Assembly: GCF_002795805.1 (NCBI RefSeq)
Contig: NZ_CP018799.1
Coordinates: 2,039,001 to 2,103,000, forward strand
Direction: 5' to 3'
Length of the DNA stretch: 64,000 bases
From: Mariprofundus aestuarium
Lineage (GTDB): Bacteria > Pseudomonadota > Zetaproteobacteria > Mariprofundales > Mariprofundaceae
Positions 1-64,000 of this stretch are shown one piece after another (within the stretch, counting starts at the first letter, position 1; the number at the start of each line of letters is the position of its first letter). The translations under genes were made by a program, and so were the position numbers. Below the pieces are notes generated by a model. That model was not told the origin of the DNA, ran no database searches, and was given only the letters and a program-made list of their open reading frames with translations.

Positions 1-2
1 CT

Positions 3-620
3 GCACAGTTCTTCGACGCCATGAAAAAGGCCGCTCCGGCTTTATATGAAGAAGGCATCGCCCAGGGTGAACGCTACTTCTATATCCCGACACTCGGACG
101 CCATCGCGGTGTTGCCCACTTCTATCTGGAGAACTACGCCACAGATGATGCCGCAGCCGATTACGCGCTGGCCAGAACCGTTGGTGAGGCATCAATTGAC
201 AGCTACCTCGATATCCTGACTCAGGCACTGAGCAGCAGCGACAAGGCCAGTGACGAGCAGCAGGCTGCACAACTTGCCTACCACACCCTCTATTTCTTCC
301 AAGTCCTGACACTTGATCGCGGCACCACCACCGGCCTGCTGGTTCACAATCAGAACGATGTCGGCATCATGGGTTCACTGCCTGCCTATGTGGATCGTCA
401 GCTGTTACGTTCCTGGATTGATCGCATGCAGCCACCCCAGCATCAGCTTCTTAATGCGCTGGTTGCTGCCCTGCCGGAGAGCAAACCAGCACTTGTGGAT
501 GAAGCTGTGAAAAAGAGGCTGGCAGCGGTGGTGCGTAACCACTACCGCACCTATCCCGAAGCGATCGAGATGCAGGCCTCCGGCAATACGATCCCATCCA
601 CGGTGAAAAATCACAGCTGA
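3..620 (+). CDS. hemF: Oxygen-dependent coproporphyrinogen III oxidase (HemF-like), 5' end outside window
   Basis: HemF converts coproporphyrinogen III to protoporphyrinogen IX with O2 in haem synthesis. About 205 C-terminal residues are visible and the frame is open to the window edge, so the first ATG at 21 is internal. Family-like blocks are the segment RHRGVAHFYLEN, matching the PRGxGGxFFDDL region of HemF, and DRGTTTGL followed by IMGSLP, matching the DRGTxFGL and ILMSLPP blocks near the C-terminus. The match is recognisable but divergent, so a diverged HemF relative is possible. It ends about 100 bp before the next gene on the same strand, and no terminator was recognised. Confidence 0.72.
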   Translation, partial: AQFFDAMKKAAPALYEEGIAQGERYFYIPTLGRHRGVAHFYLENYATDDAAADYALARTVGEASIDSYLDILTQALSSSDKASDEQQAAQLAYHTLYFFQVLTLDRGTTTGLLVHNQNDVGIMGSLPAYVDRQLLRSWIDRMQPPQHQLLNALVAALPESKPALVDEAVKKRLAAVVRNHYRTYPEAIEMQASGNTIPSTVKNHS

Positions 621-723
621 TTCAGAATCCAGCAGAATGATGTAATCACCAGCCCTCTTCACGATGCAGCACTTATAGACTACGCTACATTCTTTCTGCT
701 GACTATTGAGAAGGAGGGATATC

Positions 724-2226
724 ATGAGCAACGCACCCCACATTCTGATTGGCGGAGCCAATCAGCATCAGGTCACACTCGATGCCAGCATGGCCAACCG
801 CCATGGCCTTATCGCAGGAGCAACCGGTACAGGTAAGACCGTGACACTGCAATCGGTTGCCGAAGGATTCTCTCGTATCGGCGTTCCGGTATTCATGGCC
901 GACATCAAAGGCGATCTTTCAGGCATTTCACAGGCGGGTAGACCACACAAGGAGATTGACCGCCGTATCGGTGAGATTGCCATTGATGGTTATAGCCAGC
1001 GCGGCAATCCGGTGCTGTTCTGGGATATCTTCGGACGCACAGGCCATCCGGTGCGCACAACGATCTCCGACATGGGGCCATTGCTGCTTTCAAACCTTCT
1101 GGATCTGAACGATACACAGAGCGGCGTACTCTATGCGACCTTCCGCATCGCCGATGATCAGGGGCTGCTGCTGCTCGACCTGAAGGATCTGCGCTCAATG
1201 CTCTCGTGGATGAACGAGCACGCTAAAGAGCTGAAGTCGGACTATGGTAATATCTCATCTGCCAGCATTGGTGCCATCCAGCGCGGCCTACTGGTTCTTG
1301 AAGAACAGGGTGCCGAAAACTTCTTTGGCGAGCCCGCGCTGAGGCTATCCGACCTGATGATGGTGGATTTCTCCGGCATGGGGGTGATCAGCCTGCTGGA
1401 TGTCACTGAACTGATCTCCAAATCGCCCAAGCTCTATGCAACCTTCCTGCTATGGCTGCTGGCTGAACTGTTTGAAAACCTGCCGGAGGTCGGGGATGCC
1501 GACAAACCGAAGATGGTGCTCTTTTTCGATGAAGCGCACCTGCTTTTCGACGGCGCACCGGAGGTACTTCTCGACAAGGTGGAGCAGGTTGTACGCCTGA
1601 TCCGCTCTAAGGGGGTCGGCGTCTACTTTGTGACCCAGAGTCCGCTTGATATCCCCGAAAGTGTGCTCGGCCAGCTGGGCATGCGCGTACAGCATGCATT
1701 AAGAGCATTTACGCCGAAGGACAAAAAAGCAGTGAAAACAGTTGCCGAAACATTCCGTCCGAACCCTGAACTCGACACCGCCACGGTGATTACTGAACTT
1801 GGGATTGGTGAAGCGCTGGTCTCCACGCTTGATGGCACAGGTGCACCCACGCAGGTGGAACGTATTCTCATCGCACCGCCGCAATCGCGTATCGGCCCTG
1901 CCTGCAGCGAGGAGCGGGCAACCATGATATCACGCTCGCCGGTAGGCGGCCGTTATGAGGAGTCCATCGATCGGGAATCAGCGCACGAGTTACTCAAAGC
2001 ACGGGCCAAAGAGGTCTCGCGTCGCGAAATGGCTGCCAAAGCGGAACAACAGCAACAGACCATGCGTGAACCTTCTGCACCCAAGCGGCCTCCCGGACGA
2101 CCTCGCGATACGATGGCTGAAACCATCATGAAGTCGGCAGCGCGTTCGGTTACCACAGCCATTAGTGGTGCCATAGGCCGCAGGCTTGTGCGCGGTCTGC
2201 TCGGCTCGCTGCTCGGCGGCAAGTAA
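724..2226 (+). CDS. yjgR: HerA-like P-loop ATPase, YjgR/DUF853 family
   Basis: A 500-residue cytoplasmic ATPase of the YjgR family, related to HerA/FtsK motors; its physiological role is not settled. Walker A GATGTGKT is at residues 32-39 and Walker B (MVLFFDEAH) at 264-272. The C-terminal tail is rich in Q, P, R and G and ends in a small glycine-rich helix ([15 protein letters not shown]), usual for this family. The start at 724 was chosen because AAGGAGGG at 711-718 lies 5 bases before it and the resulting length equals that of E. coli YjgR; an in-frame ATG at 706 has no such site. Nothing in the neighbours hints at function. Confidence 0.88.
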
Positions 2227-2418
2227 AGGAAACCCTGCAGCCATGATTTAAGTCTCTGAATCCAACGCACACGCAGTTGTCCTGAAACGATCAGGCCGCC
2301 CATGGCCTGCACGGACACCCTGACCTTTTCTGAGTACCCTTAACCATCACAGCCTCTGGCATAGGCGCTCAAAAAGGCAGATGATATCGCTGCAAAGAAC
2401 AAGTAAAAGAGGTGGCAT

Positions 2419-3339
2419 ATGCAACTGGCAATGGTGGGAATGGGTCGAATGGGTGGCAATATGGCAACACGGCTGGCACTGGCCGGACATTCCGTGACTG
2501 CATTCGATATTGATTTCAATACAGCACAGGCCGTTGCAGCCGGCCACCATGAGATTACCCCGGTAGTCAACTTCACAACACTGATCTCCACGCTGCCTGC
2601 GCCGCGCAGTATCTGGCTGATGGTGCCGCATCAGGTTGTCGACTCAACGATTACGGCGCTTCTGGAGGCTGGCCTTGAGTCCGGTGACCTGATTATTGAT
2701 GGCGGCAACTCCAACTACAAAGAGGGCCAAGAACGTGCCCTCAAACTTGAAAGTCACGGTATCCACTTCGCCGACTGTGGCACCTCCGGTGGCATCTGGG
2801 GCCTGAAGAACGGCTATAGCCTGATGATCGGCGGCAGCGATGTAGCCATTGATCGCATATCACCTGCATTGACTGCTCTTGCCGCCAATAGTGGCAAAGG
2901 CTGGGCGCATGTCGGCCCTGTTGGAGCAGGTCACTTCGTCAAGATGGTCCACAACGGCATCGAGTACGGCATGATGCAGGCCTTCGCTGAAGGTTTCGAG
3001 CTGATGCAGGCAAAATCAGAATTTAACCTTGATTTGCAGCAGATCGCTCAGGTCTGGCAGAAGGGATCGGTGGTGAGCTCATGGCTGCTTGACCTGACAG
3101 CCGATGCACTGCAGCAGGATGGTGATCTAACCAGCCTATCCGACTGGATGGATGACTCCGGTGAAGGACGCTGGACCATCAATGAATCGATAGATCTCGG
3201 TATTCCAACACCGGTGCTGACGCTGGCGCTGCAGATGCGCTTTCGCAGCAGGCAGAAGAACGCCTTTGCAGGAAAAGTCGTCAATGCCATGCGCGCCGGT
3301 TTCGGTGGCCACCCTATCAAACCGGCAGAGAAACCATGA
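2419..3339 (+). CDS. gnd: 6-phosphogluconate dehydrogenase, decarboxylating, short (about 300 aa) type
   Basis: Oxidises 6-phosphogluconate to ribulose 5-phosphate and CO2, the last oxidative step of the pentose phosphate pathway. The 306-residue length fits the short GntZ/YqeC-type enzymes rather than the 470-residue E. coli form. Visible are the Rossmann loop GMGRMG (7-12), the substrate loop IDGGNSN (93-99), GTSGG (121-125) and the catalytic K175 with N179 and E182. Aspartate at the end of the second beta strand (FD, residue 30) suggests NAD+ rather than NADP+ preference; this is inference. First gene of gnd-zwf-pgl; its stop overlaps the zwf start by four bases, so translation is probably coupled. 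Confidence 0.93.
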
Positions 3340-4856
3340 ACAGCACGTCAGTTCCGCAACCTGAACCCTGTAACATTGTCATCTTCGGTGCTTCCGGAGA
3401 CCTGACCAAACGCAAACTGCTGCCTGCACTGGCACGCATGCACCACTGGAACCTGATTGCCCCGAACTCACGCATCACAGGTATTGTGCGTAATCATGAA
3501 TGGGATATTGATCACTGGCGCAGCTATGTGCATGACGCACTGCAGCAGTTTCGCCCCGACTGCCTGAGTGATACGGCCGCATGGCAATCAATCAGCGACA
3601 TGCTGGCACTGACAGTTGGTGATCTCTCCGATGCTCAGACCTATACGCGGCTGCAGGAAACATTGATCAGCGCCGATGGTAAAACCAATGTCCTGTTCTA
3701 TCTGGCCATTCCTCCTGAGTGGTATGAACGAGTTGCCTCCAACCTCAATGCAGCAGGGCTGCTGAATGAGAGCAGTGGCTTTCGCCGTATCGTCATCGAG
3801 AAACCATTCGGCAGTGATCTCGCCTCGGCCAGAGAACTCAATCGTACCCTGCGCGAACATATGAAGGAGCGGCAGATCTACCGTATCGACCACTACCTCG
3901 GTAAAGAGGGTGTACAGAACCTGATGGTATTCCGCTTTGCCAATACCGTGTTTGAACCGCTATGGAACCGCAACTATATCGATCATGTACAGATATCCGT
4001 ATCCGAGAGTCTGGGGGTAGAGTACAGGGCTGGTTATTATGAAAAAGCCGGCGCACTGATTGATATGATTCAGAGCCACCTGATTCAGGTGATGACACTG
4101 GTAGCCATGGAGTCACCGGTCTCCCTTGATGGTGATGCCGTGCGTGATGAAAAGGTAAAGGTGCTCAAAGCTGTACGTCCGATTCCGGCTGACCGGGTCA
4201 GTGAATTTGCCGTTCGTGCCCAGTACGCTGGTGGTACAGTTGAAGGCAAACGCATTCCGGCCTACCGCGATGAACCCGGAGTTGATCCGGACTCCACGAT
4301 TGAAACCTTTGCCGCTATCAAACTCTATATCGATAACTGGCGCTGGCAGGATGTACCGTTCCTGCTACGTACCGGCAAGCGACTGCCCAATCGTGTCTCT
4401 GAAATCGCTATCCGTTTTAAACGGCCACCGATGAATCTTTTCTCCGAGAGTAGTAGCCAACTGCCGCAAAATGAGCTGATCTTCCGCCTGCATCCCGACG
4501 AGGGAATGGTCTACCTGCTCAATGCCAAATTGCCGGGATTGAACGACCAGCTGCGTGAGCTGGCACTGGATGCGCCCTATGCCGTGGCAGGCGCGGACTC
4601 TCCGGAGGCCTATGAGACACTGCTTCACGATGCCCTGCTCGGCCAGAACGCGCTCTTCTCCCGCGCCGATGAAGTTGAGGAGTCATGGCGCATCGTCACC
4701 CCAGTGATGGATGCCTGGAAGCAGAAACAGAGCATCCGATTCTATGAGGCGGGCAGTTGGGATATCCCTGAAATTGAAACCATGATGCAGGGGTGTGTGG
4801 GCTGCTGGCGTGACCTCTCGGAGCATCACCAGCATGGATATTCGAAAAGCACCTGA
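3336..4856 (+). CDS. zwf: Glucose-6-phosphate 1-dehydrogenase
   Basis: Oxidises glucose 6-phosphate to 6-phosphogluconolactone, the entry to the oxidative pentose phosphate pathway. At 506 residues it is full length. The N-terminal nucleotide motif GASGDLTKRKL is near residue 18, and the substrate and catalytic block RIDHYLGKEG is near 182-192, with the conserved His-Asp pair. It overlaps gnd (ATGA) and runs into pgl, so all three oxidative steps are translated as one unit. The order gnd-zwf-pgl is reversed relative to pathway order. Confidence 0.96.
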   Translation: MNSTSVPQPEPCNIVIFGASGDLTKRKLLPALARMHHWNLIAPNSRITGIVRNHEWDIDHWRSYVHDALQQFRPDCLSDTAAWQSISDMLALTVGDLSDAQTYTRLQETLISADGKTNVLFYLAIPPEWYERVASNLNAAGLLNESSGFRRIVIEKPFGSDLASARELNRTLREHMKERQIYRIDHYLGKEGVQNLMVFRFANTVFEPLWNRNYIDHVQISVSESLGVEYRAGYYEKAGALIDMIQSHLIQVMTLVAMESPVSLDGDAVRDEKVKVLKAVRPIPADRVSEFAVRAQYAGGTVEGKRIPAYRDEPGVDPDSTIETFAAIKLYIDNWRWQDVPFLLRTGKRLPNRVSEIAIRFKRPPMNLFSESSSQLPQNELIFRLHPDEGMVYLLNAKLPGLNDQLRELALDAPYAVAGADSPEAYETLLHDALLGQNALFSRADEVEESWRIVTPVMDAWKQKQSIRFYEAGSWDIPEIETMMQGCVGCWRDLSEHHQHGYSKST

Positions 4857-5541
4857 TCCACACGCGCTTGCCCGGCAGGCTGCTGAATATATTGCCGAGC
4901 GTATCGCGGCGGTATTAAGTCAGCGTGAGCACTGTCATCTGGCACTGGCTGGCGGCAACACCCCCAGAGCCCTCTATGCACTGCTGCGCGGCATGGATCT
5001 GTCGTGGTCACGCCTGCACTTCTGGTTTAGCGATGAGCGCTGCCTGCCGGCAGGTGATGCGCAGCGTAACGACACAATGGTCAAAGAGGTGCTGCTGGCA
5101 GGTTTGCCTCTCCCGCAGGCACAACTGCATAGCATTACTGCAGAGCTCGGCCCGGAAGCAGCTGCCCAACAGTACACTAAAGAACTGAGCCACATTGAAC
5201 GACTGGATATTGTGCTGCTGGGGCTTGGTGAGGATGGTCATACAGCCAGCCTTTTTCCTGACAATTCAGCTCTGGCTATGCAAAACCGGGCAGTGCCTGT
5301 TCATCATGCCCCGAAACCACCTGCACAACGGGTATCTCTGAGCCTGAACTGCATCAGAGAAGCTGATGAACGCGTTGTCATAGCCGCAGGTAAGGAGAAA
5401 CGAGAGGCTCTGGCTCGTATTCTTGCCGGCGAGGAGGTGCCAGCGGCCATGATTGGTGAGGCAGTATGGTTCGTTGATGAGGCAGCCATTGCCGGCCTAT
5501 GCGGCGAAGCTCCCACACAGTGTCAGCAAATAAGAGCGTGA
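4834..5541 (+). CDS. pgl: 6-phosphogluconolactonase
   Basis: Hydrolyses 6-phosphogluconolactone, the second step of the oxidative pentose phosphate pathway. About 235 residues of the DevB/SOL family, with the signature LALAGGNTP near the N-terminus, SDERCLP, and GLGEDGHTASLFP around residue 130. ATG 4834 was chosen: GGAG lies 10 bases upstream and the family N-terminus aligns from there. A GTG at 4795 would add 13 unlikely residues. It overlaps the end of zwf by 23 bases. The first 6S-like RNA gene begins about 35 bp after its stop. Confidence 0.92.
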   Translation: MDIRKAPDPHALARQAAEYIAERIAAVLSQREHCHLALAGGNTPRALYALLRGMDLSWSRLHFWFSDERCLPAGDAQRNDTMVKEVLLAGLPLPQAQLHSITAELGPEAAAQQYTKELSHIERLDIVLLGLGEDGHTASLFPDNSALAMQNRAVPVHHAPKPPAQRVSLSLNCIREADERVVIAAGKEKREALARILAGEEVPAAMIGEAVWFVDEAAIAGLCGEAPTQCQQIRA

Positions 5542-5566
5542 GTGCAGTGCAACGGCTTGCTTCGCA

Positions 5567-5577
5567 TATAATGAGTT
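5567..5577 (+). promoter_or_regulatory. Probable -10 element for 6S-like RNA copy A
   Basis: A perfect TATAAT stands at 5567-5572, just after pgl and 5 bases before the outer stem of RNA copy A. No good -35 hexamer is seen at 16-18 bases, so this may be a weak or non-sigma70-consensus promoter. Placement by sequence only. Confidence 0.5.
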
Positions 5578-5740
5578 CGTTGTACTGGCCTTGTGACTTA
5601 TAAAGTTAGGTCGATGTATGCTAAATGGGGACTTTTAAACTAGGTTTGTATGAACCCCTAAACCGAAGTGCCTGATACCGGGACGCCCCCCTTTACTATT
5701 AAATGATTCACTATTTATAGGTCACAAAACCAGTGCAATG
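5578..5740 (+). ncRNA. ssrS: 6S RNA-like gene, copy A (of four)
   Basis: 6S RNA binds sigma70 RNA polymerase by mimicking an open promoter. The outer stem is formed by 5578-5597 and 5721-5740: 20 positions with only two mismatches next to each other and several G-U pairs. Inside lie the conserved 5' block (GGTCGATG, compare AGCCGAT of E. coli 6S) and a 3' block ATGATTCACTATTTATAGG, a decayed form of the GGGTTCA...TTACAG block. It is the most diverged copy, lacking the GCGGCGCC segment of the others. No terminator follows, so it may be transcribed through into copy B. Confidence 0.68.
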
Positions 5741-5780
5741 ACACGTTTGGCACTAAATATGCTTATAGATTTGCGACAGC

Positions 5781-5948
5781 TCGCTGCTCTAGTTTTGTGA
5801 CTTATAAAGCTGGGCCGATGTATGCTGAATGGGAGCTTATATACCCAGGTTGTGTGAATCCCTGAACTGGGATACCTGATACCGGGATGCGGCGCCCCCC
5901 TTACTTGAAAGGGTTCAGTATTTATAGGTTACAAAACCAGAGCAGCGA
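5781..5948 (+). ncRNA. ssrS: 6S RNA-like gene, copy B (of four)
   Basis: Outer stem 5781-5801 pairs with 5928-5948 over 21 positions with one A-C mismatch and one G-U. The 5' strand carries GGGCCGATG (5812-5820) and the 3' strand GGGTTCA (5910-5916) followed by TTTATAGG, which match the conserved single-stranded blocks of proteobacterial 6S RNA (AGCCGAT; GGGTTCAAGGGTTACAG). The internal parts align closely with copies C and D. An intrinsic terminator follows directly. A TATAGA at 5764-5769 could be its -10, but the spacing to any -35 is poor. Confidence 0.8.
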
Positions 5949-5957
5949 CACGACGGC

Positions 5958-6003
5958 AAAGGCCTGCCAGCCCCTCCTCCCTTTCTGGCAGGCCTTTTCT
6001 TTT
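5958..6003 (+). terminator. Intrinsic terminator of 6S-like copies A/B
   Basis: Stem AAAGGCCTGCCAG (5958-5970) pairs with CTGGCAGGCCTTT (from 5985) around a pyrimidine-rich loop, followed by a T-rich tract. The same GGCCTGCC stem ends copies C and D. The tal gene converges from the other side. Confidence 0.88.
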
Positions 6004-6048
6004 CTATTTTTCCAGTCCCTATAGGAGAGAGTCATTCGCAGCATCTTT

Positions 6049-6999
6049 TCAGGCTCTGGCTGAAAGCATGGCCTCCAGCTTGAGCTGGTCTGCAGTGAAG
6101 CTGCGGATGCCTTCGGCCAGCTTTTCACCGGCCATGGCATCCTCGTTGAGCTGCCAGCGAAACTCCCCCTCACTGAGAGGCTCTTCTCGCTCAGTCCGTG
6201 TGCCATCATCGAGGAGTTTGCGTTCCACCGCATCGCAGGAGATCTCCAGTTCCTGCATCAACGCCGGGCTGATCGTCAATCGGTCGCAGCCTGCAAGCTC
6301 AAGTATTTCGCCGATATTGCGGAAACTCGCCCCCATCACCTCTGTCGGGTAATTGCATCGCTTGTAGTAGCGGTAGATCTTCTGCACCGACTGCACACCC
6401 GGATCCTCCGCGGCGGTGTAATCAAGGCCTCTTTTTGCCTTGTACCAGTCGAAGATCCGGCCAACGAAGGGGGAGATTAGGAACACCCCTGCATCTGCAC
6501 TGGCACGCGCCTGTGCCATCGAGAAGAGCAGTGTCAGGTTGCAGTTGATGCCATCGCGCTGCAGCTGCTCGGCGGCGCGTATCCCCTCCCAGGTGGAGGC
6601 GATCTTGATCAGGACACGCTCAGTTCCTACGCCGTGAGCGGCATAGAGATCGATCAGCTTGTGCACACGGCTTACGGTGGCATCGCAGTCAAAGGAGAGA
6701 CGGGCATCAACCTCGGTAGAGATACGGCCGGGAATTATATCCAGCACCTCGCGACCGATCATCACTGCCAGCATATCACCCGCATCCTCGATCAGCCCTG
6801 CATGGTCACCTCCCTGCCCCCTGGCCCAGACCAGTGCCTCATCGATAAAGTGGGCGTACTCCGGCTGGCTTACCGCCTTGAGCAGCAGGGAGGGGTTGGT
6901 GGTGGCATCAACGGGGCGCCATTTACGGATCGCCTCGATATCACCGGTATCGGCAACAACCGTTGTCATCCGGCGAAGCTGTTCAAGTCTTGTCTCCAT
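6049..6999 (-). CDS. tal: Transaldolase (TalB type)
   Basis: Moves a dihydroxyacetone unit between sugar phosphates in the non-oxidative pentose phosphate pathway. At 316 residues it equals E. coli TalB. The substrate loop [10 protein letters not shown] is at 30-39 and the Schiff-base lysine is K132 in [11 protein letters not shown], the same number as in TalB. It converges on the gnd-zwf-pgl operon across the two 6S-like genes, so both pathway branches sit within 5 kb. A good GGAGAGG site precedes the start. Transketolase is not in the window. Confidence 0.96.
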
Positions 7000-7169
7000 A
7001 GCACCTCTCCTTCACGTTCAACAGACGCATTCGAGGGTAACGTACCCGCTGTCCGTTGCTTTATTATAGCAGAGTGGAAGAGCCGCGGCAGGCTTCACTA
7101 GCAGAGATGCAGCCATTCTCAACGCTGCTGGTTTAAGCTATAGTACAAATATCACTGGAGGAGAAGGTG

Positions 7170-7226
7170 ATGCCCCATACAGAAGCTATCGCTAAAGCCG
7201 GCATCGTCTGCCAGCCTGTAACATAA
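7170..7226 (+). CDS. Possible 18-residue peptide upstream of the CHASE2 operon
   Basis: A short frame (starts MPHTEAIAK, ends PVT) begins 6 bases or fewer after GGAGGAGAAGG, a much stronger ribosome site than most nearby genes have. It stops 24 bases before the CHASE2 gene. It has no membrane segment or recognisable motif. It could be a leader peptide, the remnant of a decayed gene, or chance; only the ribosome site and spacing support it. Confidence 0.22.
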   Translation: MPHTEAIAKAGIVCQPVT

Positions 7227-7250
7227 CTAAGAGAGGGGTCGGAACCGCCC

Positions 7251-8969
7251 ATGCAATTGAAACGTCTTATCGGTCAACTTCTCAACATGCGCACCCATCT
7301 CGCCGAGCGCATCGCACAACTGTTGAAGTACAGCTTTTACCTCTACCTTGCCGGCCTGTTCAGCATCTTCGCTGTGCTTGATGCCACCGTACTGCATGTG
7401 ACCAGCGAGATGCGCCAGACGGCGTTCGATACCATGGTGCGCTACCGTATTGTGGTGCCGAAACCCGACCCCGCCATCATCATCGTAGACATCAATGAGG
7501 CTAGTCTGGCAGCTATGGCCGCAGATTATGGGCGCTGGCCATGGCCGCGCCAGGTGCTCGGGGAGTTCCTCGAGCAGGTTGAGAAGCAACAACCCAAAGC
7601 AGTGGTCTTCGATATCCTGTTCAGTGATGCGGATATCTATAACCCCGACAGCGACGCCTATTTCGAGGCCGCCATTGCAGCCAGCAGCAACACCTTCTTT
7701 CCGATGCTGCGCCTTGATCCCGCCAGCGACCATCTGAGCCAGATTAAGCCGACCATGATTCCCGGCGTCACAGCGCTGCCGGACACACAGCCGGATGGGG
7801 ATGCAACAATGGCAATAGTGCTGCCACACTTCCAGTCCGCCATCGATGGAGGCCGTCTTGGACTGCACAACATCTACCCGGATGTAGATGGCGTGGCACG
7901 CCGTTACAATGTCTATCGCAAGGATTATGGCTGGAGGCTGCCGACACTGCCGTCACGCATCGCATCCGAATTTGGCTGGAATAAGCCGGATGCACAGCAG
8001 GTGCTGCTCAACTGGCGCGGCAAGCCGTTCACCTACCACTATGTAAGTTTCAGCGACATTTTTACGGACATGAGCAGGAAAGAGAAAACACGGCCCCAGG
8101 ATGAGTTCAGAGACAAGATTGTCATCATCGGATCGACAGCCCCCAGCCTGTTCGATATCAAGGCAACGCCGATGAGCCGCATGTTCCCCGGCGTGGAGAT
8201 CCTCGCCACGGCGATCGACAACTTCAAACATGACGATGCACTGCGCTTTCCGGAGGGCCGTATCTGGTACCTGCTGATCACCCTGCTAATCATCTGGTTA
8301 ACGGCATGGGGCTTTTACCGCAATACCGGCCGCGACAAGATCGACCGCCTCTTCGGTCTGTCACAGCTGATCCTGATCACCATCACCTACGCCAGCATCA
8401 ACCTGACCAACACCTACATCAATCTCACCGGCCCTGTAACGGTCGGGCTGGCATTTTTCACACTCGCCCGCCTCTACGCCATGGCAACCGGCAAGGCGCT
8501 ACTGCAGAACATGGTACGTGCGGCCACTGCGTGCAGTGGAGAGCTGCAGGCCACGCTGCTGCTGATCCGGCTTGATAACGTGCGCCATGTGATCCGCCAT
8601 AGCGACCTAGAGAAGGTCCGTAACGAACTGGAAAAGGTGGGCAGGCAACCCAAGAGTGTAGAGGCGATCAACGGCGAGCAGAGAGGGATATGGGAACTCT
8701 TCGAGCATACACTGGCCATCTCATGGATTGCACAGGTGCAGGACCAGGATGCACTAGCCGCCATTCAGCGGGATATTGATGCGCTTCTGGCTGCCATGCC
8801 AGTGGCATTGCAGCGGCACCTTGACCTGCCCGATAATGCGGCGAGGCACTTCATCCATCGCGGCCTCATTGCAGGTGGCAAGGCGGCTCCGGCAGGCTGG
8901 CGCCTGATGTTCGCTGAGGCACTACTGGAGTGGGACGGGCAGGAGAAAGCAGGTGAGAGGATTCAATGA
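7251..8969 (+). CDS. CHASE2-domain membrane protein without a recognised output domain
   Basis: The 572-residue protein has an N-terminal membrane helix (about 27-50), a large extracytoplasmic CHASE2-like region (about 60-345; landmarks PAIIIVDINEASL, GRWPWPR, VVFDILFSD, KIVIIGSTAP), then two or three membrane helices (about 347-365 and 378-415). CHASE2 is normally the sensor of cyclases, kinases or GGDEF proteins. Here the roughly 155 cytoplasmic residues after the helices show no GGDEF, cyclase, HisKA or kinase motif and look helical. It is first in an operon with an SH3 lipoprotein and an M48 protease, each overlapping by the ATGA pattern or nearly so. The signal sensed is unknown. Confidence 0.8.
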   Translation: MQLKRLIGQLLNMRTHLAERIAQLLKYSFYLYLAGLFSIFAVLDATVLHVTSEMRQTAFDTMVRYRIVVPKPDPAIIIVDINEASLAAMAADYGRWPWPRQVLGEFLEQVEKQQPKAVVFDILFSDADIYNPDSDAYFEAAIAASSNTFFPMLRLDPASDHLSQIKPTMIPGVTALPDTQPDGDATMAIVLPHFQSAIDGGRLGLHNIYPDVDGVARRYNVYRKDYGWRLPTLPSRIASEFGWNKPDAQQVLLNWRGKPFTYHYVSFSDIFTDMSRKEKTRPQDEFRDKIVIIGSTAPSLFDIKATPMSRMFPGVEILATAIDNFKHDDALRFPEGRIWYLLITLLIIWLTAWGFYRNTGRDKIDRLFGLSQLILITITYASINLTNTYINLTGPVTVGLAFFTLARLYAMATGKALLQNMVRAATACSGELQATLLLIRLDNVRHVIRHSDLEKVRNELEKVGRQPKSVEAINGEQRGIWELFEHTLAISWIAQVQDQDALAAIQRDIDALLAAMPVALQRHLDLPDNAARHFIHRGLIAGGKAAPAGWRLMFAEALLEWDGQEKAGERIQ

Positions 8970-9643
8970 GAAATAATATGCATATTCCAACTATTCTTAT
9001 GATTGCGTTGCTGGCCACCCTGCTGGGCTGCCAGGCCGAAGCGCCACCGCAGCCGACAGCTATACAACCAGTGGCTGAAAATCAGCCGTTCATACCTGTT
9101 GCAGGGCCAGCCGCAAAGGTGGCGAACTCTACCATGGCGGTGAAGAAGGATCCGCTATCCCCTACTCCACAACCTCTAGCCAAAGCCTTTGCCAGCAGCA
9201 CCCCAGCCACCAGTGAAAGTGGTGCAGCGATCAAGGCCGACGACATCAGGGCAGAGCCATTCGGCGATGCAAATGTCGTGGGTCGACTGGCAACCGACGA
9301 CAAAGTGGATATCCTCAAGAGGGATGGTGGCTGGTTTCAGATTAACAGCCAGAAGGGTAACGGCTGGGTTCGCATGCTCAGCATCCGCAAGGGTGAAGCA
9401 TCCAAAGGCAGTAGCGCCTATGGAGTGCTGGGGCTGGCTTCAGGGCGCGCCGGAACCGGCAAAGTGGTCGCCACCACCGGCATCCGGGGACTGAACGAGG
9501 AGGAGCTTCAGGCGGCCCGGTTCAATGAGGCGGAGGTCAAGCTGGCCGAGTCCTACGCCAGCAGCAAACCCGAGGCGGCTTCTTTCGCAGCCCAGGGCAA
9601 GCTTGTTTCGCGCCCGTTCAATTACCTGGCGGTTCCGAAATGA
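8966..9643 (+). CDS. Lipoprotein with bacterial SH3 domain
   Basis: 225 residues. A signal peptide ends in the lipobox LLGC at about residue 22, so the mature protein is probably anchored by lipid in the envelope. A Pro/Ala-rich linker follows, then an SH3 domain (about 80-140, VVGRLATDDKVDILKRDGGW and NGWVRM) of the type that binds peptidoglycan or peptide ligands. The C-terminal part contains RGLNEEELQAA, which resembles the tail of SH3-associated proteins found beside M48 proteases. The start overlaps the CHASE2 stop (ATGA); ATG 8978 is an alternative start. It lies between the CHASE2 protein and the protease, so it may link sensing to proteolysis in the periplasm; that is inference. Confidence 0.8.
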   Translation: MRNNMHIPTILMIALLATLLGCQAEAPPQPTAIQPVAENQPFIPVAGPAAKVANSTMAVKKDPLSPTPQPLAKAFASSTPATSESGAAIKADDIRAEPFGDANVVGRLATDDKVDILKRDGGWFQINSQKGNGWVRMLSIRKGEASKGSSAYGVLGLASGRAGTGKVVATTGIRGLNEEELQAARFNEAEVKLAESYASSKPEAASFAAQGKLVSRPFNYLAVPK

Positions 9644-9654
9644 GAGGGTTCAGC

Positions 9655-10488
9655 ATGAGTAAAAGATCATTTTCCGCATTGTTACTGGCATCACTGTTCA
9701 TTGCCGCTCCGGCCTGGAGTGGCGGCCTGCTGGACAAGGAGCTGGCCAAGACCCTCAGGCAGGGTGTCGAGGAGAAGATTACCGGCAAATCATCCACCCC
9801 GATGGAGGAGGAGGTCGCCATCGGGCGGCAGATCGCCGGCAACCTGCTTGGCGCAGCCCCGCTAGTCAGGGATGCGAAGCTGCAGAAGTATGTTAACAGT
9901 GTCGGCCGCTGGGTCGCCGACCAAAGCGAGCGGCCCGATCTGCCCTGGCACTTCGGCGTCATCGCCTCGAACGACATTAATGCCTTCGCTGCACCCGGCG
10001 GCTATATCTTTGTTACCCACGGCCTCTACAACCTACTGCAGAACGAGGCCGAACTGGCCGGGGTCCTGGCACATGAAGTCGGCCATGTCATCCGCCAGCA
10101 TCATCTGAAGATCTTGCAGCAGAGCAAGCTGCTTGATCTTGGCAGTCAGGTGGTTACCCAGAAGGTGGGCGGCAACGACAGGGTGCAGGGGTTAATCGGC
10201 AGCGGCGCTGAGATCATGGCGCGCTCACTCGACAAGAGTGCCGAGTTCGAGGCGGATCGCATCGCCGTCGTACTGACCACCCGTGCCGGTTACGATGCAT
10301 TTGCGCTGCCGGGCGTACTGCAGCAGATCGGCCACTTCGCCAGGGACGATGGTGATGTCGCCCTGCTGTTCAAGACCCATCCCCATCCTGATGCCCGGCT
10401 CGACAGGCTGGGTGCGGCGATGGGCAGTCATTTTGATGGCATCGAAGGCAGGACGCTGGAGGCAAGGCTCTATCACATCGCCCCCTAG
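9655..10488 (+). CDS. M48-family periplasmic zinc metalloprotease (LoiP/BepA-like)
   Basis: 277 residues with a cleavable-looking signal peptide (1-22, ending AWSGG). The zinc site HEVGH is at 140-144 and the third ligand in EFEAD (196-200); the GGYIFVTHGLY block before it is typical of peptidase family M48. Unlike HtpX it has no membrane anchors besides the signal, and no TPR domain as in BepA, so it is closest to LoiP/YggG-type quality-control proteases. GAGAGG 6 bases upstream supports ATG 9655; the ATG at 9640, overlapping the lipoprotein stop, is possible. Last gene of the CHASE2 operon. Confidence 0.9.
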   Translation: MSKRSFSALLLASLFIAAPAWSGGLLDKELAKTLRQGVEEKITGKSSTPMEEEVAIGRQIAGNLLGAAPLVRDAKLQKYVNSVGRWVADQSERPDLPWHFGVIASNDINAFAAPGGYIFVTHGLYNLLQNEAELAGVLAHEVGHVIRQHHLKILQQSKLLDLGSQVVTQKVGGNDRVQGLIGSGAEIMARSLDKSAEFEADRIAVVLTTRAGYDAFALPGVLQQIGHFARDDGDVALLFKTHPHPDARLDRLGAAMGSHFDGIEGRTLEARLYHIAP

Positions 10489-10531
10489 CCGGTAATCGAT
10501 CATATTCCGGATAAAAAAACGCTTGCAGAGA

Positions 10532-10560
10532 TTGACTTTCAAGGGTTGTTTCTATAGTGT
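10532..10560 (+). promoter_or_regulatory. Promoter of 6S-like RNA copy C
   Basis: TTGACT at 10532-10537 and TAGTGT at 10555-10560 are 17 bases apart, with the RNA outer stem starting 12 bases later, the same distance as for copy D. A TATAGT at 10553-10558 overlaps and may be the better -10 at 15-base spacing. Confidence 0.55.
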
Positions 10561-10571
10561 AAATACACGTT

Positions 10572-10734
10572 CGTTGCACTGGTTGTGTGGCTTGTAAACT
10601 TTAGCCGATGCGTACTGAACGGGAGCTTGGCTATGCTGGCTGTGTGAATCCCTCACGGGATACCTGATGCCGGCATGCGGCGCCCACCTTACATAAAGGG
10701 TTCAGCCTTTACAGGCCATCGTGCCTGTGCAACG
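10572..10734 (+). ncRNA. ssrS: 6S RNA-like gene, copy C (of four)
   Basis: CGTTGCAC (10572-10579) pairs perfectly with GTGCAACG (10727-10734), and GCTTGTAAA pairs with TTTACAGGC closer in, giving the long broken outer stem of 6S RNA. The 5' block TAGCCGATG and the 3' block CACCTTACATAAAGGGTTCA followed by TTTACAGGCC closely match E. coli 6S (GAGCCGAT; CACCTTGAACCAAGGGTTCA; TTACAGCC). It has its own promoter and terminator and is almost identical in its core to copy D. Confidence 0.86.
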
Positions 10735-10747
10735 ACAAGGATTTCAG

Positions 10748-10787
10748 AAAAGGCCTGCCACTCCTCCCCCTCTTGGCAGGCCTTTTT
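10748..10787 (+). terminator. Intrinsic terminator of 6S-like copy C
   Basis: AAAAGGCCTGCCA pairs with TGGCAGGCCTTTTT around a CTCCTCCCCC loop, with the T-run following. It is nearly the same as the terminator after copy B. Confidence 0.9.
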
Positions 10788-10846
10788 CGTTTCTGCTCGC
10801 CAGTCGCATATTGTGCCACTGTGACTCTCAATCACTTGATTTACCC

Positions 10847-10875
10847 TTGCCCAAAGAGGGGGTTGGTAGTAAAGT
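10847..10875 (+). promoter_or_regulatory. Promoter of 6S-like RNA copy D
   Basis: TTGCCC at 10847-10852 and TAAAGT at 10870-10875 are 17 bases apart, and the RNA outer stem begins 12 bases after the -10. Confidence 0.5.
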
Positions 10876-10886
10876 GGATACAGTTT

Positions 10887-11047
10887 CGTTGCACTGGTTT
10901 GTGGCTTGTAAACTTGGGCCGATGCGTACTGAACGGGAGCTTGGCTATGCTGGCTGTGTGAATCCCTCACGGGATACCTGATGCCGGCATGCGGCGCCCA
11001 CCTTACATAAAGGGTTCAGTCTTTACAGGCCGCAGATCAGTGTTTCG
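10887..11047 (+). ncRNA. ssrS: 6S RNA-like gene, copy D (of four)
   Basis: The core (10900 to 11030) differs from copy C at only a few bases, including GGGCCGATG for TAGCCGATG, so C and D are a recent tandem duplication. The inner stem GGCTTGTAAA/TTTACAGGCC is kept. The outer stem CGTTGCACTG/CAGTGTTTCG has two T-T mismatches, so this copy's closing stem is weaker. The conserved blocks CACCTTACATAAAGGGTTCA and TTTACAGGCC are intact. It has its own promoter and terminator. Confidence 0.86.
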
Positions 11048-11062
11048 GAATAACTATTCATG

Positions 11063-11107
11063 AAAGGCCTGCCGGCTCCCTCTCCTTCCCGGCAGGTCTT
11101 TTTTTGT
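11063..11107 (+). terminator. Intrinsic terminator of 6S-like copy D
   Basis: AAAGGCCTGCCGG pairs with CCGGCAGGTCTTT around CTCCCTCTCCTT, followed by a run of Ts. Same design as the terminators of copies B and C. Confidence 0.9.
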
Positions 11108-11189
11108 TCATCGCTGAATAACGCGAAACACCTAGATGGGAATCATTTGTAAGTCATTACAGGTAGTTTTTAAGTGTATGGATTCACTT

Positions 11190-11216
11190 GTTCTTTCTTG
11201 TTGCCCAAGAAAGAAC
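11190..11216. repeat. Perfect 10-bp inverted repeat, possible dispersed intergenic element
   Basis: GTTCTTTCTT (11190-11199) and AAGAAAGAAC (11207-11216) flank GTTGCCC, followed by CAAAGAAGGGCGCCCGGG. A related but diverged arrangement occurs at 21839-21868, so it is probably a dispersed element rather than a gene-specific terminator. It lies downstream of the minus-strand gene at 11254. Confidence 0.5.
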
Positions 11217-11253
11217 CAAAGAAGGGCGCCCGGGAAACAGCATCAGGTCAGGT

Positions 11254-11904
11254 TCAGTCGTACCCCCTGTTCTCCTCCGCTCGCTTCTTCTGTTTATCAT
11301 CCCACCGTTTGCGCCTCTCCAGGTAGTCGCTCTTATCCTCCGTATGTCGGATCACCGGATGGCGTACCTGGCGCGCTTTGTTACTGCTTCTGATAACAGC
11401 GTGTTTGCCACCCTTCTCAGCTTTTTCTGCCTGATTTTTATTATCTTCTGGAGACGACTCATAGGGTATGCGGCTCATATTGATCCGGGCCGGGTTGTAA
11501 TCGGGGTCAAGCTGCAGTGACTCATTAAAGTGTGTGCGCGCAGCAGGCAGGTCACCCCAAAGCATCTGGGCTAGGCCGAGGTCATTGTGGGCAGCCGGGT
11601 TATCGGGGCAGAATTTGATACCCTTTTCCATCAGGGCGATTCTCTCATCCACGTACTCTGCTTTAGTTGCCTTGCGAAAGTACTTATCACCCTTGTTGCA
11701 GGACTTGCGGTGATAACGCGCCGCCGATGCATGGATGCGGTCACCCTTCTCCATATCCAGGAAGCCACCAACCAGACCACCGAGCACGCCGCCATGAATC
11801 CCGTCTTCGAACACCTGATCTGGAGCGGTACCGCCCTCTGCCCCATGAGCCGTTGCACAGGGCAACAGAAACAGCGTCGCAGCAATAAAAACAAATCGTT
11901 TCAT
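11254..11904 (-). CDS. Secreted glycine-zipper/TPR-like protein, paralogue of 18157-18738
   Basis: 216 residues with a signal peptide (ending AHGAEGG); no lipobox cysteine is seen. Next comes a glycine-rich segment (HGGVLGGLVGGF) like a glycine zipper, then a block with conserved cysteines (SCNKGDKYF, KFCPDNPAAHNDLG) and a single TPR-like repeat (GDLPAARTHFNESLQLDPDYNPA). The tail is very basic and charged. The central 100 residues align well with the protein at 18157-18738 (ASAxRYHRxxC, CPxNPAAHNDLG). Function unknown; envelope location is inferred. ATG 11904 (MKRF) was preferred by analogy with the paralogue. Confidence 0.72.
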   Translation of the reverse strand: MKRFVFIAATLFLLPCATAHGAEGGTAPDQVFEDGIHGGVLGGLVGGFLDMEKGDRIHASAARYHRKSCNKGDKYFRKATKAEYVDERIALMEKGIKFCPDNPAAHNDLGLAQMLWGDLPAARTHFNESLQLDPDYNPARINMSRIPYESSPEDNKNQAEKAEKGGKHAVIRSSNKARQVRHPVIRHTEDKSDYLERRKRWDDKQKKRAEENRGYD

Positions 11905-12077
11905 CGTCACCTCTAGAGCAGCTTCACTTCAAGCGCATCAACCGCTGCATCTCTGGCCGCCATCTGCGACACCAGAACAATACTATAGCACATTTTCTAT
12001 ACTCCGCTTGGTTGCCTGCCCTGCCCTCGGAACCGATCGTTATCGAGTTTCCTTACCTAAATAGAGATACGGGGCAC

Positions 12078-12233
12078 TCACCCTTCGGTGTTGGCATCAT
12101 CTCCATGGTTCTCATAATCATCGGCATCATAATCATTTGCGGGGATGTGGAACTCTATTCCCAGAATCTTAGTCGGTGTTGATCCACAAGCAGAAAGCAG
12201 GGTCAGAAGCGTAACAAGAAGAATCATTTTCAT
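12078..12233 (-). CDS. Small lipoprotein, 51 residues
   Basis: The signal peptide MKMILLVTLLTLLSAC has a clear lipobox (LSAC). The mature peptide is about 35 residues and acidic at its end (many D and E). GAGAGG 6 bases upstream of ATG 12233 fixes the start; the longer frame from 12281 adds residues with no such support. It resembles the small lipoproteins often found free-standing in proteobacteria; no family was recognised. Confidence 0.62.
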   Translation of the reverse strand: MKMILLVTLLTLLSACGSTPTKILGIEFHIPANDYDADDYENHGDDANTEG

Positions 12234-12335
12234 ATGGCACCTCTCATTTAGCGATAGATAGATTTGCACATAACAGTGCAACTGTCCAACAGAACCCTGT
12301 TCACTGTCAACTGATGCGCGCTTTAACCACCCCTT

Positions 12336-13217
12336 TTACATGCCACGCAGGCACCATGGCCTAAGCGGCTCCTGCCCTGCCAGTGCGGCCTGTAGTTGGG
12401 CCAGGATCTTTCCCCTGTCGCGGGGAAGATTACCGGCCAGGGCCAGCGCATTGGAGGCGTGATTGGAGCGGAAGATCACTGGTCTGGGAGGATTAATGCC
12501 GCTGATCAGGCGCTGCTGTTCGAGAAGGATGGCGTGATCCTCCTGGAACTCGAAGGGCTCCGCGAACTTATCCCGGAATTCAGCAGTAATCTCATCCTCA
12601 AGGTAGATCTGCAGCATGGAGAAGTAGGTGACTGGCGCCCTGTTAAGCAGTTCAATGGTGCCATCGATATGCTCCTGCCAGCGGCTTTTACCACCCAGAC
12701 CAAGGATGACGGTCGCGGAGACCTTCAAACCTGCATCAGATGCCTTCTGCATCGCCTCAGCGATACCCCGCTGGCTGGCCCCCTTGGTGATCTTCTTCAG
12801 AATTAGGTTGGAGCCGGACTCAATGCCGAGGTAGAGCAGCTTTAGACCACGCTGCTTCAGCAGGGTCAGCTCATCTGCCCCCTTGCCCAGAAGGTTCGCA
12901 GGTGTGGCATAACAGGAGACTCGGTTCAGCATGGGAAATACCGCATGCAGTGCATCGAGAATCGCTACAAGTTGCTCTGTCGACAGGCTGAGCGCATCGC
13001 CATCGGCGAGGAATACCCGCCGCGCATCAGGTGCGCTGCGGGCAGCACGGCCGATATCTTCAATTACATCCTCAAGCGGCCGCTGGCTGTACTGCTTACT
13101 CCGATACATCGAGCAGAAGCTGCAGCGGTTGAAACTACAGCCGAGTGTCACCTGGATGATCAGATTCTCCGCCTCGCTCGGTGGCCGGTAGAGCGGCATG
13201 TGATAGTTCAGTGGCAT
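12336..13217 (-). CDS. Radical SAM enzyme of unknown substrate
   Basis: About 293 residues. The cluster motif CSFNRCSFC near residue 27-35 has CX4CX2C spacing, which is usual for a subset of uncharacterised radical SAM proteins (GCSxNxCxFC). It is followed by LADGDALSL, YLGIESGS and VSATVILGLGG, the SAM-binding strands of the barrel. The C-terminus contains IYLEDEITAEF and FRSNHASN. It stands alone on the minus strand with a weak ribosome site. Substrate not predictable from context. Confidence 0.78.
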   Translation of the reverse strand: MPLNYHMPLYRPPSEAENLIIQVTLGCSFNRCSFCSMYRSKQYSQRPLEDVIEDIGRAARSAPDARRVFLADGDALSLSTEQLVAILDALHAVFPMLNRVSCYATPANLLGKGADELTLLKQRGLKLLYLGIESGSNLILKKITKGASQRGIAEAMQKASDAGLKVSATVILGLGGKSRWQEHIDGTIELLNRAPVTYFSMLQIYLEDEITAEFRDKFAEPFEFQEDHAILLEQQRLISGINPPRPVIFRSNHASNALALAGNLPRDRGKILAQLQAALAGQEPLRPWCLRGM

Positions 13218-13460
13218 AATCACAAACTAGGGAGTTTAGAAAAAACCGCATCCTGCAATTTTTGGTATCAGGGCTTGCTTCTCCCTTCTTGCGAACAATC
13301 GGAATAGCGGGGCTTTTAGTTTGAGACCTGATTACTAAAGCTGTGCGGGCCAAAACGCCCATTTGGCTCTAAGCCTATCGCGCGACGAGACAGCGTCGCT
13401 TGCTTCCCGTTAGCAGATTGCCGAGACCAACATTTTCAATCGCCCCTATGCATGATCTGA

Positions 13461-13491
13461 GCCGATGCCTTTGACTGCCGAAAGCATCGGC
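13461..13491 (-). terminator. Hairpin just after rsgA, possible terminator
   Basis: GCCGATGC (13461-13468) and GCATCGGC (13484-13491) can pair, extended by CTTT/AAAG with a bulge. It starts 4 bases after the rsgA stop on the minus strand. A run of Ts is missing, so efficiency as an intrinsic terminator is doubtful. Confidence 0.4.
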
Positions 13492-13494
13492 CAT

Positions 13495-14556
13495 TCAATA
13501 CTTATCTCTATGCTTCATTACTGATTTGATATGTCGCCCGAATGCCTTGTCCTTTTTACGTTTCTCGTGATGTGACATCTGATAAAAATCCGACTCTTTA
13601 TTGAGCTTCAGGTAATTCTGAAAGTGATCTTCACTCAGCTCGCCATTCTCGATTGCCATCAAAATCGCGCAACCGGGTTCATTGCTGTGGCTGCAATCAG
13701 CAAAGCGACAATTTGCTATAAGTTCTACAACGTCACTGAAACTCTCATCTATCCCTTCACTGTCACCTACCATGCCCAGCTCTCGCATTCCGGGCATATC
13801 AATCAACATTGCTCCATCTTCAAGCATAATCAGTTGGCGGCGCGTCGTGGTATGTCGACCTTCGCCTGTTGCGCTAACAGACTTGGTTTCCAATTCAGCT
13901 TTGCCGACAAGTCGATTGATCAATGTGGTTTTACCTACACCGGAAGAGCCAAGAAGGCAGTACGTTTTTCCGGCCGCCATGAGCGCTCTGACCTGCTCAA
14001 TCCCGCTCCCGGTCACATTGCTTAGCGCAATGATTTGAGTGTTAATGCCTGCGCTGCGAATGTTCGCCATCAATAGCTCCAGTTCATCTGGGCTTATCAG
14101 GTCTGTCTTGGTAAGAAGAATCAATGGCTCAATCTGACCTTCATTTACCATGACCAGGTATCGCTCAAGTCTGCGAATATTAAAATCGAAGCGGCATGAC
14201 TGGACAATGAATGCTGTATCAATATTGGCAGCAATCATTTGAAACTCTATCTCCCTTCCCGCAGTTTTCCGGCGTAAGAGCGTTTTTCTTTGAAGGATTG
14301 CGTGAATGCTCGCAAAAGCGTCGCTGTCATGGTGCTCTACAGAAACCCAGTCCCCAACACATGGAAAGTCCGCAGGTGATTCAATCTCATGCAAATACTT
14401 CCCCAGCAGAACTGCTGAAATTTCTCTGAACCCATCATTTACAATGCACCTGCCTCTGTCTACTGCAATGACTCGAGCAATGCTCTGCTCCGGCTTAACC
14501 AGCTCTTTAGCGTGATCTTCAAACCAACTGTCAAAGCCAAGTGCAATCAATTCCAT
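13495..14556 (-). CDS. rsgA: Ribosome small-subunit-dependent GTPase RsgA
   Basis: A late 30S assembly factor with a circularly permuted GTPase. About 353 residues: N-terminal OB-fold (to about 90), then the GTPase with NKxD-like LLTKTDL before the P-loop GSSGVGKTTLINRL, DMPGMRELG as the G3 block, and a C-terminal zinc site (CRFADCSHSNEPGC). The order of motifs is the permuted one that defines the family. ATG 14556 follows GGAGAT at 7 bases; the frame upstream is open but lacks a site. Codon use appears more AT-rich than the neighbours. Confidence 0.9.
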   Translation of the reverse strand: MELIALGFDSWFEDHAKELVKPEQSIARVIAVDRGRCIVNDGFREISAVLLGKYLHEIESPADFPCVGDWVSVEHHDSDAFASIHAILQRKTLLRRKTAGREIEFQMIAANIDTAFIVQSCRFDFNIRRLERYLVMVNEGQIEPLILLTKTDLISPDELELLMANIRSAGINTQIIALSNVTGSGIEQVRALMAAGKTYCLLGSSGVGKTTLINRLVGKAELETKSVSATGEGRHTTTRRQLIMLEDGAMLIDMPGMRELGMVGDSEGIDESFSDVVELIANCRFADCSHSNEPGCAILMAIENGELSEDHFQNYLKLNKESDFYQMSHHEKRKKDKAFGRHIKSVMKHRDKY

Positions 14557-14785
14557 GGGGTGATCTCCATTTGAATCTCTAAATGAAATCCACATCTAAC
14601 TATATCCCGGAATTTAAATTCTAACAGCCGGCAAATGATGCATTTTGTGAAAGCAGACATTTGCGCCCCCAAAAAGGGCTCCTTAACTACACAAGCAAGG
14701 CTAGCAAAACATTTGTCTCGGGCGGAGGATCGGCAGCCTTCAGCCCACCATTCCTGCAACCACCATAAACAACTAAGCTGCGGGC

Positions 14786-15313
14786 ATGCGCCCAAAACCA
14801 CCACCGAACTACCTTGCCGGTTATCCCGCCAATCTGGTAGAGAGAGTCCAACAGCTGATCGAGCAAAACAGTTTGGCTGAGTGGCTACTGAAAAAGTATC
14901 CGCACAGCCATTCGGTGCGCAGTGACAAGGCGCTTTATGCGTACGTGATGGAACTCAAAGAGACCTATCTGCGCAAGGCGGGGCCGCTCAACAAAGTGGC
15001 TTTCGACAGCATGCTGCACCTCACCCGCAATGCGCTCGGCATGCACTCCAGCAAGTCGCGGGTGCACGGAGCAAAGCTCAAGGCCAAACGCGAGATCCAT
15101 GTGGCGACGATGTTCAAGGATATGCCGCCCGAATTCCTGCGCATGATTGTGGTTCACGAACTTTCCCACATGAAGGTGGCCGAGCATGACAAGTCGTTTT
15201 ATAAACTCTGCTGCAACATGGAGGCGGATTACCATCAGCTGGAGTTCGATCTTCGCGCCTACCTCACCTACCTCGAATCAGGTGGTGAGCCGCTCTGGAA
15301 GGTCACAGCGTAA
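14786..15313 (+). CDS. YgjP-like (M48-related, DUF45) metallopeptidase
   Basis: 175 residues. The zinc site HELSH is at 124-128 with a further His in EHDKSFY (H134), the pattern of the YgjP/WLM-like DUF45 family. There is no signal peptide, so it is cytoplasmic. The N-terminal half (residues 20-100) is basic and helical. Members of this family are often linked to type I restriction or SprT-like repair functions, but nothing of that kind is next to it here. It is followed by a small gene on the same strand. Confidence 0.82.
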   Translation: MRPKPPPNYLAGYPANLVERVQQLIEQNSLAEWLLKKYPHSHSVRSDKALYAYVMELKETYLRKAGPLNKVAFDSMLHLTRNALGMHSSKSRVHGAKLKAKREIHVATMFKDMPPEFLRMIVVHELSHMKVAEHDKSFYKLCCNMEADYHQLEFDLRAYLTYLESGGEPLWKVTA

Positions 15314-15418
15314 AGGCATCCGTATTCCTCCGGATACCCAGTTCATAAAGCAGCCGTAGCATTGCAGCTGCCACCACTCCTCTCCTCTCCCTCCCCTCCC
15401 GCGGAAGGAGTGTTGGTA

Positions 15419-15655
15419 ATGATAACTGCAGGAGGCGAGTCCCATGAATCCATTCCGGGCCAAGAGAATCGCCGACTATTTTTCTCGTCTACCTTCCATA
15501 CAGAAAACAGCCTCTACGGCGTAACCATTCGCTATATGGGTATTAAGATTCATTTTGAAGATGAGCACGGTCTCTGGGAGCTCCTTCACAGCCTCTGCAA
15601 GCACACCCAACAGCAGGATCTCATCAAGGAAGCGGCAGCAAAACTCATCGCCTGA
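15419..15655 (+). CDS. Small hypothetical protein, 78 residues
   Basis: AAGGAG at 15405-15410 lies 8 bases before ATG 15419, which supports translation. The C-terminal 39 residues (from MGIKIHFEDE) have a regular helical look with conserved-looking acidic and hydrophobic positions; an internal start at 15536 is possible but has no site. No family recognised and no membrane segment. It sits between the YgjP-like gene and a DUF3817 gene, all on the plus strand. Confidence 0.4.
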   Translation: MITAGGESHESIPGQENRRLFFSSTFHTENSLYGVTIRYMGIKIHFEDEHGLWELLHSLCKHTQQQDLIKEAAAKLIA

Positions 15656-15750
15656 CCTAGGCCACTTGTAAATAATGGGTTGCCCTGGCCGCAAGAAAGC
15701 AGTTGCATGTCTCCCGTTTTTACCTGCCACTAGGAAGGAGACAGATCATC

Positions 15751-16038
15751 ATGTTTAAAGCATTCAGAATTATGAGCTTCATCGAAGGAATATCGTTCAT
15801 CGCCCTGCTCTTTATTGCCATGCCTGCCAAATATCAGTTCGATCTTGATCTTGTGGCTATTGCCGGCCCGGTTCACGGATACCTCTGGATAGCTTATCTC
15901 GTGATGCTTGAGATCGTAAGCCGCAAACACAACTGGGACAAACCGCTGTGGAACTACGCCTTTATCACCTCGATCCTGCCCTTCGGCTGCTTTTTCCTCG
16001 AAAAAAGGCTCAGGAGCATCGCCCAGACTTCTGCTTAA
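15751..16038 (+). CDS. DUF3817-family small membrane protein
   Basis: 95 residues with three membrane helices (about 7-24, 34-54 and 68-86). The family markers are FRIMSFIEGISF at the N-terminus, PVHGYLW in the middle, and a final helix ending FFLEKRLR, as in the YdzA/DUF3817 family. AGGAAGGAG 8 bases upstream sets the start at 15751. Function of the family is unknown. Confidence 0.8.
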   Translation: MFKAFRIMSFIEGISFIALLFIAMPAKYQFDLDLVAIAGPVHGYLWIAYLVMLEIVSRKHNWDKPLWNYAFITSILPFGCFFLEKRLRSIAQTSA

Positions 16039-16095
16039 CCAGCCAGCATAAAATCAATAGTTACTGACTTCACTGAAGTTAGACTACTCCCAGTC

Positions 16096-16141
16096 ATTCG
16101 TTCGAGTCCTGCACGGCTCCCCATGCAGGACTCGAACGAAT
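16096..16141. repeat. 18-bp perfect palindrome with tRNA T-arm-like sequence
   Basis: ATTCGTTCGAGTCCTGCA (16096-16113) is repeated as its exact reverse complement at 16124-16141 around a 10-base loop CGGCTCCCCA. GTTCGAGTCCTGC resembles the T-arm of a tRNA, and the loop resembles a tRNA acceptor end with CCA. The rest of a tRNA is absent and the T-stem would not pair. It lies between converging genes and could stop transcription from both sides, or mark an old recombination event. Confidence 0.6.
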
Positions 16142-16151
16142 AACAGATAAC

Positions 16152-16685
16152 TCAGCCCTCCTCCATCATCATGACCAGCAGATCAGTGGGACCGGGATCA
16201 ACACCTGCCTGAAAGAGCAGGGTCGTGGTCTGGCCGCGGTGGTGGGTCTGGTGGTTGAAGAAGTGCTGTAACAACTGACCCAGCAGACGCTCCTGTTTCT
16301 CGCCTGCCATGTTGCGGTAGCGAATCGACTGGGCCAGAAGCTCAGACGTCAATGTTTCGGAAAAATCGAGAATCAAGCCATCAATGCTTCTGCGGGTTTC
16401 GGTCAGTTCGGCAAAGTCATCGAAGAGGATTTCACGCGACGAGGCGGGGGTGGGGTACTCGGTAAGCGGATGCGCCAGTGCTTCGCGGCAACCGGGACTG
16501 GTGGCAAAGCGGTGCAGCCAGAAGAGATCGGCAATCAGGATATGGTTGAGGGTGCCAAGAATCGAGCCGAAGAAGGCATCGCGATCCTCTGCAATCGCAT
16601 CGGCAGGCAGCTCACTTACCTTCGCAAACAATTTGCGGTTCATCCAGCGGTTGTAGCGCGCCATGCGTTGCAGATATTCAGTCAT
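16152..16685 (-). CDS. DinB-family protein
   Basis: 177 residues forming the four-helix DinB/YfiT-type bundle, a metal-binding fold related to bacillithiol or mycothiol S-transferases. Landmarks are LNHILIADLFWLHRF (first metal His, H48) and the late HQTHHRGQTTTLL block carrying the other ligands. Substrate unknown. ATG 16685 is chosen because the in-frame region upstream is only a hexamer repeat encoding Gly-Glu repeats, which is unlikely to be protein. Confidence 0.82.
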   Translation of the reverse strand: MTEYLQRMARYNRWMNRKLFAKVSELPADAIAEDRDAFFGSILGTLNHILIADLFWLHRFATSPGCREALAHPLTEYPTPASSREILFDDFAELTETRRSIDGLILDFSETLTSELLAQSIRYRNMAGEKQERLLGQLLQHFFNHQTHHRGQTTTLLFQAGVDPGPTDLLVMMMEEG

Positions 16686-16690
16686 CCCCT

Positions 16691-16725
16691 CGCCCTCGCC
16701 CTCGCCCTCGCCCTCGCCCTCGCCC
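16691..16725. repeat. Hexanucleotide tandem repeat (CGCCCT, nearly 6 copies) at the DinB gene start
   Basis: About 5.8 perfect copies of CGCCCT (GAGGGC-type on the coding strand) end 6 bases before the DinB start codon. Each unit on the coding strand carries GAGGG, a fair ribosome-binding core, so the array may itself supply the ribosome site. Six-base units keep frame if the array is translated. Confidence 0.9.
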
Positions 16726-16765
16726 AAACGAGTATAGCAGGGAATCTAAACTTTGCTGGTTTAAG

Positions 16766-16787
16766 GTGCCCCCGCTTTTGGGGGCAC
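16766..16787 (-). terminator. Hairpin after the lipoprotein gene at 16810
   Basis: GTGCCCCC (16766-16773) pairs with GGGGGCAC (16780-16787), loop GCTTTT. It is 22 bases after the stop of the minus-strand lipoprotein gene. Only a weak T-stretch follows on that strand. Confidence 0.5.
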
Positions 16788-16809
16788 TCAAAACCTGGCT
16801 TTTATGATC

Positions 16810-17424
16810 TTACTGCAGCGTTGTGAAACCGAGGCTATCGATCAGCTGCCTGGCTTTACTCGCTATGTTTTCATTGCGGTTTTCAGGGTAATAACGCTGA
16901 GAGTAACTAAAGCTGATGGCGGCATTCCGGTTCTGGGGGTGCCTGCAAACCAACGCATAAACATCAAGGATCATGAGACCGGGTGTATCTGTCCGTTTCT
17001 TTGCGCCATGGTCTTCAGTCACGATATGGGAAAAGGCGCACGGCTCACCGCGATGTTCGTACAGCGCGACAACATGGGTGAGCGTCCTGTATCTATCCGG
17101 ATTGGCAATATCCGTATCATTGGCCTGCCCCTTCTTTACGGCTCGCACAAAAGCTTCATCTGATGCGAACGTCGGAAACTTGAAAAGCTTCCCCTGGATA
17201 GCATGCGTCTCATCCGTGGAAGTGCCCTCTCTCGCCAGAGCAACCGCATGAGGCATCCGCCCGAGAATATACCACCCCTTCTCATCCAGTGGCAGAAAGG
17301 AGAATCCATTCTGAACAATGGTTTTGGGCGGGCTATCTACCGGCTGTAGATTATGGCGCTTGGGTGCGCATCCCGCGAAAACGGCGCTGATCACAACAGC
17401 AATGAGAATCCGTGATAATTTCAT
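16810..17424 (-). CDS. Hypothetical lipoprotein
   Basis: 204 residues; signal peptide with lipobox FAGC at about residue 19. The mature part begins with GFSFLPLDEKGW and has no membrane segment. It contains HVVALYEHRGEPC and LDVYALVCRHP, which look like beta strands with two cysteines. I do not recognise the family. It lies 17 bp downstream of another lipoprotein gene on the minus strand and is probably cotranscribed with it. It ends near the hairpin at 16766. Confidence 0.68.
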   Translation of the reverse strand: MKLSRILIAVVISAVFAGCAPKRHNLQPVDSPPKTIVQNGFSFLPLDEKGWYILGRMPHAVALAREGTSTDETHAIQGKLFKFPTFASDEAFVRAVKKGQANDTDIANPDRYRTLTHVVALYEHRGEPCAFSHIVTEDHGAKKRTDTPGLMILDVYALVCRHPQNRNAAISFSYSQRYYPENRNENIASKARQLIDSLGFTTLQ

Positions 17425-17441
17425 TTTAATATCCCCCCGGT

Positions 17442-18050
17442 TTATGAATCAATCAGTTCCAGCTTCTTTTCAGCATCGGATTCAAGAGCGCCCTCACTAT
17501 CTTTCGCTGTACTCTTGAAGCGCATAAACCGTGTTGCAACCTTCTGGTTTGGATAGATGCGATACCTTTTAATATACTCAAAAAGGATATCGCCAAGCTC
17601 GATCTTTTTGCCCGCGGTTACGTGAAAGGAGACAAGCCCATCACCGCCAGCCTGTACCTGCGAGGGGAATCCATTGACGGAGACCATGACCATCTCAAAC
17701 ATATAGTCACCCTCGGGTAGAATAAGCTGAACCTGTTGCGGCCACTGATTTTCGTAAAGCTGCCAGATGAGCGCATCCGGCCCGGCCATAATCTCGCCCC
17801 AGCCTGCCCCCTTTTTGAAAACGCGGATAAGTTCAATACCAAAGTTACCCGGTGCACTCCGCTCACTGACGTTTTTACCATCATCCTCGATCTGAGTGTA
17901 CTGCCGCCATATATTTATGGAGACCGCGCCATGCGTAGCATCCACAACCGCAGCTTTTTTTGCCGCCGGCGAGGCACATCCAGCAAGCCCGAACAGACAG
18001 AGCAGTGCCGCTGCAATAAGCCATCTGTTCACTTCCCCTCTCCCCTGCAT
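17442..18050 (-). CDS. Hypothetical lipoprotein
   Basis: About 202 residues; lipobox LAGC near residue 25. The central segment (YMFEMVMVSVNG; LVSFHVTAGKKIELGDI) looks like a beta-sandwich. The tail is charged (EGALESDAEKK). GGAGGG lies 5 bases before ATG 18050; an overlapping GTG at 18056 is less likely. Followed after 17 bp by another lipoprotein gene, so the two probably act together in the envelope. Family not recognised. Confidence 0.66.
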   Translation of the reverse strand: MQGRGEVNRWLIAAALLCLFGLAGCASPAAKKAAVVDATHGAVSINIWRQYTQIEDDGKNVSERSAPGNFGIELIRVFKKGAGWGEIMAGPDALIWQLYENQWPQQVQLILPEGDYMFEMVMVSVNGFPSQVQAGGDGLVSFHVTAGKKIELGDILFEYIKRYRIYPNQKVATRFMRFKSTAKDSEGALESDAEKKLELIDS

Positions 18051-18105
18051 ATCCACCCTCCGATAAACTTACCCCAGTATAGCAAAGAATATGAACTTTG
18101 CAGGG

Positions 18106-18137
18106 CAAAAAAAGGCCCGCAGTGATTGGCTGCGGGC
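18106..18137 (-). terminator. Intrinsic terminator of the gene at 18157
   Basis: GCCCGCAG (18115-18122) pairs with CTGCGGGC (18130-18137), with seven As next to it that read as a U-run on the minus strand. A nearly identical hairpin is found at 22077. Confidence 0.88.
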
Positions 18138-18156
18138 TCTGGTTATCCAAGCCTGA

Positions 18157-18738
18157 TCAGTCGTCGTGCCGCTCATCGCGATGGTCACCGTAATAACCGC
18201 GATCCTGATAATTGCGCTGCTGGCCAACACCCCTTTTCGGCGCCTTGTAACGGCTCATGCGATTGATGTTGCGCTGGGCCGGATAGTAGTGCCGATCAAG
18301 CCTGAGGGCTTGATTGAAGTGAATGCGCGCACCCACACGGTCACCCCAGATCATCAGTGCCACGCCGAGATCATTGTGTGCCGCCGGATTGTTCGGGCAG
18401 TAACCGATGCCCTGACGCATCAGTGAAATTCTGCCGCCCAGATCGCGGGCATTCCTAGCCCTGCTGAAGTAGACATCACCCCTGCCGCAATTGCTGCGGT
18501 GATAACGCGGTGCGGATGCCTGAATACGATCATCCCTGTCATCGGCCAGCATCGCCCCTGCCAGGCCGCCCAGTATGGCGCCGATGATGGCCCCTTCGAC
18601 AATCTGATCGCTCTGGGCCCCGATGATTGCGCCGGCTGTCGCCCCGACTGCGGCCCCCTGCGTAGCAGACTGCTGCTGATGTGTGGTGGCACAGCTGGCG
18701 AGAATCAGGATCGCTGCAATAAGTGTGAATCGTTTCAT
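18157..18738 (-). CDS. Glycine-zipper lipoprotein with TPR-like repeat, paralogue of 11254-11904
   Basis: 193 residues. Signal peptide with lipobox LASC at residues 13-16. A glycine-zipper region (about 28-65, AAVGATAGAIIGA and IIGAILGGLAGA) probably inserts into or lines the outer membrane. Then a cysteine-containing block (SNCGRGDVYF; YCPNNPAAHNDLG) and one TPR-like unit (GDRVGARIHFNQALRLDRHY). The His/Asp/Arg-rich tail could bind metal; this is a guess. The terminator at 18106 follows. Confidence 0.75.
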   Translation of the reverse strand: MKRFTLIAAILILASCATTHQQQSATQGAAVGATAGAIIGAQSDQIVEGAIIGAILGGLAGAMLADDRDDRIQASAPRYHRSNCGRGDVYFSRARNARDLGGRISLMRQGIGYCPNNPAAHNDLGVALMIWGDRVGARIHFNQALRLDRHYYPAQRNINRMSRYKAPKRGVGQQRNYQDRGYYGDHRDERHDD

Positions 18739-18796
18739 GATTACCCTCCGTTCAACAGGTTATAGCAGAGTCTCTGAAGCGTGGCTATTGGGCAAA

Positions 18797-19879
18797 TCAA
18801 TAGCCGCGGTTTGCCTCAACGATGCCGTCAACGAACTCCTTGATCACCTGCTGCGCATGCGGCTCGAGGAAGGTGAATTCGGCGCGGCACTCATAGCTGC
18901 CATTCACCTCGGAGACGCGCAGAACCTTGGCATAGATATCGGTCAATTCAGCGGACATCAGCGAGACGGCCATGGAGATCTTGATATCACAGAAGGGTTC
19001 AATGGATACCGGGCTCTCTATGTACATGCCACCGTAGCTCAGGTCGACGATGCTGCCATGGTACTGCTTCGGTAACACCTGCTTGCCATCGAGAAGCTGA
19101 AAGACCACAGGCATATCGGCTTCGACGCGCGGGGAGTTGCGTATTTCCCGAGCCGGTGCGACCAGAACCCTGGGGCGTGATACCGACAGCAGCTCATACA
19201 TACGGACCGCCCCCTTCTTACCCTTAACCTTAACCTCGTTGATGTGGCCGACCTCGATATAGTCACGGGCAAGCCGGTAGGTGTTTTCGCTGAGCAGGAT
19301 CTGCCCGCGCAGGCTGTGGGCCTCGACGCGGGAGGTCAGGTTCACCTGGTCACCGATTACGGTATATTCGCTGTGCAAGGCGGAGCCAAGGTAGCCGGCA
19401 ACGACCTCACCGGTATTGATGCCGATGCCCATATGCAGCGGTGCGAAACCGGCCTCACTGTTTGCCCTATTGATCTCGCCCATAGCCACCTGCATCTCGA
19501 TAGCGCAGGCCAGCGCCGCCTCGATGTCGTCTTCAGCCTCGATCGGCGCACCGAACAGGGCCATGATGGAGTCGCCCATAAATTTATCGATGGTGCCACC
19601 GTGACGGATAATGATCTCGTTCATGCAGGCAAAATAGCGATTGAGAACCGCCACCATCTCAAGCGAGGTGTACTGCTCTGCGATTGAGGTGAAGCCGCGC
19701 AGGTCTGAGAGCAGGATCGTTACCTCCCGGCTATCGACTTCCTGGGTATTGACCAGCGATCTGTCGATGGCACTTTCGATCTGCTGCTGCAGTGAGGCAG
19801 CCTCGATTGCAACCGCCTGTTTCGACGCAAACAGCTCCAGAAGAGAGGTTACAAGCTGGGCTTTGTTGATCTTCTGCAT
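18797..19879 (-). CDS. Class III adenylate/guanylate cyclase fused to a PilZ domain
   Basis: 360 residues, soluble. The cyclase domain (about 50-230) has all catalytic residues: metal Asp59 (LLSDLRGFT) and Asp103 (KFMGDS), base-selecting K99 and D177, and N180/R184 for the transition state. K plus D favours ATP, so cAMP is the likely product. The C-terminal half (about 245-350) is a PilZ-like domain with RNSPR (R247/R251) and DLSYGG (279-284), the two c-di-GMP-binding motifs. A short coiled region (1-45) precedes the cyclase. The fusion suggests that c-di-GMP controls cAMP synthesis; a GGDEF-EAL protein is encoded 4 kb away. Confidence 0.88.
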   Translation of the reverse strand: MQKINKAQLVTSLLELFASKQAVAIEAASLQQQIESAIDRSLVNTQEVDSREVTILLSDLRGFTSIAEQYTSLEMVAVLNRYFACMNEIIIRHGGTIDKFMGDSIMALFGAPIEAEDDIEAALACAIEMQVAMGEINRANSEAGFAPLHMGIGINTGEVVAGYLGSALHSEYTVIGDQVNLTSRVEAHSLRGQILLSENTYRLARDYIEVGHINEVKVKGKKGAVRMYELLSVSRPRVLVAPAREIRNSPRVEADMPVVFQLLDGKQVLPKQYHGSIVDLSYGGMYIESPVSIEPFCDIKISMAVSLMSAELTDIYAKVLRVSEVNGSYECRAEFTFLEPHAQQVIKEFVDGIVEANRGY

Positions 19880-20045
19880 GGCAGTCAGAACTCAGGAGAT
19901 GTTCACGGGATGCTGGACGCGATGACTTCCGGGCTGAGTGAACTCCGATGTACCTGATTCAAAACATAGTTGACCCATCTGACCTCCTGTTAATTGAACA
20001 GAGTATAGCAGAAAGATCGCTCTTTTGAGTCTTGATGGAAAGCAG

Positions 20046-20630
20046 TCAGGGAAGTTGGCGAACCTCGATCGGCATGGCCCTAATCTTTTCATAGATCCGG
20101 CGCACACGGCGGATCGGCCACCAGTCGTAGAGATAGATCTGGATCGGTCGCCACATCGCGACCCAGCCACAAATCATCAGGCCCTCTTCGGCAATATCGC
20201 GCATCAATCCTTCCTGCAGTGCTGTAATAAGAAGTTCGCGCGCAAACAGGCAGCCGAACAAAAATAACAAACCTATCATCAGCGAGGTACGCCCCTGCAA
20301 TAACATGAAGCGCAGGTTCATATCAGCATGGTGGGCACGGTAATCGAAATAATTTCGAACGGCTTCGGGAATTGACGCTGCATCCTCACTTTCGCACGCC
20401 TTGGCAGGCAGATAGATCAACAGCTTCAGCGGTCTGGCCAGCGGGAAATCTTTCACGGTATTGATGATGTAGTTCTCAGCATCGTCATCCAGATCCTTTT
20501 CGATAAAGGGAGCCGGATCGAGTGAATTGAAAAGCCCCCTGACCTCGCGTAGACGAAGCTCGATAAGATAATGACCATCCTCGCTGCTGTAGTGCGCTGC
20601 AAGGCGAGACGCTGTTGAAAAGAGATGCAC
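20046..20630 (-). CDS. Conserved hypothetical membrane protein
   Basis: 194 residues. The N-terminal 105 residues are cytoplasmic with FIEKDLDDDAENYI. One membrane hairpin follows (about 113-130, MIGLLFLFGCLFARELL), then a second hydrophobic stretch (GLMICGWVAMWRP) and a basic amphipathic end (WWPIRRVRRIYEKI). I recall similar unnamed proteins in proteobacteria but know no function. It lies downstream of nothing obvious and is separated from the cyclase gene by about 170 bp. Confidence 0.66.
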   Translation of the reverse strand: MHLFSTASRLAAHYSSEDGHYLIELRLREVRGLFNSLDPAPFIEKDLDDDAENYIINTVKDFPLARPLKLLIYLPAKACESEDAASIPEAVRNYFDYRAHHADMNLRFMLLQGRTSLMIGLLFLFGCLFARELLITALQEGLMRDIAEEGLMICGWVAMWRPIQIYLYDWWPIRRVRRIYEKIRAMPIEVRQLP

Positions 20631-20902
20631 GCCTTACCTTTAAAGGCGCCGCTGTGAGCAGATAGCGTGAACGAGAAGAACCGGCATGACATTAACCTCG
20701 ACCTGAATCATTACCTCGTAGAATACGCTACAGCTATGTGGCCTGCCAAGTCTTGAGGATTTCAGAGCTCCCCGACTGTCGCGGGACAGGATTTTTCTAA
20801 ACCAAGTGAGTGGCAATACCCAACTGTACAACTCGGGTATTGTCTGCTATAAGGATATACATCCGAGCGAGTGAAATATGATGCGCTGATTGAGGTTGTC
20901 AT

Positions 20903-21589
20903 ATGGGGTATTCAGGCATGGCCACCAGAAGAGTTGAAAAAAGAATCGCGAAAGAAATCGTAAAAGATATCAATAAGTTAAGACTCCTTCACATCGGCCG
21001 AAAAACAGATTTGAAGATGATATTTTCTACAGGCTTCATCGCATATTTTTTTGAATTAATGGAAAAAAGAAAACATAGCAGGGTGTTCCAGAACCTGCTG
21101 GATGGCTACCTGAAAAGTGGCAGGTATCCGGTCTCGTTAAAGAAAGCAATGGAGGGGAAAGAGGAGGTTGATGAGAGTGAGGTTCATAAGTTTTCCGAGA
21201 AAATTGATAAGGAACATGTGATTAAACAGTTCGTCTCTTTTGCACTGTTTAAGAAGCTCTACATCGTAAAGGACCTCGCCAAGGCCACCACTATTGATGA
21301 GATCCGGCTGGAAGAGATGAGGGCCTCTATTGTCTTCTTTGATAAGGTGCTCTCGGACCTGAAAGGGCACGCAGAGGGGGAAACCGGACGGGTCATTGGC
21401 CATGCCCTGACCATTGGTGCCGATATCACCACCCTTATCCAGAGTAAGGAGAGCCACCGCCGCAATCACCTTAAACCCCTGTTTGCAGCTGTTGCCCTCT
21501 TTATAGCGACCTACCTGCTGGCATTTACATTGATTGACCTTGACGCTTCATACAATGCCCTGCTTGGGTTTATTATGTTTGATTACTAA
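20903..21589 (+). CDS. Hypothetical protein with C-terminal membrane hairpin, paralogue of 56012-56536
   Basis: 228 residues. Residues 15-175 align closely with the protein at 56012-56536, the best-conserved block being LLDGYxKSGRYPV and KQFVSFALFKKLYIVK. The two share the MG start and the order of helical blocks. Only this copy continues into two hydrophobic helices (about 190-206 and 212-225), so it is membrane-attached while its paralogue seems soluble. GAGG lies close upstream. No known domain recognised. It is followed by a 29-residue membrane peptide. Confidence 0.7.
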   Translation: MGYSGMATRRVEKRIAKEIVKDINKLRLLHIGRKTDLKMIFSTGFIAYFFELMEKRKHSRVFQNLLDGYLKSGRYPVSLKKAMEGKEEVDESEVHKFSEKIDKEHVIKQFVSFALFKKLYIVKDLAKATTIDEIRLEEMRASIVFFDKVLSDLKGHAEGETGRVIGHALTIGADITTLIQSKESHRRNHLKPLFAAVALFIATYLLAFTLIDLDASYNALLGFIMFDY

Positions 21590-21636
21590 GCCGATCTGTT
21601 CGCAGAGAGCAAAGAAAACCTGGTAAGGGGGATATC

Positions 21637-21726
21637 ATGAAGGGCCGTACTTTTCGCATATTCGCAATTTCTTCGTGTATAGCGTTTATAATTCTAACAC
21701 TGATTATCATGGAGGTTGTCCTCTGA
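21637..21726 (+). CDS. 29-residue single-pass membrane peptide
   Basis: Starts MKGRTFRIF, then about 18 hydrophobic residues, ends MEVVL. AAGGGGG lies 5 bases before ATG 21637, and the positively charged N-terminus plus one helix is the usual shape of bacterial small membrane proteins. It follows the 20903 gene by 47 bp on the same strand, and may be cotranscribed. Too short for homology-based support. Confidence 0.45.
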   Translation: MKGRTFRIFAISSCIAFIILTLIIMEVVL

Positions 21727-22076
21727 TCATCAGCTTCCTCGATAAACAAAATAGAGGCATCGCGGAAGCCACGGGAAACAGTCTTAGTAAATAAGAACTG
21801 AAGGCGCTTCCTGAATTGCTATTGATGTAGAGGTATTTGTTCATTCTTTGGCCATACAAAGAACGAACCAATAAAAACGCCCCGGAGACCAGATGGCCCT
21901 TCGGCTATATGCATATGAAGGCACCCGCAGGGCAAAGATGTCGTGGGCGGCTTTCTTTACCGCTAAAGAAAGCGGGATGCTCTGCTCTAGCAGAGTAGTA
22001 ACTTTGAATACATCTATCTAACGGGGAGCAAGCGGTGCGGCCCACCGCCTTCAGCGAAGTTTTAATACGGGTGAAC
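21727..22076. other. Non-coding stretch with a degenerate inverted repeat
   Basis: No gene seen. GTTCATTCTTTG (21839-21850) and CAAAGAACGAAC (21857-21868) form a 12-bp stem with one mismatch, followed by CGCCCCGGAG. This recalls the element at 11190-11216 (inverted repeat, then CAAAGAA and GCGCCCGGG). A second short pair, CTTTCTTTACC/GCTAAAGAAAG, lies at about 21951-21972. The region looks like decayed repeat DNA. Confidence 0.5.
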
Positions 22077-22114
22077 CAAAAAAAGGCCCGCAGTGGTTAG
22101 CTGCGAGCCTTTTT
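22077..22114 (-). terminator. Terminator, probably bidirectional
   Basis: AGGCCCGCAG pairs with CTGCGAGCCT with one mismatch, flanked by seven As on the left and five Ts on the right. On the minus strand it follows the small ferredoxin gene. Its sequence is nearly the same as the terminator at 18106-18137. Confidence 0.85.
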
Positions 22115-22133
22115 GATTTAAGCAATAGAAGCC

Positions 22134-22343
22134 TTACAGCTTCTCTTTTACCCTCTCGATGGTAGCACGATGCACAAACCGCCCATTCACACGAATAGCC
22201 GGTGCATGCGGGCAGAGGCTCTGGCAATCCAGATTCTCCACTTCATGGCCCATCTCCCGTAACGCTTCGGCCATATCCCTGCCACCGAAGTCACTACAGC
22301 GAGGGCCGTAGCAGACACCGATAACCTTCTTGTTGGAACACAT
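22134..22343 (-). CDS. Thioredoxin-fold [2Fe-2S] ferredoxin-like protein, 69 residues
   Basis: Four cysteines at C11-x4-C16 and C40-x3-C44 match the cluster pattern of the NuoE/HoxE thioredoxin-like [2Fe-2S] ferredoxins. With 69 residues it is close to the minimum for the fold, and it would carry electrons to an unknown partner. It begins 10 bp after the rhlE stop on the same strand and is probably cotranscribed. The terminator at 22077 follows. Confidence 0.75.
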   Translation of the reverse strand: MCSNKKVIGVCYGPRCSDFGGRDMAEALREMGHEVENLDCQSLCPHAPAIRVNGRFVHRATIERVKEKL

Positions 22344-22352
22344 AAGAGAGAC

Positions 22353-23627
22353 CTACTTTGCAGCAGCGCGCGCACCTTTTCCTGGGCGGCGAGAGCGATT
22401 GCTGTGTGGTTTGCGCGGTGAGCTTGGATCGTGCCTGCGATGATCGGGCTTTCTGCGTTGCTGCTGTTTTGGCAATTCTGTCGGCTCATTCTCTCCCGGT
22501 TCAAAACCAGGGATAACCACCTTCGGAATCGCCTTTTTGATCAGCCTCTCGATATCGGCCAGCAACTTCTTCTCATCCGCAGAAACCAGTGATAACGATT
22601 CGCCTGTGTTACCTGCGCGGCCGGTACGGCCGATGCGGTGCACATAATCCTCGGAAACATTAGGCAGCTCAAAGTTCACCACATGCGGCAGCTGATCGAT
22701 ATCAAGGCCACGGGCGGCAATATCGGTTGCCACCAGCACACGGACATCGCCGGCTTTAAAAGCAGCAAGTGCCTTGGTGCGCGCTGTCTGACTCTTGTTG
22801 CCATGAATCGCGGCAGCCTGAATACCATCACTCTCCAGCTGTGTGGTCAGTCGGTTGGCACCATGTTTGGTTTTGGTGAATACCAGCACCTGCTTCCAGT
22901 CACCCTCTTTAATCAGGTGGGAGAGCAGATCCCGTTTTCTGGACTTGGTGACCGGATGCACAACCTGTGTCACCTGATGCGCAGTCTCGTTGCGTGCCAC
23001 CTCAACAAACACAGGTGAGCGCAGGAAACCGCTGGCCAGCTGTTTGATCTCCTCTGAGAAGGTGGCGGAGAAAAGCAGGTTCTGACGCTTTTGCGGCAAC
23101 AGCTTCAGCACCTTGCGGATATCATGGATAAATCCCATGTCGAGCATGCGGTCAGCCTCATCAAGCACAAAGAACTCAACATGGCTAAGGTCACACTTAC
23201 GCTGGCCGATCAGGTCGAGCAGGCGACCCGGTGTTGCAACGAGGATATCAACGCCGCGATTCAGTTTCTGAATCTGCGGGTTGATGCCCACGCCACCGAA
23301 TACCACGGTGGAGCGTATAGGAAGGTATTTGCCGTAAGTGGCAATGCTCTCACCTACCTGTGCAGCCAGCTCACGCGTCGGTGTCAGCACCAGGGCGCGA
23401 ATGACGCACTTTCTGTGACGCTCCGGATGTGTTTTCTGCATCAGCTGCAGCATTGGCAGGGTAAAACCTGCTGTTTTTCCTGTTCCGGTTTGAGCGCCGG
23501 CAAGCACATCGTGTCCTGCAATTACGACCGGGATAGATTTTTCCTGTACAGGCGTCGGGGTGGTATAGCCCTGATCGCTCACAGCACGAAGCAGTTCGGC
23601 TGAAAGGCCGAGATCATCAAATGTCAT
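22353..23627 (-). CDS. rhlE: DEAD-box RNA helicase, RhlE type
   Basis: 424 residues. Helicase motifs in order: Q motif (FDDLGLS, TPTPVQ), motif [32 protein letters not shown] (DEAD box), SATF, and in domain 2 [11 protein letters not shown] and [10 protein letters not shown]. The tail from about 380 is rich in P, R, K and S, as in RhlE, and binds RNA non-specifically. It acts on rRNA or mRNA structure in ribosome maturation or decay. It overlaps no gene; the ferredoxin-like gene follows 10 bp later. Confidence 0.93.
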
Positions 23628-23798
23628 CAGTTATATTTTCCGTTGCGCCCGGACTAAAGACTCACTGAACGTGTTGGGTGCATGATTTATTTTCCGAATC
23701 GCCGGACATCAGTGATTGGCCGGGCAGACGAAGTGAAGCAGGGCTTCTCTTCAGGAGAGGCGCACCCTGTCTGTTTTCTCAAAAAGCACAACCTTATT

Positions 23799-25718
23799 TT
23801 ATTTTCCGTTAGATTGCTTTGCGCCATCAAGCTGATCCGCTGCTATCCAGAAGCAGAAGTCATCAAAAGGCATCGGCCTGGCGTAATGGAAGCCCTGCAC
23901 CTTGTGGACACCGATCTCCTTGAGGATTTTCCCTGTAGCCCCATCCTCAACACCTTCGGCAATGACCTCAAAGCCAAGGCTTGTTCCCAACTCAACAATC
24001 GCGTGGACAATCATCCGGTCCTTCTTGCTCTTGGCCATCGGAAAGATAAACGACTGGTCGATTTTCAGCTCATCAACCGGTAATTTTTTCAGGTAACTGA
24101 GCGAGGAGTAGCCGGTTCCGAAATCATCAATGGAGACAAGCACGCCCGTCTCGCGAAGCCGGGTAAGGGCATCAATCACCTGCTCGGACTGCTCCATAAA
24201 CAGGCTCTCTGTCACCTCGACTGTCAGCTGCCTCGCCTCTAGGCCACTGCTGTTGAGAAGTTCGACGATGCGATCAATCATGTCTGATTCAGTCAGGCAG
24301 TGGCAGGAGAGATTAACCGACACCCCCACACTGTGTCCCGCAAGCTGCCACCGGGCACACTGGTCTATCGCCTCTTTCAGGGCCCATCTGCTGAGTTCTG
24401 TGATCAGTCCCGTCTTCTCAGCAAGGGGGATAAATTCACCCGGAGAGATAAAGCCTTCGTCTGGATGGGTCCAGCGCATCAACGCCTCGCAGCTGACAGC
24501 TTTACCCGTTTCAAGGTTGATCTGTGGCTGGTAATAGAGCTGCAGCTCACCCTCAGCCACCGCCTTTTTCAGGTCGCGATAGAGCTCCAGATGCCTGAGC
24601 TTAAATGGATTCAGCGATGCCTCATAAACCCTGAAGTTTCCCTGTTCCTTCTTGGCCAGCCGCATCGCCGAATCCGCATGCTGCAGCAATTCATTGGCGT
24701 CACTTCCATGCTCCGGAAAGAACGAAAAGCCGGTCGCAGCACTGATCTCCAGTGAGGTCTCCGCAACCTCCACCGGACGATTGAATACCTTCATGACCCG
24801 TCCTATGGCAATATCAACTAGGTTGGCATCAACCGTCGGCATAATGATGGCAAACTCATCGGCCCCGATATGGGCAACACTATCCATGTCACGCAGCGCG
24901 TTTTGCAATGCTTTGGCTGTATGTTTCAGTACTTCATCACCCGCCTTGTGGCCGAGCACGTTATTAATCTCAGTCAGGCGATCGATATTGACGACTGCAA
25001 CAGCAATCGCTGTGTTGTTACGCCGTGCGATATTCAGAGCCTGTTCAAGGCGATCCAGCAACAGCCCCCGGTTCGGAAGTCCGGTCAGCTGGGAGTGCAT
25101 CATCCGGTGCTTGAGCTCCTCCAGATATACTTGGGCGGTAGCGGTCCGCTCACGCACCTGCTCAGTCAGCTTCTGCTCAAAATTGTTACGCAGCATGTTG
25201 AAGATCGAAGCAATCAGTGCATAAAAGATAAACGCCGTGAAGAAGAACGTAAGCCGGTCTTCCTGGTAAGGCAGGGTAATTTCATCATAGGCGTGCAGGC
25301 CGGCACAGAGCAGCAGCGCAGCCCCGAACACAGAGATCCACAACCAGCCCCGATTCTGGCCCATGATGTAAAAGGCAACGAACGGGTAGACATAGATCCA
25401 GTACATTCCCGTTTCAGAGATGCCGCCATCAATAAACAGCGCACCGAAATTCAGTACGGCACCGAACATCAGCAGGTATTCGGCCAGAGTAATATAGCAC
25501 GTTGAGGCTGAAAGCAGGATGCTGGGAAGCAGCAGTAGCAGGGTTGTCGAAAAGAGTACAGAGGCCAACCAGTAGTGAACCGCGAAATAGTTAATGACAG
25601 TGAACAGCAGGCAAACCGGGATGGAAGCGAACAGCGCCAGACGAACACCCTTACGGCGCTCCTCTACATCACGAGTCTCAGCTTCAGCCCTGAACCGCTC
25701 TTCCAGATCAGCGGACAT
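23799..25718 (-). CDS. Membrane GGDEF-EAL protein, probable c-di-GMP phosphodiesterase
   Basis: 639 residues. Five or six N-terminal membrane helices (about 27-178) form a sensor region of unknown type. The GGDEF domain (about 205-365) has GADEF at 285-289 instead of GGDEF, so cyclase activity is doubtful and it may instead bind GTP as a regulator. The EAL domain (about 378-625) keeps EALMRW (411-416), NLS, the loop DDFGTGYSSL and KIDQSF, so it should hydrolyse c-di-GMP. Between rhlE and speA on the minus strand. May set the c-di-GMP pool read by the PilZ-cyclase at 18797. Confidence 0.9.
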   Translation of the reverse strand: MSADLEERFRAEAETRDVEERRKGVRLALFASIPVCLLFTVINYFAVHYWLASVLFSTTLLLLLPSILLSASTCYITLAEYLLMFGAVLNFGALFIDGGISETGMYWIYVYPFVAFYIMGQNRGWLWISVFGAALLLCAGLHAYDEITLPYQEDRLTFFFTAFIFYALIASIFNMLRNNFEQKLTEQVRERTATAQVYLEELKHRMMHSQLTGLPNRGLLLDRLEQALNIARRNNTAIAVAVVNIDRLTEINNVLGHKAGDEVLKHTAKALQNALRDMDSVAHIGADEFAIIMPTVDANLVDIAIGRVMKVFNRPVEVAETSLEISAATGFSFFPEHGSDANELLQHADSAMRLAKKEQGNFRVYEASLNPFKLRHLELYRDLKKAVAEGELQLYYQPQINLETGKAVSCEALMRWTHPDEGFISPGEFIPLAEKTGLITELSRWALKEAIDQCARWQLAGHSVGVSVNLSCHCLTESDMIDRIVELLNSSGLEARQLTVEVTESLFMEQSEQVIDALTRLRETGVLVSIDDFGTGYSSLSYLKKLPVDELKIDQSFIFPMAKSKKDRMIVHAIVELGTSLGFEVIAEGVEDGATGKILKEIGVHKVQGFHYARPMPFDDFCFWIAADQLDGAKQSNGK

Positions 25719-25867
25719 GGGCCATCACAGCTTCAGGTTCAGATAACATGCTCACTCCGTGTGCTTTTCAGGTCACCTGAAAAATTGAGATTATTGCCAG
25801 TATAGCACAATAATCGACAAGCGGAATTCAAGCCTCATCAGAGGAGCATGCTGTTATTTGAAAGGTA

Positions 25868-27787
25868 TCAGCTGCCAGGAACCGAAGGGGGAAGCTGCTC
25901 CTCCAGATAGGTGTAGCCGGCCAGCCCCTCTTTATAGAAGCGCAGGAACACGCTCGACTCAGCTGCAGTGAGGCGACCTTCCGCTTTGGCATGAGTCAGC
26001 TGACGGCGCATGCGGTCAATCAGAACCTTCTCGTTGAACTGCACATAATCGAGCACCTCAGCCACACTCTCGCCCTCGACAATCTGCTCCAGCTCATAGT
26101 GGTCACCATCCATACGCACATGAACCGCATGCGTATCACCAAAGAGATTATGCAGGTCTCCGAGTATCTCCTGGTATGCACCGGTCAGGAAGACGCCGAT
26201 CAGATAATCATCGCCGTTGTTCATCGGATGCAGCGGCAAGGTCTCGGAGTGGCCGGATTCAAGCGCGAAATTCTGGATCTTGCCATCGGAGTCACAGGTA
26301 ATATCCACCAGAATAGCCTGACGCTCAGGCTCCTCGTTTAACCTGTGGATTGGCACTACCGGGAAGAGCTGATCAATCGCCCAGGAGTCGGGCAGTGACT
26401 GGAAGAGCGAGAAGTTGCAGAAGTAGCGGTCAGCCATCTGGGTGCGGATACCCGGTATCAGCTCTTCGACCTCAGCCTCGTCCAGCCTCTCAATCAACAC
26501 GGTCAGCATATGCCAGTAGAGCTCGTCAGCCTGTGCCCTCTCAGCCAGTGAACAGTGGCCAAGCACGAAGAGCCTGTTCACATCCTCGCGCAGGGAGACC
26601 ACATCGTGCAGCGCTTCACGCGCTTCAATCTTGTCGAAGTCGGCATAGGTATTCCAGAGCTGGCGCAGCTGCATCGGCGCCTCTTCATCCGGCTCATCAA
26701 CGGGAGGTTGGCTCGTCCGCTTGGTCACACCGAGCACATCAATCACCATCACGGAGTGATGGGCCACCAGTGCCCGCCCCGATTCGGAGATGATGTTCGG
26801 GTGCGGCAGTTCCTCATCGTCACAGACCGCCTTCAGCGACCAGACAATATCGTTGGCATACTCCTGCAACGAGTAGTCCACCGAGGTGTGGGTGCCGGAG
26901 ATTGAACCGTCGTAATTAACACCCAGGCCACCACCGACATCCATGTATTCGATCGGAGCGCCTAGTTTGCGCAGCTCAACATAGAAACGCGCCGCCTCCT
27001 GCATCGCCTGTTTGATGCGGCGAATGCGCGGCACCTGCGAACCGATATGAAAATGCAGCAGGCGCAGGCTATCAAGCATCTCCGCGTCCCTGAGTTTACG
27101 AACCACGTCCACCAGTTCCGAAGCCGCCAGCCCGAACTTGGAGCGGTCACCACCGGAGTCTTCCCACTTACCCTGACTGGTTGCGGCAAGACGGCAGCGC
27201 AAACCGATCAGCGGCTCAACATTCAGGCGCCTGGATGCTTCGAGTATCATATCCAGTTCGTTCGCCTTCTCGACCACGATAAATACGCGTTTGCCCATCT
27301 TGCGCCCAATCATGGCAAGCTCAATAAACTCACGATCCTTATAACCGTTACAGACGATCAGTCCTTCAACATCTTCAAGCATCGCCAGCGTGGCATGCAG
27401 CTCAGGCTTGGATCCAGCCTCAAGACCCCAGTTGAACTCAGCACCGAACTCAATAATCTCTTCGACGACCTGGCGCTGCTGATTCACTTTGATCGGATAG
27501 ACGCCGTAATAACGGCCTTCGTAGCCCGCCTCCTGGCGGGCAATAGAAAAACGCTGGTGAATCTGCGACATCCGCTGCTTCAGGATATCGGAAAAACGGA
27601 GCAGCAGTGGCGGATAGAGGCCTCGTCCGGCCAGCTCATCACAAAGTTTCTTCAGATCAATCTGATGTTCACCATCGGGAATGGCCACCATATTGCCGGC
27701 CTCATTGATCCCGAAAAAACCGTTACCCCAGCCCTCAACCTGATAGAGTTCGGCTGCAGATTCTGTTGACCACACCTTATTCGTCAT
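25868..27787 (-). CDS. speA: Biosynthetic arginine decarboxylase
   Basis: Converts arginine to agmatine with PLP for putrescine synthesis. About 639 residues from ATG 27787, near the family length (E. coli SpeA 658). The PLP lysine lies in YPIKVNQQ, near residue 100; HFHIGSQ and the glycine-rich DVGGGLGVNYDG block are present. Upstream residues in the same frame only read through trmD and are not part of the gene. ATG 27787 overlaps the trmD end by 11 bases. This gene takes the place where rplS (L19) usually follows trmD. Confidence 0.93.
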   Translation of the reverse strand: MTNKVWSTESAAELYQVEGWGNGFFGINEAGNMVAIPDGEHQIDLKKLCDELAGRGLYPPLLLRFSDILKQRMSQIHQRFSIARQEAGYEGRYYGVYPIKVNQQRQVVEEIIEFGAEFNWGLEAGSKPELHATLAMLEDVEGLIVCNGYKDREFIELAMIGRKMGKRVFIVVEKANELDMILEASRRLNVEPLIGLRCRLAATSQGKWEDSGGDRSKFGLAASELVDVVRKLRDAEMLDSLRLLHFHIGSQVPRIRRIKQAMQEAARFYVELRKLGAPIEYMDVGGGLGVNYDGSISGTHTSVDYSLQEYANDIVWSLKAVCDDEELPHPNIISESGRALVAHHSVMVIDVLGVTKRTSQPPVDEPDEEAPMQLRQLWNTYADFDKIEAREALHDVVSLREDVNRLFVLGHCSLAERAQADELYWHMLTVLIERLDEAEVEELIPGIRTQMADRYFCNFSLFQSLPDSWAIDQLFPVVPIHRLNEEPERQAILVDITCDSDGKIQNFALESGHSETLPLHPMNNGDDYLIGVFLTGAYQEILGDLHNLFGDTHAVHVRMDGDHYELEQIVEGESVAEVLDYVQFNEKVLIDRMRRQLTHAKAEGRLTAAESSVFLRFYKEGLAGYTYLEEQLPPSVPGS

Positions 27788-28457
27788 CGCTTTCACTGCT
27801 CCGTTTGCGGCTGCGCAGGGCTGCCTGATCATCTCGCCACTTCTCGATTTTAGCATGGTTGCCAGATAACAGCACACCGGGAACCCGTTTACCCTCGAAC
27901 TCCTCGGGACGGGTGTAGTGTGGCCAGTCGAGAATTCCCTCCTCGCTGAAAGAGTCGAGAGCAGCTGATTCAGGACTTCCAAGCACTTCTGGCAACAGCC
28001 GGATCACTGCATCAAGCAGGCACATTGCAGCAGGCTCGCCACCGGAGAGCACATAGTCACCGAGCGAAATCTCCTCATCGACATAATCACAGATGCGTTC
28101 GTCAAAACCTTCGTAACGGCCACAGAGCAGTGTAATGCCTGGTTTCTCCGTGAACTCCAATGCCTTGGCCTGACTGAAACGGGTGCCGGATGGGGTAAGC
28201 ATCACAACATGCGTAGCGGGATCAATCTGACGCGCCTTGCGGATTGCAGCCACTACAGGCCCCGGCTTCATCAACATGCCGGGCCCACCACCATAGGGGC
28301 TATCATCTACCTTGTTATGTTTGTCAGTCGCAAAGTCGCGGATTTGAATGGTATCGACCTTCACGATACCGGCCGCTATCGCCCGTTTCGGAATCGAACA
28401 GGAGAGCGGTGAATCAAAGAATTCGGGGAAGAGCGTCAGGATCTGGGCGTGAAACAT
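27777..28457 (-). CDS. trmD: tRNA (guanine-N1-)-methyltransferase
   Basis: Methylates G37 of tRNAs with G at position 36, preventing frameshifting. 226 residues with the trefoil-knot SAM site (LLCGRYEGFDERI; LGDYVLSGGE), the DSPYGGGPGML loop and the C-terminal catalytic HYTRP. It overlaps rimM by 22 bases and is overlapped by speA. Confidence 0.96.
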   Translation of the reverse strand: MFHAQILTLFPEFFDSPLSCSIPKRAIAAGIVKVDTIQIRDFATDKHNKVDDSPYGGGPGMLMKPGPVVAAIRKARQIDPATHVVMLTPSGTRFSQAKALEFTEKPGITLLCGRYEGFDERICDYVDEEISLGDYVLSGGEPAAMCLLDAVIRLLPEVLGSPESAALDSFSEEGILDWPHYTRPEEFEGKRVPGVLLSGNHAKIEKWRDDQAALRSRKRSSESDDE

Positions 28458-28987
28458 ACGTCCATTCCTTCCGGAAGATCGACAACGATAATGCCCTCAT
28501 CAAGATCAACCTCGACGATCGTCTCCTCAATGAACGGAATCAGCCATTCACCCTGCACTTCGGCATCCTCAGGTGAGCATACAACCAGATTATCCTGCGC
28601 ACCGTACTCCTCAAGGGCCGTCACGCTACCGAGCAGCTCATCACTACCCTCTCGCAACACCTCGCAGCCGATCAGCTCCTCCCAGAGGTACTCGTCATCA
28701 TCGACCTCAACCTCGGAAGCAGGCACCCAGATTTTCAGTTTCTTAAACTGTTCAGCGCTGTTGCAGTCGGTGATGCCATCGAGATCAGCAAGCATACGTT
28801 TACCATGCTGCCAGCAGCGTTTGACCTTATGGGGCTTGGCCGCCTCGGCAGTTTTACCCACCCACCAACAAGAATACCCGGCGACCGCGTTAGCGGGCCG
28901 GGTATGCGAGTATACTATCAGCGTGCCCTTGAGACCGTGGGCCCCAAGAATGTCGCCTATATGTAGATACGATGTATCGAGCGCCAT
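28436..28987 (-). CDS. rimM: 16S rRNA processing protein RimM
   Basis: A 30S maturation factor that binds S19. About 183 residues: N-terminal beta-barrel with GAHGLKGTLIV at 14-24, and a PRC-barrel C-terminal half (from about 100) with the usual WLIPFIEETIVEVDLD-type ending. It follows rpsP by 38 bp and overlaps trmD. Two adjacent ATGs allow a start at 28990 or 28987. Confidence 0.93.
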   Translation of the reverse strand: MALDTSYLHIGDILGAHGLKGTLIVYSHTRPANAVAGYSCWWVGKTAEAAKPHKVKRCWQHGKRMLADLDGITDCNSAEQFKKLKIWVPASEVEVDDDEYLWEELIGCEVLREGSDELLGSVTALEEYGAQDNLVVCSPEDAEVQGEWLIPFIEETIVEVDLDEGIIVVDLPEGMDVCFTPRS

Positions 28988-29025
28988 CAACCAAAGCCTC
29001 AGTCAGGCTTCGTTGATCGGATCAA

Positions 29026-29265
29026 TTAAGCGGACGCTTTGGCGATCAGGCTGGCGACACGGTCAGAAACCTGTGCACCCTGATCGGTCCACGCTTTCAC
29101 GCGGTCCAAGTCCAGCTCAATTACTTCCGGGTCAGTACATGGGTCGAAGTAGCCAAGCTTCTCGATGAATGCTCCATCGCGACGCTTACGCTCGTCCATG
29201 ACGACTACAGAATAAAATGGACGCTTCTTGCGACCACCACGGCTCAAACGAATCACTGTTGCCAT
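29026..29265 (-). CDS. rpsP: 30S ribosomal protein S16
   Basis: 79 residues, matching the family length; begins ATVIRLSRGGRKKRPFY after Met, as S16 does, and has the LGYFDP block. The start at 29265 follows GGAGG; the upstream frame to 29367 is spurious. First gene of rpsP-rimM-trmD-speA; ffh lies upstream on the same strand beyond a 200-bp gap with hairpins. Confidence 0.96.
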   Translation of the reverse strand: MATVIRLSRGGRKKRPFYSVVVMDERKRRDGAFIEKLGYFDPCTDPEVIELDLDRVKAWTDQGAQVSDRVASLIAKASA

Positions 29266-29400
29266 ATTTGAAAAACCTCCGAAAAACAGGCGGCGCACTA
29301 TAGAGAGATAAAGTGTCGCTCGCAAGGAACTAAATATTCTAATTTTGTATTCTCTAAAAAAATTCAAAGCACCCAGGTAACCCTTGAATACTTCGAATCA

Positions 29401-29468
29401 CAAATCTACAGGATTGTAGATTTGGACGAGCTTCAGCTCGCCCGCAGGGTGAGGCACATGGATGTGCC
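29401..29468. repeat. Three successive hairpins between ffh and rpsP
   Basis: CAAATCTAC/GTAGATTTG (29401-29424), CGAGC/GCTCG (29427-29440) and GGCACAT/ATGTGCC (29453-29468) follow one another just after the ffh stop on the minus strand. None has a T-run. They resemble a dispersed intergenic palindromic element more than a terminator. Confidence 0.55.
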
Positions 29469-29471
29469 GAA

Positions 29472-30842
29472 TCACATCTTCGGCATGCCCGGCGGCATAC
29501 CGCCACCCATGCCACCACCAAACTTGCCCATCATCTGAGTCAGCATGCGTTTGCCTTTGCCGCCCTTCATTTTTTTCATCATCCGCTGCATCTGCAGAAA
29601 CTGTTTAAGCATGCGATTGAGCTCAGGTACGGATGTGCCGGAGCCCATGGCAATACGGCGCTTGCGACTGCCATTCATCAGCTTGGGATACTTGCGCTCT
29701 TTCGGCGTCATCGAGTAGACCATCGCCTGCATGCGCTTGACCGGCTTGTCATCGATCTGATCCAGCGCCTCCTGCGGAAGTTTCATGCCGGGCATCATCT
29801 TCAGCATACTCGCCATGCCGCCCATGTTCTGCATCTGGCCCAGCTGCTCGGCAAAATCACCAAGGTCGAACTGCCCCTTCTTGAGCCTGTCGGCTGCCTT
29901 CTCCGCCTGCTGCTGATCGACACCGGCCTGAATCTTCTCCACCAGGCCGACCACATCGCCCTGTCCGAGAATACGGCCCGCCATACGCTGCGGATCAAAC
30001 AGCTCAAAGGCATCGACCTTCTCACCCGTACCGACATAACGAATCGGAACGCCGGTGCTGTGCGCCACAGAAAGGGCCGCACCACCACGCACATCCGCAT
30101 CGGTCTTGGTCAGGATACAACCGGACATATTCACTGCGGAGTGGAACTGCTCGGCAATCTGCAGTGCCGTCTGGCCGGTCATTGCATCAAGCACCAGCAA
30201 CCGTTCGGTAGCGCCAACCGCAGTGGCAACATCCCTGATCTCATTCATCAGTTCATCATCAACGACCTGACGGCCGGCGGTATCGAGAATCAATACATGG
30301 TGACCATCACGACCGGCCTGTTTGACGGCTGACCTGGCCATGGCAGCGGCACTGCCGCCCTCACCTGCGATGTAGGGCACATCAACCTGTCCAGCGAGTA
30401 CCTGCAGCTGCTCTCGTGCAGCAGGGCGCGTCGCATCCACAGAGGTAAGCGCCACTTTCTTGCCCTGACTGACCAGCAAGCGGGCAAGCTTGCCTGCCGT
30501 GGTTGTTTTACCGGCACCCTGCAGACCGCAGAGCAGGATGACCGAAGGAATCTTGGAGAGATCAAGATCACGACGCTGACCACCTAGCAGGTCGGCAAGA
30601 GCATCGTTAAGGATTTTAATGATCACCTGACCAGGCTGCAGGCTCTTGGCCACCTCCGCACCAAGGGCACGTTCACGCACCTCGTTCATCAGGTGACGTG
30701 TTACAGGCAGCGCAACATCAGCCTCAAGCAGCGCCATGCGCATCTCGCGCAGCGTTGCATCCAGGTCGGCCTCGGAAACGCGCGCGGCTCCGCGCAGTTT
30801 GTGGGCGATATCGCCGAGCTTTTCACTTAAACGGTTGAACAT
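29472..30842 (-). CDS. ffh: Signal recognition particle protein Ffh
   Basis: The protein part of SRP, delivering signal-anchor proteins to the membrane with FtsY. 456 residues: N domain, GTPase with GLQGAGKTTTAGKLA (about residue 103-117), LDTAGR and TKTD, and the methionine-rich M domain from about 300, with GGMGGGMPPGMPKM at the very end. The RNA partner was not found in the window. Located upstream of rpsP on the minus strand. Confidence 0.97.
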   Translation of the reverse strand: MFNRLSEKLGDIAHKLRGAARVSEADLDATLREMRMALLEADVALPVTRHLMNEVRERALGAEVAKSLQPGQVIIKILNDALADLLGGQRRDLDLSKIPSVILLCGLQGAGKTTTAGKLARLLVSQGKKVALTSVDATRPAAREQLQVLAGQVDVPYIAGEGGSAAAMARSAVKQAGRDGHHVLILDTAGRQVVDDELMNEIRDVATAVGATERLLVLDAMTGQTALQIAEQFHSAVNMSGCILTKTDADVRGGAALSVAHSTGVPIRYVGTGEKVDAFELFDPQRMAGRILGQGDVVGLVEKIQAGVDQQQAEKAADRLKKGQFDLGDFAEQLGQMQNMGGMASMLKMMPGMKLPQEALDQIDDKPVKRMQAMVYSMTPKERKYPKLMNGSRKRRIAMGSGTSVPELNRMLKQFLQMQRMMKKMKGGKGKRMLTQMMGKFGGGMGGGMPPGMPKM

Positions 30843-30961
30843 CTTTCTCTCCTGCTACCCCTTCACAACAGCATCAAACGGGCTCGCCATTCTGTGACAG
30901 CCGCACGGCGGGTCAATGCTCGGTTTCGCCTGTTATATGGAAGGCCAGAACATGCGCCTGC

Positions 30962-30994
30962 AAAAACAGAAAGAGGAGGCAGCGCCTCCTCTTT
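30962..30994 (-). terminator. Intrinsic terminator ending the sulfur operon
   Basis: AAAGAGGAGGC and GCCTCCTCTTT (30970-30980 and 30984-30994) form a perfect 11-bp stem with a 3-base loop, followed on the minus strand by TCTGTTTTTG. It stands 23 bases after the cysN stop. Confidence 0.88.
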
Positions 30995-31017
30995 CACCAT
31001 CAGCTCCGAAAAAACGC

Positions 31018-32304
31018 TTAGACGATCATACCTGCGCCAACAGTGTTGTTAGTGAATGTATCAATCATAATAAAGCTGCCGGTAATACGATTATCCACAT
31101 AACGATCGTAGTGCAGCGGTTTCATCAGCTTCAGGGTAATCTGGCCGATCTCGTTCATGGCCAGCTCGTCTGCATCCTGCTGATGATCCAGCGTATGGAT
31201 ATCTGTCTTGAAATCGATACTGGCCACCATCGCCTTCACGCTATTGGTCGTGTGCTTAACGATGTATTTCTGACGTTCTGTAAGTGGCTCATCGCCAATC
31301 CAGCAGACATTGGCTGTCAGTTCCTTGGCATCCATCGCCTTGTCGCCAACGTGGGTGAGCATGTCCCCGCGTGACACATCAATCTCATCATTGAGCGTCA
31401 GCGTCACACTCTGCGGTGCAAATGCTTCATCAAGGTTGCCATCGAAGGTGACAATCTCTTTGACTGTAGAGCTGTTGCCGCTCGGTACGGATACGATTTT
31501 ATCGCCGACTTTAACGGTACCTGAAGCAATCGTGCCCATGAAGCCACGGTAATCAGGAAGGTCGACGGTCTGCGGACGGTTCACCAGCTGAACAGGCATA
31601 CGGAATGGCAGGCTGTCGATATCGCCCAGTGTGGAGAGCGTCTCCAGGGTTTCCAGCAATGTTTTGCCTTCATACCAGTTCAGGTTATCACCGCGTACGG
31701 CAACCATGTCACCATCAAGTGCCGACATTGGCAGGCAGATCAGATTCTTCACGCCCTGCTTGTCGCAGTAGGCCTGCATCTCTTCGCGAATATTCTCATA
31801 GATCGCCTGATCAAAACCAACCAGATCCATCTTGTTCACCGCCACAATCAGGTGGGTAATGTTCAACAGTGCCAGAATATGGGTATGACGCTTGGTCTGC
31901 GGCATCACACCGTTGCGTGCATCGATCAGGATAATCGCAGCACTAGCGGTCGAGGCACCAGTCACCATGTTGCGGGTATATTGCTCGTGGCCCGGACAGT
32001 CGGCCATGATGAACTTGCGTTTCGGGGTGGCGAAGTAGCGGTAAGCTACATCAATGGTGATACCCTGCTCGCGCTCAGCGGAGAGGCCATCAGTCAGCAT
32101 TGCCAGATCAATCTCGGATGCCGAAGCGATATGATGCTCCTGCCCCTTCTTCTTGCGTACGGCCAGAAGCTGATCCTCGAACGCACCCTTGGTGTCCACC
32201 AGAAGGCGGCCAATCAGCGTCGATTTACCATCGTCCACACTGCCTACCGTCACCAGTCGCAGCAGTTCGATCTCTTCAGTCATCTTAATATTCAGTTCAG
32301 TCAT
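31018..32304 (-). CDS. cysN: Sulfate adenylyltransferase subunit 1 (GTPase)
   Basis: With CysD, activates sulfate to APS at the cost of GTP. 428 residues, shorter than E. coli CysN (475) but with a complete EF-Tu-like core: GSVDDGKST (21-29), DCPGHEQY, NKMD, and two beta-barrel domains. It lacks a CysC (APS kinase) extension. Last gene of the operon, before the terminator at 30962; a hairpin repeat separates it from cysD. Confidence 0.95.
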   Translation of the reverse strand: MTELNIKMTEEIELLRLVTVGSVDDGKSTLIGRLLVDTKGAFEDQLLAVRKKKGQEHHIASASEIDLAMLTDGLSAEREQGITIDVAYRYFATPKRKFIMADCPGHEQYTRNMVTGASTASAAIILIDARNGVMPQTKRHTHILALLNITHLIVAVNKMDLVGFDQAIYENIREEMQAYCDKQGVKNLICLPMSALDGDMVAVRGDNLNWYEGKTLLETLETLSTLGDIDSLPFRMPVQLVNRPQTVDLPDYRGFMGTIASGTVKVGDKIVSVPSGNSSTVKEIVTFDGNLDEAFAPQSVTLTLNDEIDVSRGDMLTHVGDKAMDAKELTANVCWIGDEPLTERQKYIVKHTTNSVKAMVASIDFKTDIHTLDHQQDADELAMNEIGQITLKLMKPLHYDRYVDNRITGSFIMIDTFTNNTVGAGMIV

Positions 32305-32372
32305 CTGTTAAACCCCATAAAACCTTTCGCGAGCCCCTTTAAAGAAGCTCCCCCTCCGCTCAGGACGGGTGG

Positions 32373-32456
32373 CGAATCAGCCCCGCTGATTCGTGAGGCG
32401 GGCAAAACCACGCTTTTGCTCGCCGATAAAAGCCAAAGTCCATGGACGGACTTTGG
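32373..32456. repeat. Two-hairpin intergenic repeat, copy 1
   Basis: CGAATCAG/CTGATTCG (32373-32393) is followed by AAAACCACGCTTTT and then CCAAAGTCC/GGACTTTGG (32433-32456) around ATGGAC. The same plan with changed stems is found at 41239-41331. It lies between cysD and cysN. Confidence 0.7.
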
Positions 32457-32468
32457 CGCATCAATAAA

Positions 32469-33395
32469 TCAGAAGTAACCCTCTTTCTTTTTGTCTTCCA
32501 TACTGTTGGAGCCGTGATCGATGATACGCGTTTCACGCTCCGAGCGGCGTGCTGCTGCTGCCTCGATGACAATCTCATCCATGTTCGTTGCATCCGAACG
32601 CACGGCACCGGTACACGGACTGCAACCCAGCGTACGGAAACGGCTCATCACCATCTTCGGCTCCTCGCCTTCAAGCAGCTGATCCTTCATCTCTTCATAG
32701 TAGGGAATCAGCAAATTCTTGCGCTCCACCATCAAGCGCTCCTTGGCAAAGTAGAGCGGTACAATCGGAATCTTCTCCTCGCGGATATAGAGCCAGACAT
32801 CCATCTCGGTCCAGTTGGAGATCGGAAATACACGTACGCTCTCACCTTCATGAATACGACCATTGTAGAGGCTCCACAACTCAGGACGCTGGTTCTTCGG
32901 ATCCCACTGGCCGAACTCATCTCGCATCGAGAAGACACGCTCTTTGGCCCGGCTTCGCTCCTCATCGCGACGTGCACCACCAAAGGCAGCGTCATACTCA
33001 CCCTCTTCCAGCGCATCGAGCAGCCCCTGAGTTTTCAGTGCGCCGCAGCAGCGGGCCACACCGTGATCCTTCGGATTCATGCCCTTGGCAATCGCATCCT
33101 CGTTTTTTCGCACGATCAGATCGGCGCCCACCTCTTTGCAGTAGTCATCGCGAAACTGATACATCTCTTTGAACTTGAAACCGGTATCCACATGCAGCAG
33201 CGGAAACGGCAGCGGTGCAGGATAGAAAGCCTTGCGTGCCAGATGCAGCAGCACGCTTGAATCCTTACCCACCGAATAGAGCATCACAGGGTTGCGGAAC
33301 TCCGCCACCACTTCACGGATGATATGAATCGACTCCGCCTCCAGCGCTTTAAGCTGTGTCAGTTTATGTTCTGATATTTCACGTTCAGACATCAT
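32469..33395 (-). CDS. cysD: Sulfate adenylyltransferase subunit 2
   Basis: The catalytic PP-loop subunit of ATP sulfurylase. 308 residues (E. coli 302). The PP-loop [13 protein letters not shown] is near residue 41-53, the GARRDEE motif near 149, and the family C-terminal GCSPCTGA motif is present. It has a good GAGAAG-type site and lies 21 bp after cysH. Confidence 0.96.
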
Positions 33396-33416
33396 CTTCT
33401 CCTACTGCCTGTTACC

Positions 33417-34139
33417 TTAAATTCCTTCACCATCTTCGATATCGCCAGTTACCTGCTTGATACTCATCACATGCAGGCCGCACTCTGCCACACCGTCATC
33501 ATTTTCCCACCACCAGCGACCGGCACGTTCATCCTCGCCCACCGTGATGGCACGCGTACAGCATTCGCAACCGATGGACTGATAGTGGGCATCATGAAGC
33601 CTGTTGTATGGCACACCGTTGGTGCGCACATACTCCTCCACATCGTTCAGGCTCCACTCCAGCAACGGGTTGTACTTTTTCAAACCGTACACCACATCAG
33701 TTTCAATCAATTGAAGATCGGCACGCCCCTTCGACTGCTGGCGGCGCCTGCCGGTAATCCACGCCTCTTTACCTTCCAGTGCCCGCATCAGCGGCCGAAC
33801 CTTGCGAATTTCACAGCAGTCCTTGCGCAGTTCTACCGACTTCCTGAACAGGTTTACCCCATGCTCACGAACCATCGCTTCAACTTCATGGCAGTCGGGA
33901 AAAAGAACCCTGACCCGTATCCCGTAGCGTTCCTCAAAGGCAGAAACTACATCATAGGTTGCCTGCGGCAGACGCCCGGTATCAAGTGTCATAATAGGGA
34001 TATCGAGGCCATTTCTGCAGATCAGGTCCACCATCACCGAGCCTTCCAGCCCCATGGAGCACGGGTAGACCAGAGCATCGCCATGGGTCTCCTTGGCCAC
34101 TCTCAGCAGCTTCACTGCCTGTTCAATTAAAGCACTCAT
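33417..34139 (-). CDS. cysH: Adenylylsulfate (APS) reductase, assimilatory, CysH family
   Basis: Reduces APS to sulfite using thioredoxin. 240 residues, and it has both CC 108-109 and C191/C194 (GCECC), which hold a [4Fe-4S] cluster in the APS-using branch of the family; PAPS-specific E. coli CysH lacks them. The catalytic cysteine is C220 in the ECGLH block. No APS kinase (CysC) is encoded here, consistent with direct APS reduction. The start is followed upstream by the transporter fusion, 3 bp apart. Confidence 0.92.
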   Translation of the reverse strand: MSALIEQAVKLLRVAKETHGDALVYPCSMGLEGSVMVDLICRNGLDIPIMTLDTGRLPQATYDVVSAFEERYGIRVRVLFPDCHEVEAMVREHGVNLFRKSVELRKDCCEIRKVRPLMRALEGKEAWITGRRRQQSKGRADLQLIETDVVYGLKKYNPLLEWSLNDVEEYVRTNGVPYNRLHDAHYQSIGCECCTRAITVGEDERAGRWWWENDDGVAECGLHVMSIKQVTGDIEDGEGI

Positions 34140-34142
34140 CTG

Positions 34143-36776
34143 TTACCCGATCCTTCCCAGTAGCGGCCACCAGACCGATACGGTTATCATAAATACTACA
34201 AATGCGGTCAGGGAGAGAACAGCCCCATAACGCAGCATATGCGAAGCTCGCACGTAGCCTGTTCCGAATATCATGGCATTCGGCGGTGTTCCCATCGGCA
34301 GCATAAAGGCAAAACCGGAAACGATACCGACAGTCAGTGCCGCCGTGACCGGGTCGATATTTGATGCTACGGCAAGTGGAACGGCAACCGGCAATACAAT
34401 GGCAACAGCAGCAGCATTGCTCACCCCTTCGGTAAACAGCAATGTAATCAGTGCCAGCATCGCCAGCAGTGCCAGCCCGGCAATACTCTCAGGGAAGAGC
34501 AGGTGGGCGAGCCACAGGCCCGCTCCGGTAACAGTCAGCGCCTTGCCAATGGCAATGGCACCGCCATACATCAGTACGACACCCCAGTTCACATGCTCTT
34601 CAACCGCTCGCCAGCTCACAAGGCGCAGCGCAAACATCACCACCACGCTGATCAACGCAATGCCTGCTAGGGAACTGGCATGGCCAGCCAGTATCCAGGC
34701 GAGCATGGTCACCAGCAGCAGCAAAGCCATCGCTTTTGCCTTCAGGTCAAAGTCACCCAACTCAAGGCGGCGAAGGGAGATGCGTTCACGGGCCGAAGAG
34801 ATATCCAGCCCTCCCATCGGTGTAACACGGATCAGCACAATGGCAGAGACTGCCAGTACAGAGAGTGCGATTGGTGCTGCAGCAAGCGTCCAGTCGGCAA
34901 AGGAGAAGGAGCGACCTGTCAGCTCCTCACTCAGCGCCATAGCCAGTGGCCCGCGCGCACCACCCAAAAGGGTGATCACACCGCCGGTAATCGCACCCCA
35001 CGAGAGAGCAAAAAAGATCGACTGCGCATATCGGCTTCCCGCCTTAAGCCCCAGGCTTCGCACAATTTCCCATGCGATCGGCAGAAACAGCGCGGCCACA
35101 GCATGCTCGGGCATGAAACATGCCATGACAGCGGGCAATAGAAGCATGGTCAGCAGCAGGCGAGTCGGACTGGTTCCAAAACGGTCAATGGTCAATAGCG
35201 CCATGCGCTCGGAGAGGCCGCTCTGCATCGCACCAGCGGCCAGCATGAAAGCACCCAGAATGAAGAACACCGCAGGATTGCCGAACAGTGCAAACACATC
35301 GGTAGCCGGTAATACGCCAAGCAGAGGCAGCAGCGCCAGCCCTAACAGTGACGTCACCGCCAACGGCAGCAGCTGTGTTACCCAGAGAACCAGGCAGAGC
35401 ATAAAGACGATAAGCGAGCTCCAACCATTCTGGCTCAACCCTTGCGGCGCATCCATGGTTCCGGCAGAAATCGCCAGCAAAGAAATCACCACCAACGCTG
35501 CAAAAGGCAAAGCCTCTCCCGCCAGCAGCACATGCATTGGCCGGCGATCCAACTGCGTTCCATTCTCTCCATCATTGCTTGCCCGCAGATGGCGGCGCAA
35601 GCCATCCACCCATCCATCCAAGCGGCGCCCCATCGAAGATGATACCCAGCGCTCCGCCAGTGCAGGTTCACCGCCATCAAGCACACGACTCTCCATCGGC
35701 GTCATTACGCGCCCCATATGGCGCAGTCGATGCGTGGGGAACTCCTTCTGTTTCAATGCCGCGTAGAGGTGGAGAAACAACTCCTCCATCTCTTCCAATG
35801 ACGGTAGCTCATGTTTCTCCAGCGGCGTTCCCGGCAGCGGCCTGAAAGGCTGCAGCAGCGGCACAACTCCGTGTGCAATCAGCGCATCGATGCCCTTCTT
35901 GCTTGAGTCGATATCCTCAAGGCCAACGATGAGGTTGCTGACCACAGCTCCGGTGCGAAACACCTCGCGGGCATGGTCCAGTGCTTTCCAGATGGCCTTC
36001 TGACCACCAGAGGAGGCCTTTCCGGGACACACTTCTGCAAAACGATCAGCATCGTGCAGCTCAAGGTTACAGACAAACACATCAAGCCCTGCCGCATAGA
36101 GTGCATCGATAACAGCTGTATCCTTGGGTGCAACGGTTTCAAGCGCGATCTGACGATGACCAAGGTGCCTCCTGAGCAGGGCAATGACCGGCACAAGTCG
36201 ACCGAGTCCCGCATCATCACCGGGAGCAAAACTGTTGTAGAGGTAGACAGTATCAACCTCACGCTCGGAGAGTGCGGCACGCACCACTTCAACCAGCTCA
36301 AGCGGATCTCGCAGTGGCGGCTCACTCTCATTGAGCATCGAATCGTACTGGCAGTATTGACATGCCTTGCCACGCTCGGCAAAGAAGCCGCAACCCATCA
36401 GCGGGTTAAGCATCAGCAGGTTTTCATGCAGGGAAGAGAAACTACCCATGCGGGCACCGGAACGGGTCCTGTTACGATAGAAGCGTGGTGCAGGAAGCAG
36501 TTGAACCTCAAGCGATTCATCCTGCCAGGTCAGGCGAGCGGAACCTTCACCGTCCTCCTGAGTCAAGCGGATCGGACTCTGCTCGGTATAGGGCTGTGCT
36601 ACGGGAACCGTTGCAAAGTGGCCACTGGGCAGCCTGATATCCACAACAGATTCGGTCGCATTGGCCTGTGCAACCCAGCGTGACGCATCGGACAGCCCGT
36701 CCGGCAGCGTCACACCGTGGTTCACCAGCGCCAGCTTGCAGCGCCCCGGATTCTCGAATGGATTCATGGCTCCCAT
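34143..36776 (-). CDS. Fusion of a radical SAM enzyme with an SLC13/DASS anion transporter
   Basis: 877 residues in two parts. Residues 1-400 look like a radical SAM enzyme: a cysteine motif C129-x9-C139-x2-C142 (atypical; the classical spacing is CX3CX2C), then VYLYNSF, ALETVAPKD, CNLELHD and NLIVGLED as strands of a barrel. Residues 415-877 hold about 11-12 membrane helices with SLC13 features such as GNPAVFFILGAF, FTEGVSNAAAVAIVLPVAVP and MLPMGTPPNAMIFGTGYV, which fits a sulfate-type symporter. The gene lies between cysH and the sulfite reductase, so sulfate uptake is the likely job of the C-terminal half. The role of the enzyme half is unknown. Some residues between 395 and 415 are a linker. 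A start at 36767 is also possible. Confidence 0.85.
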   Translation of the reverse strand: MGAMNPFENPGRCKLALVNHGVTLPDGLSDASRWVAQANATESVVDIRLPSGHFATVPVAQPYTEQSPIRLTQEDGEGSARLTWQDESLEVQLLPAPRFYRNRTRSGARMGSFSSLHENLLMLNPLMGCGFFAERGKACQYCQYDSMLNESEPPLRDPLELVEVVRAALSEREVDTVYLYNSFAPGDDAGLGRLVPVIALLRRHLGHRQIALETVAPKDTAVIDALYAAGLDVFVCNLELHDADRFAEVCPGKASSGGQKAIWKALDHAREVFRTGAVVSNLIVGLEDIDSSKKGIDALIAHGVVPLLQPFRPLPGTPLEKHELPSLEEMEELFLHLYAALKQKEFPTHRLRHMGRVMTPMESRVLDGGEPALAERWVSSSMGRRLDGWVDGLRRHLRASNDGENGTQLDRRPMHVLLAGEALPFAALVVISLLAISAGTMDAPQGLSQNGWSSLIVFMLCLVLWVTQLLPLAVTSLLGLALLPLLGVLPATDVFALFGNPAVFFILGAFMLAAGAMQSGLSERMALLTIDRFGTSPTRLLLTMLLLPAVMACFMPEHAVAALFLPIAWEIVRSLGLKAGSRYAQSIFFALSWGAITGGVITLLGGARGPLAMALSEELTGRSFSFADWTLAAAPIALSVLAVSAIVLIRVTPMGGLDISSARERISLRRLELGDFDLKAKAMALLLLVTMLAWILAGHASSLAGIALISVVVMFALRLVSWRAVEEHVNWGVVLMYGGAIAIGKALTVTGAGLWLAHLLFPESIAGLALLAMLALITLLFTEGVSNAAAVAIVLPVAVPLAVASNIDPVTAALTVGIVSGFAFMLPMGTPPNAMIFGTGYVRASHMLRYGAVLSLTAFVVFMITVSVWWPLLGRIG

Positions 36777-36790
36777 AGCTTCAGTGCGCT

Positions 36791-39151
36791 TTAGATATCG
36801 CCACTCTTCTCAACCCGGATTTTCCACTGGGTCTCGGAGATCTGCTCTTTGGAGAGCACCTTCTGCCCCTGCTCAATAAGTGAGAGCGGCACATTCTCAA
36901 TCGGCGCACCGTCATCAAGGATCACATCCAGCTGTGAGCCGACAGGCATCATGGTGAGTTTGATCTTCGTCTTCACAAAGTTCATCGGGCATGCGACACC
37001 GGAGAGGTCGAGAAGAACAACATCGGCAGCTGCTTCAGTGGTCTCCGCAGCAGCTTCAACCACCCCTTCAACCGCTTCAGGTACAGCAGAAAAACGTTTG
37101 GCCGCCAAGGCCAGCCAGTCACTCTGCACCTCTTTCAGCCTGGTAACACCCGCCCCCGGATCCGCCAAGTCGATACTCATCAGAGCCGACTGCACTGCAG
37201 TCAGACCTGCAATCACATCTGCATCAGCTGCAGCATTGGAGGCCAACAGCGCGAACACGGTTGCATCATCTTCCGGCGCTTCACCATAAGGAACCAGATA
37301 GGCGCGTGCTGCTGAGATAGCCGAACGGCGTAGTGCTGTCAGTGCTTCTGCCCAGAACATCGCATCAAGATGCGCACGTGCAATCAGCATCTCATACTCA
37401 GCTTCAGAGATCAGTGCATCCGACATTGAAAGCACCGCACCTGCACACTCACCCTTTTTGTTGCCCTTGGTATTGAATGCCTCGTTCTCGCTCCAGTCGT
37501 AGATCAGCCCTTCAACCTCGCCGGCATCAGCGGCAAATGGCGCCAGAATCTCTGAGATGCCCTCTTTGCCCAATCGCGTTGCCCAATCGTGCATGGACTC
37601 ATTTTCGTTGCGCCCTTCTTTATAAGCATTGAGCACTGCAATGCCCGCCTCCGGCGCATACTTGGCAGGAACAGGATCAGTCGCGAATGCCAGTGGGGAA
37701 CCGGCAACACCGGAACCACCGACATGCAGCTGATAGTGCGGCACAGCCTGACCGGCCACCTTCTTGGCCATGCCATGGAACCCGAGATCGGCAATGTGGT
37801 GGCGACCACAGGAGTGCTGACAGCCGGATGCTTTAACCGTAATACCGGCCAGCGTGCCATCCTTTTTCAGGTCGGCCATCAACGGCTGCAGAGCAGCTGC
37901 AAGACCGCGACTTGAGGTGATACCCAGACGGCAGGTCTCCGTGCCAGGACACGCCACGACATCGGAAATGCCACGTGCATATTCAGTCTGCAAACCTGCA
38001 GCGTTCAGGATCGCCAGAGCGGCATCAACCTTTTCAGCATCAACATCACAGATCACCATACCCTGCTCGGTCGTGACACGCAGCTCATCCGTTCCGGCAG
38101 CACGCGCAGCATTGGCCACTGCACGGCACTGATCCGGGGTCATATCACCACGGAACAGGTTCAACAGAATCGCGGATTTGCCATTGTGCTGATCCACCAC
38201 ACCGGAATCGGCAAAAGGAAGCGTGCCGGTTGGCGTACGCCAGTTCGCTTCACCGTAACCTGAATCATCGGCATGGGTCTTCTCGATCACTGCACGCTGT
38301 TTTCTGTACTCTTCGATAAACCCTTCGGCACCAAGCCTCTGCGCCACATACTTCATACGGGCGCGGGCACGGCGTTTGCGATCGGAGTATTTGAAATGCA
38401 TACGCATCAGCGCTTCACCGACAACAAACAGTTCAGACTCCTGGATAAACTCTTCCAGCAACAGTGCGCCCATAGGCTGGGATGAGAGGCCACCGGCCGC
38501 CCACACCTGGAATCCGGGCTTGCCATCTTTGTGGGTCGCGATGAAACCGGCATCGTGCATGCCTGAAAGGCCGCAATCGGTAGCACAACCGGAGAAGGTC
38601 ACCTTGAACTTGCGTGGAAACTGCTGTCCCAGCGGATGGCGCAGATAAAACTCTGCGAATTTACGCGCGTGAATGGTCACATCTGCATGCTCAGCGGGGC
38701 AACGACCAGCCAGAAAACAGGTGGTTACATTACGAACCGTGTTACCGCACGCTTCACGCGTAGTCAGGCCAACTGCATCGAGTTTGCGCAGAAACTCCGG
38801 CACATCATCGAGAGAGACAAAGTTGGCCTGGATATCCTGCCGCGTCGTTACATGTGCTACCTTCTCAGGTGCTTCGGTCAGCGTACCATCAGTCGGCAAA
38901 CATCCGGCATAGAGCTCAACGCACTCAGCCAGCACATCCATCTGATCCGCAGTGACACAACCACCGGGCAGCTTGGCGCGCACCATCTGCACCCCCTCCT
39001 GCCGCTGGCCGTAGACGCCCATCTGCAGACGGAACGGCGTAAACCGCTCTTCGGACATGCGTCCCTCTTTAAACGCCTTGTAACCCGCCTCGAACTCATC
39101 GACATCGGATGTGTGTGCAAAATCAAATTCAGTTGCCATAACTAACCCCAT
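36791..39151 (-). CDS. Siroheme-[4Fe-4S] sulfite (or nitrite) reductase with C-terminal TusA domain
   Basis: 786 residues. Residues 1-560 are a ferredoxin-type nitrite/sulfite reductase: GNTVRNVTTC (136-145), SGCATDC (187-193), and in the second half the siroheme-cluster cysteines C401-x5-C407 and C444-x3-C448. A helical region (about 560-700) and an Ala/Glu linker follow. Residues 710-786 are a TusA-type sulfur carrier with its cysteine at C721 in GVACPMNF. The sulfur operon points to sulfite as substrate. The reductase would make sulfide, and the TusA domain could take it or pass it as persulfide. Start may also be ATG 39139. Confidence 0.9.
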   Translation of the reverse strand: MGLVMATEFDFAHTSDVDEFEAGYKAFKEGRMSEERFTPFRLQMGVYGQRQEGVQMVRAKLPGGCVTADQMDVLAECVELYAGCLPTDGTLTEAPEKVAHVTTRQDIQANFVSLDDVPEFLRKLDAVGLTTREACGNTVRNVTTCFLAGRCPAEHADVTIHARKFAEFYLRHPLGQQFPRKFKVTFSGCATDCGLSGMHDAGFIATHKDGKPGFQVWAAGGLSSQPMGALLLEEFIQESELFVVGEALMRMHFKYSDRKRRARARMKYVAQRLGAEGFIEEYRKQRAVIEKTHADDSGYGEANWRTPTGTLPFADSGVVDQHNGKSAILLNLFRGDMTPDQCRAVANAARAAGTDELRVTTEQGMVICDVDAEKVDAALAILNAAGLQTEYARGISDVVACPGTETCRLGITSSRGLAAALQPLMADLKKDGTLAGITVKASGCQHSCGRHHIADLGFHGMAKKVAGQAVPHYQLHVGGSGVAGSPLAFATDPVPAKYAPEAGIAVLNAYKEGRNENESMHDWATRLGKEGISEILAPFAADAGEVEGLIYDWSENEAFNTKGNKKGECAGAVLSMSDALISEAEYEMLIARAHLDAMFWAEALTALRRSAISAARAYLVPYGEAPEDDATVFALLASNAAADADVIAGLTAVQSALMSIDLADPGAGVTRLKEVQSDWLALAAKRFSAVPEAVEGVVEAAAETTEAAADVVLLDLSGVACPMNFVKTKIKLTMMPVGSQLDVILDDGAPIENVPLSLIEQGQKVLSKEQISETQWKIRVEKSGDI

Positions 39152-39257
39152 ACTTTAACTCTTTGCGGGCAATGCCCGCATATAACCAACGTCCCCGCCC
39201 TGTTGCGCATACACCCCCCCGGATGCTGATAGCGCAACGTCAATGCGAGGTCTGTAA

Positions 39258-40091
39258 TCAGTCGCCGAACTTCAACTCACAGGCCTGTTCATAGGTGACC
39301 AGCTCGGTAATGGTTGGATTCTCTCCGCACAATGGGCAGCCAGGGTCCTTGCGCAGTTTCAGCTTCTTCCACTCCATACGCAGTGCATCAAAGACCATCA
39401 GCTTACCGGCCAGAGAATCACCGATACCGAGCAACTCCTTCACCGCTTCAACAGCTTGGATGGTTCCCACAGCTCCGGCCAGTGCGCCGAGAATGCCCGC
39501 TTCCGAGCATGATGGAACCAGGCCTGCCGGTGGTGGCTCCGGATAGAGACAGCGGTAACATGGCGCTCCCTTCACCTGATGCGGCTTGAATGTCGCCACC
39601 TGCCCTTCAAAACGGAACATCGCACCGGAAATCAGCGGTATCTTCTCCATATAACAGGCATCATTGACCAGGAAGCGGGTCGGGAAATTATCACAACCAT
39701 CAATCACCAAGTCATAATCGCGGATAATGTCGCGAATATTCTCTTCGGTAACAAAGTAGTTGTAGGTGTTGACCTTCACATCCGGATTCAGCGCCTGAAT
39801 CGTCTCGCGCGCACTTTCCACCTTGGGCATGCCGATGCGATCCTGGTTGTGGATGATCTGGCGCTGCAGGTTGGATGAGTCCACCACATCCGCATCAGCG
39901 ATACCGATGGTTCCCACACCGGCGGCAGCCAGATAATAGGCAACAGGTGAGCCGAGCCCTCCTGCGCCGATCATGAACACCTTGGACTCAAGCAGTTTGC
40001 TCTGCCCCTCGGCACCGACTTCCGGCAATATAATATGGCGCGAATAGCGCTCGATCTGTGCTTCTGTAAAATCAATCAATTCAAACTCCAA
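39258..40091 (-). CDS. moeB: MoeB/ThiF-like adenylyltransferase (E1-like)
   Basis: 277 residues. Activates the C-terminal glycine of a ubiquitin-like sulfur carrier by adenylation. ATP loop GAGGLG at 42-47, SSNLQRQ, and zinc cysteines in CYRC and CPLCG. It has no rhodanese domain, so sulfur must come from another donor. In this operon the probable partner is the ThiS/MoaD-like protein at 41581 and not molybdopterin synthase. The assignment moeB rather than thiF or hesA is by likeness only. Confidence 0.88.
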   Translation of the reverse strand: MEFELIDFTEAQIERYSRHIILPEVGAEGQSKLLESKVFMIGAGGLGSPVAYYLAAAGVGTIGIADADVVDSSNLQRQIIHNQDRIGMPKVESARETIQALNPDVKVNTYNYFVTEENIRDIIRDYDLVIDGCDNFPTRFLVNDACYMEKIPLISGAMFRFEGQVATFKPHQVKGAPCYRCLYPEPPPAGLVPSCSEAGILGALAGAVGTIQAVEAVKELLGIGDSLAGKLMVFDALRMEWKKLKLRKDPGCPLCGENPTITELVTYEQACELKFGD

Positions 40092-40217
40092 TCAAAAAAC
40101 GTTTAGCGGGTTCAGGTTTGTGCTCCAGCAAGGCAAGAGGAGCACAAAACCACAGCATATGTATCTATGTGAGGATTTGAGCACCCGCTGCTGGGGCGCA
40201 AAGGTGGACTAGCGCCC

Positions 40218-41150
40218 CTAGACTTCGATGCCTTTGAACAGGTCGGTAGACATATAGCGCTCAGCCATTGATGGTAGAATCACGACAATGCGCTTGCCCT
40301 TCATCTCAGGTCGGCATGCGATACGAACAGCCGCTGCCACGGCCGCACCTGATGAGATTCCACCAGGAATACCCTCTTCATCGGCAAGGCGACGCGCCAT
40401 GGAAAAAGCTTCGTCATTGGTCACCTTCTCGACGCCATCGAGAATATCCACATTCAGATTCTTCGGAATAAAGCCTGCACCGATACCCTGAATTTTATGC
40501 GGCCCTGGCGCTTCACCGGAAATCACAGGTGAATCTGCAGGTTCAACGGCAAATGCCTTAAATTCAGGATTACGCTGCTTGAGAACCTCGGTTATTCCGG
40601 TAATCGTGCCGCCTGTACCAACACCGGCAACAATCGCATCAACCTTTCCATCGCAGTCAGACCAGATCTCCTGAGCGGTGGTTTGGCGATGAACCTCTGG
40701 GTTGGCGGGATTCTCGAACTGCTGTGGCAGGAACGCCCCTTCAGTCGAACTGGCGATCTCTTCAGCCTTGGCAATCGCACCCTTCATGCCCTTCTCTGCA
40801 GGTGTGAGCACCAACTCGGCACCGAGCAGCTTAAGAAGCTTGCGACGCTCCAGACTCATCGATTCAGGCATGGTCAGGATACAGCGGTAACCCTTGGCGC
40901 GGGCAACGAAGGCCAGTGCAATACCGGTATTGCCACTGGTCGGTTCAACAATAAGCCCACCAGGTTTCAGTCGCCCATCCGCCTCGGCCGCTTCGACCAT
41001 CGCCTTACCAATACGATCCTTTACCGAATTCAGCGGATTAAAGAACTCCAGCTTGGCAACGATTTCAGCACCACAGTCAGCGCCGATCCGGTTCAGACGA
41101 ACCAGCGGGGTATTTCCAATCGTTTCAGCAGCATTGTTATAAATCGCCAT
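40218..41150 (-). CDS. cysK: Cysteine synthase A
   Basis: Makes cysteine from O-acetylserine and sulfide with PLP. 310 residues; PLP lysine K44 in [18 protein letters not shown], and GTGGTITG phosphate loop near residue 178. It stands downstream of the sulfur-carrier genes in the operon, so a carrier-bound sulfur donor, as used by the CysM/CysO pair of mycobacteria, cannot be excluded. Confidence 0.94.
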
Positions 41151-41238
41151 ATTAAACTCCTTTTCTAACCACGGAGAACACAGAAAACAACACTATCTGC
41201 GCTCAGCAAAGCCTCAGTGCGACCCACGGACGGGGCGC

Positions 41239-41331
41239 CAAAATCGGGGAGATCTTCCCGATTTTGCAAGCAGAGAGAAAACCACGCTTTTCTTCCTGCA
41301 TCCAAGTAAAAAGCCATGGACGACTTTTTAC
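41239..41331. repeat. Two-hairpin intergenic repeat, copy 2
   Basis: CAAAATCGGG/CCCGATTTTG (41239-41266), then AAAACCACGCTTTT, then GTAAAAAG/CTTTTTAC (41306-41331) around CCATGGACGA. Compare copy 1 at 32373-32456: the AAAACCACGCTTTT core is kept and CATGGACG occurs in both, while stems differ but remain paired. Lies between the NIL-domain gene and cysK. Confidence 0.7.
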
Positions 41332-41340
41332 GTGTCCAAA

Positions 41341-41580
41341 TCACCCTTCGATGATGTTCTGCTCGATAGGCTCAACGTGAACGCCCTGCTCACCCAGCCA
41401 CTTCACTGCCGCATCAATAACATCTTCACCGCCTTCAAGTTCAAGCCCGACAAGTCCCATGCCGTCCTTTACCTCAGCCATGCGAATGTTGGTTACAAGG
41501 TCGAATTCTCTGCCAAGCTTCCAGATAATCGGATCGCGAACTGTGGCCTCGTTAAAGGTCAGATAAACACGAAACTTCAT
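41341..41580 (-). CDS. NIL-domain protein
   Basis: 79 residues, essentially one NIL domain (an ACT-like fold found at the end of methionine ABC transporter ATPases and in some sulfur-metabolism proteins). Landmarks: PIIWKLGREFDLVTNI and VIDAAVKWLGEQGVHVEPI. The start directly follows the stop of the sulfur carrier gene (TAAATG), so both are translationally linked. It may sense methionine or another sulfur ligand, or assist sulfur transfer; inference. Confidence 0.85.
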   Translation of the reverse strand: MKFRVYLTFNEATVRDPIIWKLGREFDLVTNIRMAEVKDGMGLVGLELEGGEDVIDAAVKWLGEQGVHVEPIEQNIIEG

Positions 41581-41859
41581 TTAGCAGCCGCCTGCAATTG
41601 CCGGAACGATGGAGAGCTCATCACCATCTTTCAGTGCGGTAGCGCGACCCTCAAGGAAGCGGACGTCTTCATCGTTCACATAGACGTTCACGAAACGGCG
41701 AATTTCGCCGGCATCGTCACACAGGCGCTCTTTCAGACCTGGATGTGCAGCCTCAAGAGCCTCAATCACATCACCGACGGTTGCACCGTCTACGGATACT
41801 TCGTCAGATCCACCAGTCAGCTTACGCAGTGGGGTAGGAATACGTACAGTTACACTCAT
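41581..41859 (-). CDS. ThiS/MoaD-like ubiquitin-fold sulfur carrier ending in Gly-Gly-Cys
   Basis: 92 residues of beta-grasp fold. The sequence ends AIAGGC, so the Gly-Gly used for adenylation and thiocarboxylation (G90-G91) is followed by one cysteine. The last residue must be removed before a MoeB-type enzyme can act, or the Cys itself has a role. In known protein-thiocarboxylate pathways (CysO of Mycobacterium; HcyS of Wolinella) a metalloprotease trims or releases the carrier; none is encoded in this operon. Linked to thrC, cysK, moeB and a NIL gene. Confidence 0.88.
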
Positions 41860-41894
41860 TTCTCTCTCCTCTTGCTAATCAAATCTAATTAAAA

Positions 41895-43145
41895 TTATGC
41901 GTCGGCCACGCCGTCGGCTTCGGCCAGCAGATCAAACTCTTTCAGGCTGGCGTTGATAATACGCGGTTTGGTGATCGCATCCACTATCGCTTCCTGCGTC
42001 TTCAGGCCGTTACCGGTAATGCAGAGCACAATCGACTCATCGCGAGGCAGCTTGCCGGACTCAATCATCTTCATGGCACAACCCAGTGTTACTCCGCCAG
42101 CAGTCTCAGCGAAGATACCCTCGGTCTCGGCCAGAAGCTTCATGGCTGCCACCACCTCTTCATCAGAGATGTCTTCTGCCCAGCCGCCGGATTCATTAAT
42201 CACGCGGTTGGCGTAGTAACCATCAGCAGGATTACCAATGGCCAGTGACTTGGCGATGGTATCTGCATGAACAGGGTGAATCATATCGGTTCCGTCTTTC
42301 ACAGATTTAGCAATCGGTGAACAGCCGGTCGCCTGCGCACCGTACACAGCAGTACCATTGTCTTCGATCAGGCCGAGTTTGATAAACTCCTTGATCGCCT
42401 TGTCCACCTTGGTGCAGAGCGAACCGGAAGCCATAGGGACAACCACATGTTTCGGTGCTTTCCAGCCCAGCTGCTCCATCACCTCATAAGCCAGTGACTT
42501 GGAGCCTTCAGCATAAAACGGACGTACATTCACGTTCACAAAAGCCCAGCCATATTTGCCAGCCACTTCAGAACAGAGGCGATTCACATCGTCATATTTA
42601 CCTTTAATGCCAATGATATTGGTACCGAAGATACCAGCGCCGAGCACCTTGCCCTGCTCCAGATCGTGTGGAATGAACACGTAGGATTCCAGGCCTGCAG
42701 CAGCCGCATTGGCGGCAACGGAACCCGCCAGATTGCCTGTAGAGGCACAGGCCACAGTGGTAAAGCCAAACTCAACGGCCTTGGAAAGAGCCACGGAGAC
42801 CACGCGATCTTTAAAAGAGAGGGTCGGATAGCAGACCGAGTCATTCTTGATATAGAGCTCTTTAACACCAAGCACCTTCTCAAGACGCTTTGCACGCACC
42901 AGCGGTGTAAAGCCGTTCTGTGCACCGACAGTTGGCTCGCCATCAATCGGCAGCAGCTCTTTATAGCGCCACATAGTCTGCGGGCGGGACTCGATCAGTT
43001 CACGGGTAAACTTACCCTCCAGCTTGTGATAATCGTAAGCCACCTCAAGCGGACCAAAGCAGAACTCGCATACATGCGTAGGCTCAATCGGATACTCCTG
43101 CCCGCATTCACGACACTTCAGCGCTCGAACGATACTTTCACTCAT
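41895..43145 (-). CDS. thrC: Threonine synthase with N-terminal zinc ribbon
   Basis: Converts O-phosphohomoserine to threonine with PLP. 416 residues. A four-cysteine ribbon (C11, C14, C26, C29) precedes the PLP domain with LSFKDRVV (Schiff-base lysine) and CASTGNLAGS. ATG 43145 follows GGAG at 8 bases. It is first in the sulfur operon, directly under the SAM-I riboswitch. Close relatives of ThrC in such clusters may use sulfur carriers in homocysteine synthesis, so a role other than threonine is possible but not shown. Confidence 0.88.
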   Translation of the reverse strand: MSESIVRALKCRECGQEYPIEPTHVCEFCFGPLEVAYDYHKLEGKFTRELIESRPQTMWRYKELLPIDGEPTVGAQNGFTPLVRAKRLEKVLGVKELYIKNDSVCYPTLSFKDRVVSVALSKAVEFGFTTVACASTGNLAGSVAANAAAAGLESYVFIPHDLEQGKVLGAGIFGTNIIGIKGKYDDVNRLCSEVAGKYGWAFVNVNVRPFYAEGSKSLAYEVMEQLGWKAPKHVVVPMASGSLCTKVDKAIKEFIKLGLIEDNGTAVYGAQATGCSPIAKSVKDGTDMIHPVHADTIAKSLAIGNPADGYYANRVINESGGWAEDISDEEVVAAMKLLAETEGIFAETAGGVTLGCAMKMIESGKLPRDESIVLCITGNGLKTQEAIVDAITKPRIINASLKEFDLLAEADGVADA

Positions 43146-43182
43146 GATAGACACTCCGTTTTATCAGGCGCATCCAGAAACG

Positions 43183-43211
43183 AAAAAACCTCCGCGATAG
43201 ATGCGAAGGTT
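43183..43211 (-). terminator. Intrinsic terminator of the SAM-I riboswitch
   Basis: On the minus strand AACCTTCGC pairs with GCGGAGGTT (one G-U), followed by six Ts. It lies about 60 bases after the aptamer and about 37 bases before thrC, the usual expression platform for transcription attenuation. Confidence 0.85.
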
Positions 43212-43269
43212 GTCTATGAATAAAACACGGATGTGCTCTAAACGAACAACCCGCCATCATCGCTCCCTC

Positions 43270-43390
43270 CGTGATTACTCACTTTGGGCAGGCATTGGCA
43301 CCATTCTCCAGAAATCATCAATGATGTTCTCTGGCCGGTTGCCGCAGTTTCACAGGGCCTGTAACCCTCCACCGCTCTGGATAAAGCCGG
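43270..43390 (-). promoter_or_regulatory. SAM-I (S-box) riboswitch aptamer
   Basis: Reading the minus strand from 43386: TTTATCCAGAG, then GGTGGAGGG, GGCCCTGTGAAA, GCGGCAACCGG, and AATGGTGCCAATGCCTGC, ending with GTAA pairing back to TTAT. These are the conserved blocks of the SAM-I aptamer in the right order and spacing, including the GGCCC, GGCAACC and GGTGCCAA core. With the terminator below, SAM binding should stop transcription of thrC and the genes after it. Confidence 0.93.
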
Positions 43391-43461
43391 ATCAAAAATA
43401 TGTAGCGGCGAATTATCATGCCAGTTTTGGAAAAGGCAAGCGTTCTTGTTCCATGAAGCGC

Positions 43462-43490
43462 TTGACACTTACCCACACAAATACTAGGTA
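43462..43490 (+). promoter_or_regulatory. Probable promoter for the mrp operon
   Basis: TTGACA (43462-43467) is a perfect -35, with TAGGTA (43485-43490) at 17 bases as a poor -10. It faces away from the riboswitch. Transcription would begin near 43497. Confidence 0.55.
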
Positions 43491-43514
43491 TTTGCAAAGT
43501 GGTTTTGTCTTAAG

Positions 43515-43590
43515 CCGTGTCTTTCCCCTCCCTATACAAGGACACGGTGGCGCCCCGTCCGGTTTAACCGTGCGGGGCGCTAATTTTTTA
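43515..43590 (+). terminator. Two-hairpin leader with intrinsic terminator, possible attenuator or small RNA
   Basis: CCGTGTC (43515-43521) can pair with GACACGG (43541-43547); then GCGCCCCG (43550-43557) pairs with CGGGGCGC (43573-43580), followed by TAATTTTTTA. Transcripts from the promoter at 43462 would be about 95 bases. The mrp start lies 95 bases further, so this is either a leader attenuator or the end of a small RNA. Confidence 0.72.
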
Positions 43591-43685
43591 TACCCGCCTT
43601 TACCCCCAAAAGCGCTGTTCTTGACACTTCCAACAAGGATTCACACGATGCCGCCTGCAGCATCCTTAGCCACCCGGAGCCTTTC

Positions 43686-44759
43686 ATGATTACCGAAGCC
43701 GATATCCTCAAAGCACTGTCCGTCATCATCGATCCAGATTTCAAAAAGGATATTGTCTCGCTTGGCTTTGTAAAAAACATCGCCATAGAAGGTAAGCAGG
43801 TAGCATTCACGATTGAACTGACCACGCCTGCCTGCCCGGTAAAAGAGGAGTTCCGCCGCCAGGCCGATGAAGCAGTAAGCGCCCTACCAGGCGTTGAGAA
43901 GGTTGAGGTCACCATGAGCTCGAAGACCACTGCAAGCACTAGCAAGGACCACATTCCGGGGGTTGCCAACATTGTTGCCATTGCATCGGGAAAGGGTGGT
44001 GTCGGCAAATCAACCACCGCGGTAAACCTTGCTGTTGCCATGGCACAAACCGGCGCCCGCGTAGGCCTGCTTGATGCCGACATCTATGGCCCCTCCATCC
44101 CACGCATGATGGGACTTGCCGGTTACAAGCCGGAGATCGATCATGAAGCCAAAACCATACAGCCACTAGAGAACTACGGCGTTAAAACCATCTCTATCGG
44201 CTACCTGGTTGAAGAAAACCAGGCCATGATCTGGCGCGGGCCGATGGTGGCCAGTGCCCTGAACCAGTTACTCACCGATGTTGCATGGGGTGAGCTGGAC
44301 TATCTGTTTGTCGACATGCCTCCGGGAACCGGCGATGCGCAGCTTACACTGACCCAGAAGGTGCCGGTAACCGGCGCAGTGCTCGTAACCACGCCGCAGG
44401 ACATCGCCCTGCTCGACTGCCGCAAAGGTATCGACATGTTCCGCAAAGCACGCGTTCCGGCTCTAGGTATTGTAGAAAACATGAGCCAGTTTATCTGCCC
44501 TCACTGTGGTAAATCCAGTGCCATTTTTGCTGAAGGCGGCGCTGAGCGGTTAAGCCAGGAATACAAAACCGAAGTCCTTGCCCATATCCCGCTGGATATC
44601 AAAATCCGTGAGAAGGCGGATGAAGGCACCCCTATCGTTGCTGCGTTCCCCGATTCCGAACAGGCAGCACATTACAAGCGACTGGCGGGAGAGGTTGCCC
44701 GCAGAGTCAGCATCCAGAACAACCGCAAGATTGATATCCCGGTGATGATTCAGGAGTAA
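43686..44759 (+). CDS. mrp: Mrp/ApbC-type iron-sulfur cluster carrier ATPase
   Basis: Binds and transfers Fe-S clusters using ATP. 357 residues: N-terminal MIP18/DUF59 domain (1-78), then a P-loop (SGKGGVGKST, 101-110, of the deviant type) with DADIYGPS, and the cluster-binding CPHC motif near residue 262. First gene of mrp-dsrE2-tusA-methyltransferase, with a GGAG site. Confidence 0.95.
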   Translation: MITEADILKALSVIIDPDFKKDIVSLGFVKNIAIEGKQVAFTIELTTPACPVKEEFRRQADEAVSALPGVEKVEVTMSSKTTASTSKDHIPGVANIVAIASGKGGVGKSTTAVNLAVAMAQTGARVGLLDADIYGPSIPRMMGLAGYKPEIDHEAKTIQPLENYGVKTISIGYLVEENQAMIWRGPMVASALNQLLTDVAWGELDYLFVDMPPGTGDAQLTLTQKVPVTGAVLVTTPQDIALLDCRKGIDMFRKARVPALGIVENMSQFICPHCGKSSAIFAEGGAERLSQEYKTEVLAHIPLDIKIREKADEGTPIVAAFPDSEQAAHYKRLAGEVARRVSIQNNRKIDIPVMIQE

Positions 44760-44831
44760 TCGGCAGGCCTGTTTGCCCTTTTTCCGGCAACGACTAGGTT
44801 TCGCCGTCCAATTTCACATGGAGGTGCAGTC

Positions 44832-45320
44832 ATGACCCTGCCCGTTGATAAGAAAAAGATCTCCATCGTCTGCTTCTCCGGCGATTTCGATAAGATTGTA
44901 GCCGCCTTCACCATCGCTACAGGCGCCGCCGCCACCAACCGTGAAGTCACCATGTTCTTCACCTTCTGGGGACTTAACGCCCTGAAGAAGAAAAAGGGCC
45001 GTGTCGCCACAGGCAAGAGCATCATGGCCAAGGCATTCAACTTCCTGATGGGAGGGCTGAACAACCTGCCACTCTCGCGCCTTAACTTCTTCGGTGCTAG
45101 TCCAATACTGATGTCTGGTATGATGAAGAAGCACAACGTTGCATCGCTTCCGGAACTGGTTGAAGCAGCACACCTGCTCGGCGTTCGCATCGTAGCCTGC
45201 GAGATGGCGATGCACATCCTTGAGGTTGAGAAGAGTGACATGATTGAAGAGGTGAAGGATGTAGCTGGTGTAGCGACCTTCCTCAACGAATCCGAAGATG
45301 CGCACATCATCTTCATCTGA
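44832..45320 (+). CDS. DsrE2-like (DsrE/DsrF family) protein
   Basis: 162 residues, one DsrE-type domain. MFFTFWGLNALKKKKGR is a landmark of the DsrE2 subgroup, with a conserved Cys in VACEMAM near residue 127 that can carry persulfide sulfur. Such proteins pass sulfur in sulfur-oxidation and relay systems together with TusA, which is the next gene. It may attach to the membrane through hydrophobic stretches. Confidence 0.85.
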   Translation: MTLPVDKKKISIVCFSGDFDKIVAAFTIATGAAATNREVTMFFTFWGLNALKKKKGRVATGKSIMAKAFNFLMGGLNNLPLSRLNFFGASPILMSGMMKKHNVASLPELVEAAHLLGVRIVACEMAMHILEVEKSDMIEEVKDVAGVATFLNESEDAHIIFI

Positions 45321-45347
45321 CAGATTTAGATTAAGGATATTATTACC

Positions 45348-45572
45348 ATGAAACATTTCCTCGATATTACACGCGAGACCTGCCCGATGACCTTTGTGAA
45401 AGTGAAGCTGAAACTGGCAAACATCAATAAAGGCGAGCAGCTGGAAGTGCTGCTCAATGCAGGCGAGCCGCTGGAGAATGTCCCCCGCTCATGCGAAGAG
45501 CAGGGCTTTAAAGTGCTCTCCAATGAGCCTACCGATGAGGAAGGCAAGTACATGCTGGTAATCGAGAAGTAG
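45348..45572 (+). CDS. tusA: TusA-family sulfur carrier
   Basis: 74 residues with the active cysteine C12 in TRETCPMTFVK (CPxxF pattern) and the ENVPRSCEEQG ending. It is close to the C-terminal domain of the sulfite reductase fusion at 36791 (CPMNFVKxKxKL). Lies 27 bp after dsrE2 and is followed immediately by the methyltransferase start. Confidence 0.9.
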   Translation: MKHFLDITRETCPMTFVKVKLKLANINKGEQLEVLLNAGEPLENVPRSCEEQGFKVLSNEPTDEEGKYMLVIEK

Positions 45573-46142
45573 ATGACAGACCGGGAGTTCTGGGAAGGCA
45601 AGTATAAGAATAAGGAGACAGGCTGGGATCGTGGCGATGCTAGCCCTGCCCTTCTTGACTGGCTTAAGGAACTGAACCCCTGTCGTATTCTGGTACCCGG
45701 CTGCGGCCGCGGTCATGAAGTAATCGAACTGGCCCGGCGCGGCTTTGACGTCACAGCTGTCGATATCGCCACCCCTGCCATCAAGCACATGCAGGCCATG
45801 CTGGAAAAGGAGGGGCTCACCGCCACCCTGATTCACGGCGACCTGTTCGATCTTGAGCTGGAACCCTTCGATGCCATCTACGAGCAGACCTGCCTCTGCG
45901 CCCTGCAGCCCGGACAGTGGTCCGATTACGAACAGTGGCTACACAATCACCTAAAACCGGGCGGCCAACTGCTTGCCCTCTTCATGCAGACAGGCGTTAC
46001 CGGTGGCCCACCATTCCACTGCGACCTCTCCGAGATGAAACCACTGTTTGATGCTTCCCGCTGGCAGTGGCCGGACAATGGCAACGAAGTCCCCCACCCT
46101 TCCGGCCGTCACGAATTGGCCCACCTACTTAGACGCATCTAA
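45573..46142 (+). CDS. SAM-dependent methyltransferase, TPMT-like
   Basis: 189 residues. Begins with REFWEGKYKNKETGWDRG and has a Rossmann-type methyltransferase core, VPGCGRGHEVIELA for SAM binding, then GDLFDL and the end block YEQTCLCALQP. This is the pattern of thiopurine/thiol methyltransferase-like proteins that may detoxify sulfur, selenium or tellurium compounds. It starts directly at the tusA stop and so joins the sulfur-relay operon. Confidence 0.82.
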   Translation: MTDREFWEGKYKNKETGWDRGDASPALLDWLKELNPCRILVPGCGRGHEVIELARRGFDVTAVDIATPAIKHMQAMLEKEGLTATLIHGDLFDLELEPFDAIYEQTCLCALQPGQWSDYEQWLHNHLKPGGQLLALFMQTGVTGGPPFHCDLSEMKPLFDASRWQWPDNGNEVPHPSGRHELAHLLRRI

Positions 46143-46242
46143 TACAATTAGTAGACGAACCTCTAAATCTCATCTTTAAATAATGATTGGCTGCTTTCGG
46201 CTGCGGATTCAACCCGGTCATTTAAAAGCGCAACACTAAAGT

Positions 46243-46971
46243 TTAAGAGTCCAGTTTTTTTCTGATCGCCCTGCTAAGACTCTCAATGCTGTAGGGCTTA
46301 CTCAGAACAGCATAGTTCTCTGAATAACCTTCATCCTTCATTGCTTCATCTTTATCATATCCAGTTACAAATATGACTTTCACATCAGAACGAACTTTTT
46401 CCATCTGCTTTATTGCCTCAAAACCGCCTAGCTTTGGCATTACCAAGTCTGAAATAATAAGCATGACTTCGTTTTGATGTCTGATAAAGACATCAACAGC
46501 CTCCAGTCCATTCGAAGCCTCAAGCACGTTATAATTAAGACTGGTTAAAATTGCCTTGTAATTCTCTCGTACTGTATCATTGTCATCAACGGTCAAAATA
46601 GTTTCACCAAGCCCCTCTTCTGCCTCCCCGCTTGATGACTCTGGATTAGCTTCATTTGCCTCTATCAATGGTAAATAAACATGAAACCCTGTGCCTTTTC
46701 CTTCCTCGCTTTCTACTTTAATGATGCCCTTATGGCTTGTAATGGCACCAAAGACCATTGCAAGTCCAAGGCCGGTTCCCTTGCCAACCTCTTTTGTCGT
46801 GTAAAAGGGTTCAAATAGATGCTCGAGATTGGCTCGGGGAATACCGCATCCATTATCTTTAACTATCAAATGGGAATAAGACCCAGGAACAAAATCTTCG
46901 TGACTTTGAACAAATGAATCATCCGCATTAAACTTCTCTAGGGTAAGGTTTATCACTAGTTGAATCGCCAA
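46243..46971 (-). pseudogene. Truncated hybrid histidine kinase (ATPase end plus receiver)
   Basis: The open frame of 242 residues begins in the middle of a HATPase domain, just past the N box, and continues with DNGCGIP, HLFEPFYTTK, GKGTGLGLAMV and a receiver domain with phospho-acceptor Asp in IISDLVMPK. The sensor, HisKA and N box are missing and the upstream 100 bases do not supply them. The sequence is more AT-rich than neighbours. It is either a remnant, or a receiver with a rudimentary ATPase domain; a remnant seems more likely. Confidence 0.7.
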
Positions 46972-47077
46972 TGATTATATAGATAGCGCGAGTGTCCAAA
47001 AGCGGCCGTTTAGATTCTTTCAGGTATTTGCATTTAAATCCCCAGCACCATAATCAACCGTAAAAACCCAAAAGTCA

Positions 47078-47476
47078 CTAAATCAGCTGCATGCCTATGT
47101 CTTTACAGATAAGTCTTACTTTTTCATCGTCATAAGGAGATGACGGAAACTTACCCCAGACAGGCGCAGGCCAAGCGGGGTCGGTTTTGTAGCGGACAAT
47201 GTGGTGGATGTGCAATTGGGGGACCATATTGCCGAGAGCAGCTATGTTGATCTTGTCGGCGTTGAACTCCTTTTCGATAACTGCAGCCAGCATGGATGAT
47301 TCGCGCATCAACTGCTGCTGGTCTGCTTCCGATAGCTGATGAATCTCGGTGATCCCCTCGCGCTGCGGCACGAGGATAAACCACGGGTAGTTGGAGTCGT
47401 TCATCAAAAGGACACTACAGAGCGGCAACTGCCCCACCACGAAACAGTCCTTTTTCAGTTGAGGATGCAGGATCAT
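47078..47476 (-). CDS. HIT-domain protein
   Basis: 132 residues, family of nucleotide-phosphate hydrolases. The HIT-type motif is [10 protein letters not shown] near residue 88, followed by [12 protein letters not shown], which marks a subgroup with only two of the three usual histidines in place. Its start overlaps the yaiI-like stop by four bases. Confidence 0.84.
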
Positions 47477-47931
47477 TGTTGCCCCTTTAAATGTTTGGTA
47501 ATAAACCTGTCCAGTTGATTGGCAAATGCTTGTCGGTCGCCGTGGTTGAAGGCAGGAGGTCCTCCTGTAATCACACCATTGCCGCGCATCTCATCCATCA
47601 TGTTGCGAATGCTCAATGCCCTGCGCACATTATCCGGGGTGTAGAGCTCGCCTCTCGGGTTCAGGGCGAAGCCACCTTTCTCGATCATGCCTGCAGCAAG
47701 CGGAATATCGGCGGTAATCGCCAGATCACCCGGTTCGGAGTTATCAATGATATAGGCATCCGCCACATCAGCCCCGGCAGCCACATGAACGCTGTCGATA
47801 TAATCTGATTTGGGGTGCTGGAGCCTCATATTAGCCACCAGCACCAATGGAATACGGGTTCGTTCTGCCACGCGATAAAGGATCTCCTTGATCACCTTCG
47901 GGCAGGCATCGGCATCGATCCAGATACGCAT
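47473..47931 (-). CDS. yaiI: YaiI/YqxD family (DUF188) protein
   Basis: 152 residues, PIN-like fold of unknown function. Family marks are [16 protein letters not shown] at the N-terminus and TADIPLA plus TGGPPAF at the end. Its start shares bases with the preceding gene's stop (ATGA). Cytoplasmic. Confidence 0.9.
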
Positions 47932-48608
47932 CAGCGGTCAAACAGCCTGTTGGCACGCATCAGATCAGACGGCCTGCCGATATCAAACCAGTAACCGTTA
48001 TGCCGCATACCTGTACAATGGCCATCGGCAATCAATTTTCGCATCGGCTCAACAAGAGAAAAGATGGCACCCTCTTCATATTCTTCGAACGCATTTTCAT
48101 GCCAGAGCGAAATGCCGGAGAAGGTGAGCCTGTTATTTCCTTCGGCCACTACACGACCACGGCTCAATGCGAAATCGCCGATAGGATGATGTCTCGGGTT
48201 TTCGACAAGCCCAATCGCAGCGCCGCCTTGCGGAACAATTTCACTTAAATGCCTGATATCGAAATCAGATAACACATCGGCATTACAAACTGCCACCGGA
48301 CCACTGCCTGGAAGAAACCCGAGCGCCTGCTTTACGCCGCCACCGGAGTCGAGCAGCACCGGTTCATAACTGATGCGGATACGGCACCCGAAACGGGAAC
48401 CATCACCAAGATACGCCTTAAGTGCTTCAGCATGGTGATGAGCATTGACTGCAATATCGGAGATACCCTGCGAAACCAGTGAACGTATCACATGTGCGAT
48501 CACCGGCTCGCCACGAACCTGCATTAAAGCCTTGGGCCGCGAATCGGTGAGCCATTTCAGGCGGGTGCCCAGCCCGGCAGCCAGAACCACAGCGCGATCA
48601 ATGGCCAT
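47931..48608 (-). CDS. murU: Nucleotidyltransferase, MurU-like
   Basis: 225 residues from ATG 48608. [20 protein letters not shown] is the sugar-phosphate nucleotidyltransferase signature, and CNADVL and GYWFDIG follow. MurU of Pseudomonas links MurNAc-1-P to UTP in peptidoglycan recycling; no amgK or other recycling genes are here, so the sugar is uncertain. It overlaps the patatin stop by one base. Confidence 0.82.
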
Positions 48609-49531
48609 TACTTGCCCTCCAGCATCTTGATCAGTTTCGGCATCTGCTCGTAGGCTGCCTGACGCCCACGGTCGATCTCCTGCTCGGGATTGCTGAAGTC
48701 GTGCCACTGCGTAAAAGAGACCAACGGCTCAATTACCACGTCAGCATACTCTTTCGAATAACGGCGCAGGTAGAGTGACTTGATCTCGCTGCTCCAGTCG
48801 AGCATGCCGTAAACATTCGCAGGCTCCACATCCGGCCTTGGTCGCGCACCAACATTGACTGCCACCACCAGTTGATCAGGCCTGGCGACCATTTTTGCCT
48901 CTTTCGATGGCAGTTCTGCAGCCACACCACCATCGACATATTTCTTATCTCCAATCGACACAGGGGTGAACACGCCGGGAATGGCCATGCTGGCAGCAAT
49001 AGCGCAGGGGAGTTTCACATCCGAATCGATGGAGAAGAGCTCGCACTCCCCTCCGGGAAAATGAACAGCCGTAATAAACAGCGGGATTTTGGCATCGGCA
49101 AAGGATTCACCGCCGCAGAAGCCGTAGGCGATATCCACCAGGGCATTGGTATCGGCAAATGAGGTGTCGGTAGCGGCTTTGGTATAAAGAAGTGTCTGCT
49201 TGGCGGCAGCAGTCAAACGACTCAACCAGCTGTCATCTTCTTCATCATTCAGCACCGGCAACTCGATACTATTAAACAGATCGGAGGCAAGAATCTCCTC
49301 AGCATGCCGGATAACCATACGCGCATCAGGATTTACAGCATACATGGCACCAAACAGCGCCCCGATACTGGTGCCGACGATCACGTCGGGTTTCAGGTGA
49401 TGCTCCTCAAGCACCTCGAGAACACCAAGGTGTGCCAACCCTCTTCCACCGCCACCACCCAGCGCCAGAACAAATCCTGTTTTCTGTTTCTGGTGGCCGG
49501 CAAATATACGGTTAAACAGAGTCATACTCAT
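48608..49531 (-). CDS. Patatin-like phospholipase (RssA type)
   Basis: 307 residues. GGGGGRGLAHLGVL forms the oxyanion loop, the nucleophile is S55 in GTSIG, and the catalytic Asp is in YVDGGV. Probably a cytoplasmic or membrane-associated serine hydrolase. A start at 49525 is also possible. Confidence 0.88.
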   Translation of the reverse strand: MSMTLFNRIFAGHQKQKTGFVLALGGGGGRGLAHLGVLEVLEEHHLKPDVIVGTSIGALFGAMYAVNPDARMVIRHAEEILASDLFNSIELPVLNDEEDDSWLSRLTAAAKQTLLYTKAATDTSFADTNALVDIAYGFCGGESFADAKIPLFITAVHFPGGECELFSIDSDVKLPCAIAASMAIPGVFTPVSIGDKKYVDGGVAAELPSKEAKMVARPDQLVVAVNVGARPRPDVEPANVYGMLDWSSEIKSLYLRRYSKEYADVVIEPLVSFTQWHDFSNPEQEIDRGRQAAYEQMPKLIKMLEGK

Positions 49532-49650
49532 TACTCACTATTACCAATTTCTTCTTTCATGACAGGCCCTGCCAGAGCTGCCGCCGGATCAACAGCCATT
49601 GATCGATCCCATTTACAACTATCGCGCAGCATAGATCAACACCCATTGAT

Positions 49651-52218
49651 CTAATCTGCTTGCTTCTCCGGAAGCGCCGCTACATCGGCCAGCTTCGCAC
49701 ACAGGTCGCCTATCTGCTCAGTCGATAACGGTCCTGAATCCTTATCCGCAATGAAGAACACATCGACAGCCCGCTCACCAAATGTCGAGACTGATGCTCC
49801 ATGCAGCGAATGGCCTTCACGCGCTATCGCATCAGCAAGCCGCGCCAGCAGACGCGGCTGATCGGCGGTAGAAACCTCGATTGCTGTTGCCCGGAACGAC
49901 GCCTTGGGCAACTCGCGTACACGCACCGGCACATTGCGCATCAATACATTCACCTTAAACCTACTATCGATCACAAGTTTCGGCATGCTTTCAGCTTCCA
50001 GCAGGTCACGAATCCTGATTTCAAGCCGTTCCAGATCGGTCCCCACATTAAATGGGGCTCCTTTCGGCCCTTGCAGGTGAAACACATCCAGCACCCGTCC
50101 ATCGCTGAGCATATAGGCCTGTGCGGCCAGAATACTGGCATGGCCTGAGGTCAGCGCTGCTGCCAGCGCTGCAAACAGGCCCGTACGTGGGCGCGCCACG
50201 ATATAAAAGAGCGTTTCGCTGCGATCATTATCCACCCAGTACTTCACCGCATTGCCATCGGAATCGGCAATCAGCGGCACAATATCCGTCAACTGGCGCG
50301 GAGGGAAATGCATAACGCACTGCCGCGACATACACTCCAGCGCTCCCCTTATAACAGCTTCGTCGCCATCCTTCACGCTATTGAGAACAGACTGAACTCG
50401 TGTCTGATAGAGCCGCTCGGCGGTTTCACTAACCGTCTCATCACTATCGAAATAACTGACTGTCAGGCGGTATAGCTCTGTCAGCAATGATCCCTTCCAA
50501 TCATTCCAGACGGTGGGACCGACCGCCGCAATATCCGCAACAGTCAGAAGCAAAAGGTATTGCAACCTGCTCTGGTTACCTACCCGCTCGGCAAAAGCCC
50601 GCACCACCTCAGGGTCTGAGAGGTCGAAACGCTGACTCTTCACTGCCATCAACAGGTGCTCCCTGACCAGCCACTCCACCAAATCCACTGCATCCAGGTC
50701 GAGTTGCATCCTTTCGCAAAATTTACGCGCCAGTTTCGCCCCTTCTACAGAGTGATCCCCCGGCATACCTTTTGCAATATCGTGAAATATCAGTGCGATA
50801 TAGAGCAACTCAGGGCGATTTATCTTATGACAGACTTCATGTGCCAGAGGGAGTCGGATATAGCGATCGCGATGGAAGAAGTTGCGCGCTTCACCTACTG
50901 CACGGAGCGTGTGCTCATCGACGGTAAAGGCGTGGTACTGGTTAAACTGCCCCAACCCCACCACCTCCCGGAATTCCGGGATAAAGCGGCCCAATACGCC
51001 GGTATCGTTCATCAGTTTCAGCGTCCAGTGCACATTGCGCTTGCTGCGAAGAATTTTCATGAAAACACGCTGTGCTGTCGGATCATCTCGCATCGCGTCA
51101 TCGATCAGAAGCACGTCAGCACGAATCTGGCGAAGCGCACGACTGGAAAGGTGACGCTTACCCTTCTGTGACTCACGGAAAATTCGCAACAGCAGTAAAG
51201 GCTCCGCTCTAAAGACGCCATCATCGGCAATACTTAGCCGCTTACCCTCGAGGACAAATCCGTGACCGACAGCTTTGGTAAAAGAGAAACGTTTTGGATT
51301 GAGCTGCTCGGTAAAGTGCATGTAGAGCAGACCGGAGACACGAGATATGCGCCCGACATAACGAAAGTAATCCTTCATGAAAGCATCAACTGCCGGCCTG
51401 TGCGACGCCGCTTGATACCCCATTCGCTCGGCCAGAATGGCCTGTTGCTCATAGCCAAGACGATCGGATGGACGCCTCATTTCCAGATGCAGACCCGTAC
51501 GGCAGCGCCAGAGAAAATCCTGACCACCTAACAGGTGGTCACGCTCTCGAGGCGAAATCGCTCCTTTCTCCACCAGCCCTGCAATATCATCGCAGCCGTA
51601 CCAGGCCTTGGCGATCCAGAACACCGCCTGGACATCTCGCAGTCCGCCCTTCCCCTCTTTAATGTCGGGTTCCATCCAGAATGCTGTACCGCCAGTGCGC
51701 CGGTGCCGCTCCTCTACCTCGGCTAGTTTTGCCTCGACAAAGGCTTTGCGCCTCTTCTTGAAAAACTTTTCCAGCCCCTTCTGCAGATCTTCGTAGCGTT
51801 CTCCCGAACCGGTCAACAGGCGCGCCTCGGATGCTGCCGTGGCACTGTTCCAATCCTCTTTCACATGATCAAGGCACTCTTTTACGCTGCGCACAGCATG
51901 GCCGATTTTCGCACCCAGATCCCACAGCGCGAGAAGGAAGGCCTGAATCTCCGCCTCAACCTCCTGCGGACACTGCTCAGCGACCAGAAACCAGAGGTCC
52001 CAGTCCGATTTCGGAGCCAGTTCACCACGCCCATTACCCCCCACCAGCACCAGATCAACACAGCCGGCTGCCGTTGGTGCCTTCTGCTTCCAGAGGCGAA
52101 TCAGCAACTCATCGACACCGCTGCACATCAGACGAGTCAGCTCTCTACCGCTCACCCCCGCATTAAATGCGGCGGCTACAGTCTCATTCAGCGCCTGAAG
52201 CTCTTTTCTTTCGTCCAA
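49651..52218 (-). CDS. glnD: [Protein-PII] uridylyltransferase / uridylyl-removing enzyme
   Basis: Modifies PII proteins in response to glutamine. 855 residues: nucleotidyltransferase with GGNGRGEL (60-67) and DxD at 72-74 (SDWDL), HD domain around FHDIAKGMPGDHS, and two ACT domains near the end (about 690-770 and 790-850) for glutamine sensing. The lipoprotein gene overlaps its neighbour upstream, and glnD follows by 2 bp. Confidence 0.95.
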   Translation of the reverse strand: MDERKELQALNETVAAAFNAGVSGRELTRLMCSGVDELLIRLWKQKAPTAAGCVDLVLVGGNGRGELAPKSDWDLWFLVAEQCPQEVEAEIQAFLLALWDLGAKIGHAVRSVKECLDHVKEDWNSATAASEARLLTGSGERYEDLQKGLEKFFKKRRKAFVEAKLAEVEERHRRTGGTAFWMEPDIKEGKGGLRDVQAVFWIAKAWYGCDDIAGLVEKGAISPRERDHLLGGQDFLWRCRTGLHLEMRRPSDRLGYEQQAILAERMGYQAASHRPAVDAFMKDYFRYVGRISRVSGLLYMHFTEQLNPKRFSFTKAVGHGFVLEGKRLSIADDGVFRAEPLLLLRIFRESQKGKRHLSSRALRQIRADVLLIDDAMRDDPTAQRVFMKILRSKRNVHWTLKLMNDTGVLGRFIPEFREVVGLGQFNQYHAFTVDEHTLRAVGEARNFFHRDRYIRLPLAHEVCHKINRPELLYIALIFHDIAKGMPGDHSVEGAKLARKFCERMQLDLDAVDLVEWLVREHLLMAVKSQRFDLSDPEVVRAFAERVGNQSRLQYLLLLTVADIAAVGPTVWNDWKGSLLTELYRLTVSYFDSDETVSETAERLYQTRVQSVLNSVKDGDEAVIRGALECMSRQCVMHFPPRQLTDIVPLIADSDGNAVKYWVDNDRSETLFYIVARPRTGLFAALAAALTSGHASILAAQAYMLSDGRVLDVFHLQGPKGAPFNVGTDLERLEIRIRDLLEAESMPKLVIDSRFKVNVLMRNVPVRVRELPKASFRATAIEVSTADQPRLLARLADAIAREGHSLHGASVSTFGERAVDVFFIADKDSGPLSTEQIGDLCAKLADVAALPEKQAD

Positions 52219-52220
52219 AG

Positions 52221-52544
52221 CTATTTACCGCAGCGATAGACATTAAAAGCCTGCTCGCCGTCGGTCACCTTGCTGACTGCAACAATCGTATCGCCGCTCA
52301 TCTCGGCAGCACTGTTTTTTGCCATATTCTCAAGCTCACCGGACACCTGCTCCTCCGAGCGCGGGATAAATGCAACCTTATCCAGCACGGTAACGGTCAC
52401 TTTACCAAGGTTCGCACATGCTTTTACCTGCTCGAAAGTTGCCACGGTAACCGTCGAACCCGCATCAGTCGCTTTCACCCATGGTGTGCAGCCACCCACC
52501 ACCAACATAGCTACAGCAAAATATATCCACTCTGCTTTTCTCAT
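52221..52544 (-). CDS. DUF4156-family lipoprotein
   Basis: 107 residues; lipobox VGGC at about residue 19. The rest matches the DUF4156 pattern: [28 protein letters not shown] and a final FNVYRCG, with two cysteines likely to form a disulfide. Its start overlaps mutS by four bases, and it lies between mutS and glnD. Confidence 0.82.
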
Positions 52545-55135
52545 GATTGCTCCACCTCTTTTTTCAATTGATCAAGCAGCAGTAGGGCATCTACAGGTCG
52601 CATTGATTCGACATCAGCATTGAGAAGGGTTTTCTCCAGCTCACGCAGTCGCTCCAGGTCACGCTCCTGCTGTTTTTTCTCGGCGACAGCAAATAGCCCC
52701 AACTGCGGCTTACCGCTCTCAGCCGCCAATTCTGATCCATGCTCAAGACGAAAAAGGTGCTCGCGCGCACGTTTAATCACCTCGCGAGGCAGCCCGGCAA
52801 GCTGGGCTACAGCGATACCATAGGACTGGTCTGCTGCATCCTCGATCACCTGATGCATGAATATCACCGATCCGTTCCATTCGCGCACAGTGACTGATGC
52901 ATTAAATGCTGTATCAAAATCATCCGGCAGCTCAGTAAGCTCATGATAGTGCGTGGCAAACAGCGTCAGCACATCGGGTGAAGCAATCAGCCTTTCCGCC
53001 ACCGACCATGCAATCGCCAATCCATCCCAGGTACTGGTGCCGCGACCAATCTCATCGACAATCACCAGCGAACGCGACTCCAGCTGATTGAGGATTGTCG
53101 CCGTCTCCATCATCTCGACCATGAATGTAGAACGGCCACTAGCCAGCTCATCACCAGCGCCCACGCGGGTGAAGATGCGCCGGGTCAACGGAATACGCGC
53201 CTCATCAGCGGGCACAAAACAGCCGGTATGCGCAAGCCATACAATCCACGCCACCTGACGCATATAGGTCGACTTGCCACCCATGTTAGGACCGGTCAGC
53301 AGCATAAACCGGCGATTCTTCAAATCCATATGCGTATCGTTGGCTACAAATGGATCGCTGCTACTGAGGAAACGCTCAACTACTGGGTGGCGACCGCCGA
53401 CAAGCTTCATGCTGCGCCCACTGTGTACCTCGGGGCGCACATAACGGTAGCTCTTGGCCAGATATGCGAAACAGCTCAAGACATCGAGCCTTGCCACGGC
53501 ATGAGCGGCCTTCTGAATCGCAGCTGCCGCACTACACAGCTTCCTGCGCAGCACCTCAACCAGCCCCTCTTCGCGATTTAGCGCAGCATCGCGAGCGCCG
53601 AGAATCTCCGACTCAAAGCTGTGCAGTTCATCGGTAATAAAACGCTCCGCATTCACCAGCGTCTGTTTGCGGACGAAATCAACCGGAGCATCTTTTGCCT
53701 GCGCCTTCGATATCTCAATAAAGTAGCCGAACACCTTGTTGTACTTCACTCGCAGGTTGGCAAGCCCTGTACGCTCTCGCTCCCGCGCCTCATATTCCCG
53801 CAGCCACGCATTGGCATCGCGAGCCAGCCCGCGCAGACGATCCAGCTCACTATCGAAGCCCTCGCGAATCACGCCACCATCACGGAATACCTGCGGTGGT
53901 GATTCGATGATGGCACCATCCAGCTCTTCCGCCAGTGACTCCAACCCCTGCATGGCAAACGCCATTTCAGCGAACAGGCCACTACGATCCCCGATCAGGG
54001 TATAGAGCTCGGGCAGTGCCGATATCGCCTCTGCAATACCACGGTAATCGCGCGGCGAGGCCCGATTCAACACGATGCGGGTCAACATCCGCTCCATATC
54101 GCGAACTCCGTTCAGTCTTTGGCGCAATGCAGTCTGCGTTTCCTGATCATCGAGCAGACTCTGCACGGCATTCTGGCGATCATTCAAAAGTGTAATATCC
54201 GTCAACGGCCTGTCGATCCATTCGCGCAAAAGTCTCGCCCCCATCGGGGTCTTCGTCTCATCGAGCACATGAATCAGACCACCCTTGGGGTCACCCGCCA
54301 GCGAGCAGTAGAGCTCCAGATTTCGTCTGGAACGCATATCGATACGCATCCCATTTCCCTGCTCAACAAACACAGGCAGTGAAAGGTGTTCAAGTGCACA
54401 TTTCTGGGTCTGTCCGAGATAGACCAGCACAGCAGCAACTGCCGCCGCAGCCATGGCATGCTTTTCCAGATTCAGCGACTGCCAGTCACTGACGCCAAAA
54501 TGCTGCTCCACCTGCTCACGCGCTACTGCTTCACTGAAACTCCAGTCCCCCGGGCGGTTAACCGGCGTGCTGTGCTGGGACTCATCATAAGTAGGCAGAA
54601 GCAGTTCCGCCGGTGCCATCACAGCCAGCTGCTCCTCCAGCAGAAGATCTCCGCTGCCTTCGAGCAGCCGCCAGTGACCACATGAAAGGTCGACTGCCGC
54701 CAGCCCCCACTTCTCGCCCTTTCGGTAGCAGGCAACAAGTGGTGCGGAGCGCGACTGATCCAGTAGCTCCGCTTCGGTAAGCGTGCCGGAGGTGACAACA
54801 CGAACCACCTCGCGCCGAACCGGCCCTTTGCTGCCGTCCGGCAGCTCCATCTGTTCACACACCGCAACCCGTTTACCTGCAGCAACCAGTCGTGCCAGAT
54901 AAACTTCGGCCTGATGCCACGGCACGCCCGCCATCGGGATGTCTTCGCCACCCGATTTTCCGCGTTTTGTCAGTGTGATATCGAGAATCTTTGACGCCTC
55001 TACAGCATCTTCGAAGAACATCTCGTAAAAATCGCCCATGCGATAAAAGAGAAGACAGTCCGAATGTTCGGATTTTATTTTCAGATACTGCTGCATCATG
55101 GGGGTGTGAGCCGTCTGACCCGTCGTCTTTGCCAT
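52541..55135 (-). CDS. mutS: DNA mismatch repair protein MutS
   Basis: 864 residues. The mismatch-contacting FYEMF motif is near residue 34 (MGDFYEMFF), the ATPase has GPNMGGKST near 610, [12 protein letters not shown] and ATHYHEL. A tail with many charged residues ends the protein. ATG 55135 was chosen as the family N-terminus ([18 protein letters not shown]). No mutL in the window. It heads the minus-strand series mutS, lipoprotein, glnD. Confidence 0.96.
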
Positions 55136-55461
55136 GCCGCAATGTAGCACGCGATTTCACGATGCATAAGCTGTTTATAACTCTATTTGACAGATTTTAT
55201 CAGGAAGTGCGTAAGCCCGGGAAATATGCGTTGAGAAGGGGAAGGGGGGGGATGCACATTTACCCGGGCCGTTTATCTTAAGCACTGCTGCTCTGGTATC
55301 TTTCAACGCCGCAACAGGGCAAAGCCTAGCCAGCCTCCGCATGTCAGAATGTGATCTGCATCATCATTTTCTGCGCCGCTTGCAAAGAAGCGCTTAAATG
55401 CTCCGGGCGTTGACTTCACAGTGCTTGCACCGGAGCGTTCTGGCATCTAAAAGGAAGGCCG
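55136..55461. other. Intergenic region between mutS and lspA
   Basis: No gene seen. A 39-codon frame from 55164 has no ribosome site and unusual composition. GCTCCGG (55400-55406) and CCGGAGC (55430-55436) could form a stem just before lspA, around a TTGACT at 55410 that may be a -35. AAAGGAAGG just before lspA is the ribosome site. Confidence 0.45.
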
Positions 55462-55938
55462 ATGAAGAGAACCCGAAACCAGATCCTGCTTTTTACCCTG
55501 CTAGTTGCCGCTGATCAGATCACCAAATGGTGGATCCAGCTGCCCGACTTTAAACCCTTTGTCGTTATCGACGGTTATTTCAACATCATTCGCGCCTACA
55601 ATCCGGGCGTAGCCTTCTCAATGTTTTCTGATCTTCCTGACTCTCTGCGCATCTGGCTGCTGCTCGGTGTTACTATCGGCATTGCCGTGGCGGTTGTCTT
55701 CTGGTGGTGGCAGGAGCGCCGTCGCGCCGGCATCACCTCCTGGCTTCTGGTTCTGATTCTGGCAGGTGCAGTTGGTAACATCTGGGATCGCATGCAGCTG
55801 GGTTATGTTGTCGATTTTATTGACTGGTATGTGCGCAGCGGCGGCCAAGAGTATCACTGGCCTGCCTTCAACGTAGCAGATGCCTGCATCTTTATCTCTG
55901 TCGCCCTGCTTCTGATTACCAGTTTCAGGAAACACTGA
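55462..55938 (+). CDS. lspA: Lipoprotein signal peptidase
   Basis: Removes signal peptides of prolipoproteins; matches the many lipoproteins here. 158 residues, four membrane helices, with the catalytic Asp in GAVGNIWDR and in NVADACIFI. The family N-terminus is intact. Usually follows ileS, which is absent here. Confidence 0.93.
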   Translation: MKRTRNQILLFTLLVAADQITKWWIQLPDFKPFVVIDGYFNIIRAYNPGVAFSMFSDLPDSLRIWLLLGVTIGIAVAVVFWWWQERRRAGITSWLLVLILAGAVGNIWDRMQLGYVVDFIDWYVRSGGQEYHWPAFNVADACIFISVALLLITSFRKH

Positions 55939-56011
55939 ACTTTTTTTTAACACCTCTGCTGAACAAAAGCTCTAGTCAGTCACTCCATGCCCCTTTATCA
56001 GGCAGCAGTAA

Positions 56012-56536
56012 TTATAGCCTGATCAATAGTCGAGCGTGATTAATCACACCTCTTGTTTTTTCATCCGCATGTCCCTTCAAGTCTGACAAAACCATATCAA
56101 AGAATGTAATCGCTGCCTTCATCTCCTCTAACTCAAACTCATCGACACTATCGAATTTAGAGAGGTTCTTGACGATATAGAGCTTTTTAAACAGTGCAAA
56201 AGAGACAAACTGTTTCAGGAAGTGACTCTTATCCACACTCTCAGAAAAATGATGAATATCACTCTCATTAATACCCTCTTTTCCTTCCATCACCAGTTTC
56301 ATCGCCACGGGGTACCTGCCACTTTTTACATAGCCATCCAGCAGTGCTTGAAACCCTCTGGCGTGCTTGATTCTTTCCAAATATTTATAAGCAAATGCGA
56401 TGATTCCTGTAGAAAGGATCAATTTCATCTCTGTTTTTTCATCGATATGAAAAACCCTTAACGCATTGATCTCTTCCACTATCTCTCTGGCCAGATGTTC
56501 ATTGTTTTCCATTGTAACAACCCCTGCATGTCCCAT
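56012..56536 (-). CDS. Hypothetical protein, paralogue of 20903-21589
   Basis: 174 residues. Aligned with the 20903 protein it keeps LLDGYVKSGRYPVAMK, KQFVSFALFKKLYIVK and MVLSDLKGHA, but it ends where that protein enters its membrane hairpin. All helical in appearance; one weak hydrophobic stretch near 44-55. GAGGTGAT lies just upstream. Function unknown. Confidence 0.68.
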   Translation of the reverse strand: MGHAGVVTMENNEHLAREIVEEINALRVFHIDEKTEMKLILSTGIIAFAYKYLERIKHARGFQALLDGYVKSGRYPVAMKLVMEGKEGINESDIHHFSESVDKSHFLKQFVSFALFKKLYIVKNLSKFDSVDEFELEEMKAAITFFDMVLSDLKGHADEKTRGVINHARLLIRL

Positions 56537-56658
56537 GTGATCACCTCAGCCGCCGTAACTTCTCAGCTATCCATATAGTAGATGAAGGTTTCACAGAGCC
56601 GATATAACACGATTGTGCTATGTGGTTAGAAATACTGGGCGGATTCACAGAGGTCTGG

Positions 56659-57300
56659 TCACTCTTTTTGGCATGGAAGCACAAGAGAGAGCAGTGTTCC
56701 ACCACCCGGATTGTAGTCAAGTTTGAACGTCCCCAACAGCGTCTCACAACGCTGCCTCATGTTTTCAATACCTCTGCCCTGACGCACATCAGGGCTCATT
56801 CCCTGGCCATTATCTGCAACCTCAATGCGAACCATGCGGTTGCCATTGTCCCTGAAACCGGTGGTTCTTATCTCCACCCAGTCGGCGTCAGCATGGCGGA
56901 TAATATTGGTAATCGCCTCCTGCAGGATGCGAACAAGATGAATGGAACAGCCTTTCTGCAATGACCAGCCGACAGGCAGTGTTTGCATATTCCACGATAC
57001 AAATAGTGCGGAGGCTTTTAACTGATACTCCATGCGTGAACGAAGCATTCCCATGGTCAAACCGACATCATCACTCTCATCACCGACCGAATCGATCAGC
57101 AGGCGCATATCCAGTATCGCCTGATTCACCAGTTCGAGACAGAGTGAATTTTTGTCCGGATTGCCAGCAAGTATAGATTTAAGCGCAACCAGATGCCCCC
57201 CCATCCCATCATGCAGTTCGCGGGTGAATCGCTTTCGCTCATCAGCCAGAAGCTGAGCTCGTTCAAGTTGCCGCAGACGCTCCTTTTCCGCTTTCAACAC
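56659..57300 (-). CDS. Short NarL-type (HisKA_3) histidine kinase, no sensor domain
   Basis: 213 residues. An N-terminal coiled part runs straight into HisKA_3 with the phospho-accepting H30 in ELHDGMGGHL, then HATPase_c with EAITNIIRHA and DNGQGM. Membrane helices and sensor domain are missing. A GAGGAG site precedes the GTG start at 57300, so the short form is probably genuine. The response regulator gene lies 69 bp upstream on the same strand. Confidence 0.8.
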   Translation of the reverse strand: MLKAEKERLRQLERAQLLADERKRFTRELHDGMGGHLVALKSILAGNPDKNSLCLELVNQAILDMRLLIDSVGDESDDVGLTMGMLRSRMEYQLKASALFVSWNMQTLPVGWSLQKGCSIHLVRILQEAITNIIRHADADWVEIRTTGFRDNGNRMVRIEVADNGQGMSPDVRQGRGIENMRQRCETLLGTFKLDYNPGGGTLLSLVLPCQKE

Positions 57301-57369
57301 GATGGGCTCCTCTGCCGCCTGCTCGTGCCATCATCAGCAGAGCAACGAAAAACAGTGGAGAACCATGGC

Positions 57370-58032
57370 CTACTCATTAAGTTTAATCAGCCCCAACTGG
57401 CAGGCTTCAAATACCGCCTCATTGCGGCTATGCACTTCCAGCTTCTGGTAGATATGGCGAATATGTGAAACAATGGTATGAGCGCTGAGATCCATGAGTG
57501 CTGCGATTTCCTCCCGCTTGAATCCGCGTGAAACCAGCTGCAACACCTCCAGTTCTCTGGGGCTTAACAGATCATTTTCGAGGCTTTCTGGAACCGTCGC
57601 CTGCAGGGGTTTTAGCGCGTTTAATATGAAACGCGCTATGGATGAACTGATCGGCGCATCACCGGCAAGCATCTCTATAATTAGGTCGCCAATATCATCC
57701 GGCATGGAGTCCTTGAGAAGGTATCCGGTTGCACCTGCCCTGATCGCTTCGATAACCCGGAATTCATCGGCAAACACAGTGATGACAATCGCCTCACTTT
57801 GCGGAAAACTATCCTTGAGGTGCCTGATCAGGTCAGCACCGTTCCCATCAGGAAGCCCGAGATCGACCAGCATAACATCAGGAGCTGCCTTAATATGCTC
57901 CAGCGCATCCCTGTAACATCCTACCGAACCACATAGAGACAGTTGATTATGCTTATGAATGGACCTCTCGAAATGAAGGCGCACATATTCATCGTCCTCA
58001 ACAATCAGAACCCTTGGATGAATATTGTCCAT
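57370..58032 (-). CDS. LuxR/NarL-family response regulator
   Basis: 220 residues: receiver domain with D57 (MLVDLGLPDGNG) and a C-terminal LuxR-type helix-turn-helix (LSPRELEVLQLVSRG, AHTIVSHIRHIYQKL). Partner is the kinase that follows. Start uncertain; an upstream in-frame start at 58071 has no better site. Confidence 0.87.
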   Translation of the reverse strand: MDNIHPRVLIVEDDEYVRLHFERSIHKHNQLSLCGSVGCYRDALEHIKAAPDVMLVDLGLPDGNGADLIRHLKDSFPQSEAIVITVFADEFRVIEAIRAGATGYLLKDSMPDDIGDLIIEMLAGDAPISSSIARFILNALKPLQATVPESLENDLLSPRELEVLQLVSRGFKREEIAALMDLSAHTIVSHIRHIYQKLEVHSRNEAVFEACQLGLIKLNE

Positions 58033-58311
58033 CGAATTCACTGCTAGTTCACCCCTATGAAACCAAAGCACTGTTTATCAGTTATAGCAGAAAAAACGGT
58101 TTTTTCGAGGTTTCACAGTTTCTGAAGGGGTTTACATACGCGGTAGCTGGCGCTTTTTGATTATCTTGCGCTGCCGCACTGCTTCCAGTTACCCGCGTCA
58201 ATCAGATTCAAAAGTTAGCCAGTCATGAATAGGAAATGGCATGGGCGAAAGAGTCCGGCAGGGGCATACCAAGTATATGATTAAACCACCCTGCTTCCTC
58301 ACATGAAAGGC

Positions 58312-60807
58312 TTATTCTGTCTCCGTCTCAGGATCCACGTCAGCTTTAGATTTCGGCTTCCATCTCTTTTTACTAACCGGCCGCATGCGGATGCCGAACA
58401 TCACCCGTGCCACATCCTTGAAGTGGCGGGCATAGTGAATAACCATCTCTTCGCGCACGCTCTCTGGAAGCTCATTCACATCCACCTCATTGGCAGCGGG
58501 TAAAATCACCTCTGAAATTCCCAGTCGCTTGGCAGCCAGCAGTTTTTCGCGCTCGCCACCAATCGGCAGCACATCTCCAGTCAGCGTCAACTCGCCGGTC
58601 ATGGCAATCCGTTCCGGCGCTCTTCCAAGGGCCAACGACAACAGTGCGGTTGCTATCGCAACACCTGCTGATGGCCCGTCTTTAGGCACGGCACCCTCCG
58701 GCACATGCAGGTGGATAAAGGCACTGTCATAGAACTCTTCTGGTGCACCAAAACGTTTCAGGTTGGCCGTCACATAGGAGTAGGCAATCTCAACCGACTC
58801 CTGCATCACCTTGCCCAGCTGACCGGTTATCTTCATACCTCGGCGATCATGATGGGCGATGGTCACCTCCAGCGTCAGGGTAGTGCCACCCATCGCTGTC
58901 CAGGCAAGACCCGTAGCGAGGCCGACACCCTGTTTGATCGCCTGCTCACGGAAGCGCGGCTTGCCAACATAACCGGCAATATCGGCAACGCCGATTCGCA
59001 CCGGAAACTCCATGTCGCCTTCGGTCACCTTTCGCGCCACCTTACGCAGAATCTTCTTCAGCAACCGCTCCAGAAGACGCACACCCGGCTCACGGGCATA
59101 ATCCTCAACTAGATGTTTGAACACGCCTTTGGTCAGGGTCATCTCGCTGGACTTGATACCATGCTCACGCAACTGCTTGGGCCAGAGGTGTTTGCGTGCG
59201 ATCTCGACTTTCTCGCTCGGCATATAACCGGCCAGATGAATGATCTCTGCACGATCAAGCAGCGGTCTGGGTACCGTATCGAGCTGGTTGGCAGTGAGTA
59301 GAAAGAGTATCTGCGACAGATCAAAGCGCACATCAAGGTAGTGATCCATGAAGTCGGAGTTTTGCTCCGGATCGAGCACCTCAAGCAGTGCTGAAGATGG
59401 ATCACCGCGGAAATCGTTACCGATCTTGTCCACCTCGTCGATCATAATGACCGGATTGGCCACCTCGACACGTTTCAGCGCCTGCACAAGCTTGCCCGGC
59501 ATGGCTCCGATGTAGGTGCGCCGATGCCCCTTGATCTCAGCCTCGTCACGCATACCACCCACCGAGAAACGGAAGAAGGGACGGCCGACTGCCTCGGCGA
59601 TTGCCTTGCCGATCGAGGTCTTGCCTACGCCCGGAGGTCCAACAAAAAGGATGATCGAGCCGCCCACCTGTTTTTTACGCGCACCGACAGCGATAAACTC
59701 GAGGATACGGTCCTTCACATCGTCGAGACCGGAGTGATCCTTATTCAGTGCCCGGCTCGCCGCCTTCAGGTTATAGCGGTCACGGCAGGTGCGCCCCCAC
59801 GGCAGGCAGGTCAACCACTCCAGATAGTTGCGGGTGACGGTGTACTCAGGCGATGCAGTCTCCAGCAGGGCCAACTTGTTCAGCTCCTCTTCAAAGGCAT
59901 TGCCCGCCTCTTTGCTGAACTTCAGTTTTTTTGCCTTCTCCCTGAAATCATTGACCTCCTTCTCGCGCGGATCCTCATTCATTCCCAGTTCGCGCTGAAT
60001 CTCATGCAGCTGCTCCTGCAGGAAAAAACGCCGTTGCTGGTCGGAAACGTGCTCATCGATTTTATCACGAATCTTACGTTGCACCTTGCTGACATTGAGC
60101 TCACGGTTGAGCAGCGTCACCACCTTCTTCAGCCGGTCGTAAATCTGATAGGTTTCAAGAATATCCTGCAGGTCTTCACGGCTGGCCGTGGTCAGGCTGG
60201 CAGCAAAATCGGCCAGCCGGTTGGGCTCATTGACATCAAAACGGGAGGCGAACAGGCGCAACTCCTCCTCATGCAGCGGGTTATGCTTAAGCAGCTCCTT
60301 GATCGTATTGATCACTGCAACGGTGTAAGCGCGCAGCTCGATATTATCCTCATAGGAAGTCTCTTCGCGGTAGACTGCCTTCACCCGGATTGGATGTTCA
60401 TCGGAAACAAAGCTCTCGATACTGAATCGACTCAGGCACTCGACCACCAGGTGCAGACCATGCCCCTCAATCTCCACGGCCTTGGCAATACGAGCCACCA
60501 CGCCGACCCCATAGAGGTTTTCCGGTTCATAAGGCTCATTCTCATCCCGAACCAGCACGAGTCCTACATACTGCTGGTGGCTTGATGCCAGCTCACGCAC
60601 CACGTTGCCCATCTCCTCATTCTCGTAAACCAGCGGCACCACCAGGCCCGGGAAAAGCGGGCGGTTAGAGAGTGGTAATAGCGTCAACTGATCCGGAAAC
60701 GCCTCATCGGTGCGGACCAGCGTTGTCTCGGTGGCTTCAACCTCATCAGTATCGAGGCTGTCGATTTCATCTAGAATTTCGGGGTCGTGGATATCGTCTG
60801 CTATCAT
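58312..60807 (-). CDS. lon: ATP-dependent protease Lon
   Basis: 831 residues. N-terminal LON domain (about 35-230), AAA+ module with GPPGVGKTS near residue 390, and the protease with catalytic Ser in KDGPSAGVA and Lys in the MTGELTLTGDVLPIGG region further on. Degrades misfolded and regulatory proteins in the cytoplasm. htpX lies divergently upstream; both respond to protein stress in many bacteria. Confidence 0.97.
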   Translation of the reverse strand: MIADDIHDPEILDEIDSLDTDEVEATETTLVRTDEAFPDQLTLLPLSNRPLFPGLVVPLVYENEEMGNVVRELASSHQQYVGLVLVRDENEPYEPENLYGVGVVARIAKAVEIEGHGLHLVVECLSRFSIESFVSDEHPIRVKAVYREETSYEDNIELRAYTVAVINTIKELLKHNPLHEEELRLFASRFDVNEPNRLADFAASLTTASREDLQDILETYQIYDRLKKVVTLLNRELNVSKVQRKIRDKIDEHVSDQQRRFFLQEQLHEIQRELGMNEDPREKEVNDFREKAKKLKFSKEAGNAFEEELNKLALLETASPEYTVTRNYLEWLTCLPWGRTCRDRYNLKAASRALNKDHSGLDDVKDRILEFIAVGARKKQVGGSIILFVGPPGVGKTSIGKAIAEAVGRPFFRFSVGGMRDEAEIKGHRRTYIGAMPGKLVQALKRVEVANPVIMIDEVDKIGNDFRGDPSSALLEVLDPEQNSDFMDHYLDVRFDLSQILFLLTANQLDTVPRPLLDRAEIIHLAGYMPSEKVEIARKHLWPKQLREHGIKSSEMTLTKGVFKHLVEDYAREPGVRLLERLLKKILRKVARKVTEGDMEFPVRIGVADIAGYVGKPRFREQAIKQGVGLATGLAWTAMGGTTLTLEVTIAHHDRRGMKITGQLGKVMQESVEIAYSYVTANLKRFGAPEEFYDSAFIHLHVPEGAVPKDGPSAGVAIATALLSLALGRAPERIAMTGELTLTGDVLPIGGEREKLLAAKRLGISEVILPAANEVDVNELPESVREEMVIHYARHFKDVARVMFGIRMRPVSKKRWKPKSKADVDPETETE

Positions 60808-60902
60808 AATAATTATTTAAGGTTATCCTCATCCTTTTTCAAGACTTGAATTCATACGCTAGCACCCCCACATTTAACCTGACAATAAAAAAAGGAGATT
60901 TC

Positions 60903-61805
60903 ATGCGCGGCTTTAAAGGTATTTTCCTGCTCATCATCACCAATATTCTGATCTTTCTCACACTGGCGATCACCGGCACCATTCTCATTGACGTGGTTTT
61001 GCCGAACTTCGGCATCGACCTGCGCGGCAGTGTGACCACACTCGATTTCGCATGGGCGATGGTATTCGGCTTCGGCGGCGCCTTCATTTCGCTGTTCATG
61101 TCCAAGTTCCTGGCCAAGCGCGGCATGCGTATGCAGCAGATCACTGACCCTTCCACCCCCAAGGAAAAAGTCGTCTACAACACCGTCGCCGAACTGGCAC
61201 AGCGTGAAGGCATCAAAATGCCGGAGGTCTGGGTTTACTGGGATGATGTTCCCAACGCCTTTGCCACCGGGCCGACCCGCAACAATGCCATGGTCGCCGT
61301 ATCCTCAGGCCTTGCCATGAACCTCACTGATGAGGAGCTCAAGGCTGTGGTGGCGCATGAAGTCGGTCACATCAACAATGGTGATATGATGGCCACCACC
61401 CTGCTACAGGGGCTGATGAACACCTTTGTCTATTTCCTCGCCCGCATGATCTCCCGACCGTTGATGGAGCGTAATTACTGGCTCGGTTTCGCCGTATATA
61501 TGGCACTGCAGTTCATGCTCTCGATTCTGGCCATGATCCCGATCTGTTGGTTCTCCCGCCGCCGCGAATTTCGCGCTGATGCCTATGCCGCAGATGCTGT
61601 CGGTGCCGCGTCCATGGCTTCCGCCCTGCAGAAAATCGAGGTTTTGGCTCAGCGAACGCTCAGCTCTGAACACCGGGAAGAGGGCATGAGTGAAGATGCA
61701 CTGGCGACAATGAAAATTCACGGCCAGTCCAAAGGATTCTCACATCTGTTTGCCACGCATCCGCCAACAGAAGCACGCATTGCAGCACTGAGAAACCGGA
61801 AGTAA
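60903..61805 (+). CDS. htpX: Membrane protease HtpX
   Basis: 300 residues. Two N-terminal membrane helices (about 8-30 and 48-66), the zinc site HEVGH at 152-156, two more helices (about 170-210), and FRADAYAA as the third-ligand region. AAGGAG lies 5-6 bases before ATG 60903. Degrades damaged membrane proteins with FtsH. A strong terminator follows. Confidence 0.95.
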   Translation: MRGFKGIFLLIITNILIFLTLAITGTILIDVVLPNFGIDLRGSVTTLDFAWAMVFGFGGAFISLFMSKFLAKRGMRMQQITDPSTPKEKVVYNTVAELAQREGIKMPEVWVYWDDVPNAFATGPTRNNAMVAVSSGLAMNLTDEELKAVVAHEVGHINNGDMMATTLLQGLMNTFVYFLARMISRPLMERNYWLGFAVYMALQFMLSILAMIPICWFSRRREFRADAYAADAVGAASMASALQKIEVLAQRTLSSEHREEGMSEDALATMKIHGQSKGFSHLFATHPPTEARIAALRNRK

Positions 61806-61824
61806 TCAACCCTGCAACACGCCC

Positions 61825-61853
61825 AAAGGCGCGCCTGCCCGGCGCGCCTTTTT
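61825..61853 (+). terminator. Intrinsic terminator of htpX
   Basis: AAGGCGCGCC (61826-61835) pairs with GGCGCGCCTT (61841-61850) around TGCCC, then a T-run. Confidence 0.92.
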
Positions 61854-61889
61854 CTTGTACTGGCGATCTTTCAACTCTCTATCTATGAT

Positions 61890-62618
61890 ATGACCATGCA
61901 ACATCAAACCGCAGCAATACTGGTCATTGGTAATGAGGTTCTCTCCGGGCGCACCCGTGAAGCCAATGCTTATTATGCTGCTGGTAGGTTTTTTGAATGC
62001 GGCTGCAAACTTGGTGAAGTGGCTATTATTCCTGATGAGCACGCAGCAATTATCTCGACACTCAACCGTCTGAGGGAGCAGTTCGATGCAGTCATCACCT
62101 CCGGTGGTATTGGTCCCACCCATGATGACATCACCATGGAGTCGATCGCAGCAGCGTTTAACGTCGAACTTATCGAACACAGCTTTATTGTTCAGGCCAT
62201 GACTGAGCACTTTGGTGAAGAGGGCCTTAATGAGGGTCGGCGCCGCATGACCCGCGTTCCGCAAGGTTCCAAGCTAATCCGCTGTGAAAAGACGATCGCA
62301 CCAGGTGCCCGCATCGGCAATGTCTACATTCTTGCCGGAGTTCCATATATCTTTGAATCACAGCTGGATTCAATTCTGGATCAGTTTGGTGATAGTCCCT
62401 TCCAGCGCATTGAGATTGAAGTGGAGCTTCCCGAAAGCCTCTTTGCCAAGCCACTCTCTTCCATTCAGGCACAGTTTGATGATGTCGAGATCGGCTCCTA
62501 CCCAGGCCGCTGCGGCCCTAATCCCTGCGGAAAAATCTGTTTAAGCAGTCAGAATCCAGGCCGGCTGAAAGAGGCCGCCGATGCAGTTACATTGATGATA
62601 GAGGGCATTACGGATTAA
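61890..62618 (+). CDS. MoCF/CinA-N domain protein
   Basis: 242 residues. Begins AILVIGNEVLSGRTREAN and has the molybdopterin-binding signature SGGIGPTHDDIT near residue 70. It lacks the C-terminal nicotinamide deamidase part of full CinA and so belongs to the short CinA-N group of uncertain function. It ends 8 bp from the convergent radical SAM gene. Confidence 0.86.
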   Translation: MTMQHQTAAILVIGNEVLSGRTREANAYYAAGRFFECGCKLGEVAIIPDEHAAIISTLNRLREQFDAVITSGGIGPTHDDITMESIAAAFNVELIEHSFIVQAMTEHFGEEGLNEGRRRMTRVPQGSKLIRCEKTIAPGARIGNVYILAGVPYIFESQLDSILDQFGDSPFQRIEIEVELPESLFAKPLSSIQAQFDDVEIGSYPGRCGPNPCGKICLSSQNPGRLKEAADAVTLMIEGITD

Positions 62619-62626
62619 CAACCTGT

Positions 62627-63709
62627 TCACTCCTCCGAATGGATCTGAACTGGGATCCGGCGGGCACCGAAACAGTCGTGGAAAGCATCAAAGCACCCGG
62701 GGATTTTCATATCACACATAATGCAGTGTCCCTCATCTGTGAGCCTGTGCTCTGAAATTTCGTACCAGTCACGCACAATCAATCGGCTTCCACAACTTGG
62801 ACAGAACGTCGTACCGCCCCTCTTATCGTGGGTATTACCGGTGTAAACATAGGTCAGACCTGCATCCATGCCGATCTTGCGGGCACGCGTCAGGGTAGCC
62901 TGAGGGGTCGGTTCAACATCATTCATTTTCCACGCGGGATAAAATGCGGAGAAATGGAGTGGCACATCCGGACCCAGGTTTTCTGCAACCCAGTCGGCAA
63001 GAGCGCGCAACTCCGCATCGCTGTCGTTATGCCCCTGAATCAACAGTGTTGTGATTTCAAACCAGACATCCGTCTCATGTTTAAGATATTTCAACGTATC
63101 TAGCACCGGTTTCAGATGGCCAACGCAGAGCTTGTGATAAAAGTCCTCTGTAAATGCTTTCAGATCAATATTGGCCGCATCGATATGGCTGAAGAACTCC
63201 CTTCTTGCTTCCGCGTGAATATATCCCGCCGTCACCGCTACGGTTTTGACATTGAGGTCATGGCAGGCTTTGGCTGCATCGACCGCATACTCAAGGAAGA
63301 TCACCGGGTCGTTATAGGTAAAGGCGACACTCTTGCAGCCATACTCAACAGCAGTTCTGGCAATCGCTTCAGGACTGGCCTGATCACAAAGCCTGTCGAA
63401 CTCGCGCGACTTGGAGATATCCCAGTTCTGGCAGAATTTACAGGCCAGATTACAACCTGCCGTGCCGAAGGAGAGAACGCTTGATCCGGGATAGAAATGG
63501 TTGAGCGGCTTCTTCTCGATCGGATCGATACAGAAGCCGGATGAACGCCCGTAGGTCGTCAAAACGATCTTCTCGTCTTCGCACTTACGTACGAAACAGA
63601 GTCCTCGCTGACCATCGTGAAGCTTGCAGTCGCGCGGACAGATATCGCACTGAATGCGGCCATCCTCAAGCTTGTGCCAGTAACGTCCGGGGAAGTGCGT
63701 GGTGATCAT
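62627..63709 (-). CDS. amrS: AmmeMemoRadiSam-type radical SAM enzyme
   Basis: 360 residues. The cluster motif CNLACKFCQNW is canonical CX3CX2C. An N-terminal cysteine pair (CDICPRDCKLHDGQRGLC) and a C-terminal zinc-like ribbon (CPSCG, CIMC) frame it, as in the AmmeMemoRadiSam system radical SAM proteins. Overlaps the AMMECR1-domain gene by four bases. The target of the modification is not known. Confidence 0.9.
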   Translation of the reverse strand: MITTHFPGRYWHKLEDGRIQCDICPRDCKLHDGQRGLCFVRKCEDEKIVLTTYGRSSGFCIDPIEKKPLNHFYPGSSVLSFGTAGCNLACKFCQNWDISKSREFDRLCDQASPEAIARTAVEYGCKSVAFTYNDPVIFLEYAVDAAKACHDLNVKTVAVTAGYIHAEARREFFSHIDAANIDLKAFTEDFYHKLCVGHLKPVLDTLKYLKHETDVWFEITTLLIQGHNDSDAELRALADWVAENLGPDVPLHFSAFYPAWKMNDVEPTPQATLTRARKIGMDAGLTYVYTGNTHDKRGGTTFCPSCGSRLIVRDWYEISEHRLTDEGHCIMCDMKIPGCFDAFHDCFGARRIPVQIHSEE

Positions 63710-64000
63710 TGCCTTTCCGAAGATAGATCCTTTTCGCAGTATCGCTTCACCTGATATTTGAACAGCAGTACCTCAGGATGCCAGAATTCAGCTGAAAGCC
63801 CTGCCTTCGCCTTCAGGTGGCCCAGAAAATCAACCGGATCAGGCAACTGATCCCACACCTGCGGCAGGAAGGTCGCCTTGTACATACCGAACTTGAATAC
63901 CACCCCGTCGATGCCGGGGCGCAGCTTGGAGATAGCAATATTCTCAGTGTAGGCATGCATCGCTTCCAACTCCGTAAGCACGGACACCTCAACCATCACA
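63706..64000 (-). CDS. AMMECR1-domain protein (AmmeMemoRadiSam system protein A), 5' end outside window
   Basis: About 97 C-terminal residues are visible. ISKLRPGIDGVVFKFG, TFLPQVWDQLPDP and FLGHLKAKAGL are AMMECR1 landmarks. The first ATGs near 63996 are probably internal, since AMMECR1 proteins are near 190 residues. Together with the radical SAM gene it forms two of the three genes of the usual set; the Memo-type gene would lie beyond 64000. Confidence 0.85.
   Translation of the reverse strand, partial: VMVEVSVLTELEAMHAYTENIAISKLRPGIDGVVFKFGMYKATFLPQVWDQLPDPVDFLGHLKAKAGLSAEFWHPEVLLFKYQVKRYCEKDLSSERQ

Follow-up and report, generated by a model that had tools for sequence, protein, structure and literature searches.

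The locus studied here lies in a 64,000-nucleotide stretch of the Mariprofundus aestuarium genome (the window) and raises two questions: does a single gene really encode a radical SAM enzyme joined to an SLC13-type transporter, and what might such a protein do among genes of sulfate assimilation? We found an uninterrupted reading frame of 877 codons on the minus strand, and the reading of it as one chain, made in the original prediction, is borne out by the frame itself, by domain models for both halves and by junction-spanning frames in relatives. The true start may be codon 4, because the alignment of relatives begins there. The parts of the gene are as follows.

34143-36776, minus strand: fused gene, radical SAM domain plus DASS/SLC13 permease, 877 aa (ORF, Pfam/NCBIfam, genome comparison)
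35586-36776, minus strand: radical SAM half, residues 1-397 (NF045502 above cutoff; AlphaFold2; LipA/HydE structure matches)
35505-35585, minus strand: linker, residues 398-424 (variable in length and sequence, frame kept)
34146-35504, minus strand: DASS/SLC13 permease half, residues 425-877 (TIGR00785 above cutoff; Foldseek matches to NaDC3, NaCT, VcINDY and NaS1)

An AlphaFold2 model of the N-terminal half by itself reached a pLDDT of 85.3 and a pTM of 0.87. For the whole chain, modelled from a 26-row alignment, the mean pLDDT was 84.9, with low confidence at residues 401-406 and a pTM of 0.57, so that the relative placement of the two halves is left unfixed by the model.

Fused and split forms in the Zetaproteobacteria

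An assembly error joining two genes had been named from the start as something that could undo the claim. Within the same order, the junction is covered by a single frame in 34 of 41 genomes, including those of cultured isolates, the halves are neighbouring genes in six, and one is broken by contig ends. This distribution excludes chance or a misjoin.

Whole-genome searches covered the window's own phylum, and a pattern scan and plasmids were used elsewhere. The 398 genomes of the phylum that were searched gave close relatives for 74 of the order's 78 members, the other four being genomes that are 57-88% complete; a further 16 genomes gave remote matches only (E 1e-9 to 1e-19). Across about 85,000 species genomes, the scan with patterns built from conserved stretches returned 69 loci. 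All their record titles are Zetaproteobacteria or genera of that class, bar two titled just "proteobacterium", and cultured isolates among them are M. ferrooxydans PV-1, M. micogutta, M. erugo, Mariprofundus sp. KV and EBB-1. The plasmid search for relatives of the radical SAM half led to NitD types.

The tree rows drawn from the 69 loci comprised 57 fused and seven split forms, one of the seven counted as split owing to a stop inside the radical SAM part; the permease tree contains one more split locus, the eighth. Split rows were grouped in one region with fused rows nested nearby, on a tree with a long outgroup branch, and a minimum of three changes between the two states is needed, one of them resting on the internal-stop locus. 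In four split loci (L021, L022, L023 and L024), the end of the radical SAM gene lies at most a few bases from the earliest possible start of the permease gene, the codons overlapping or abutting, and the fused protein therefore corresponds to both complete proteins placed end to end. The two genes were never apart in any locus read, the split forms being always adjacent. We conclude that the two-domain protein is genuine and old within the sampled Zetaproteobacteria, and that the fusion is class-wide in these marine iron-oxidising bacteria.

Conservation among 26 fused sequences was uneven. The best-conserved stretch is the radical SAM core (residues 111-320), with a mean pairwise identity of 72% and 79 of 210 columns invariant, followed by the N-terminal region of the same half (62%), the permease half (61%) and the linker (26%, with zero invariant columns). 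In close pairs, dN/dS ranged over 0.02-0.12 in the radical SAM half and over 0.05-0.16 in the permease half; that of the 29-codon linker was alike in most close pairs, a segment too short to weigh. Judged by these substitution patterns, both halves are under purifying selection, and the low dN/dS together with the high conservation of the radical SAM part speaks against an enzyme domain in decay or kept as mere decoration.

The radical SAM half and its nearest relatives

Residues 61-342 match the NCBIfam model NF045502 (variant_rSAM) with 164 bits against a cutoff of 125 (E 5e-48). The predicted structure of the N-terminal half superposed on LipA (Z 20.0, 242 residues, 3.3 A), BioB (Z 17.9, 234 residues, 3.7 A) and HydE (Z 17.9, 232 residues, 4.1 A), and Foldseek with the whole-chain model likewise found HydE for this half; a sequence search of solved structures with it gave a single chance match. 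Domain search and structure prediction of residues 1-400, put forward as the check on the original prediction, thus point to a BioB/LipA/HydE-like radical SAM barrel, and the model argues against the other outcome then envisaged, a different fold. The putative cluster-binding motif lies at:

36351-36392, minus strand: CX9CX2C motif (predicted), C129-C139-C142, invariant in the class and common to NitD

The spacing read from the sequence at the outset was confirmed, and C129, C139 and C142 are invariant in every aligned homologue. With a score above the NF045502 cutoff, these three cysteines and the predicted barrel, the N-terminal half is a member of the radical SAM superfamily, as far as a modelled fold can tell.

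CX9CX2C was rejected as a novelty in itself, the same spacing being found in the described but uncharacterised MSMEG_0568/NitD family. The earlier remark that no enzyme of this kind had been described is therefore fair for the fusion and too broad for the motif. MSMEG_0568/NitD proteins (TIGR04043) are the nearest recognisable relatives of this half, at 26-30% identity, and resemble it in overall layout as well as in cysteine spacing. Membership of that family nevertheless failed: the window protein scored 106 bits and two other zetaproteobacterial proteins 91-99 bits, against a cutoff of 303.7. The zetaproteobacterial domain further differs from NitD in being fused or adjacent to a transporter, and the C-terminal CGxCGAC-type motif of NitD is absent from the window protein, whereas CGxCGAC or CAKCGAC occurs in 15 of 16 distant relatives. 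CX9CX2C, likewise, is found in all but one of these 16 distant relatives, which come from the phylum; the exception, L149, has CX3CX2C.

An alignment of the class with eleven NitD-type proteins has 31 invariant residues, including the cluster cysteines, E239, K253, G285-L286 and P306/F311/P313/T317/L319. A further 73 are invariant in the class only, C236 and C250 among them; these are two extra barrel cysteines with no counterpart in the NitD relatives. NitD is described as part of the Nit1C cluster for cyanide and nitrile assimilation (PMC11049912, PMC9716671), and the sections of these two papers that were consulted contain no statement of its reaction. More broadly, in the literature searched, we found no report of a substrate, product or activity for this domain or for NitD.

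The barrel fold is shared with LipA, HydE and BioB at about 15% identity, and the cysteine spacing of these enzymes differs from CX9CX2C. We considered a replacement lipoyl synthase, an idea that came from the LipA fold match and from an LplA-like neighbour in genome G041, and rejected it: a canonical LipA is encoded elsewhere in the M. aestuarium genome (396 bits). At E 0.01 the window protein matched neither LipA nor LipS2, and the PV-1 orthologue scored 26 bits with LipS2 (cutoff 270). In G041, the LplA-like lipoate ligase gene (L158, 4669-5715) stands directly after an unfused sulfate-operon DASS permease.

The permease half, its operon and the SAM riboswitch

Residues 430-874 match Pfam Na_sulph_symp above cutoff (E 2e-57), and the DASS model TIGR00785 gave 241 bits against a cutoff of 198.6 (E 2e-71). 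In Foldseek comparisons of the permease half, target-normalised TM-scores were mostly 0.8-0.88 for the best rows. Given the TIGR00785 score and an INDY fold in the model, this half is a DASS/SLC13 member. What had been called a 12-helix anion transporter is indeed SLC13-like, but DASS/VcINDY-like rather than a plain 12-helix carrier; carriers of this type normally have 11 transmembrane helices and two hairpins. Two loops stand out in the alignment with VcINDY.

35103-35111, minus strand: PEH (residues 556-558), where DASS carriers have their first SNT motif (VcINDY alignment; P, E and H invariant)
34947-34964, minus strand: GGARGP (residues 605-610), where the first sodium clamshell otherwise has a TPPN-type loop (VcINDY alignment; R608 invariant)

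Neither of the two hairpin-tip SNT motifs of the family is found as such, the first being PEH and the second SNA. Since the curated DASS model accepts the protein despite these changes, they mark a subgroup. In VcINDY the SNT and TPPN-type motifs replaced here make up the first sodium site, and the glutamate of PEH and the arginine of GGARGP might stand in for a sodium ion. In our own reading of the alignment, A607 is the counterpart of S260, a position at which, according to a review of sulfate transporters of the prokaryotic DASS group (PMC5840216), most sequences of clades B and C also have alanine. The unfused permeases L161, L162 and L164 carry a similar GEH with GGARN. We accordingly rejected a link between PEH/GGARGP and the fusion, because unfused permeases carry PEH or GEH with GGARN; the pair differs from the SNT/TPPN of DASS carriers and is partly common to unfused permeases in other proteobacteria.

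The setting in a sulfate assimilation operon was rightly recognised in the original prediction and is larger than first stated. Reading along the minus strand, the order is SAM riboswitch, thrC, ThiS, NIL, cysK, moeB, sir-TusA, the fused gene, cysH, cysD and cysN, through which we infer a single transcript.

43254-43387, minus strand: SAM (S-box) riboswitch aptamer ahead of the sulfur genes (Rfam RF00162, 58.7 bits)
43187-43211, minus strand: terminator-like hairpin and T run after the aptamer (consensus match only)
41895-43154, minus strand: threonine-synthase-like PLP enzyme, probable thrC (PF00291)
41581-41859, minus strand: ThiS/MoaD-type sulfur carrier (PF02597)
41341-41580, minus strand: NIL-domain protein (PF09383)
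40218-41150, minus strand: cysK, cysteine synthase (TIGR01139)
39258-40091, minus strand: MoeB/ThiF-type adenylyltransferase (domain search)
36791-39151, minus strand: sulfite/nitrite reductase with C-terminal TusA sulfurtransferase domain (PF01077, PF03460, PF01206)
33417-34139, minus strand: cysH, APS/PAPS reductase (domain search)
32469-33395, minus strand: cysD, sulfate adenylyltransferase subunit (domain search)
31018-32304, minus strand: cysN, sulfate adenylyltransferase subunit (domain search)

The gene order of this sulfur unit recurs across the class, and in some loci cysH was not found. Several relatives have an extra short TusA-like ORF between cysH and cysD, and the ThiS-type carrier of the window ends in GGC instead of GG. 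The ThiS/MoeB pair may reflect a protein-thiocarboxylate route to cysteine or homocysteine. A SAM riboswitch was found upstream of thrC in all seven related loci tested, two of them split. SAM is an end product of sulfur use. The riboswitch, the class-wide conservation and the split forms all go beyond what was first observed at this locus.

Elsewhere in the same genome there is one SulP-STAS protein and a second, ordinary SLC13, and the model for the sulfate ABC-type binding protein had zero matches. G041, a genome of a different family, has an unfused DASS permease 36-38% identical to the permease half, located after sir-TusA and sat in an operon that lacks the radical SAM gene.

Proposed function, alternatives and known systems

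The explanation that we favour, to which we would give an even chance, is that the permease imports sulfate and that the cytosolic radical SAM domain is an active enzyme serving sulfur assimilation. The C-terminal DASS-type permease would bring in sulfate for the surrounding pathway. Sulfate is the probable cargo because of the gene context, the family and the lack of a sulfate ABC binding protein in the genome, and the unfused relative beside sat and sir-TusA in G041 also ties the permease to sulfate assimilation. The N-terminal domain would be a complete, probably catalytically active radical SAM enzyme related to NitD/MSMEG_0568, likely placed on the cytosolic side given INDY topology and a basic segment before the first membrane helix. 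C129, C139 and C142 are predicted to hold a [4Fe-4S] cluster, with SAM also bound, and radical chemistry would act on a substrate needed for, or made by, the module leading from sulfate to cysteine or homocysteine. Fusion, or tight adjacency in the split lineages, would fix the proportion of enzyme to importer and possibly give them a shared location, and SAM probably turns down transcription of the module through the S-box leader.

Several observations favour this explanation: retention with the cys genes across the class, with split forms always adjacent; a radical SAM core that is the most conserved part, with low dN/dS and residues shared with NitD; and a predicted fold matching the catalytic LipA, HydE and BioB. 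The SAM riboswitch and the lack of a sulfate ABC-type binding protein in the genome support it as well. On the other side, fold likeness, here that of a model, is by itself no proof of activity, and the operon of G041 implies that the pathway has no general need for the radical SAM protein. It is also somewhat odd that a SAM-consuming enzyme should be made mainly at low SAM, and the SulP permease may make it doubtful that the fused permease is the sole route for sulfate.

The same data can be read in other ways. The fusion may be incidental, a stop lost between adjacent operon genes whose products go on working independently; the unfused neighbours with overlapping or abutting codons, the variable linker, the two whole ORFs set end to end and the intermingling of fused and split rows, with at least three changes, would all follow. 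We nevertheless consider this unlikely, since the fused state has lasted without flickering in almost every part of a class that has diverged to about 60% identity, and the two genes are never apart in the loci read. It is unlikely, too, that the domain is a sensor whose bound SAM and/or Fe-S state gates sulfate import as a rapid, post-translational counterpart to the riboswitch. A radical SAM fold should bind SAM, the domain is attached to the importer that opens the pathway, and the riboswitch ahead of the operon, which makes SAM a natural end-product signal, lends SAM gating a physiological logic; yet about 100 invariant columns in 36 sequences are enzyme-like and far beyond what SAM and cluster binding need, several lineages encode the domain as a protein of its own, and at a full-length pTM of just 0.57 the domain interface is outside the model's reach. 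The fuller version, a SAM/Fe-S-gated sulfate transporter through which one metabolite would control the operon twice, the messenger via the riboswitch and import via the protein, seems to us quite unlikely.

The cargo could also be the substrate or product of the radical SAM enzyme, for example an organosulfur compound or another anion, in a side pathway housed within the cys operon. DASS carriers accept many dianions, PEH/GGARGP in place of the first SNT/TPPN makes specificity unreadable from dicarboxylate carriers, and SulP is also in the genome, but the gene position between sir and cysH-cysD-cysN and the related permease in a sat-sir operon that has no radical SAM gene both point to sulfate. 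We regard this reading as highly improbable, and the permease half as a probable sulfate importer.

Literature searches for a radical SAM-transporter fusion, or for the fused protein in Zetaproteobacteria, returned nothing relevant, nor did we find in the literature a report of a radical SAM enzyme and a secondary transporter in a single chain. Each half by itself is of a type already described; for their combination, the conservation of the fusion and its regulation, the literature searched has no precedent. A class-wide fusion is strong guilt-by-association, linking an uncharacterised NitD-related radical SAM branch to sulfate assimilation and giving that branch a testable physiological context, for which cultured Mariprofundus strains have the fused protein.

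Radical SAM enzymes are mostly soluble proteins. Compared with VcINDY and NaS1, the permease half shares the full-length fold and the family match, and compared with these and the prokaryotic DASS sulfate transporters, the N-terminal radical SAM domain is an addition. The closest parallels in design are SulP-STAS and MetNI-C2, transporters with regulatory cytosolic domains. As in these systems, a transporter for an anion or sulfur nutrient is joined to a soluble cytosolic domain; the difference is that the soluble domain here is predicted to be an enzyme-like radical SAM barrel.

Follow-up and report, generated by a model that had tools for sequence, protein, structure and literature searches.

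The question raised by this locus is why a SAM-I riboswitch should stand ahead of a gene that annotation would call threonine synthase (thrC) and a series of sulfur assimilation genes. The window, that is, the whole stretch of DNA that was analysed, comprises 64,000 nucleotides of the Mariprofundus aestuarium genome (contig NZ_CP018799.1, positions 2,039,001 to 2,103,000). A first-pass annotation had proposed a SAM-I aptamer followed by an intrinsic terminator at 43183-43390, with the strand left unstated. An Rfam search gave RF00162 as the only match in the whole 64 kb, on the minus strand (43387-43254), scoring 58.7 bits (gathering score 44.4), with an E value of 5.1e-11 and model positions 1-108 of 108 covered. 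A terminator scan located the terminator just downstream, and the proposed interval fits the two elements together. All features are listed in Table 1.

Table 1. Features of the riboswitch leader and the operon (window coordinates).
Feature	Position	Strand	Remarks
SAM-I (S-box) aptamer, P1-P4	43254..43387	minus	RF00162 full length; kept in 38 genomes of the order
Antiterminator, 5' half	43246..43263	minus	43263-43259 (within P1 3' strand) and 43251-43246; pairs with terminator arms
Antiterminator, 3' halves	43213-43208 and 43198-43194	minus	ACAACC and ATCGC, inside terminator
Intrinsic terminator	43183..43213	minus	stem 43211-43187, 9 pairs, loop 7; U-run to 43183
metM-like gene (annotation would be thrC)	41895..43145	minus	PLP enzyme; PALP 219 bits; N-terminal CxxC...CxxC zinc-ribbon-like segment
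metO-like ThiS/MoaD sulfur-carrier protein	41581..41859	minus	ThiS 70 bits; NF041918 above cut-off; ends ...PAIAGGC
NIL-domain protein, 79 aa	41341..41580	minus	PF09383 46.6 bits, cut-off 24
cysK, O-acetylserine sulfhydrylase	40218..41150	minus	TIGR01139 458.6 bits
MoeB/ThiF-type E1-like adenylyltransferase	39258..40091	minus	ThiF 279.8 bits; NF004281 above cut-off
Siroheme sulfite reductase with C-terminal TusA fusion	36791..39151	minus	NIR_SIR, NIR_SIR_ferr; TusA residues 714-782
Radical-SAM domain fused to DASS/SLC13 anion (sulfate) symporter	34143..36776	minus	NF045502 164 bits, TIGR00785 241 bits
cysH (APS/PAPS reductase)	33417..34139	minus	ORF, assigned by reading; synteny
cysD (sulfate adenylyltransferase subunit 2)	32469..33395	minus	ORF, assigned by reading; synteny
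cysN (sulfate adenylyltransferase subunit 1)	31018..32304	minus	ORF, assigned by reading; synteny

The sulfur genes described earlier were all present downstream. The small NIL-domain frame had been missed, and the lead gene likely starts at the ATG at 43145, which has a GGAGTG ribosome site, rather than at the GTG at 43154 chosen before. The operon may be read as one transcript; this is uncertain because the intergenic gaps reach about 190 bp. The gap of this size between the NIL frame and cysK (41340-41151) holds a palindromic CAAAATCGGG...CCCGATTTTG repeat with no U-run after it, a possible internal regulatory site. The TusA domain at the end of the sulfite reductase suggests direct sulfur transfer. 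The fusion of a radical-SAM domain to the symporter is unusual, and the frame was open through both parts in six of seven relatives checked. Divergent genes for an ApbC/Mrp iron-sulfur carrier and a DsrE2-like protein (43686-45320) adjoin the riboswitch and are kept in only part of the genus. A sigma-70-like promoter at 43439-43412 was no better than shuffled sequence (one found, 0.7 expected) and is not claimed.

The arrangement is conserved in the order Mariprofundales. Among named organisms, the lead protein had its closest relatives in Mariprofundus and Mariprofundaceae. Of 41 genomes searched, 38 had a single RF00162 match each, with scores of 54.8 to 78.8 bits, and in all 38 the metM-like gene followed directly downstream, two copies being cut by contig ends. 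Aptamer and terminator were both readable in all 38 leaders, and the gene order metM-metO-cysK-E1-sir was kept across the order. The three genomes without a match are fragmented assemblies, so the absence is not firm; in one of them the metM-like gene itself is truncated at a contig end. A chance match can be dismissed, as riboswitch, terminator and gene order are repeated in 38 of the 41 genomes. By operon content and synteny it stands upstream of methionine and cysteine genes, where SAM-I elements are expected. No description of a SAM riboswitch in Zetaproteobacteria was found in the limited literature collection searched.

The label thrC for the lead gene, on which the earlier reading was built, is very likely wrong. 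A separate canonical thrC lies beside hom at 965808-966767 of the same genome and scores higher as a threonine synthase than the riboswitch gene. The lead protein reached 273 bits against NF006050, the best-scoring threonine synthase equivalog, which is under the cut-off of 303. It was 33% identical to the canonical ThrC of its own genome, 55% to a MetM-like protein of Nonomuraea, and 62-70% to homologues in Deltaproteobacteria, Planctomycetota, Nitrospira and Verrucomicrobia. In a first tree, where some ThrC rows were out of frame (taken from wrong ORFs or reverse-strand loci), a 100/100 branch separated all MetM-type rows from ThrC. In the corrected tree the formal one-branch count failed through a single mis-framed row (ThrC1_G038, 24% identity, very long branch), and the same split was obtained when this row was disregarded. 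With a tolerance of one row per group, the corrected alignment gave 28 positions near-uniform within the MetM and ThrC groups and different between them, some of them in segments close to the PLP and substrate sites; T139L, N208R, R211Y and GNAGN to ASGSL are examples of the differences from canonical ThrC. The lead protein neither grouped with the solved ThrC enzymes nor carried their near-invariant residues.

A described group to which the lead protein can be compared is MetM of Streptomyces. According to the account of Hasebe et al. (2024, AEM 90:e01247-24) given in PMC12172450, this enzyme is a homocysteine synthase that converts O-phosphohomoserine to homocysteine, its gene neighbours that of the sulfur carrier MetO, and an upstream SAM riboswitch has been reported for metM of S. 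albulus. The Mariprofundus gene likewise encodes a ThrC homologue of a separate group with a ThiS-like carrier gene next to it, both in the window and in relatives, and orthology to S. albulus MetM was traced via the Nonomuraea homologue and the citing paper. Unlike the Streptomyces pair, the Mariprofundus genes are joined to those for the NIL protein, CysK, E1, sulfite reductase-TusA, the symporter, CysH and CysDN in one conserved cluster, and the carrier ends in GG-C and not in GG. Judged by sequence, the lead gene probably encodes an O-phosphohomoserine-dependent homocysteine synthase of the MetM type.

The lead gene could instead be a true second threonine synthase, with SAM adjusting how the common pool of O-phosphohomoserine is divided between threonine and methionine. 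Such a role would suit the common PLP fold, the 264 bits against TIGR00260, which pass the cut-off, and the threonine synthase activity of a Microcystis homologue in vitro (PMC12172450). It is nevertheless improbable in view of the higher-scoring thrC beside hom, the 28 positions that set the protein apart from ThrC, and the pairing of the gene with a sulfur carrier and an E1 in a sulfur operon; nor is there a clear logic in repressing threonine synthesis at high SAM.

The distribution of homocysteine routes also bears on the identity of the lead gene. A full-length PF01053 enzyme (MetB/C/Y/Z) was present in 14 of the 41 genomes of the order and absent from 27. Among the 29 genomes tested, MetA occurred in exactly the 12 that bear MetY. 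MetX was ruled out as a route, with no real match in 29 genomes tested, and so was the DUF39/HcyBio route, which was absent from 29 tested. The riboswitch and metM were carried by 24 of the 27 genomes without full-length PF01053. MetH, which needs homocysteine, was found in 36 of the 41 genomes and in 23 of these 24. ThrB, the homoserine kinase that makes O-phosphohomoserine, was present in nearly all genomes tested, and CysE in all, one below the cut-off. Because of the gaps in PF01053, MetX and HcyBio alongside MetH, ThrB and CysE, no homocysteine route other than MetM can be seen in most of the order, and MetM would fill the missing step in the genomes without other routes. This, together with the separate thrC beside hom, the position in another clade and the sulfur-carrier partner, is why the lead gene is not regarded as ThrC. 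M. aestuarium itself has a metA-metY pair at 1682500-1688500 of its genome, a patchy second homocysteine route that is apparently not under a SAM-I switch; MetM therefore need not be its only route.

The presence of cysK and sulfate reduction genes in the operon, and of a carrier and an E1 that resemble the CysO system, would also suit an enzyme that forms cysteine from O-phosphoserine in the manner of CysO/CysM, with SAM controlling sulfur assimilation generally. However, the cysK of this operon is bona fide, cysE was found in every genome tested, the step left unfilled in 27 of the 41 genomes is homocysteine and not cysteine, and the family member described in the account in PMC12172450 makes homocysteine. 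A cysteine-forming lead enzyme is thus very improbable.

For the MetM-type reading the carrier protein deserves attention. Transfer of sulfur to an amino acid from a thiocarboxylated ThiS-like carrier is known from Wolinella HcyS and mycobacterial CysO, and MetM reportedly uses thiocarboxylated MetO. These systems would share the sulfur source with Mariprofundus, but they use MetY or CysM as acceptor enzyme and not a ThrC homologue. HcyS has an extra residue past GG which gets trimmed. Nearly all MetO proteins of the order have one or two residues after GG (14 GG-C, including that of the window, 6 GG-R, 6 GG-K, and others), while the MetO of Nonomuraea and of most Verrucomicrobia stops directly at GG. 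With residues past GG, a trimming step would be needed. All 33 genomes tested had a match to the JAMM peptidase family PF14464, above the cut-off in 32; the M. aestuarium gene lies at 1965527-1965886 of its genome, and the JAMM protein perhaps trims the MetO tail. The E1-like adenylyltransferase of the operon probably activates the carrier. Four deltaproteobacterial loci have an in-frame fusion in which a NIL domain follows the GG motif of the MetO-like carrier; there the GG end would become free only upon cleavage.

The RNA element was analysed by folding and by comparison of the leaders. The 205-nt leader folded with a z value of -3.26 against dinucleotide shuffles, and none of 200 shuffles equalled it. 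The ligand-free minimum free energy (MFE) structure of the window leader was the antiterminator (-75.1 kcal/mol), in which GGGUUGU and the P1 3' strand just before it are paired with the two arms of the terminator. With P1 forced, the terminator formed (-70.9 kcal/mol). The two structures are mutually exclusive and share the P1 3' strand, as is characteristic of SAM-I riboswitches. In the alignment of 38 leaders, 97.9% of cells were paired in the terminator, with two-sided changes in three pairs, and 91% in the antiterminator, with two-sided changes in five. The latter amounted to 12 two-sided cells; P1 and terminator together also gave 12. Neither figure was reached by any of 500 shuffles, and slid controls were much lower in both cases; covariation thus supports both structures. 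In two leaders both pairs of the shared base are exchanged together, C-G for U-A in P1 and G-C for A-U in the antiterminator. The antiterminator duplex could be drawn in nearly all 38 leaders, and in 10 of the 38 the ligand-free MFE structure contained the terminator rather than the antiterminator. The conserved core suggests that the aptamer binds SAM, and SAM-dependent termination of transcription at the predicted terminator is likely. That the fold is a relic and operon expression indifferent to SAM is extremely improbable, since the core positions are invariant in all 38 leaders and terminator and antiterminator are both kept with compensating changes, although the window aptamer scores toward the low end of the range for the order and the two pairs at the outer end of P1 are often open.

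Taken together, the element is with high probability a SAM-I OFF switch for methionine-precursor synthesis, with a MetM-type lead gene and the whole sulfur-to-methionine supply under one signal. At low SAM, the terminator arms would be taken up in pairs with the 3' strand of P1 and the nucleotides that follow it, and the operon would be transcribed. When SAM is bound, P1 would be held closed, the antiterminator could not form, and the terminator would fold and end transcription before the lead gene. The MetM-type enzyme would draw O-phosphohomoserine from the threonine pathway, and its sulfur would be delivered by MetO in thiocarboxylate form after charging of this carrier by the E1-like protein; the product homocysteine would be methylated by MetH. 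The remaining genes would serve sulfate import and reduction to sulfide. As the lead gene would make a methionine precursor, control by SAM would be ordinary feedback, and as the operon would also import and reduce sulfate, SAM would shut the entire sulfur-to-methionine supply by one signal. A more far-reaching proposal, which is tentative and rather unlikely, is that Zetaproteobacteria possess a closed line from sulfite reductase via the fused TusA and the E1-activated MetO to MetM, forming homocysteine with little free sulfide, with JAMM trimming the carrier tail and one SAM-I switch controlling all steps from sulfate uptake onward.

The riboswitch and metM are also associated outside the order. 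Of 34 loci from outside the order tested with Rfam, among them one from a further genome of the same phylum and that of Nonomuraea, 23 had RF00162 where the metM cluster begins or close by. The Nonomuraea locus has a SAM-I match of 68.7 bits, metM and metO. A look for sequence patterns at 67 loci agreed for most Verrucomicrobia. SAM-I, metM and the carrier gene occurred together as a module in Actinobacteria, Verrucomicrobia, Deltaproteobacteria, Planctomycetota and Nitrospira. The Nonomuraea gerenzanensis sequence of 11.85 Mb (NZ_LT559118.1) is filed as 'plasmid I', and it looks like a chromosome, carrying groEL and metM. In two further proteobacterial genomes examined, SAM-I stood elsewhere than at metM, in one of them ahead of metX- and metZ-like genes, the usual SAM-I context. 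Matches were also obtained in the control genomes of Thermus and Deinobacterium. Together with the loci of several other phyla, these show that SAM-I, described in the first-pass annotation as best known from Firmicutes, is not rare elsewhere.

Compared with other RF00162 members, the Mariprofundus element has the full aptamer and a transcription-terminating expression platform. It differs in its proteobacterial host, in a P3 region of variable length and in an expression platform sequence peculiar to the order. Control of sulfate assimilation by SAM-I had been considered unusual, but is known from Bacillus methanolicus, which has the arrangement (SAM)-cysH-sat-cysC-nirA (PMC4342826). That operon resembles the present one in having SAM-I ahead of sulfate assimilation genes; it has another gene order and lacks metM and metO. 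The other supposed peculiarity, SAM-I on thrC, falls away with a MetM-type lead gene.

Riboswitch-linked metM/metO is of a kind already known, to which a proteobacterial case and the coupling to sulfate assimilation are added here, along with comparative evidence pointing to MetM as the probable main methionine route in a zetaproteobacterial lineage. The apparent oddity of SAM repressing a threonine synthase would be removed. Many genes annotated as thrC that stand beside a ThiS-like gene under SAM-I control may be homocysteine synthases, and the association across several phyla means that the riboswitch context could be used to re-annotate this enzyme. For this group of marine iron oxidisers, MetM would fill a missing step of methionine synthesis.
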